The notes below the pieces were generated by a model. That model had not been told where the DNA came from. It saw only the letters and a list, made by a program, of their open reading frames with translations, and ran no database searches. 34,385 nucleotides of DNA, taken from positions 1 through 34,385 of the forward strand of contig JACVIX010000021.1 of the NCBI GenBank assembly GCA_015711725.1, written 5' to 3'. The stretch comes from Candidatus Geothermincola primus (lineage in GTDB: Bacteria; Actinomycetota; Geothermincolia; Geothermincolales; Geothermincolaceae). The stretch's first letter is position 1. Each line of letters begins with the position of its first letter. This document shows, one piece after another, positions 1 to 34,385 of this stretch. Position numbers and translations under genes: made by a program.

Positions 1-2
1 TG

Positions 3-398
3 GCTGTCGATCCGCTGAAAGAGGACCTCTGGGCGACGGGGATGAAGTTCACCGGGAATCGCGGTTTCGACTGCGTGATCGAAGCCTCGGGTTCAACGGA
101 TTCCGCCAAAGCCGCTTTGGACTTGGTGGGCAAGGCGGGAACCATGGAATATTTTGCGGTCTACCCCATGAACTTTGAATTGCCGCTAAAACCTTTTGAC
201 CTCTACGCAAGGGAGATAACCATTCACGGGGTTTTCATGTCCCCTTACCTCTTCCCCCGTGCGATAGCCATACTTCCCCGGCTGAAGTTGCGTCCCCTAG
301 TCTCCAAGATCTACCCCCTCTCGCAAGCGGTAGAGGCCTTCCAGGAGCAGCTTAAACAGCAGAACATTAAGATACTTCTAAAGTGCCAGGAGGAGTGA
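3..398 (+). CDS. Zinc-dependent (MDR family) alcohol/polyol dehydrogenase, C-terminal part, truncated by window start
   Basis: Open frame continues to the window edge (AVDPLKEDLWATGMKF...). 'GFDCVIEASGSTDSAKAALDLVGKAGTMEYFAVYP' is a typical MDR Rossmann segment and 'PLSQAVEAFQ' a typical MDR C-terminus. Confidence 0.8.
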   Translation, partial: AVDPLKEDLWATGMKFTGNRGFDCVIEASGSTDSAKAALDLVGKAGTMEYFAVYPMNFELPLKPFDLYAREITIHGVFMSPYLFPRAIAILPRLKLRPLVSKIYPLSQAVEAFQEQLKQQNIKILLKCQEE

Positions 399-404
399 TC
401 GCCT

Positions 405-1244
405 ATGCACCGGAGCATAGAGGAACTCCAGGAAAAGGCGGTGGAGATCCGCAAAAAGATATTGGAGATCAGCGCCATAGCCGGGGGAGGGCATCTGGGT
501 GGTTCCCTTTCCATGGTGGAGATACTGGTAGCTCTCTACTATCACGCCATGAGGTATAACCCAAAGGAACCGCGATGGCCCCAACGAGACCGATTCGTTT
601 TATCCAAAGGCCATGGCATCTTAGGGCTCTGTCCCATCCTTGCGGATCTAGGATTCTACCCAGAGGAGCTTTGGCAAGACTACGGCCGTCTGGACAGCGC
701 TTTCGGCATGCACCCCAACATGGACAAGATTCCGGGTATCGATATGTCCACCGGATCATTAGGCCATGGCCTTTCCGTGGGAGTGGGAATGGCCCTCGCT
801 GGACGTCTTGACCAGGCCGATTGGCGAGTTTTCGTCCTTCTCGGAGACGGCGAACTTGACGAGGGCAGCAACTGGGAGGCGGCAATGTCGGCAAGCCATT
901 TCCAGTTGGGTAACCTGGTGGCCATCATCGATCGCAACGGTCTACAGGTGGACGGAAGCACCGAGGAGGTGATGGCTCTGGAACCTCTGGCTGAGAAATG
1001 GCGAGCTTTCGGATGGCGGGTAATCGAGCTGGATGGTCACGACCTCCATCAACTGGTGGAGGCTCTAGACAGCCTCCCTCCGGCCAATTCCACTCAACCC
1101 ACCTGCATCATTGCCAAGACGGTGAAGGGTAAGGGCGTCTCCTTCATGGAGGGCAAGGGAGAATGGCATTACGGTGGGCTGGATGAAGAGCATACCAAGC
1201 AAGCTCTAGAGGAGTTGGAAAGATCACATCCAGGGAGGAGGTGA
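405..1244 (+). CDS. Transketolase, N-terminal subunit
   Basis: 279 aa; 'SKGHGILGLCPILADLGF', 'GSLGHGLSVGVGMALAGRLD', ThDP motif 'GDGELDEGSNWEAAMSASHFQLGNLVAIIDRNGLQ'. Confidence 0.93.
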   Translation: MHRSIEELQEKAVEIRKKILEISAIAGGGHLGGSLSMVEILVALYYHAMRYNPKEPRWPQRDRFVLSKGHGILGLCPILADLGFYPEELWQDYGRLDSAFGMHPNMDKIPGIDMSTGSLGHGLSVGVGMALAGRLDQADWRVFVLLGDGELDEGSNWEAAMSASHFQLGNLVAIIDRNGLQVDGSTEEVMALEPLAEKWRAFGWRVIELDGHDLHQLVEALDSLPPANSTQPTCIIAKTVKGKGVSFMEGKGEWHYGGLDEEHTKQALEELERSHPGRR

Positions 1245-2212
1245 GTGGGATGCCCCAAGGATTTTTCTTCAATGTTCTGGATGTTGATAAATTCGCCACC
1301 CGGGATGTGTATGGTAAGGTACTGGCCGAGCTGGCGGAGAGCAACCGAGATATCGTGGTGCTCACCGCCGACATGAGGCTGAGCAACAAGACCAACGATT
1401 TCGCCAAGGTCCACCCCGACCGTTATTTCGACTTTGGCATCGCCGAGCAGAACATGATAGCCGCGGCAGCGGGAATGGCCACCTGCGGAAAGATTCCTTT
1501 CGTATCCACCTATGCCGCTTTCGCTTCCCTCAGGTGCGCGGAACAGATTCACACCGATATCGCCTATCCCAACTTGAACGTGCGCATCCTCTCCACACAT
1601 GCGGGCCTTTCCCTGGGGGACGGAGGACCTACTCACCACGCCATCGAGGACATCGCCATCATGAGAAGCATGGCCAACATGACCGTGGTGGTTCCCGCGG
1701 ACGCCAAATCATGCGCCAAGGCCATAGAGGAATCCGTATCTTATCAAGGTCCCATCTATTTCAGGTTGGGAATGGGCGCGGAACCTTTAGTTTACAAGGG
1801 CGATTTCGATTACAACATTGGCAAAGCCAACATAGTGAGGGAAGGGAGCGACCTGACGGTAATCGCCTGCGGGATATGCGTGATGGCTGCGGAAAAGGCT
1901 GCTCGCAAACTGGAAAAGGAAGATATCAGCGTGAAGGTTATCGACATGCATACCATCAAGCCCTTGGACACGGAGACAATCATCCAAGCCGCCAAGGAAA
2001 CGGGAAAGATAATCACCGCAGAGGTTCATAACATCATCGGGGGTCTGGGGGGCGCGGTGGCCGAGACCTTGGCGGAACACGGTTTAGGGATCAAGTTCAA
2101 ACGTCTGGGCATACCTGACGTCTATTCAGCGATTGGGCCCCCGGATGACCTTTACGCGCGTTATGGCATCGACTCCGATGGAATTTACAATGCGTCAAAA
2201 AAGATGCTTTAA
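1241..2212 (+). CDS. Transketolase, C-terminal subunit
   Basis: 323 aa, start overlaps the stop of the N subunit by 4 nt; 'VLTADMRLSNKTNDFAKVHPDRYFDFGIAEQNMIAAAAGMA' and transketolase C domain. Confidence 0.93.
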   Translation: MSGMPQGFFFNVLDVDKFATRDVYGKVLAELAESNRDIVVLTADMRLSNKTNDFAKVHPDRYFDFGIAEQNMIAAAAGMATCGKIPFVSTYAAFASLRCAEQIHTDIAYPNLNVRILSTHAGLSLGDGGPTHHAIEDIAIMRSMANMTVVVPADAKSCAKAIEESVSYQGPIYFRLGMGAEPLVYKGDFDYNIGKANIVREGSDLTVIACGICVMAAEKAARKLEKEDISVKVIDMHTIKPLDTETIIQAAKETGKIITAEVHNIIGGLGGAVAETLAEHGLGIKFKRLGIPDVYSAIGPPDDLYARYGIDSDGIYNASKKML

Positions 2213-2235
2213 TCTGGGAAAAGGAGGTAGGGAAG

Positions 2236-2559
2236 GTGTCGGAACTGGAAGAAATCCTCAACAGATTGTTGGAGACGGCCAACAACGATCCGGAGAGAAA
2301 GGACCGATTGGAGCTGTGTATGGGTCAGACTATACAATTGAAGGTCACCGACGGTGAAGATCTGGTAATCGTTGCCGATCAGGGCAAGCTCTCTTTACAG
2401 AAAGGCGAGATTCCCGATCCCACCGCCACGGTGATGGGCGAGGAACAGTACTTCATAGACCTTTTTAACCAGGAGCTCGATCCCATGGGCGCCATCATGA
2501 GCGGCAAGCTAGTTTTAAAGGGAGATGTCACCCCCTTCATGGACTTAGAACTCTTCTAG
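2236..2559 (+). CDS. SCP2 sterol-binding-domain-like protein
   Basis: GTG start with AAAGGAGG upstream; 'DPTATVMGEEQYFIDLFNQELDPMGAIMSGKLVLKGDVTPFMDLELF' resembles the SCP2 fold C-terminus. Confidence 0.7.
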   Translation: MSELEEILNRLLETANNDPERKDRLELCMGQTIQLKVTDGEDLVIVADQGKLSLQKGEIPDPTATVMGEEQYFIDLFNQELDPMGAIMSGKLVLKGDVTPFMDLELF

Positions 2560-2925
2560 GTTAACGGGCTCAGTCTACGATTTAGAAGAGATGCGCTAAT
2601 TTGTTTCATCGCCGGGCAACAGTGCGGCGTAGAAGCTGAAAATGGGTAATTTATGCTTATCTTTTTCTCTATCGCCGACGGTCACTCGGAACCACAGCCA
2701 TTAAGCTTAGCACGTGACAAAGAACATCTGTGTCCGCTGAATAATCCGGAATGATTCAACCTAACCTGAATTTTCTCCATGCGACGCGATTCCTCCCAGC
2801 CAACCTCTAAAGGGCTTACAAGAACATTCCCTTTATCACGACTATAACGAAACTACGTTTTCAAAAAATAGAATAAGCATAGTAATGAGATTGGTCTTCA
2901 ATTCGGAGAGAGGCGAGAGCCAATC

Positions 2926-4284
2926 TCAGTTTTCCGTCGACAGCTTGTCAAATTTATTCTCCACCCAATTGCAGTAGTACCTGCGGTACATCTCTACCCA
3001 CCTGGCCATGACCAAAGGATCTTTTCTCAAGGATTGAGCGATGGAGCAGCTCAAGGGTTTGCCCACATACCTATATCTGAAAGCGCCGATCCCCCAGTGA
3101 TCGTTTATCCTGGAGCGAAACTCCCTTTCGCTTCTGCTCGCGAGCACGTTCCGTAGATCCCATCTGCGCCTGTCGGCGGTAATATAAGTGATATAAGGAT
3201 GTTCCTTGACCCTCGACTCGTACCTCCAGAGGAAATTCCTGCTGGTATCCCCCGCTCGAACAGCCTCGATAGCCACATCGGCGGCGATATCCGCGGAGAA
3301 CCAGGCGTTGGGAACCCCATCCCCGAAGGCGGAGGCCTCTAATCCCGCCGCGTCACCGATGATCAACATTCCGTCACCATATATGGGCATCTTCCTCATA
3401 TCGGGCAGCAGTCCCGCATAGATGGGGCAGACGTCCCACATCACCGCCCTCAGTTTGACCTTGGGAGCGATATCATTTTTCCAGCGCTCCACCTTGGAGG
3501 TAAAATTCTCAAAGTACTCGGGGAGCAATCTAGCCAAATCAGGAACTTTTCCCTCGGTAACGAGAAACTGTCCCAACCCTGGATGGATGCTCTCTCGATA
3601 AGTAAAGATATAGAAGGTGGAGCCATACCCCAAGGGAGCCCCAATGCGCTCCTCGGGCATGCCATGGAAAAATTCCATGCTGAGGTCAAAGACGCTATCC
3701 ACGTCCTCTTTGGCCATCTGGAAGTCCCAGAGCATGTACAGCTCCATAGCCTCAGGCACATACTTCTTTCTGATTCCCGCCTTGATGGAGAGGTTATTCT
3801 GGGTCCCCCCCGCGTCGATTAATATCTTGCACCTTAACTCCTCGCCCCGGTCGGTAATGATGCCCTTGACCGCTCCTTTTTCCATGATCAAGTCAATGGC
3901 GGCGGTAGAGGTGCGTAGCTCCGAACCGGCTTCCACCGCCCGATCCGCCAGCCAGGTGCAGAAAGGTTTACAGTAAGCGGCGTAACCTAAAGCGAAGGGA
4001 CTGGGTAGTCTCAGGGAGCTGTTGGTATGGTAGATTTTACCATTCCTCACGAAGCGGTTGACCACTTTGCAGATGGGTCGCTCCACGGGGGGGTTGCCAT
4101 TCATGATAAAATCCGGGCCGAAGAGGAAACCGTAAAAGGGGATGACCAGACCGGAGACTACTTTCTCGCCAGGAACCTGGGCGCGTTCCACTATGAGCGT
4201 CCGCAAACCCGCTTCCGCGCACTTCTTGGCAGCCACCGGACCACCGAAGCCGGCTCCCACCACTATCACGTCATAATCTTCCAT
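2926..4284 (-). CDS. FAD-dependent oxidoreductase, FixC / geranylgeranyl-reductase-like (ETF-quinone oxidoreductase related)
   Basis: Internal Met chosen as start (MEDYDVIVVGAGFGGPVAAKKCAEAG, FAD GxGxxG); 'LIIGDAAGLEASAFGDGVPNAWFSADIAADVAIEA' second FAD motif. The longer 4362 start would overlap the ferredoxin gene. Confidence 0.85.
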   Translation of the reverse strand: MEDYDVIVVGAGFGGPVAAKKCAEAGLRTLIVERAQVPGEKVVSGLVIPFYGFLFGPDFIMNGNPPVERPICKVVNRFVRNGKIYHTNSSLRLPSPFALGYAAYCKPFCTWLADRAVEAGSELRTSTAAIDLIMEKGAVKGIITDRGEELRCKILIDAGGTQNNLSIKAGIRKKYVPEAMELYMLWDFQMAKEDVDSVFDLSMEFFHGMPEERIGAPLGYGSTFYIFTYRESIHPGLGQFLVTEGKVPDLARLLPEYFENFTSKVERWKNDIAPKVKLRAVMWDVCPIYAGLLPDMRKMPIYGDGMLIIGDAAGLEASAFGDGVPNAWFSADIAADVAIEAVRAGDTSRNFLWRYESRVKEHPYITYITADRRRWDLRNVLASRSEREFRSRINDHWGIGAFRYRYVGKPLSCSIAQSLRKDPLVMARWVEMYRRYYCNWVENKFDKLSTEN

Positions 4285-4288
4285 GGGA

Positions 4289-4558
4289 TCAACCCCAATC
4301 GCTTCTATACCCCGTGCCGCCTTTGGGCCAGGAGAAATCGATGGCTCCCTTTTCGCAGACATACCAGCAGGCAGCGCACTCCATACACTTCTCCAGACTC
4401 TTTATCCGAGCCTTCTTCTTCTCGATCTCGTAACATCCAGCCAGGCATACCTTCATGCAACAGGCGCAGCCGTCGCATTTCTTGTCATCCACCTTGATGA
4501 AATCGCCAGTTCCCTCCACCCATTCAACCCCGGGGAACTCCTCAAAGGTTCTGGTCAT
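4289..4558 (-). CDS. 2x[4Fe-4S] ferredoxin, FixX-like
   Basis: ATG at 4558 preceded by GAGGAGG; two CxxCxxCxxxC motifs: CDGCACCMKVC and CMECAACWYVC. Confidence 0.85.
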   Translation of the reverse strand: MTRTFEEFPGVEWVEGTGDFIKVDDKKCDGCACCMKVCLAGCYEIEKKKARIKSLEKCMECAACWYVCEKGAIDFSWPKGGTGYRSDWG

Positions 4559-6257
4559 AACAACCTCCTCTCCTCGAAGGGGAAGCGAATATCGCAGGAT
4601 CGGCCTCTTCAATGAAACGGTTTATCCATGATGTCGCCGGCTCCATTTTATCCTCCAGGCTCAGCAGAAATTTCCAGAATGGCTCCAATACTGGCATGAG
4701 CATCTTTACCAGATTGTTTCCGTATCGAGATGCCGGCTTGAAAAACCGTGCGGCTATCTTGATCAAAGGAGAGAAAAGCCTGAGCAATCCCTCCATAAAA
4801 TCGAGCGCGACCCGGAAGAGAACCGCGGCCATCATGGGCTTCCTTGAATAGATATCCTTGTGTTCATACTTGCAACCGCTGTAATCGTAACGTTGGTGAA
4901 TCCAGTTGTAATAATAGCGAAAGTACATGCGCAACCAAGCCACGATAATCGTGGGGTCTTTCTCTATGCTCTCGAGGATAGCTTGTAGCAAGGGGGAGGT
5001 CACATGGGTAAAGCCCCCCAGACCCCAGCCTTCGTGGATGAATTTTTTAAGCAGCCTCTCATCATGTTTCTCCTGGGCAAATCTCAGATTGTAACGGTTT
5101 GTGCCTGAGATCGCCCATTGGATGATGGGATGAGCTTTTATGCGTTCATCGTATCTCTTCAGAAAGGAGGCACTGGTATCCCCTGACCGGATGGCTTCGA
5201 TGGCCACATCGGCGGCGATATCCGCGGAGAACCAGGCGGTAGGAACCCCATCGCATAATTCGGTGTTCTCCAGCCCGGCAGCGTCACCGATTAAAATCAT
5301 GCCGTCGGTGTAATTGGGCATGCCGCGCAGCTCGAGGTCCAAACCCACGAAGATCTCGAACCCTTCCCACATGCGCGCTCTCAACCTTGCCCGTGGGGCG
5401 ATCTCCTCCACCCACCATGGAAGCTGGGAGGTAATATTTCGGTGATATACCTCGAATAATTCCTTCAGGTCAGGAACCTCCCCCTTATCCATACGCAGGC
5501 ACTGGTCTTGGCACATGTGCACGCTCTCCCGGTAGGGCCAGACCATCAGTCCGTTTCCATGTCCCAGAGGCGGTGCCAGCATCTGTTCGTCCCAGCCCCA
5601 GCAAAACCGCAGGGTGAACCCGAAGATGCGGTCCACCTCCTCCTTGCTCATCTGGTAATCATAGACATCTGCCAGTGAGATCACCTCAGGCGGATACCTC
5701 TTCCTCACTCCCGCCTTTACCGCCACCAGCCCTTGGGAACCTTCAGCGTCGATTACCAGTTTGCAACGAATCTCCTCACCGCTGTCCAGGACCACACCGC
5801 AGACCTTACCATTTTCGCGCATCACTCCCGTCACCGTGCAAGAGGTACGCAATTCCGCCCCCGCTTGCATAGCTTTTTCCGCCTCCCACTGGCAGAAGGG
5901 TTTGCAGTACGCATTGTAGCCCAGGGCGAACACCGGAGAGAGTGGTCTGGGGATGCGCAGGCTGTCGTCTATGTCGATATCCCCTTTTTCGATATCCTTT
6001 ATTATGTAATTGATGATGCCATCCACCGGCCTCTCTATGGGTGGGTCGCCGTCCCGAATGAAATCCGGCCCGAAGAGAAATCCATAAAAAGGTATGGTGA
6101 GGCCGGATATCACTTTTTCCCCTACGCTCCCCGACCTTTCAAGCATGAGCGTGCGCAGGCCCGCCCGCGCGCACTTTCTTGCCGCAACTGGACCCCCAAA
6201 ACCGGCACCTATAACGATGACGTCGTATTCGTCCCTTATGTTTATCGTATCAACCAT
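4542..6257 (-). CDS. FAD-dependent oxidoreductase, FixC-like paralog with hydrophobic/amphipathic C-terminal extension
   Basis: 'DEYDVIVIGAGFGGPVAARKCARAG', 'ILIGDAAGLENTELCDGVPTAWFSADIAADVAIEAIRSGDTS'; paralogous to the 2926-4284 product; C-terminus 'AAVLFRVALDFMEGLLRLFSPLIKIAARFF...'. Confidence 0.85.
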   Translation of the reverse strand: MVDTINIRDEYDVIVIGAGFGGPVAARKCARAGLRTLMLERSGSVGEKVISGLTIPFYGFLFGPDFIRDGDPPIERPVDGIINYIIKDIEKGDIDIDDSLRIPRPLSPVFALGYNAYCKPFCQWEAEKAMQAGAELRTSCTVTGVMRENGKVCGVVLDSGEEIRCKLVIDAEGSQGLVAVKAGVRKRYPPEVISLADVYDYQMSKEEVDRIFGFTLRFCWGWDEQMLAPPLGHGNGLMVWPYRESVHMCQDQCLRMDKGEVPDLKELFEVYHRNITSQLPWWVEEIAPRARLRARMWEGFEIFVGLDLELRGMPNYTDGMILIGDAAGLENTELCDGVPTAWFSADIAADVAIEAIRSGDTSASFLKRYDERIKAHPIIQWAISGTNRYNLRFAQEKHDERLLKKFIHEGWGLGGFTHVTSPLLQAILESIEKDPTIIVAWLRMYFRYYYNWIHQRYDYSGCKYEHKDIYSRKPMMAAVLFRVALDFMEGLLRLFSPLIKIAARFFKPASRYGNNLVKMLMPVLEPFWKFLLSLEDKMEPATSWINRFIEEADPAIFASPSRRGGCYDQNL

Positions 6258-6863
6258 CACTCGTTCTCCCTCTTAACTAAAGGCTTCTGTAAACATTTAA
6301 ATATTTACATTATGTTATGATATTTAGATAACCACTCCACGGTTTTTTTCCTCTTCCAGCTTATGCGCCAAAACCACACCCTTTTGACGAAGAACATGCC
6401 TCTCCTGGGAAGCCTCGTCCATGAATTTGCCCGACTGATCTATGGGAAGCGAAATCCCGAAAGAGTGAAGGTATGAAGTTCAAGGTTCAAAGGAAAATGT
6501 CCGTAGATATTCCTTCGCAATTTTTCCCCCTAAAAAGCCGCGGAATAAAGGTTTAGGCTTCCGTCGGAAAAGATTACGCTTTATGTTATCCAGATAAACT
6601 GTCTTAACTGTCTAGTTGTTCCCGGCTTAACTATCTCTAGTTATTCCTGGAATTCTGGGTATATTCATCCCCACATCCAGTTGTTTTTGATTGATCTATC
6701 TATGAATTCTCCCAATCTCAGGCCCGAGGCTTAACTTCGAATCAAAAAGGTGCGCCAGTTTAAAGAGTTATTCAATCGGGCTCAGCTTCCATGCTAACTT
6801 TCTTTACGTCGAAGGGCCCGCCTTCTCGCCACCCTAAAAAGAGTCTGTCTCCGCAATTGGTTT

Positions 6864-7115
6864 TTATTCACTCTCCCGCCAGCGCTTCAGCCGGGAAAGA
6901 GTGTCCTCGGCTCTCTTCATAGCTTCATCGCTGGTTATATTGAAAGTCTCCTCATACTTGAGAGCCAGCTGCCTCTTCATCTCCTCGCGATTTTTGATAG
7001 TGAACTCTCCCTTAACCATGCAATATTTACAGAACTCCTGGGTCACGTCGCAATCGGCATGGTCTTCCTCGCATTCCATGGGCATCCCGCAGGACTGGCA
7101 TTCCATCACTTCCAT
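6864..7115 (-). CDS. Small zinc-ribbon-domain protein
   Basis: 'MECQSCGMPMECEEDHADCDVTQEFCKYCMVKGEFT': paired Cys motifs as in the putative zinc-ribbon family seen in small bacterial proteins; RBS AAAGGAG upstream. Confidence 0.75.
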   Translation of the reverse strand: MEVMECQSCGMPMECEEDHADCDVTQEFCKYCMVKGEFTIKNREEMKRQLALKYEETFNITSDEAMKRAEDTLSRLKRWRESE

Positions 7116-7185
7116 GAGAGCTTTCTCCTTTCACCAAAATCTCAACATGCATAATACCCAGAAAAAGCCTACTTGAAACGCCACG

Positions 7186-7208
7186 CGTCCCTTATGACCA
7201 GAGGGACG
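7186..7208. promoter_or_regulatory. Perfect 7-bp hairpin (CGTCCCT-N9-AGGGACG)
   Basis: Direct inverted repeat in the intergenic region upstream of the zinc-ribbon gene. Confidence 0.5.
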
Positions 7209-7563
7209 TAGACACGGCACGCGCAATAGAAATAATATGCCAATCCATCTTTCTATATAGGCGTTATATTTATTCCATCTTTCAAAGCACATTTATATAG
7301 CAAATTTTTTCGCAAGACATAAAATATGATTCAGAGTCTCAAGTAGTGGTGCACGAAGGGAGCGCGACCAAAGGGGAGTTGGCCAGGTATTCCGCTTCAC
7401 CTACGGTTCCGCTCCACCCCTGGACTCGCGGCCTCATGGAAGCCCCTTGGAAATAGAGTGACCACCGTGCCATCCTTCTCTTGGAAATGACCATCTTCAA
7501 GAGAAAGGGGAAGCCGACGGTCATAAAAAATATAGACCTTTTGGACTGGTTGAGCAGCTCACA

Positions 7564-7833
7564 GTGGGCTTCCCTGAGGCTGCAGAGATGCTCGGGGAGG
7601 CTAAGGAAGGCGAGCATTTCGCCACCTCCCCCAAGGAACACTGGCGCCAGATCAGGAGCAACAATTCCCTTAAGAGGCTGAACCGCGAGATTAGGAGAAG
7701 GAGAGATGTGATGGGCATCTTCTCCAACAGGGAAGCGGTTGTAAGACTTGTCGATGCTGTCCTTGCGGAATAGAAAGACGAATGGCAGGCGGCAAGGCGC
7801 TACATGAGCCAGCATTTAATTGTTAAAGCCTAA
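7564..7833 (+). pseudogene. IS256-family (mutator-type) transposase, C-terminal remnant with an in-frame stop
   Basis: '[66 protein letters not shown]' matches the conserved IS256 C-terminal pattern; TAG falls where family members read through (…AE-Q-DEW…). Confidence 0.85.
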
Positions 7834-8079
7834 ATGACGGTTGTTGACGATGAGAACATCAAGATGGGAAGGGAGGTGACGTAGGATCTGCCGCAGTTAA
7901 CTAAAGTCGCTTTCAAGGAGTAATGTACGGTTGAGCTTATCACGCCACTTGACGGGACGTGGCCAGACTCCCCTTTAAAAAGAGCGCTTTAGAGCGTTTC
8001 ACCCATCCCGTATCTGTTGGCGAGCGGAAGCTAGTTCCAAGTTATCTAAATAAAGGATTTTTCATCTTCTCAGCTTTTC

Positions 8080-10611
8080 TCACTCATCGGCGGACCCACC
8101 GCTTAGTCTCACTCTTACATGTTTTAAATCTCCTGGCAATAACACCTTCAATCCCTGGGGTGCTTCAGGCTCAACCTCCAGACGCAACTCTCCATCAGCT
8201 AAACGTCCTTTTATATAAAAGCGCGTCTCATCATCGATTAACTCATACGAGGAGTTTCCCTCCTCGTCGGGATAGACCATCAAAGTCATGTTCTCGTAAC
8301 TTAACTGATCCACGCACTGAGCAACCTCAGCCAAGGGAAAAACGCTTCCTCCCCTGACATATACCGGGATAGTTTCTAAATCCGCTCTCCGCACAATCCA
8401 TTTCCCTCCTTGACATACCTCTTCGGTCCAGAAATCATACCAGCGCCCCGGTGGCAAATAGACCCTCCGCTCCTGGTTACGGGAGAGAATGGGTGCCACC
8501 AGTAAATTACGCCCGCACATGAATTGGTCCTCGATGTTCCAGACAGTAGGATCTTCCTGAAACTCTATCGCCAAGTGTCGAAGTAAAGGCAATCCCTTCT
8601 TAGCGGAGACGAACGATTCCGAATAAAGGTAAGGAATGAGCCGGTAGCGCAGTTCCAGATACCTTCTCACTACATCCTGGGTCTCCTCACTGAAGTTCCA
8701 GGGCTCTTTGTATTGGGGTGGATTGCCGTGATAACGGAGGTGGGACTGGAAGATAGAGAGCTGGGTCCATCTAATATAAAGCTCTTCGCTGGGCACTCCC
8801 ACGAACCCGCCGACGTCCTGGCTCCAGAAGGTAAAACCGGACAATCCAAGGTTAAGCCCTCCCCGTAGTGAACTGAGCAGGTTCTCGTAATTGGAGGAAT
8901 TATCTCCAGACCAATGGACCGGGTAGCGCTGGGCTCCGGCATAACCGCTGCGCGCCCAGATAATCCCTTGGCCTTTGCCTTTTACCTCCTCCACAGCCTC
9001 GAATGCCGCCTGCTGATAAAGCAAGGAAAAGAGATTGTGCATCTTCCTACCGTCACCACCCGCGAAGCGCATAGGCGGCTCGATACCCTCGCCAAAATCC
9101 GCCTTGATGGTTGAGGCTCCCATCTGGAGAAGACGCCTGATCTTCTCTTTATACCAAGCTACTCCTGTGGGGTTGGAGAAATCGATGGGATTCGCCTCAA
9201 ATTGCCAAAGGAAGACAAAGGGACCGCGGTTTTTCGCCAACGCTTTCCTTTTCTTAGCGTCCTTATACACCTCGGTTTCTCTGATCACATAGGGAATCTG
9301 CCACAGGCAGATTCTAAAACCCTGTTCAGCCGCTTCCTTGAACATCCTCTGGGGATCGGGGAATCTTTCCGCATTGAATTTCCAATCGCAGCGCCAATCT
9401 TCATCGAACCAACCGGTATCGATATGAATAACATCAGCGGGGAATCGCATTTCCCTCAGCCTGCGGGCCACTGCTATGACCTGATCCTGGGAGAAGTAGC
9501 TTATACGGGATATCCAAGTGCCCAAGGCCCATTTAGGCGGTATGGCGGATTTGCCAGTTAGGGCGGTATAGGTGTCCAGGATAGACTTAAAAGACGGGCC
9601 GTAAAAAAAGAAATAGTCGATGAGATCCCCCTCAACGGCAAAGATATTTTTGCAAGTTTCGCGACTTCCTACCCAAAAGGTGATGGGCCTACTTTCATTG
9701 ACAAAGACACCATAGCCTTGAGTGCTCATAAAGAAAGGAACGTACTTGTAAGCTCGACCGGAAGTATTGCCTAGTCCCTCGGTGTTCCATAAACCCACCG
9801 TTCCGCCCACTCGGTTAACCGGACCGTAGGACTCACCCAGCCCGTATACCGCCTCGCCTGGATACAAGACGAAAGATTCCACCCCATATTCCCGTCCGCT
9901 CTTCCTGTCACTTATGAATCCCAATGGCAATGAATCGAAGGGCGTGGGAAATTCGTTTTTAGTGTCGCCACCGGACTCGGTTATTAAATTTCCTTCGGAG
10001 TCAAAGACCTCTATCCGAAAGTCCTTCCTATAAATTATTAAACGAATGGAGTCGCTGGATAATTCGTAGCGATCCGGTTTCTCCTCCAGCCTAACCTCTA
10101 GGGATGCATCAGATATATCTTCATAGAGCATGGGAGTTGAATTAATGGGAACTGTGTCCCCTCTGGCTAATCTCAGCCGATAGGTATCCCCGCGCAGAAA
10201 ATCTAACTGGAGAGTCATGGGCTCGTAAGGTGTCTTTTCCGTTACCAGATACTCATGTCTGCTCATGGTTTTGAGGTTTACGATCTTGAAGACGTTGTAG
10301 CCGCGAGCGGAAAAAATGAAAGTGTTGCCTGTGCGTTCTCTCAACTCCACCTCAAGGACACAAGCCGCCTTCTTCCCCCGATACTTGTAAGGAAAACTAA
10401 AGGTGGTGGAGGGTGGTGTCCCATCAACGTCAAGCGGATGATCCGTATATCCAAAATAGACATTGGGCTCTAAGTCGCCCAGTTTTCCCCGAATGCGTGG
10501 ATATCTCAACCGTTGTTTTATAAATTTCAGCGCCGCCTTTTTCTGATCTATCCCTTGGCGCATAGTCCGCTCGGTGAGAATCCGTTCGTAATTTGTATCC
10601 TCATCAACCAC
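8080..10611 (-). CDS. Glycoside hydrolase family 31, alpha-xylosidase/alpha-glucosidase (YicI-like)
   Basis: 843 aa; GH31 nucleophile region 'TIKADFGEGIEPPMRF', acid/base region 'RYPVHWSGDNSSNYENL', 'PPKWALGTWISRISYFSQDQV', 'VIHIDTGWFDEDWRCDWKFN'. Confidence 0.93.
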   Translation of the reverse strand: MVDEDTNYERILTERTMRQGIDQKKAALKFIKQRLRYPRIRGKLGDLEPNVYFGYTDHPLDVDGTPPSTTFSFPYKYRGKKAACVLEVELRERTGNTFIFSARGYNVFKIVNLKTMSRHEYLVTEKTPYEPMTLQLDFLRGDTYRLRLARGDTVPINSTPMLYEDISDASLEVRLEEKPDRYELSSDSIRLIIYRKDFRIEVFDSEGNLITESGGDTKNEFPTPFDSLPLGFISDRKSGREYGVESFVLYPGEAVYGLGESYGPVNRVGGTVGLWNTEGLGNTSGRAYKYVPFFMSTQGYGVFVNESRPITFWVGSRETCKNIFAVEGDLIDYFFFYGPSFKSILDTYTALTGKSAIPPKWALGTWISRISYFSQDQVIAVARRLREMRFPADVIHIDTGWFDEDWRCDWKFNAERFPDPQRMFKEAAEQGFRICLWQIPYVIRETEVYKDAKKRKALAKNRGPFVFLWQFEANPIDFSNPTGVAWYKEKIRRLLQMGASTIKADFGEGIEPPMRFAGGDGRKMHNLFSLLYQQAAFEAVEEVKGKGQGIIWARSGYAGAQRYPVHWSGDNSSNYENLLSSLRGGLNLGLSGFTFWSQDVGGFVGVPSEELYIRWTQLSIFQSHLRYHGNPPQYKEPWNFSEETQDVVRRYLELRYRLIPYLYSESFVSAKKGLPLLRHLAIEFQEDPTVWNIEDQFMCGRNLLVAPILSRNQERRVYLPPGRWYDFWTEEVCQGGKWIVRRADLETIPVYVRGGSVFPLAEVAQCVDQLSYENMTLMVYPDEEGNSSYELIDDETRFYIKGRLADGELRLEVEPEAPQGLKVLLPGDLKHVRVRLSGGSADE

Positions 10612-10742
10612 TAGAAACCTCCTTTATCTTGCCAAAACTTATACACATTATATTCGAAAATATAATCTTACGGGCTAACCCAGGCCCACATTAAGAAAGA
10701 GAACGATACGCTAGCGCAAGTGTCTTCCATCGCCCACCCCTT

Positions 10743-10762
10743 CGAGGCAACATCATGCCTCG
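10743..10762. repeat. Perfect hairpin CGAGGCA-ACATCA-TGCCTCG
   Basis: 7-bp stem, 6-nt loop, read directly. Confidence 0.6.
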
Positions 10763-10994
10763 CAAGCGGATATTAACCTGTTGAGCGATTCTCGCCTTTT
10801 CTAGCCGGCGGTCATGAGCATGGCATAACGACTTTATCCATGTAGCACAAGCCCCGTTTTATGCGCTGTTGATGTATTTCTTGATGTATAATTCCGAAAG
10901 ATCGCTATTTTAAATAATTCAGCAGAATATCTCCTTTTAAGCAGCGGGCATGGAAATTTACTAAATCTTCGATTTCTCCCAACAGATGCTCTCC

Positions 10995-11030
10995 ATGTGA
11001 GAGGCAAAGCCATGCCTCTGTCCATCACAT
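10995..11030. repeat. Hairpin ATGTGA-GAGGCA-AAGCCA-TGCCTC-tgtcca-TCACAT
   Basis: Same GAGGCA/TGCCTC core stem as 10743-10762 plus an outer 6-bp arm. Confidence 0.6.
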
Positions 11031-11161
11031 TTCTGGTTTAGCTATAGAATTCATTCTGCCGCCATATGAACATCGCTATTTACAGGATAAAGGGCCCAGG
11101 GCGAGAAATATTTTTACGCCATTTTACAATCTAGAAAGACCAACGCCCGTCATATACTTTC

Positions 11162-11773
11162 TCAGGGCCTCTCCAGTCTCTTCAGCGCTTTTATAGCCAC
11201 ATTGGGGGAGAGGGATATGTGCGCCTGGCTCACGATCATGCCTCCTATCTGGTTCATAAGCGCCTCTTTGGGAGCTTTGAAAACCAGCCAAAGAACGAGA
11301 TTAGCGATGGTTACCACCACCAGGCTCAAGGTGCGGTTGGGCCAGGCTCTTTGTTCTTGCTCCTGCGCGGCTCGCTCCCGCAACAGCTCCTCGCTTTCAT
11401 GAAGTTTCTTACCCAGTTCCGCATCGCTCAACCCTTTCACGTTTTCGACTGGGCGGTAGTCCAGCAGAGGGAAGTAAAAAGTATTGAAAAACTTGGGGTG
11501 AGTCATCCCCTTAAAGCCACCCAATCCTCTCAAAGGTGAGATTGAAAGGCCCAGCAATCCTAACGTAACCAAAATAAAAACGGTCATCGCCAGCGCCTTG
11601 GCGTTCTTCTCAGAAATAAAGAAGTAAAATAAAAAGAGGGTCATGAGCACTAGGTAGAAAATGACTGATCCATTCAGCCAACTGGTGCATTTATTAGCCG
11701 ATTTCTTCAATGACTCCTGGATGAAGGAGAGCCTACTTCTAGGTTCATCCAGATCAATCGCTTCACCAGACAA
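11162..11773 (-). CDS. Hypothetical membrane protein (three predicted hydrophobic segments)
   Basis: Likely TTG start at 11773 behind AAAGGAGGTGG; hydrophobic segments 'GSVIFYLVLMTLFLFYFF', 'ALAMTVFILVTLGLLGLSI', 'TLSLVVVTIANLVLWLVF'. Confidence 0.65.
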   Translation of the reverse strand: MSGEAIDLDEPRSRLSFIQESLKKSANKCTSWLNGSVIFYLVLMTLFLFYFFISEKNAKALAMTVFILVTLGLLGLSISPLRGLGGFKGMTHPKFFNTFYFPLLDYRPVENVKGLSDAELGKKLHESEELLRERAAQEQEQRAWPNRTLSLVVVTIANLVLWLVFKAPKEALMNQIGGMIVSQAHISLSPNVAIKALKRLERP

Positions 11774-12033
11774 CCTTCCACCTCCTTTTTCGGTTGACCA
11801 CAGGGTTTTGCTGAATGCGTCAATCGCAGCCATTTATTTGGAAAAATTTTGTCATTAAACAAAACGATAGTCAAATATTTGTATTGGCTACGGGAGATGG
11901 ACATACTGAAAAACACCTTTTCATAGAAAGCGAAAGCCCTTGACGACCGCAATCATCTCAAATAGCCAGGTTATCTTTATCGGCGGACGTTTTTCGTAAG
12001 TTTCATCGAACGTGCCTAGGTTCAGAAACATAG

Positions 12034-12088
12034 TGGACACCCCCTATACTTGCTTTGTAGTAAAAGAAGCGAAGCAAGGAGGTGTCCA
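12034..12088. mobile_element. Possible insertion-sequence end relic forming a nested inverted repeat
   Basis: TGGACACC + CTTGCTT ... AAGCAAG + GGTGTCCA. The TGGACACCCCC-type end followed by GGAGGTGTCCAaATG is reminiscent of IS3-type element ends; no intact transposase follows. Confidence 0.4.
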
Positions 12089-12319
12089 AATGAAGGGTTC
12101 AGTTGGAACCACTACCAGTATCTATCACACCAGGCTACCACACAGGCGGTGACTGGAAAGGATGGGAAGGTGCTTGGATCTATCGAGGGAGGCCCGGGTG
12201 AGGATTTCATGGATTGGGCATTACAAATAAGAGGGAAATCTGGTAAACTTTCCCATTGACATTCCTTGAATATGGCGAAAAGAGGTTTAAAAAAAGCAGG
12301 CTGATCTTGGGAGGTTGAG

Positions 12320-13162
12320 ATGTTCATAGCCCATGTAAATAGAAAGGGCTTGAGCCTTCACCAGAAAATACCCTTTCCCCTGGACGTGATGGGATCCAGG
12401 CTTGAATACCTGATTATGAAATTGCTGGGAAAATTGACCGACGCCGAATGGCTTTATAGAAATGACATCACTAAGAACGCGGTCAACTGGTTGGCCAACC
12501 GAGTGGTGATTCCCCTCATTCACGGTGAGGTGGTCACTCCCGAGGAGATAGAACGCATCGTCCGTCGACTGGAAGAAGAAGGTCACACCATCGCCCTGGG
12601 GTTGTGTGAATGTCGTCACGGCGAGAAGAGGATGGAAGAAGGCCTTGAGGAAGGCCGCGATCCCAACTATACATGCGTGATGATCGGCGACTGGGGGAAG
12701 GGACATCTCTACAATTATCCCCACGACTACCGGCCGATAAGCGCGGATGAGCTACTGGAAATCACCCGCTTCTGGTTCGACCGAGGGCGCGTCATCAACG
12801 CCTGGGGCTGCAGCACCCTCCATGGTTTTTTCATCTCCTACTGTCATTGCCTCCCCCAATACTGCGTTCCCCTAAGGCATCAGCTCTTAAGAGGGAATGT
12901 GGTCTTTTATCCCGGCTACAACTATGCCCTAATCGATGAGGAGCTCTGCCAGGGACCGGAAGATTGCGAATTCAACTGTTCTCTCCACTGCCATTTCGGC
13001 GCTATTGCGGCGCATCAAGGCAAGGCGAAAGTGGATATCTCCCGTTGCCATGGTTGTGGGCAATGCTTTCTTCACTGTCCCACTGGGGCGGCTCGAGGGG
13101 TGCGCAAGGAGAACTACGAATTGATTTACTGCGCCAAAGACGTGGTCTACCCGGAGGGATAA
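12320..13162 (+). CDS. 4Fe-4S ferredoxin-domain protein with additional Cys/His-rich region
   Basis: RBS GGGAGG; 'CHGCGQCFLHCPTGAARG', 'CQGPEDCEFNCSLHCHFGAIA', 'LGLCECRHGEKRMEEGLEEGRDPNYTC'. Confidence 0.8.
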   Translation: MFIAHVNRKGLSLHQKIPFPLDVMGSRLEYLIMKLLGKLTDAEWLYRNDITKNAVNWLANRVVIPLIHGEVVTPEEIERIVRRLEEEGHTIALGLCECRHGEKRMEEGLEEGRDPNYTCVMIGDWGKGHLYNYPHDYRPISADELLEITRFWFDRGRVINAWGCSTLHGFFISYCHCLPQYCVPLRHQLLRGNVVFYPGYNYALIDEELCQGPEDCEFNCSLHCHFGAIAAHQGKAKVDISRCHGCGQCFLHCPTGAARGVRKENYELIYCAKDVVYPEG

Positions 13163-13392
13163 GAAAAGCAGAACGATAAAAAGCGCTACCTTGAACCCCA
13201 GATATTTCTTCGAAGCCTAAAGGTTAAGCACAAAATGGAACTTTCGCTCCATTGATGCTCCAACCTATATGAACAAAAGAAACTTCCCTTCTAGCCCGAA
13301 GAACAGTCATTTCACCTTAGGCTCGTCGCTCAGTTCAGCCAAATTCCCTTTAACTCAAATTCGCGCAAACAACCGCGCGCACCACATCTCCT

Positions 13393-14064
13393 CTAGCTCT
13401 CCAGAGGCTGCTCCCTTGCCATGCGCAAAGCTCTTTTCTCCAAGGATTCCGTGTACTTCTCCCACTCCGATTTCTCATCGCCGGCGGCGCGCCACAACTC
13501 GAAATGGCAGGTGGACGAACCCGCAGGAATGGTGCGCGTAAAACGCACCTGCCAGTCTCCTATCCCGCTCGCCTCTTTAAAAGCCTCCATCATTCCCTGA
13601 ACGAAATAGCGCTGTACCCTGCAGTCGAAGGCTCTATAATGGTCCTGATGGGGACACCAGGTGATATGAAAACTGACCAGATCATCGCTTTCGATAGTGG
13701 GCTCCTCCAAAGAGGCATAGACGACGCGATTTATCACGGTAGCGAAGAAGCTCATAAATTCCGCATCCGATAAGCCCTCAGGTCTTTTTACATTATGTAA
13801 TATTTGCTTGCCAACATCCCGCCCCACTTCTCTTAAAACCTTACCCACAAGCCTTTGTCCTTTTTCCCCGTATACGCGTTCGCATTCCTCAAGTATCCGG
13901 ATCACCGCCATGGCCTGCATGGTCCCCCACTGCCAAAGCGTGGCGGGGTCGAAATCGGTTTTTGCCAGCACCTCCTCTTTCAGTCTTTTCAGCCCCTTCT
14001 GGTAAGGTTGATTGAAGCGGAACTTCTTCCAGTTCTCCTCCGGGCGATGTTCCCAGTGCGCCAT
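13393..14064 (-). CDS. Putative L-2-amino-thiazoline-4-carboxylic acid hydrolase-like family protein
   Basis: 'FHITWCPHQDHYRAFDCRVQRYFVQGMMEAF' resembles this family; RBS AAGGAGGG. Family call from memory only. Confidence 0.45.
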   Translation of the reverse strand: MAHWEHRPEENWKKFRFNQPYQKGLKRLKEEVLAKTDFDPATLWQWGTMQAMAVIRILEECERVYGEKGQRLVGKVLREVGRDVGKQILHNVKRPEGLSDAEFMSFFATVINRVVYASLEEPTIESDDLVSFHITWCPHQDHYRAFDCRVQRYFVQGMMEAFKEASGIGDWQVRFTRTIPAGSSTCHFELWRAAGDEKSEWEKYTESLEKRALRMAREQPLES

Positions 14065-14322
14065 TTTTTCCCTCCTTGTTTATCTTTATGCTCCGGGCAA
14101 AAATATGGTACGCGCCCACCAAGTTTGTGAACCTATCTATAAAAACCTATACCCAAACCATCCCAACAAAGCGTATACTTCACCGCCGGCAACTAACCTC
14201 ACAATTTAAAACCAAACCGTCTTCAATCTATCACAGTTCATAAAAATCCTCTCTTACCAGCGCCAAGCGGCATTCCCCCGAAAAGAAAATTAACTCAACC
14301 CATGGCCTCAACCCAAATCTAT

Positions 14323-15255
14323 TTAACCGTTGAGTTCTTCGGGATAGGGGGAGAAGAAAGACTGGTCCAGAAGATGGCCCCGTCCCAATGTGGTTATCCA
14401 GGCCTTCACCATCCATCTAGGCTCCCACAGAGGCGCTTCCCCAACTCTGAAACGGTCCAACAGCTCATCGAAACAAAGCTTCTCCTCTTGGGGAATACTC
14501 CCAGCCATTCCTTCCCAAATCTCCCTCAACATGTCCACCAGGCCTCCCTCATGTGGGGGGCGGGAAAGGGCTTTCCACAATCCTTTTTCGTAATTTTCCA
14601 TCACTTCGCGAGGAGTGTAAACCTCCCGATTGGCAAGCTGCTCGTTGAGGTTGTCTATCTCGAACTGGTCATAAACGCTGAGCAATATCCGGTGTTTTTT
14701 ATGAAACCGAATAAGCTTCTCCACCTCTCCGCTCTCCTTCACCTCCCTGAAGTCAGCAAGAATGAAAAGCTTGGTCAGGAAATGCTCCCTCATCCTGTGA
14801 TTTTCTAGGCGAGATTCATCGGCTAGCGCCAGATGTGAAAATCTCTCCAGCACCCCCGCTCCGAAGAATCCTGCTCCTTCTCCCTTTAAGGTTTTCTTCT
14901 CCGCGTCCCCATATATCTTCGTGTCGGTGAGCCCACAAGAAGGGGAACGACTTTTAAGCACGAATCCGTCCACCTGGCGCAGGGAAGAAAGGAAACTCTC
15001 CACGAAGTTCTTCATGGGCGAGGTAAAGTCCTTTCCGGAAGGCCATTGGATTAACTTTCTAACCGTCTCCTGCTCCACCACGCAAATGGGGTCCCGAGGA
15101 ATCCCCAATCCAATCTCCACTTCCGGGCATACGGGCTGCACCTGGGCATAGCTTTTTAGTCTTTCTAGGAAGGGCGCCTCCACCATGGTTCCGTCATACC
15201 TGCAAGTGGAGAAACCAAAGCAAGCGCTCATCACTATTACGGGACGCGCATGCAT
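14323..15255 (-). CDS. DUF523 + DUF1722 domain protein (YbbK/YbgA-like)
   Basis: 'VIVMSACFGFSTCRYDGT', 'VCPEVEIGLGIPRDPICVV', 'VDGFVLKSRSPSCGLTDTKIYGD', then 'HKKHRILLSVYDQFEIDNLNEQLANREV'. Confidence 0.9.
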   Translation of the reverse strand: MHARPVIVMSACFGFSTCRYDGTMVEAPFLERLKSYAQVQPVCPEVEIGLGIPRDPICVVEQETVRKLIQWPSGKDFTSPMKNFVESFLSSLRQVDGFVLKSRSPSCGLTDTKIYGDAEKKTLKGEGAGFFGAGVLERFSHLALADESRLENHRMREHFLTKLFILADFREVKESGEVEKLIRFHKKHRILLSVYDQFEIDNLNEQLANREVYTPREVMENYEKGLWKALSRPPHEGGLVDMLREIWEGMAGSIPQEEKLCFDELLDRFRVGEAPLWEPRWMVKAWITTLGRGHLLDQSFFSPYPEELNG

Positions 15256-15486
15256 CGCTCTTTCGCCACAAACCTTTCCGAGGATGATGAAATTATACTG
15301 GTCGAATCAAGCATCCATCACGGCAGAAACGCCAAAGATGCTTTCTACATTCACAGTTCATATGCCTGGCTGATTCCAACAATTTTCGCATTGATAATTT
15401 TGAATCGCGCCTGTCTGGTTTCAACCGAGGAGCGCTGATAATTAATATAAATATCCGATATCGCGCCGCCTGTCACCTCATAATTA

Positions 15487-15660
15487 TAACAGGGGGGTTA
15501 AAGCGATGTGTCTGAAGAAGGCTCTCATGTCTTTCCCTGCTACTTCCCTAAAATTTACAAACCCGCAATTTATAACAGGGGTGGTTAAAAGCAATGCTTC
15601 CGCAGAAGGTCCTCATGTCTTTGCCCGCTATTCCCTAAAATTTACAAACCCGAAATTTAT
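15487..15660. repeat. Two imperfect tandem copies of an 86/87-bp unit
   Basis: 'taacagggg(g/t)ggttaaa...tcatgtctttNcc...cctaaaatttacaaacccgNaattta' twice (15487-15572, 15573-15659). Confidence 0.75.
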
Positions 15661-15764
15661 AACAGATCGGATTAGAGAAAGCGCTTATCCGTGTATGCCC
15701 TACTTGGCATTAAAGCAACCGCGTCGATCATTCGCTCACCTTAAAACCGCATAGAGCAGAAGAA

Positions 15765-15827
15765 ATGGTGGCCTTTTCTCACGCTTTTAAATCTCGCAGC
15801 TGTTAAAATTTCGGGAAAGGCCACCAT
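15765..15827. repeat. Long inverted repeat ATGGTGGCCTTT ... AAAGGCCACCAT
   Basis: 12-bp perfect arms separated by 39 nt; an inner TTTTAA/TTAAAA pair is also possible. Confidence 0.65.
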
Positions 15828-16132
15828 CGAATTGGCGCGACTTCTAACTTGAATTTTTAGAAAGCGTTTAGGGACCACTGCAGCTTGGGCCGGCGCGAGG
15901 TATCAACGTAAAACGAGTTTTATTCGTGCTAAAGGGTAATCTATAATAATCTATATTTTCGACTCATGAAGGTAGATGATCGTCGACCGCTTTTTTAGAT
16001 ATCGCCATTTAGCATGAACAGATATAAGATTAAAAATAATATTAAAGAATATGGGATGCTTGAGAGGCGAAGCCCTATTTATAAGCCATAGGAAAAGCCA
16101 ATGACTTAGCAGAGTAAGAGGTCGCATCGGGA

Positions 16133-16786
16133 ATGCCAAAACGTCTGGAATTGCTCAAGGTTCGCTATTACCAATGGTTGATGCGCCGGGCAGGCGTGGA
16201 TGTGGGGCCCCTGGTATGGATCTCCGCCCCGGCGGATGTAGCTCTATGCGGTCAATCCTCCTGTAAAATAGGAAACGGAACCTTCATCCCCACCTCTATT
16301 CAGATCAGAGGAAACGACCGGGGAAGGATCATCGTCGGCGAACGTTGCTGCATAGACACTTACGCTCGCCTCTTCGCGGCGAACGACGCTACCTTGCTCA
16401 TCGAGGATAACGTGGGCATCGGGCCCTTCAACATCATCAACGCCTTTGACGACTGCGTCATCGGGAAGAATACTATGTTCGGGCCCTATGTGAACATCAA
16501 CTGCGCCGACCACGGACTGGAACTAGGGGAGCCCATGCGTTATCAGAAAGGAACCTATGGCCCGGTGATCATCGGCGAAGACTGCTGGATAGCCTCCCAT
16601 GCGGTGATTCTCAAAGGCGTGACCGTGGGAAACGGAGCGGTGGTGGCGGCTGGAGCGGTGGTGACCAAAGATATCCCACCCTTCAGCATAGCCGCGGGAG
16701 TCCCCGCCCAGGTGATCGGCGATCGTAGGGAGTTGAAGAATCAATACATTCCCCTTTGGGAGGAATGCGAGAAGAATGAGGGGTAA
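16133..16786 (+). CDS. Hexapeptide-repeat acyltransferase (maltose/galactoside O-acetyltransferase-like)
   Basis: LbH pattern and 'VIIGEDCWIASHAVILKGVTVGNGAVVAAGAVVTKDIPPFSIAAGVPAQVIGDR'. Confidence 0.9.
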   Translation: MPKRLELLKVRYYQWLMRRAGVDVGPLVWISAPADVALCGQSSCKIGNGTFIPTSIQIRGNDRGRIIVGERCCIDTYARLFAANDATLLIEDNVGIGPFNIINAFDDCVIGKNTMFGPYVNINCADHGLELGEPMRYQKGTYGPVIIGEDCWIASHAVILKGVTVGNGAVVAAGAVVTKDIPPFSIAAGVPAQVIGDRRELKNQYIPLWEECEKNEG

Positions 16787-16787
16787 C

Positions 16788-17312
16788 ATGGGTAAATTAG
16801 CTAAATCTATTTGCATGGCGACAACGGTCTGTCTCTTACTAGCTGTGGCGGGCTGCGGCCATGGTGAAGGCCCAGCGGAGGTGGTGAGCGAGTATATAGA
16901 AGCGGTAAACCATCATGATTTGGCCGCGGTATATGAACTGCTGGTTAACGAGGATCGAGAGAACTATCCAGAGGAACTGATACTTCAGGGGTTCCATCTT
17001 GCAGAGCACCAAGAAGAAGCGAAAAACCAACTCGGTGCTATACAATTATTCGGTGATACCGCTTCTGTGGAGATTATCACCATCTACCACGAAGGAATAT
17101 CCGTGCAGAAAATTATCCTCCGCAAAGAGGAAGGCCGATGGAAGATATCACTCTCAAGAACCATAGCGGAGGCCCTAAAGCAAAAAGAAGCGCAAGCACA
17201 TTCGGAAGGACATGAAGAGAGCCACGAAAAGCAAGATGAGCATGAGAGCGAACCGGGACATGAAGAGAGCCTAGAAGAGGGCCACGAGCAAAGCCCCCAA
17301 CATGGTCATTAG
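16788..17312 (+). CDS. Lipoprotein with N-terminal NTF2/DUF4878-like region and His/Glu-rich C-terminal tail
   Basis: Lipobox 'LLLAVAGCGHG'; 'GPAEVVSEYIEAVNHHDLAAVYELL'; tail 'HSEGHEESHEKQDEHESEPGHEESLEEGHEQSPQHGH'. Start Met chosen to follow the acyltransferase stop. Confidence 0.75.
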   Translation: MGKLAKSICMATTVCLLLAVAGCGHGEGPAEVVSEYIEAVNHHDLAAVYELLVNEDRENYPEELILQGFHLAEHQEEAKNQLGAIQLFGDTASVEIITIYHEGISVQKIILRKEEGRWKISLSRTIAEALKQKEAQAHSEGHEESHEKQDEHESEPGHEESLEEGHEQSPQHGH

Positions 17313-17692
17313 AATTCTGCGAGTTCATATATACCCTGCCTAGTTTCAAAAACGGTGGCTCCTGTCGATAAACGCTGAAATTGTCACGAAAAACGTTCAG
17401 TGATAAACGGAGATATGCTAAGCGACTTAGGATGGCGCACCGTGAAAATCGCCGAGAAACAACGCCTGTCTCTTTATCTATCAGTATCTATCGGTGTCTC
17501 CCAATCCTCTTGGATAGATGCATTACCCCATAACGGAATCATTTGGAACCATAAATAATGGGGCGTCTCTTTTAATCTTCCACTTCGAGAATCAGTTACC
17601 CCCGCAGAAATCCTCGCGATTGTTTGAACCAGCGCACCCACTTCTATCCTCAAAATAAATAAAGTATAATATCGCCAATCGCTAGGAGAGGA

Positions 17693-18430
17693 ATGGTTCT
17701 CATGCAAAAGATGAGTGAAATAGTGGTGATCATCCCCACCTATAACGAGAAAGAGAACGTGGAGCGCATCGTCAACGAGGTCTTATCACAGCCTCTTGAC
17801 ATATCGGTGCTGATAGTGGACGACAATTCACCCGACGGCACCGGCGAGATCGCCGATCGTCTGTCTGAGTCCGACCCTCGAGTCCATGTGCTCCACCGCG
17901 AGGGTAAACAGGGTCTGGGGACCGCCTATATAGCTGGGTTCCGTTATGCCCTAGAGCGTGGAGCCCAATACTGTTTCGAGATCGACGCAGACTTCTCTCA
18001 CGACGTAAAGGACATACCGCGTCTTTATGCCGCCGCCAGAAAAGCCGACGCAGCAATCGGATCCCGCTACGTCAAAGGGGGCGGCTGCGAGAACTGGAAA
18101 TTCTTCCGCTGGATGATCAGCCGGGGAGGAAACCTCTACACCAAGCTGGTGGCCCGCACCAAGACCGTGGACACCACCTCGGGTTTTCGCTGTTACTCCC
18201 GCCGGGTGCTGGAAGCGATAGACCTAGATCGCGTGGACGCCCGCGGTTATGCTTTTCAGATCGAAATGACCTTCGTCGCAGAAGCCTTGGGTTTTAATCT
18301 AGTGGAGGTACCTATCATCTTCACCGACCGTATGGGGGGCAAATCCAAGATGGACGCGGATATTTTTTGGGAAGGATTGAAAGTTGTGTGGAACCTGCGT
18401 AAGAAATACCGGGATTTACTCTCCAGATAG
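17693..18430 (+). CDS. Polyprenol-phosphate mannose synthase-like glycosyltransferase (GT2, DPM1-like)
   Basis: 'VVIIPTYNEKENVERIV', 'LIVDDNSPDGTGEIAD', 'EIDADFSHDVKDIPRL', 'IGSRYVKGGG'. Confidence 0.92.
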   Translation: MVLMQKMSEIVVIIPTYNEKENVERIVNEVLSQPLDISVLIVDDNSPDGTGEIADRLSESDPRVHVLHREGKQGLGTAYIAGFRYALERGAQYCFEIDADFSHDVKDIPRLYAAARKADAAIGSRYVKGGGCENWKFFRWMISRGGNLYTKLVARTKTVDTTSGFRCYSRRVLEAIDLDRVDARGYAFQIEMTFVAEALGFNLVEVPIIFTDRMGGKSKMDADIFWEGLKVVWNLRKKYRDLLSR

Positions 18431-18705
18431 ACCAACGTCGATGGGACAGCTATTTTCTCCTCGTGAATTCTTTCTCTTTGGAAACGATAAGAAGGCGAGT
18501 CTTAGATTATTATTACACTATGTTATTTTACTCTTTATCGCTTTTACTCTTCGCCCATTCTTCACCAAGCCAGCAGCAACTCGAGTAAAATTGTCGATAC
18601 TATCAGATGGTCGCATTACCATGGAAAACGATAGGGGGGCGTAAATGCACATATACACTTCTTCTTGTCCAGGGGGGAATCCACTTCCGCTTCCCCACCC
18701 TTCTA

Positions 18706-20058
18706 TCAAGCCAATTCCTCCGAATAGAGCCTGATTTGATGAGGACCTTCCCTTCTTGCCGCTTCCAGTGCTTTCATGGCATTCTCCAACAACATCTCCT
18801 CGCTGTCCGCGTTGGCTGGAAAGGAAGATATACCAATACACACGGTAAGCTGCTCAAACTTCTTCTTCTCCCTGGTGGGAAAGGGATATTCGGAAATAAC
18901 CCTGCGCAATCTTTCCGCCAAGCGCATGGCTCCCAGACGGCGCGTCTCCGGCAGAAGAATGGCGAAATGATAGTTCCCATAGCGGGCGGGCACGTCCACC
19001 TCCCGGGTGTTCTTGAGAATGATGTTTCCTAAATCGGAGATAGCTAACTCCCCTATAATATCCCCATGCTTTCTGAGATAATCCTCAAGCCCGTCCACCT
19101 CCATCATCAGCAGACAGAGATTCAGGCTGTAACGGCGGGCTCTGCCTACCTCATCGCATAATCTCTGCTTGAAGTAACTCTCGTTAAACAGGTCGCTTAC
19201 CGTATCCCGGATAGTACTTTTGTCCAGATCGCTGTAGAGCCGCGCCACATATAGGGAGGCGCAAGCCTGAATGGCGGCGGTGGAAATCACCCCCAGATCC
19301 CTGGCGGAGAAGTTCTCGCCGGCTCTTCTCGCCAGCATAATCGCGCCCATGTTGCTACCCCCTGTCAGCAGGGGAACCGCTACGATATATCGCATGCCCA
19401 TTTTCTTAATAAAATCCCCACCCGCATACTCACCAGGCACCACCTCCATCAAGAAGCTACGTTTCTTCTCCATCAAGGGTTGCAATAAAGAACCTTCGAT
19501 TTTGAAAGTGGTGCCCACGAAATTATCTGCACCCTTGCCTTTTGCGATCTGCAGAACTAGCTCGTCTGGCATCTCACCCCGTAGGAAGAGATAACCTAGA
19601 TCCGCATGGCATGCGGAGGTGGCCTGCTCCAATATCTCCCCCATTTTGGGAAAAGCGTCGGAATAAGCCTCGAAAACTCTAACCTTCCCGCTTATTTCGG
19701 TCATCGACCTAAGCATCTCCTCCAGCTCTTCCTCGGCCATTCCATTTCCTCTTAATAAAACCTTGAAGAGAGTGCGCATAGGACTGTTTCTTCCGATGTA
19801 CACTACCTCCCCTTCGAACTCTTCTCGCTCTTTATTCTTGAGATTTTTCGTCGCGATGAGCAGATGAGCGCCGCCCTTCTCTTTTAAGGATTTGAGGTCC
19901 GATAACGTATTGGGCCGCTTCAGTCTGGAGTTCCATTTCTTCTCCAGATCCTTTTCCACCCAGCCCACCACCTCGATCTGGCCCCCGAAGCCTAACAGAC
20001 TTTCGTAGATATTTACGGCTAGCTGGTCGAAACCGTAAAACGCAACCCTCATTGCCAT
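18706..20058 (-). CDS. Signalling protein: N-terminal Rossmann-like region, GAF domain, degenerate GGDEF domain
   Basis: 'MRVAFYGFDQLAVNIYESLLGFGGQIEVVGWV'; GAF-like 'FLMEVVPGEYAGGDFIKKMGMRYIVAVPLLTGGSNMGAIMLARR'; GGDEF-domain C-terminus with 'ARYGNYHFAILLPET' in place of RYGGDEF. Confidence 0.8.
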   Translation of the reverse strand: MAMRVAFYGFDQLAVNIYESLLGFGGQIEVVGWVEKDLEKKWNSRLKRPNTLSDLKSLKEKGGAHLLIATKNLKNKEREEFEGEVVYIGRNSPMRTLFKVLLRGNGMAEEELEEMLRSMTEISGKVRVFEAYSDAFPKMGEILEQATSACHADLGYLFLRGEMPDELVLQIAKGKGADNFVGTTFKIEGSLLQPLMEKKRSFLMEVVPGEYAGGDFIKKMGMRYIVAVPLLTGGSNMGAIMLARRAGENFSARDLGVISTAAIQACASLYVARLYSDLDKSTIRDTVSDLFNESYFKQRLCDEVGRARRYSLNLCLLMMEVDGLEDYLRKHGDIIGELAISDLGNIILKNTREVDVPARYGNYHFAILLPETRRLGAMRLAERLRRVISEYPFPTREKKKFEQLTVCIGISSFPANADSEEMLLENAMKALEAARREGPHQIRLYSEELA

Positions 20059-20175
20059 CCTTTTTCAAACCCCCCTATGGAATGAGCGAATATCTCAATC
20101 TGTAAAAAACTTTCACTTTGAAAAAACCTTGTCACAACTCATTATTTATATTTTAATATTTGCATCGTCATTAAT

Positions 20176-20589
20176 ACAGAATGCCCTTACAACAACTTTC
20201 ATTCCAATCGGCTCAGCTTGCTATATCCGCGCAAAAGTTTTACTTGTTCCCGCTCAGATAATTTCCTTAGTCCGGTAGATGCCATCCTTGAGCGATAAAT
20301 GGAAATCGGGCTTGCGCTCAGCCGCGACACTAATAAAGAGAGGGAAGAAGCGATAGCAAGATATTTCGTATCCTAATTTAACACAGAATGACCTAGCAAC
20401 CACTTCATTTCCAATCCGCACCTGTTACTTTATCTGTGAGCAAGCTCTACACATTCTCGCTTAGATAATTTTCTTGCTCCCGTAGGTCTCATCCTTGAGC
20501 GATAAATGGAAATCGGGCTTGCGCTCAGCCGCGACACTAATAAAGAGAGGGAAGAAGCGATAGCAAGATATTTCGTAAACTAATCCTTT
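20176..20589. repeat. 207-bp tandem duplication containing an 88-bp perfectly identical segment (20283-20370 and 20490-20577)
   Basis: 'catccttgagcgataaatggaaatcgggcttgcgctcagccgcgacactaataaagagagggaagaagcgatagcaagatatttcgta' occurs twice, identical; upstream 107 nt of each unit align without gaps at about 69% identity (counted by eye). Confidence 0.9.
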
Positions 20590-20988
20590 ATGGAAAACTT
20601 AGACTGTGTACTTTCTCGCCAACATATCAACGCTTAATCGTTCTTGAAGGACTCAGCGGTAGTGGGGGATCCGGAAATAAAAAGGAGTGGTTAAGATCTT
20701 ATATATTTTACATAATGAAAAATATTGATGACGACATTGATCAAAAGCGCCGCTTTAACCAGAGCCACAATCTATACAAATAGGCCATTCCCCATACCTT
20801 TGAATGGAATGTGATACCGCAGCCATAGGCTCAGGGTCTATTAGAGGGTTGGGAGTCATAGGGCGGAATACGTAATACTTTTTACCGTAAATCCTTACAA
20901 ATCGGCTTCGCGCCAAGAAACGCAGACGCTAGGCGCGTTTGGAAAATTGCACCTTCAGCGCGTGAATGAGGCGGAGAATTCATGAAAA

Positions 20989-21015
20989 GAGCGGGGAAGC
21001 AATTCCTCCCCGCTC
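20989..21015. terminator. Rho-independent terminator, probably bidirectional
   Basis: GAGCGGGGA-N9-TCCCCGCTC with T-tracts on both sides (TTTT on minus, CATTTTTTT on plus), just downstream of the minus-strand RuBisCO-like gene. Confidence 0.8.
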
Positions 21016-21040
21016 CATTTTTTTCAATCGCCCAATATCG

Positions 21041-22342
21041 CTACGCTTTGGTCTCCTCAAAAATGCCGGTCCAGAGGCCTAGAGCCACGGCAAGCTCCTT
21101 ATGGTCCTTGGCATATTCCTCCAATGATACGTTCTGCATGGTGGCGTCAATCGCTTGGCGGAAAGCTCTGGCTCCAGCGGTGGGTCCCATAGGATGAGCG
21201 TGGATGCCTCCTCCGGAACCGATCATGATATCTTTGCCCAGGTCGGCGACGCAAGTTGGGACCATCTGCGGAGTGATACCCCCGGAAGGCATGGGCATGC
21301 TAGGTTTTATGTTATGCATGGGATAGGTCATGGTATCCGCGGTGACCAGATAACGGTCCTTCAGATAAGGAGCTTTGCCATAAGGCGCAGGAAAAACGAT
21401 GATGTCCGCGCCCGCCAGACGGGGCAATTTCGCCAGCACCAAGTGGGAAGAGATACCCGAGTAATGAGACTCATAGAGCGCGCCCGCGCAGTCCATGTGG
21501 GCTAGAATGGGTACGTTTATCTCGGGATCCTCCGCCAGGGCCTGCAGGGCGGGAAGCCCCACCGCCAGATAATTGACCATGATGGCATTGGCGCCCGCGT
21601 CCACCGCGCGCTTGGCGGTCTCGAACATCTTGGGCACGCTGTCGCTAACATTCACGGTGTAGAGGGTATGTTCGCCGGTCTCCTCGTAGACTTTTTTCTC
21701 AAGCTCCATGTAGGCGCGCACCCGGTCTTCCACCCGATTGAAAGACATATCCGCGATGAGCTCGTCATCCTTGATCACGTCGCATCCTCCTAGAGCCACC
21801 TCATAGAAGAGTTTCGCCCCCACCTCGCAAGGATATCCTGTGCAGGGCTTGGTCATGTTGTTGATAAGCGGGCGGTCTTTCACGCCTAATAAATCCTGGA
21901 CCCCTTCGATGCCGAATTTAGGTCCCTTGAACCCATCGGTGTAGATCTTGGGAAGGTAGATGTCCAATAGCTTGATCTTGCCTCCCATGGAGATGTTTCC
22001 CACCACCGCGGTGAGCAGCATGGGAATCTGGCTCTCGATGTTGCGGTAGGGAAAGGCTATCTGCACTATATAAGTGCGTTCCTCCACCTCCTTGGGCACC
22101 TCGAATTCGTACTGGGGCACCTCGTAGATACCGATTACCTTGGCCACGTGTTTCGCCCTGACCTCGGGGGTCTCCCCCGGAACAGGGGTCCAAGTTCCCG
22201 TGGACTGTTCCACCGCCAAGAATGGGGCCATGTAGTACATGATCATATCCCGCGGCACTTGGGCGTAATAGGTTGCCACGATCTGATCCCCGTAATCGAT
22301 CCCCTCGGGCAGGGCCCTGGGCTCAGCCTCAAAATACTTCAT
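21041..22342 (-). CDS. RuBisCO-like protein (RLP, form IV type)
   Basis: 433 aa; 'NMTKPCTGYPCEVGAKLFYEVALGGCDVIKDDELIADMSFNRVEDRV' (KDDE), 'AGADIIVFPAPYGKAP', 'PSGGITPQMVP', 'GSGGGIHAHPMGPTAGARA'; RBS AAAGGAGGAG upstream. Confidence 0.93.
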   Translation of the reverse strand: MKYFEAEPRALPEGIDYGDQIVATYYAQVPRDMIMYYMAPFLAVEQSTGTWTPVPGETPEVRAKHVAKVIGIYEVPQYEFEVPKEVEERTYIVQIAFPYRNIESQIPMLLTAVVGNISMGGKIKLLDIYLPKIYTDGFKGPKFGIEGVQDLLGVKDRPLINNMTKPCTGYPCEVGAKLFYEVALGGCDVIKDDELIADMSFNRVEDRVRAYMELEKKVYEETGEHTLYTVNVSDSVPKMFETAKRAVDAGANAIMVNYLAVGLPALQALAEDPEINVPILAHMDCAGALYESHYSGISSHLVLAKLPRLAGADIIVFPAPYGKAPYLKDRYLVTADTMTYPMHNIKPSMPMPSGGITPQMVPTCVADLGKDIMIGSGGGIHAHPMGPTAGARAFRQAIDATMQNVSLEEYAKDHKELAVALGLWTGIFEETKA

Positions 22343-22363
22343 CTCTCACTCCTCCTTTACTGG

Positions 22364-23899
22364 TCATGCCGGTTCGTTTATCTCTCGATAAACGCCGGAA
22401 AGCTTCCTGTAAATCTTCTTGAAAGTCTCAAAGAGTTCCCCATAAATGGCTCGCTTTCCACTGTCGGGATGATAAGCCTTCCTCACTTTGACCACATTTT
22501 TCAAATCTTTGTAATTGTTATATACGTTTAACGCCACGGCCACCGCCAGCGCGCAACCAACCGCTCCCGCTTCTTGGGAATATTCCACCGCCTCCACGGT
22601 GTGGCCAGTCACATCGGATAGAATCTGCATCCAGATATCGCTGCGCGCACCTCCTCCGATAGCCCTTACCGGGTTACAGGAATAACCAGCGTTTTTTACC
22701 GCCTCCAGCAGCCAGCGGAAGTTGAGTGCCACTCCCTCATAGACCGCCCTTAATATATCCTCGCGCGTGCTCTCCAAGCTGATATTCAAAAAAGCGCCAC
22801 GCAAGGTGGTGTCGGTCACCGGAGATCTTTCCCCGAACATCCAAGGGGTAAAGATTAACTTCCGAGAACCCGGGGGGACTTTCTCCACGACTTCGTCCAA
22901 CACGGCGAAGATCTCCATCTCTTCTTTAGCCCTTTTCCATTCCTCTTCTTTCCCAAACTGCTCCGCGAACCATTTTAAACATGCTCCCGCGGTCTCCGTC
23001 TCCCCTATCATGAGAAAGCTTGCTGGATCGGCGGAAGCGATGGAAGCGATCCCATACTTAGAGAGGGAACGCGGTTTAGGCGTGCTGATACATAGCCATC
23101 CCGAGGTACCTATATAGATATGGCAGTCCCCGTCATCAAGCGCCCCCGATCCGGTGGCTGCGCTGGGCACGTCCCCCATGCCAGCGATCACGGGAGTTCC
23201 CGCGCTTAATCCCATATCTTCCGCCGCCTTGTCGGTGAGCACCCCGGCGATATCTATGGACCTCTTCACCGGGGGCAATTTTTCCAGTGGAATCTTCAAT
23301 ACCCGGGCGAAAAGCGGGGACCAGTCACGGGTTTTGTTGTCCAGCAGCCCGGTGGTCGCCGCATTGGTCTGATCCACAATCATATTACCGGTCGCGCGAT
23401 AAACCAGATAGCCACAGACATCTAAAATCTTATGGGTCGCCTCAAAGATCTCCGGTTCCTCCTCGCGCAGCCACTGGATCTTGCAGACCACATCCTTGCC
23501 CGAAGGGACCGCTCCCGCCAATTTGGCCACCACCTTTTCCCCGCCCAGGCGTCTGACCAGCCTGGTTGCTTGCTCCTCCGCCCGGCAGTCTAGCCATATG
23601 ATGGAAGGCCTCAACGTTTCTCCACCTTTATCCACCGGGACCACTCCTAGCATCTGGGTGGCGAACCCGATCCCCATGACCTCTTTGGGATTGATCTGGT
23701 TTTCCTCCACCAGTTTGCGAGTGGAGGCACATACAGCATCCCACCAATCCTCCGGATTCTGCTCCGCCCATCCCGGCCTGCAATAATCGGTTTCATAGGG
23801 CTCGAAACGATAGGCGATAATCTTTCCAGCGGTGTCGGTGAGCACCGCCTTGCTCCCTCCGGTCCCCACGTCGTAGCTGACAATGAATTTTCCGCTCAT
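22364..23899 (-). CDS. FGGY-family carbohydrate kinase (xylulokinase-like)
   Basis: ATG at 23899 behind AGGGGG; 'SYDVGTGGSKAVLTD', 'GIGFATQMLGVVPVD', 'PSIIWLDCRAEEQ', 'ALDDGDCHIYIGTSGWL', 'AIGGGARSDIWMQILSDVTGHTVE'. Confidence 0.92.
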   Translation of the reverse strand: MSGKFIVSYDVGTGGSKAVLTDTAGKIIAYRFEPYETDYCRPGWAEQNPEDWWDAVCASTRKLVEENQINPKEVMGIGFATQMLGVVPVDKGGETLRPSIIWLDCRAEEQATRLVRRLGGEKVVAKLAGAVPSGKDVVCKIQWLREEEPEIFEATHKILDVCGYLVYRATGNMIVDQTNAATTGLLDNKTRDWSPLFARVLKIPLEKLPPVKRSIDIAGVLTDKAAEDMGLSAGTPVIAGMGDVPSAATGSGALDDGDCHIYIGTSGWLCISTPKPRSLSKYGIASIASADPASFLMIGETETAGACLKWFAEQFGKEEEWKRAKEEMEIFAVLDEVVEKVPPGSRKLIFTPWMFGERSPVTDTTLRGAFLNISLESTREDILRAVYEGVALNFRWLLEAVKNAGYSCNPVRAIGGGARSDIWMQILSDVTGHTVEAVEYSQEAGAVGCALAVAVALNVYNNYKDLKNVVKVRKAYHPDSGKRAIYGELFETFKKIYRKLSGVYREINEPA

Positions 23900-24199
23900 C
23901 AACGCCCCCTCATTTTATCCGATTCGTTCCAAAAAACATCTGATAAGCTCTCCATCAGCCGAAAAGGACTTCAGCATTTTCTCAAGGGACACTCTACTCA
24001 TGCTTATACCCATATAAAACTATGTTTATGGCTTCGCTCCTCCGATCAACGCTCCCGAACCCATAGCAGCGATTGTAAATTTCCGCAGTTACGCAAGAAT
24101 CCCAGGAAGACCTCTTTTTATCGTTATGGTTATTTCCTTCACGGACAACGAGGTTACTCACCAAGCACTCCCATCGCTATCATTACAAAATGTCAATAA

Positions 24200-24835
24200 T
24201 TAAACAATTTTATTCATTCCTAGCTTTTGGAAACTTTTCAGCATTTCCAGAGCTAACCCCATGCCTTTACGAAGATCGAAAGCCTGGGAATCCTCCAACC
24301 ACTGGATCTCCATCCCTTCCACCAATCCAAGCAGCATGCAGGAGAGGTAATAAGCATCGAAGGGTGGGAAAACACCTTCCTCGATTCCCTGAGAAATTAT
24401 CCTTTTAAGCTCTTGCTTGGTCTGTTGTATATATTTGTACAGCTCTTCCACGTACTGGGGAGAAAAAGTCTCCAATTCCTCCGCTCGCATCTTCCAGGAG
24501 AGCTTGCAAAAGTCCCGGTCGCGGTAGTACAGCTCCACGATCTCCTCTCCCAGCCAGGTAAGCTTATCCAGCGCGCTCCCATTTCTTTTAGACGCCTCGC
24601 CGACCAACCGAAGGAACTCCTCGTGCATCTCCCTGATCAAAGCGAAATAAAGTTCCTCCTTTGATTTCCAATACCAATAGAGAGTGCCTTTACCAAAACC
24701 CGCCTCTAAAGCTATCTCCTGCATGGTGGCTTTATGGTAACCTTTGGAGGAAAAGACTCTGAGCGCTGCTCGCTTGAAAGCCGTTTCCCGTTCATCCTTG
24801 AGGGGATTTTTACGTAATCCCAGTGTCTTGGCCAT
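24200..24835 (-). CDS. TetR/AcrR family transcriptional regulator
   Basis: 'RETAFKRAALRVFSSKGYHKATMQEIALEAGFGKGTLYWYWKSKEELYFALI' HTH. Confidence 0.94.
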   Translation of the reverse strand: MAKTLGLRKNPLKDERETAFKRAALRVFSSKGYHKATMQEIALEAGFGKGTLYWYWKSKEELYFALIREMHEEFLRLVGEASKRNGSALDKLTWLGEEIVELYYRDRDFCKLSWKMRAEELETFSPQYVEELYKYIQQTKQELKRIISQGIEEGVFPPFDAYYLSCMLLGLVEGMEIQWLEDSQAFDLRKGMGLALEMLKSFQKLGMNKIV

Positions 24836-24854
24836 CTGTTCTCCTCTAAGCTTT

Positions 24855-24902
24855 AGACCTACCGGTCAGTCTTATATTATTATAGATTATTTAGCCTGTC
24901 AA
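24855..24902 (-). promoter_or_regulatory. TetR promoter with overlapping operator-like near-palindrome
   Basis: Near-palindrome AGACCTACCGGTCAGTCT (24855-24872); on the minus strand TTGACA-17 nt-TAATAT precedes it. Confidence 0.65.
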
Positions 24903-25343
24903 CATATAATTTTCAATTAACAGTTCCACGCAGGTTCAGCTAATGAAATCGAAAAATATAACTCCCTAGAGGTTTTCCATTCAAACGATGGTCGAGGAAA
25001 GCCACTAATGCGTTCAAAATAAGAAGGTCCAGGATAATCTATCCCCACCCCGTAAAGCCTATACTCTTACCAAATCCTTGAAATGAATCCGAAATAGAGG
25101 GGATGAACAACTTTATGCTACCGTGATTATCAAAGAAATTTTATGAATACTTCAAAATCCGAGATTTTACATCCAATCATCTTCGCGAAATTCCGCAGTA
25201 AAGCAACTATGAAAAAGTCTTCTTTAGTGTGAACTCAAAATTTGCCCCTTCTAGCCCTGCTATTTTTTACTCCTAATCATCGCTTCCATAAGTTGAACTT
25301 AAATAAGACGAATAAGACGAATAAAGAGGATATGATAATTCCC

Positions 25344-27230
25344 TTATGGACTCTTTTCCCCATCGCCTTCACAGGGATAATCCTTTATGGCTAATTCAAA
25401 GCACGCTCCACCATCGTTGTACACTCTTATTTCCCCGCAGTATAAGCTCACCAATTTCTTCACGATGGCAAGCCCCATACCAGTTCCGGCTTCGCTTCCC
25501 CGGTAGAAGGGGATAAATATCTTCTCCACTTCCTCATCGGGGATGCCCGGCCCATTATCCTTTACCCGGTAGAGATGCGCGTCATGCCCTTCATCATAAG
25601 TGATGTTGACCTCAGGATGAGGACTGTCATTATGCACAACCGCATTGGCGATGAGATTGGCGAAGATCTGGTAGATATGGATGGGGTCCGCTTTTATGCG
25701 GCCCAAATCGCTATCTATATTGACTTTCGCTCCCTTTTCCTCCAGAAGCTCTCGCTTTTCACCTATAACCTTTTCAACTATCCATCGGACGTCTACCTCG
25801 GATACCAAGCCGGGTGGTTTACCGTGTTTCGACAGGCTGAGTAAATTATCGATGAGGGTCTCCGCTCGATAGGAGCTTTCCCGAATGGTCTCCAACACCT
25901 TCCTCGCCACTTCAGCGGTTTCGTTATCCGTACAATTCTCCATCAGATCCTCCAAGATGGAGGAGGCGGACTGAATGACTGAGACTGGCCCCCTTAAATC
26001 ATGAGAAACCATGTCGGCATAAACCTCCAGCTCACGGTTGATCCTCTTTATCTCTTCCTCCATTCGTTTACGTTTGGTAATGTCGACGATAAAACCTTCT
26101 ATGGCCACGATCTCGTCTCCCTCCCATACCGGCTGGATATTGAAGGTATGGTACTCTTTCCCGCCGGAAGCGGTTTGACGGCTGAACTCTTCAGCGATGG
26201 ACTCACCCGAGAGAGCTCTCTGAACATATTCTCTAGCCTGTTCCATATCCTCTGGGTTTTGGGTGATCTCGAAGGGTTTGCCCACCACATCCTCCAGTGA
26301 AAGCCCATGCATGCGTTCCCAAACCGGATTGACATATTGCCATAATCCGTCTCTTCCCACCCGATAATAGCCGAAGGGCGAATTCTCCACTATCCCCCGG
26401 AAACGCTCTTCGCTCCGCTTGAGCTCCCGAAAAAGGAGAGCGTAGGGTTTGGTCAACGAGGTCACCACAATTGCCCGGTAGATGAGATAGAAGGACGCTA
26501 TCTTTAGAAAATGCCCCAGCTGGTTAAAGAGCCCGTAGGGGTCCACATATAGGGTAAAAGAAAGCTCTGAGGCTATGGTGAGCAGTATGGAGGCTGAAAG
26601 CATAAAGAAAACATTTCTCTCTAGATTCTTTCGTTCCCAATAGAGAAAAGCTAAGGATAAAAGCAGGATAAAACAGATAATATACTCGCTTGCCCTCTTA
26701 AATAAAGTCAAGCCAGTTCCTTCGACGAAGCAGGCGGGAAAGACATCACCTATGAATATGGAGAAGAGAAGAAGTCCAGAAACCAGAAAATAGATAGCGA
26801 ATATACGTTCTGTTTTAAGCTTGTGGCGCAAGTAATAAGGCGCCGCGAGAAGGGAAAGGCTCTCCAGGTAGCGAGCGGCTATCCACAACTGGGTGGGCAG
26901 ATTGGTTCCATATCCGGTGAAAACCCCCATCCCTTTGTATGCCAGGGTGTGAACGAAATCCATGCAGCCAACGAAGAGATAGGCGATCCCCAGGAATAGA
27001 AGAAAATCATTGAGAATTATCTTTCTAGTATTCCAGGCAATTATAAGTATGCTCCAGGCGATGAGGACACTGAAGAACTCTGCGATTCCGTGGAAGAGCA
27101 GATAGTTGTAACGAGATGAAAGGTAGAGAGCCCCGAAAACCAGGCAGGCCACGCCCACATACATCCACGTTGTCTGATAACCTGAAAGCTTATTTCCTTC
27201 TCGTTCCTTTCGTTTGAGAGCTACACTCAA
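25344..27230 (-). CDS. Sensor histidine kinase: MASE3-like membrane sensor, PAS, HisKA, HATPase
   Basis: Multi-TM N-terminus 'FVHTLAYKGMGVF...NLPTQLWIAARYLES' (MASE3-like), PAS 'RFRGIVENSPFGYYRVG', H-box 'VSHDLRGPVSVIQSASSIL', 'DNGPGIPDEEVEKIF', 'GTGMGLAIVKKLV'. Confidence 0.92.
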   Translation of the reverse strand: MSVALKRKEREGNKLSGYQTTWMYVGVACLVFGALYLSSRYNYLLFHGIAEFFSVLIAWSILIIAWNTRKIILNDFLLFLGIAYLFVGCMDFVHTLAYKGMGVFTGYGTNLPTQLWIAARYLESLSLLAAPYYLRHKLKTERIFAIYFLVSGLLLFSIFIGDVFPACFVEGTGLTLFKRASEYIICFILLLSLAFLYWERKNLERNVFFMLSASILLTIASELSFTLYVDPYGLFNQLGHFLKIASFYLIYRAIVVTSLTKPYALLFRELKRSEERFRGIVENSPFGYYRVGRDGLWQYVNPVWERMHGLSLEDVVGKPFEITQNPEDMEQAREYVQRALSGESIAEEFSRQTASGGKEYHTFNIQPVWEGDEIVAIEGFIVDITKRKRMEEEIKRINRELEVYADMVSHDLRGPVSVIQSASSILEDLMENCTDNETAEVARKVLETIRESSYRAETLIDNLLSLSKHGKPPGLVSEVDVRWIVEKVIGEKRELLEEKGAKVNIDSDLGRIKADPIHIYQIFANLIANAVVHNDSPHPEVNITYDEGHDAHLYRVKDNGPGIPDEEVEKIFIPFYRGSEAGTGMGLAIVKKLVSLYCGEIRVYNDGGACFELAIKDYPCEGDGEKSP

Positions 27231-27801
27231 GCCTTTCCACTAGCTTAACTCATAACCGTCGCCATAAATGCAAAATTAAAAAAGAAGACCTCTTTTACCT
27301 TTATCTTAAGCAGACCCTTCGAGGATTAGTCAATAGAAGGCATCGGTCACAGCTTTCGGGAATTTATCCTCAAGACTACGATATAACATTTTGACAAATT
27401 ACAATTTGTAATTCTTACATACTCCTATCAGTGCTTCTCTGACTCCAATTAATTTTCCCAGTTATTCCCCTCTTATACCCCTCCCTCTTGAACTTTTTTA
27501 CCATCGAACTTTTGAAAAACGCGGCATTCTCTCGCCACTTCATCCCCAACAGCCGCATCCCCAGTCCTCTGAAGAAAGATATAAATTGAAATATTATAAG
27601 TAGTAAAACAAAGGTATACGTTGGGTTATCTGTAGTTCCCAACTCGGACCATAATTGAGAAAATCCGAACGATCAAGTCCATACTTTTCTGGCATTAACC
27701 GCGAGCATCTGTTTAACTATATGAAAGAGGGTTCTCTCATACCCATGAGTTGAAGGGAATTCTTTAGATGAAAGCGAAATCAAGATTTGGAGGTGATGGC
27801 A

Positions 27802-28239
27802 ATGACCATTGAGGAGAGCGGGCAGGAGAGAGAGCTTTCCCCGCAATATTCCGAGCAGGCTCCAGCGGAAGCAAGGAAACTCCGCAGGAGAAGAAGGGAA
27901 CCTGGCGAACCCAAACCTCCCCGCAAGAAAGTGAGCTGGGTGGCGGCGGCGGTAGTATGCTTGGTAGCAGTGATTCTGGTGATTATCCTCGCGCTGGCTT
28001 TTCTAATGCCAAATTATCGCAAAGGCTCCCGCATATCCAAAGTGGTAAACGGCTCCGAAAAGATCGAACTGACTATTTACACCAATACCGAGGCGGTAAA
28101 ACAGCACGACATCAATCCCATCAAGGCGGAAGATCTTCTAACCAAGGATTTCGAGGACATGGGAGCGGCCAAAGGCAACGTGGTGGTGAGGATCATACTC
28201 ACTGACAGACAGGAGAGTCAGGAGGCAAAGGCAGAATAG
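27802..28239 (+). CDS. Hypothetical single-pass membrane protein
   Basis: GGAGGTGATGGCA-ATG; basic Pro/Arg-rich N-terminus then TM 'AAAVVCLVAVILVIILALAFLM'. Confidence 0.7.
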   Translation: MTIEESGQERELSPQYSEQAPAEARKLRRRRREPGEPKPPRKKVSWVAAAVVCLVAVILVIILALAFLMPNYRKGSRISKVVNGSEKIELTIYTNTEAVKQHDINPIKAEDLLTKDFEDMGAAKGNVVVRIILTDRQESQEAKAE

Positions 28240-29042
28240 TGGCGGCTAGTCTGATAATCGACTCCTTCCGGAATTTCTATGAGAGCCTAGTGGCTAAACT
28301 TCCCCAGATAGGCGTGGCTCTCTTGGTTATCCTGGTATCCTATATAATCGCCCGCATGATAAGGGTGGCCACGCGTAAAGCCCTTGCCCGCTTGAGCACC
28401 ACCGCCCACCTGGATGTCCTGCTCTCCCGCTTTATCTCATACATCGTAATAGGGCTGGGGGTGATAGTCGCCCTAGGAGTAATAGGGGTGAACATGGGAG
28501 CGTTGATCGCTTCCCTGGGCCTGGTGAGCGTAGGCTTGGGGTTCGCGATCAGGGACGTGATTAGCAATTTTATCGCGGGTGTGATTCTCATTCTGCAGAG
28601 ACCTTATAAGATCGGCGATTCGGTGACTCTGGGGGAGGTGGAGGGAATCGTCGAGGACATTCGCGTGCGGGACACCATTATCAGGCGCAACGACGGGAGG
28701 CTGGTTTTCATTCCCAACACAAATATCTTCAACAATAATATTAACAACAACAGCCTGGCGGTGGCTCGCCGCAGTGAATTTGTCATCTCCATACCTCTTA
28801 AAGAAGACCTGGAGAAGGCAGTGGGGCTTATCCGGAGCTCACTTGGAGAGGTAGATGGAATTCTCGCCCAACCATCCCCCCAAGTCGGTGCTGAAAGCAT
28901 AGATGACGAGAGATTCGTCATCCGGGCATTGTACTGGGCTGATCCCGCCGCTGACTTGTTCGCGCTAAAGACTCAAGCCATTAATGCCTCCATCAAAAGC
29001 CTGTCCTCCTCTGGCTTGCTGCCCACAGAAGAGGACGTTTGA
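28239..29042 (+). CDS. Small-conductance mechanosensitive channel (MscS family)
   Basis: GTG start overlaps the upstream stop by 1 nt (TAGTG); 'SLGLVSVGLGFAIRDVISNFIAGVILILQRPYKIGDSV', 'FIPNTNIFNNNINN'. Confidence 0.92.
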   Translation: MAASLIIDSFRNFYESLVAKLPQIGVALLVILVSYIIARMIRVATRKALARLSTTAHLDVLLSRFISYIVIGLGVIVALGVIGVNMGALIASLGLVSVGLGFAIRDVISNFIAGVILILQRPYKIGDSVTLGEVEGIVEDIRVRDTIIRRNDGRLVFIPNTNIFNNNINNNSLAVARRSEFVISIPLKEDLEKAVGLIRSSLGEVDGILAQPSPQVGAESIDDERFVIRALYWADPAADLFALKTQAINASIKSLSSSGLLPTEEDV

Positions 29043-29418
29043 AATTCTCACAGCAGTATATCCACGCCTCAAAGGCAAATATGGATCTTCTCTCTGCCTA
29101 CCGGTACCAGTTAAACAGATGATAATTTATATTTTTCCACCCTTCCCGGAAGAGATTAAAACAATCAGGTGATATTGAACCCCCTTCAACTCCCGCCTAG
29201 AATATCAGTGTCATCGCCACTGAACAAGCAACTCACGCAAATTTACATTATTTAAAATTATCGTCAAAACCTAATCGACTTCGATCAAGAGAAAAGCAAA
29301 ATTTATAATGGGCAGTAGGCATAAAAAGACTCGTTGTTAAACGGTCCGATTGCCCATCCAGGGTTTTATTCCTTACGCTTTTCAAAGTATGGTTGAGAAA
29401 TTATGTCCTCAAGGACGA

Positions 29419-29652
29419 TTAACTTAGCTCCACCACTAGACGGGTATCCGTGGCGTTTATCCCCTCTATAGAGTGAAGGTCCGCCAGAATTACTTCGCTT
29501 ATATCCCTGGCATCCTCTGCCTCAAGGAAGGCGATGATATCGTCCGGTCCGGTGACACAGTAAACCTCCTTGACGTGCCGCATGGACGAGACCTCTTCAA
29601 CAACGCTCCTCACTTTTCCGGGCTCCACCTTGATAAGGACAAACGCCTTCAT
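29419..29652 (-). CDS. Stand-alone Lrp/AsnC ligand-binding (RAM) domain protein
   Basis: 'MKAFVLIKVEPGKVRSVVEEVSSMRHVKEVYCVTGPDDIIAFLEAEDARDISEVILADLHSIEGINATDTRLVV'; no HTH. Confidence 0.85.
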   Translation of the reverse strand: MKAFVLIKVEPGKVRSVVEEVSSMRHVKEVYCVTGPDDIIAFLEAEDARDISEVILADLHSIEGINATDTRLVVELS

Positions 29653-29880
29653 CAGCCTCACCTCCATTCACTCGTGGATATAATCTCGCAGACCTTTTGG
29701 AGCTCTTCGCCCTTCTCAATTAATTATTTTCCATTGAAGCATCAATTTAAACGGCCGAGGCAAATATAAAGGCATGTTTCTTGCAAATGTCGAACCTAAT
29801 GTTAGAATTTGAATTGGCTCCTTCGCGTAGCCGATAACAATATCAAATATCTTCACATCATCAAGGGGAGGAGAGCGCGC

Positions 29881-30765
29881 TTGGCTCTAGTCGCGGCAGT
29901 GGTTCTGGCTTTTATCGCCACCGCCTGTATTAACTACTCGGGCTATATGCAAAAGAGAGAGCTCAACAACCTGCCGCGCATCGAGAAGAAGAATTTTTTC
30001 AGGACCCTCAAAGCTTTCTTCACCTGCATCCCTTGGTTGGAAGCGCAGGGTCTCCAATTCCTAGGGACTTTTGTTCACGCCATCGCCGCGGGTCTCGCGC
30101 CTCTTTCTGTGGTCCAACCCATCAACACCTCTGGCGTATTGTTGTTGGCATTGTTGGCTATCACTAGGTTGGGGGAGAAGGCCAGCACAATAGACTGGGC
30201 AGGCATTGGATCCATCATTTTGGGTTTGATACTGCTGGGCTTGAGCCTGAGGGGAGGGGAGTCGGCACCACTCCATTTCAACCCCTATTTCCTCTGGTTT
30301 CTTATCATCTTGCTCTTCTTTATCTCGGGAACCAGTTTCTTCACCGCCTTCAAGAAGAAGGATGAACGCACCCCTGTGATGATCGCCATCGGCAATGGGG
30401 TGCTTCTGGGATTGAACGCTGTGCTGGTCAAGCTAGCCGTCAATGACCTGGCCTCTAAGTTTTGGAACGAAAGTTTGGGGGCGGCACTCGCTTCCCCTTA
30501 CATCTGGATGGTGCTGGCCATTTCCATTGTCACGCTCCTGCTCTCCCAGATCGCCCTACAAAGAGGCAAGGCTATCATCGTCATCCCGGTAATCTATGGC
30601 TTGTCCAATCTTATTCCCATCCTCATCGGGGTGATTGCCTTGGGGGAGCATTTCCCCACCCGCGGTATTCTGATTCTCATGCGCTTTGGCTCCATCCTCT
30701 TAATCCTCGGCGGAGCCGTCCTTCTCTCTCTAGGCAAAGAAGAACCGGCTGCCGCCTCCCTTTAA
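29881..30765 (+). CDS. DMT / NIPA-like multi-TM transporter
   Basis: TTG start behind AAGGGGAGGAG preferred to the ORF-track start; paired EamA/NIPA-like hydrophobic segments. Confidence 0.7.
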   Translation: MALVAAVVLAFIATACINYSGYMQKRELNNLPRIEKKNFFRTLKAFFTCIPWLEAQGLQFLGTFVHAIAAGLAPLSVVQPINTSGVLLLALLAITRLGEKASTIDWAGIGSIILGLILLGLSLRGGESAPLHFNPYFLWFLIILLFFISGTSFFTAFKKKDERTPVMIAIGNGVLLGLNAVLVKLAVNDLASKFWNESLGAALASPYIWMVLAISIVTLLLSQIALQRGKAIIVIPVIYGLSNLIPILIGVIALGEHFPTRGILILMRFGSILLILGGAVLLSLGKEEPAAASL

Positions 30766-30854
30766 AGCTTTAAAATCGTGGGCTAACGCAACTCCTCGCC
30801 TATTTCAGAAATCTCGATGAGAACTTCATACTCACGCATGCTATCATATGATTT

Positions 30855-31598
30855 ATGAAATATGAACAGATAGAAGGCAGGAACTCAGTCCTGGAGGCTC
30901 TTAAAGGCAAGCGGGTCTCCTACGAACTGCTTATCTCCTCCAACCTGCGAGAAGGCAAGACTTTAGAGGAAATATTGAAATGGGCTAATCGAAAGAAGGT
31001 GCCGATAAGCACCCTTCCCAAAATCGAGATGGACCGTCTCTCCAAATCGGAGAACCACCAGGGGGTAATTTTACGCACGGAGCCCTATCGATATACCTCT
31101 TTCCGCAGATTGCTGGAGCGATTAAGTTTGGAGGAAAAACCGCCCCTTCTGGTCATCCTGGATGGGGTGATGGACCCTCAGAATCTAGGCAATGTGCTCA
31201 GGACTTGTGAAGCTGCCGGGGTCTATGCCGTTATCCTTCCCCGGCACCGTTCGGTTCCGATAACGCCCACGGTTTACCACACGGCTTGTGGAGCCCTGGA
31301 ACACGTCTCCGTCTGTACCGTGCCCAACTTAGCGGGAGCTATTAGGGAATTGAAGAAGGCGGGGATCTGGATCGTGGGAGCAGATCCCCACTCAGAGCAG
31401 AACTGCTACGAAGCCGATCTCACCGGCAGGCTCGCCTTGGTGATGGGGGCGGAGGACCGGGGATTATCCAGGCTGACCCGCGAAAATTGCGATCAACTGG
31501 TAAGAATTCCCATGTTAGGGAAGATCTCTTCCCTTAATGTGGCGGTAGCCACCGGGATATTGCTTTTCGAATCGCTCAGGCAGAGGTTGAGACGATGA
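30855..31598 (+). CDS. rlmB: 23S rRNA 2'-O-methyltransferase, TrmH/RlmB family (SPOUT)
   Basis: 'IEGRNSVLEALKG', 'LDGVMDPQNLGNVLRTCEAAGVYAVILPRHR', 'LVMGAEDRGLSRLTRENCDQLVRIPMLGKISSLNVAVATGILLFE'. Confidence 0.93.
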   Translation: MKYEQIEGRNSVLEALKGKRVSYELLISSNLREGKTLEEILKWANRKKVPISTLPKIEMDRLSKSENHQGVILRTEPYRYTSFRRLLERLSLEEKPPLLVILDGVMDPQNLGNVLRTCEAAGVYAVILPRHRSVPITPTVYHTACGALEHVSVCTVPNLAGAIRELKKAGIWIVGADPHSEQNCYEADLTGRLALVMGAEDRGLSRLTRENCDQLVRIPMLGKISSLNVAVATGILLFESLRQRLRR

Positions 31599-32104
31599 AA
31601 GTTCTTATCGTGGACGGATATAACATCATCTTCTCCTGGCCGGAACTTGCTCAACTCATGGAAAAGGATTTGGAGGGAGCCCGGGAAGGTTTGTTAGCTC
31701 TGCTTACCCCTCTTGCCGATTGGGAAACTCTCAGCGTGATCGTGGTCTTCGACGCTGGCTCCACCGACAACCTAGCGGTTGAGATGGAGAGCAAACCTCC
31801 GCTGACGATCCTTTACACCAGGAAGGGGCAGTCAGCGGACTCCATTATCGAGGAGCTGGTAATGCAGATGGCGGAAGATCACAGCGTCACTGTAGCCACC
31901 GGCGACAGAGCGGAGAGAGACCTCGCTCGTTTCCTCGGATCAAGCGTTATCGACGCCGCACAGTTAAGGGGGCTGTTGGAGATCGCGAAGACGGAGATAG
32001 AGCGTGCCTCAAAGGAACTTCAAGAAAGGTCGAGGAGAAATCGCCTGGAAGACGCAGTAGGTGAGGAAATCAAAGAGATTTTGAACAACATGCGTTTTCG
32101 TTAG
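31595..32104 (+). CDS. NYN-domain (YacP/Rae1-like) putative RNase
   Basis: 'VLIVDGYNIIFSW', 'VIVVFDAG', 'ADSIIEELV', 'VATGDRAERDLA'; 4-nt overlap with rlmB. Confidence 0.88.
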   Translation: MKVLIVDGYNIIFSWPELAQLMEKDLEGAREGLLALLTPLADWETLSVIVVFDAGSTDNLAVEMESKPPLTILYTRKGQSADSIIEELVMQMAEDHSVTVATGDRAERDLARFLGSSVIDAAQLRGLLEIAKTEIERASKELQERSRRNRLEDAVGEEIKEILNNMRFR

Positions 32105-32204
32105 AACGTCACTATCTTATAAGTTTTCCAGCTCGAAACATTTCCGTCTTTTATGAAACCATCCTTTCTCTTATACTTGAATTGATACTTCGAAAGTTCA
32201 CGCG

Positions 32205-32279
32205 GCCGGTGTAGCTCAAAGGCAGAGCGACCGCCTTGTAAGCGGTTGGTTGGAGGTTCGATTCCTCTCACCGGCTCCA
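32205..32279 (+). tRNA. tRNA-Thr (anticodon TGT), CCA encoded
   Basis: GCCGGTG acceptor pairs with CACCGGC; D-arm GCTC..GAGC; anticodon arm ACCGC-CTTGTAA-GCGGT; T-arm GGAGG-TTCGATT-CCTCT; ends TCCA. Confidence 0.93.
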
Positions 32280-32307
32280 ATTTTACCCTTTTTTACGCAT
32301 CGGCGAG

Positions 32308-33534
32308 TTAGGCAATCCCCTCCGCTTGCGCACGATCTTTCATATCCAGCTCTCGGAAGACTGGGTCTACCAGCTCGATGGGGTAGGGAAGCTCCGCGTC
32401 ATCGGGAATATTGTGAATATATTTCCTCCGGAAATCGGGGTCCTGCATGCGGCAGGTCATGGTCTTGCGATCGTATTCGGGATGTATCTTCATGCGCTGC
32501 CAGATATCCCTCAGAGGCTCCTCCCTCACATTGCCGAAGTGTAGGGGACAGAAGTCGCAAGGGGTCACATAACCGTTGTGGGTTATATGAATCTGCCACT
32601 TAACCCCGAAACAGCCCATGATGTGGGGATCGTTCACGTGAGCCATATAACATACTCGAGGACCCTTGCGATCCTTCCATTGCCCCTCGTGTATCTCTCG
32701 TACCTTCTCCCGTTCATCATCGGTAAGAAGAATTTCGTCATTCTTCAGCAGCTTCCCTGTGGGGACTAGATCAAAGATGGTGAGTTCGCGCACCCCCAGC
32801 TCTTTGCATAGCTCGATATAGCGGTGCTGATACCCTTTGCGCACCGCCTCCTTCCCCATGTAAGTGGAGATGCCCACAGCCATACCCATATCCACCGCGC
32901 GCTGTATCCCTTGGATAGCGGCATCGAAAAGTCCATCCACCCCCCTCAAGGTGTCATGTTCCTCCGCATAGGGGCTGTCCAAGCTGACGAAGATGGTATG
33001 GCATCCGGCGCGTCTCAACATCTCTAGATTTTCCCGGGTGAGCAGGGAACCATTGGTGAAGAGATCAGCCACGCAATCATTCTTGACGATCTGTCGAATG
33101 ATAACATCGAGATCGGGCCGCAAGAGAGGCTCTCCACCGGTGATAATCAGATCGGTCATACCCAGCTGGGCGCACTGGTCAATAGTCCTGCACCACTCCT
33201 CCGTGTTAAGAGTATGGGCGGCACTCCTGCGATAAGCGGAACAATGAATACATCTGGCATTGCACTGCGCCGTCACCGCTAGAGTTGCCGCATGGGGACC
33301 CCATTCTCTACCCAATCCCCGATTGATGATATTCTGATAGAACCTCAGGTAAGCGGTGGACTTGGCCGGCGGGAGATGGTAGGTGAGCCGGTCCGGTCGA
33401 GCGAACTTGATAAATGGAAATGGAGGGCCTAGATTCTTCAGGATCCAGCCTCCCGCCACCATAAATAGGGGAAAGGTTGGGGGACCAAAGGCTTTATAAA
33501 ATTTCCTTCTCAGTATGCGCGATTTTTTAACCAT
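32308..33534 (-). CDS. Radical SAM protein with SPASM/twitch-type C-terminal Cys region
   Basis: 'TAQCNARCIHCSAYRRS' (CxxxCxxC), 'LIITGGEPLLRPDL', C-terminal 'CFGVKWQIHITHNGYVTPCDFCPLHFGNV'. Confidence 0.9.
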   Translation of the reverse strand: MVKKSRILRRKFYKAFGPPTFPLFMVAGGWILKNLGPPFPFIKFARPDRLTYHLPPAKSTAYLRFYQNIINRGLGREWGPHAATLAVTAQCNARCIHCSAYRRSAAHTLNTEEWCRTIDQCAQLGMTDLIITGGEPLLRPDLDVIIRQIVKNDCVADLFTNGSLLTRENLEMLRRAGCHTIFVSLDSPYAEEHDTLRGVDGLFDAAIQGIQRAVDMGMAVGISTYMGKEAVRKGYQHRYIELCKELGVRELTIFDLVPTGKLLKNDEILLTDDEREKVREIHEGQWKDRKGPRVCYMAHVNDPHIMGCFGVKWQIHITHNGYVTPCDFCPLHFGNVREEPLRDIWQRMKIHPEYDRKTMTCRMQDPDFRRKYIHNIPDDAELPYPIELVDPVFRELDMKDRAQAEGIA

Positions 33535-33842
33535 ATCCGTTTTGTTGCTCCTTTCCTTGCCTCTCCTTCGAGATTGATCTATTTATATAAATAGCATCTA
33601 AATTGAACTGAATATTCATATTTAGTATCCAAATTATTATAACATATGGCACCCCATGACAGCGAATCACAATGATAATGCTTCATCATCCCATCCATAG
33701 CTGCGAATCCGATTATCTTTTCATGCCCATTCATTCTTCTTTTTCCATATTTCCTTAATTCGGCTACCTCGGCCAATACCTAAATCACGATTCTAAATTC
33801 ATCAGTCCTCTTTCCGGTACCAATTGTTTCTATATTTTCCTC

Positions 33843-33862
33843 TTGTAAACCAATCTTTACAA
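33843..33862. promoter_or_regulatory. Inverted repeat TTGTAAA-N6-TTTACAA upstream of rpmB
   Basis: Perfect 7-bp arms about 40 nt upstream of the L28 start. Confidence 0.5.
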
Positions 33863-33902
33863 TGTTAACATATCATCCGTATGAAATTGGGAGGAAAAGT
33901 AG

Positions 33903-34091
33903 ATGTCGAGAATTTGTGAGATATGCGGCAAGAAACCTAGTTTCGGATTTAATGTAAGCCACTCACATCGCAAGACCAAGAGAAGGTGGAATCCTAACAT
34001 CCAAAAGGTGAGAGTGGTGATAAATGGGACCGCGCGCCAGATCAACGTGTGCACCAAATGCTTGAAGGCTGGAAAGCTGGAGAGAGCTTAA
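33903..34091 (+). CDS. rpmB: 50S ribosomal protein L28 (zinc-binding, four-Cys type)
   Basis: 'MSRICEICGKKPSFGFNVSHSHRKTKRRWNPNIQKVRVVINGTARQINVCTKCLKAGKLERA'; RBS GGGAGG. Confidence 0.95.
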   Translation: MSRICEICGKKPSFGFNVSHSHRKTKRRWNPNIQKVRVVINGTARQINVCTKCLKAGKLERA

Positions 34092-34385
34092 ATTACCCTT
34101 GCTCCCATAGCCCTCATGCGTTCAATGAACCTCTAAGCCGATTTGATTATTTTCTTCTACACATAAGACTGCTGATCTCGCTACCATTTACACCTCAAAA
34201 ACTAGACCATATCGATATGCTATGCTTGTATTACTTTCTCTCGTTTTCGCGTTTTTGTGTCTGTTCTCCGCGTCCATCCATAAAAATCCCTAGCTTCCCA
34301 CAGATAAGCCAGGTGCCTCTACTTCCAATCATGCCTCCCTTTCCGGATAATCAGCGAGCCAATCCAGCATATATTTGTTCACCAG

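Follow-up and report, generated by a model that had tools for sequence, protein, structure and literature searches.

Which reaction is catalysed by a RuBisCO-like protein (RLP) that is encoded directly behind a sugar kinase of the FGGY family? To our knowledge, only few RLP reactions are known, i.e., the methionine-salvage enolase, the MTRu-1P isomerase and apionate-type decarboxylation. The question is raised by a 34,385-nt stretch of DNA from Candidatus Geothermincola primus (in the following, the window), in which an earlier note had recognized an FGGY-RLP operon outside the named RLP pathways. This reading holds in part: the pair is conserved and its RLP fits no named pathway, while the chemistry proposed in the note (a kinase step, then enolisation, isomerisation or decarboxylation by the RLP) is putative.

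The gene pair and its signals

Both genes lie on the minus strand, as the earlier note had them, and open reading frames and Pfam domains agree with this placement. The xylulokinase-like FGGY carbohydrate kinase (22364..23899, 511 aa) shows the FGGY_N (4.7e-58) and FGGY_C (3.9e-33) domains; it starts with the ATG at 23899, and an alternative in-frame TTG start is found at 23902 in the ORF listing. After a gap of 21 nt follows the RLP (21041..22342, 433 aa, ATG start), a member of the FGGY-linked clade described below, with the domains RuBisCO_large (1.7e-49) and RuBisCO_large_N (6.7e-11). The ribosome-binding site claimed for this gap can be read from the sequence as AAAGGAGG about 8 nt before the RLP's ATG at 22342, with the GGAGG Shine-Dalgarno motif at 22351..22355 (minus strand). 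A terminator had also been claimed right after the RLP. Here, a hairpin plus short U-rich tail (AGCGGGGA...TCCCCGCTCTTTTC, about 21016-20986, minus strand) lies 3' of the stop codon, and the 71-nt fold downstream of the RLP is strong (-26.3 kcal/mol, z = -3.25), such that an intrinsic terminator is probable. It is likely rather than proven, because the consensus scan of the region alone gave no more sites than shuffled sequences (3 vs 4.3). Consensus promoter scans of the region were at about chance level.

Upstream of the kinase and on the same strand, a domain match reveals a TetR-family regulator (24200..24835, minus strand), which is a candidate for local regulation; TetR homologues are found upstream of the operon in 15 loci of the order. 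Beside these genes, the window encodes a GAF-GGDEF diguanylate cyclase just downstream of the operon's putative terminator (18706-20058) and a fusion of a 2-thiouracil desulfurase (PF04463) with DUF1722 (14323-15255). The genome (3.17 Mb, 99.7% complete) holds no second RuBisCO-superfamily gene, i.e., the RLP is its sole member. The RLP of the nearest named relative, Candidatus Geothermincola secundus, is 86% identical to that of the window.

Conservation of the pairing

Within a sample of 397 Actinomycetota genomes, we considered an RLP with an identity of 60% or more to be of the close type. This type is present in 18/18 genomes of the same order (own genome included), in 11/13 other genomes of the same class and in one genome outside the class. 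The FGGY gene adjoins the RLP in all these loci, being one gene away in the out-of-class genome.

A species-level scan of 84,980 genomes yielded 505 RLP relatives, the best 80 of which (60% identity or more) were examined. According to the record titles, these relatives belong to Actinomycetota, Dehalococcoidia, Anaerolineae/Thermoflexia, Caldiserica, Cryosericum, Bacillota and 'Deltaproteobacteria'. Titles of metagenome-assembled genomes are not always reliable, e.g., a record titled 'Acidobacteria' (L119) and an Actinomycetota genome (G010) contain one and the same contig. The span is at least five phyla, i.e., Actinomycetota, Chloroflexota, Caldiserica/Cryosericum, Bacillota and 'Deltaproteobacteria'. 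Neighbouring genes were called by codon-usage scoring, and the pairing was counted over the 67 loci among the best 80 of 505 relatives that offer at least 1.7 kb of upstream sequence. In 66/67 of them, the strand of the RLP also carries an FGGY gene no more than 3 kb away, with a median gap of 90 bp between the matched stretches. This adjacency is far beyond chance; the earlier note had made its case depend on such adjacency in relatives. The sole exception is a locus (L086:736-4069) where the RLP of the clade has no FGGY gene nearby and is instead preceded by a Glu/Leu-dehydrogenase-like (amino-acid-dehydrogenase-like) and a TetR gene.

The deltaproteobacterial FGGY proteins are only 33-38% identical to that of the window; therefore, the partner subfamily varies while the pairing persists. 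FGGY orthologues at E<=1e-130 are confined to genomes of the RLP clade.

Clade and active site of the RLP

The RLP scores above no curated NCBIfam family cut-off (MtnW 380/409 and 321.8/513.6 bits, rubisco_III 277/497, OiaX 197/700). In a maximum-likelihood tree of 55 proteins, the FGGY-linked RLPs form a single clade (support 100/99), and MtnW, OiaX/NonPhoto, Photo and forms I-III are all placed outside. Its sister is a 51%-identical RLP group within family f11. At a locus of this sister group (L059:5014-11104), the RLP is preceded by a rhamnulokinase-like FGGY, a class II aldolase-family protein and a DeoC-family aldolase, which makes it a second, different FGGY-RLP combination.

We mapped the RuBisCO active site onto the RLP (RuBisCO number=window residue). 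Kept are E60=E45, T65=T50, W66=W51, N123=N116, K175=K165, K201=K191, D203=D193, E204=E194, H294=H282, K334=K323, S379=S353, G381=G355 and G403/404=G377/G378, while K177 is changed to C167, R295 to M283 and H327 to V316. The same three exchanges (K177C, R295M, H327V) are found in 24/24 aligned clade members, which keep all other listed columns and with them the carbamyl-Lys/Mg triad, the P1-phosphate site and the loop-6 Lys. That is, the residue set of forms I-III (K175, K177, K201, D203, E204, H294, R295, H327, K334, S379) is incomplete in FGGY-linked RLPs, and true RuBisCO was ruled out on the three changed residues. The proteins do belong to form IV (RuBisCO-like protein) in its broad definition: N-terminal and catalytic domains are present, the carbamylation/Mg triad is kept and some carboxylase residues are lost. 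The N123 column is Asn in 24/24 clade RLPs vs Lys in 3/3 MtnW-type references; we take this Lys to be the catalytic base of MtnW, presumably Lys98 of the G. kaustophilus enzyme (Imker 2007).

With regard to the substrate, the three exchanges are informative. R295 and H327 of RuBisCO hold the second phosphate, while T65, W66, K334, G381, G403 and G404 make up the first-phosphate/loop-6 site. Since the former are changed and the latter kept, the substrate of the RLP is probably a monophosphate and its enolisation chemistry probably intact. Judged by these residues, FGGY-linked RLPs should bind one phosphate and enolise their substrate without fixing CO2, the latter because the P2 (bisphosphate) site is lost. 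An AlphaFold model of the RLP (pLDDT 80.7) has MtnW (TM 0.8) and form III RuBisCO as nearest folds; such a match of a predicted structure is no assignment of function.

The kinase shows both FGGY domains and the catalytic Asp in a G-D motif. It reaches 357.6 bits against the XylB model TIGR01312, which is below the cut-off of 380.25. The QMHG motif of XylB reads QMLG in the window kinase, and an S/T-G-K-D loop replaces the XylB loop; these active-site motifs point to no particular substrate.

A third, amine-handling component

Near the pair, a third gene recurs. It encodes a saccharopine-dehydrogenase-like oxidoreductase (SDH; PF03435 + PF16653) at some loci and a class III aminotransferase (AT; PF00202) at others. 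The AT comes in two kinds, one near glutamate-1-semialdehyde (GSA) aminomutase and one, in Anaerolineae, nearer to the acetylornithine/aspartate-aminotransferase type. Full context is available for 48 loci: a class III AT is adjacent in 22 of them and an SDH in 16, while no locus has both and 10 have neither. The observed gene orders are SDH>FGGY>RLP, FGGY>RLP>SDH, RLP>SDH>FGGY, FGGY>AT>RLP, FGGY>RLP>AT and AT>FGGY>RLP. When the whole genome is considered, 43 of the 50 module-carrying genomes encode an SDH (49% identity or more) or a GSA-type AT (44% or more), and 6 of the other 7 have the second AT kind near FGGY, mostly directly upstream. No third gene was detected in one genome with the module (G436).

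This is also reflected in the Actinomycetota sample. Of the 28 genomes with an SDH at E<=1e-100, 26 carry the RLP, as do all 12 genomes with the GSA-type AT. Taken together, SDH or GSA-type AT is present in 30/30 genomes of the RLP clade vs 2/367 others (Fisher p ~4e-43, relatedness ignored); the same-class genomes without RLP (G030, G304) have neither. Shared ancestry within one class confounds this test, while the adjacency from other phyla is unaffected and provides independent support.

In the window's own operon, neither SDH nor AT is adjacent. Both are encoded elsewhere in the genome, i.e., an SDH on contig C208 (60-61% identity, gene truncated where the contig stops) and an AT on contig C140 (66% identity), such that the third component is invisible from the window. 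The two-gene module of the earlier note thus stands as a conserved pair but has to be extended by an amine-handling component that is off-window in this genome.

Where the RLP operon is accompanied by the AT, the SDH is often located beside an FGGY paralogue; such a second FGGY paralogue next to the SDH occurs in several genomes of the class. At two loci (L185:7392-12915, L180:7643-11202), SDH and the second FGGY paralogue have DUF1638, a URO-D-type methyltransferase and corrinoid (B12-binding) proteins as neighbours, which hints that a related substrate may be demethylated. Other neighbours, i.e., histidine kinase, FMN reductase, diphthamide synthase-like, HNH, PlsY, CoA-transferase and PGK genes, were judged to be lineage-level synteny and rejected as module members. 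A phosphoglycerate-kinase-family gene directly follows the RLP at one deltaproteobacterial locus (L141:9014-10273), and some Dehalococcoidia (L121:11026-12674, L090, L115, L120) show an aminotransferase, then a small gene and then a gene of the acetyl-CoA hydrolase/transferase family.

The predicted structure of the SDH (pLDDT 88.6) resembles carboxyspermidine and L-lysine dehydrogenases, which make or break C-N bonds. The best explanation why an enzyme of the SDH fold and two kinds of PLP-dependent AT stand in for each other is that they have an amine/carbonyl interconversion in common. To speak of 'deamination' is a family-level reading, because lyases and mutases also occur among class III PLP enzymes and secondary amines are possible substrates of SDH-like enzymes.

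Proposed pathway and rival explanations

The module itself is well supported by genes, clade, adjacency, co-occurrence and active-site residues; from it we infer the substrate class, the direction, the order of the steps and the exact RLP reaction. In our preferred reading, which we consider about equally likely to be right or wrong, amine enzyme, FGGY kinase and RLP form a three-function module in which an amino-polyol/ketose is deaminated, phosphorylated and then enolised or isomerised. The amine enzyme (the SDH-like NAD(P) oxidoreductase or either class III PLP AT) would interconvert an amino and a carbonyl compound. This step would yield a polyhydroxy-carbonyl (ketose-like) compound, on which the xylulokinase-like FGGY would phosphorylate a terminal hydroxyl. 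The RLP would hold the monophosphate in its retained RuBisCO P1 site with Mg2+ bound via carbamylated K191 and D193/E194, and may form an enediolate by abstracting the alpha-proton. The sugar phosphate, now isomerised or enolised, would then be released and enter central metabolism. Slightly less firmly, we suggest that this is a new amino-polyol/amino-sugar pathway that is widespread in uncultured anaerobes, in which a new functional RLP clade enolises or isomerises a ketose monophosphate from a dedicated FGGY and three amine enzymes (one SDH-like, two AT types) are interchangeable.

A rival reading places the pair in the salvage of SAM by-products. Here, MtnA would deliver 5-methylthioribulose-1-P or 5-deoxyribulose-1-P, FGGY would phosphorylate 1-substituted xyluloses into the same pool and the RLP would be a 1,3-isomerase, a reaction known from the DeepYkr RLP (MTRu-1P isomerase) of the R. 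rubrum MTA-isoprenoid shunt (PMC5893883). The closeness of the window FGGY to the XylB model fits such a role, and the own genome encodes a true MtnA (427.6 bits vs cut-off 279) on another contig next to an S-adenosylhomocysteinase-like gene. Thus, from the earlier claim that the window lacks mtn genes, the local part holds (none in the inspected stretch 14-31 kb), while the genome does carry mtnA. As a functional partner, mtnA looked promising with 44/50 module-carrying genomes above the cut-off, and was rejected since it is common without RLP in related lineages: it occurs in 184/397 sampled Actinomycetota, including the RLP-less class member G030 and RLP-less f11 genomes, and hence does not track the module. 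Furthermore, no mtnA is near the pair at the FGGY-linked loci examined, the RLP lacks the residue changes of 3qfw-type proteins, and SDH/AT would be left unexplained. We therefore keep MTA/5'-deoxyadenosine salvage as a rival only and regard it as rather unlikely. What a real mtnA-linked RLP looks like is illustrated by an actinomycetote (G275 C6:23972-25812, L176), where 30 bp separate mtnA from a different type of RLP, likely an arrangement of the MTA-shunt type.

The module might also work in the biosynthetic direction. Its product would then be an amino-polyol (a lipid head group, a cofactor or a tRNA moiety), and AT/SDH would carry out the final amination. Its near-universal presence in order and class would suit a housekeeping role, and some Dehalococcoidia have a PlsY-type glycerol-3-phosphate acyltransferase gene two genes upstream. 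However, no glycosyltransferase, acyltransferase or ligase partner is conserved across phyla and the nearby TetR-type regulator rather suggests inducible catabolism, so that we prefer catabolic salvage and consider biosynthesis improbable. Similarly doubtful, if not slightly more so, is an OiaX-like decarboxylase acting on a 3-oxo sugar acid that has been phosphorylated by FGGY in place of the DUF1537 kinase. Kinase-RLP pairing does follow the logic of OiaX loci and K175, K201 and K334 are common to both, but the RLP gains only 197 of 700 bits, belongs to a separate, fully supported clade and has M and V where most OiaX-type proteins keep R295 and H327. Finally, a divergent DK-MTP-1P enolase (MtnW) of methionine salvage is very improbable. 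MtnW provides the nearest named models (380/409, 322/514 bits), the nearest PDB sequences and a TM of 0.8; nevertheless, the RLP is below both cut-offs, has Asn for the position-123 Lys, keeps E60 and K334 and lacks mtnB/X/D partner genes at the loci examined. Clustering with MtnW, which the earlier note had named as speaking against its proposal, is absent from the tree. On cut-offs, tree and residue 123, identity with MtnW was rejected.

For the amino-polyol/ketose module, the partner set narrows the substrate class to compounds that offer both an amine/carbonyl and a phosphorylatable polyol. Because the clade is coherent and fully supported, spans at least five phyla and keeps both its active-site signature and its partners, a direct search for the reaction is feasible. 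The reaction would be a further step in the evolution of RuBisCO chemistry and bears on the metabolism of lineages with scarce cultures, e.g., Geothermincolia and Dehalococcoidia.

Comparison with known systems

With MtnW (Form IV-YkrW), which provides the nearest solved structures, the window RLP shares the RLP fold, the Mg/carbamyl-Lys triad and a single-phosphate P1 site. It differs in that the window clade keeps E60, N123 and K334, which are G, K and S in MtnW, and in its partners, i.e., FGGY kinase and amine enzyme instead of mtnB/mtnX/mtnD. The OiaX system (3-oxo-isoapionate-4-P decarboxylase) also pairs a kinase with an RLP gene such that phosphorylation precedes the RLP step. There, the kinase is of the DUF1537 type, as had been stated in the earlier note and as we find in 5/5 OiaX/OiaX-like plasmid loci, where a 'four-carbon acid sugar kinase' adjoins the RLP; here it is FGGY, and the RLP is of another clade with R295M and H327V. 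DeepYkr RLPs resemble our case in a possible isomerase chemistry on a ketose monophosphate, while no cupin is seen at the FGGY-linked loci and the window RLP is not linked to mtnA. Proteins like 3qfw, which we take to be a DeepYkr-like protein and use as a proxy only, differ from the window clade at E204, K334 and R295. The kinase shares with E. coli-type XylB the full-length FGGY fold and the catalytic Asp (357.6 bits), but it stays below the cut-off of 380, has QMLG for QMHG and the S/T-G-K-D loop, and no xylose isomerase is seen nearby.

Within the same phylum, deep Actinobacteria (Ca. Hakubanella) encode an RLP without assigned function, next to which an epimerase-like gene and a DeoR-type regulator are reported (PMC7325909). 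This context resembles the f11b type and not the FGGY-linked one. At an f11b locus (L064:4804-13288), the RLP lies by genes for a PEP-hydrolase-like protein (PF09370), UPF0261, an MFS-like transporter, a xylose-isomerase-like TIM barrel and a DeoR-like protein. In the open-access literature, we found no paper that joins 'RuBisCO-like protein' with FGGY, xylulose kinase or saccharopine dehydrogenase; subscription journals and preprints were outside this scope, so an RLP family survey may describe the combination. Compared to the known RLP-kinase pathways, the module differs in three respects: it combines another kinase class with another RLP clade and adds an amine component.
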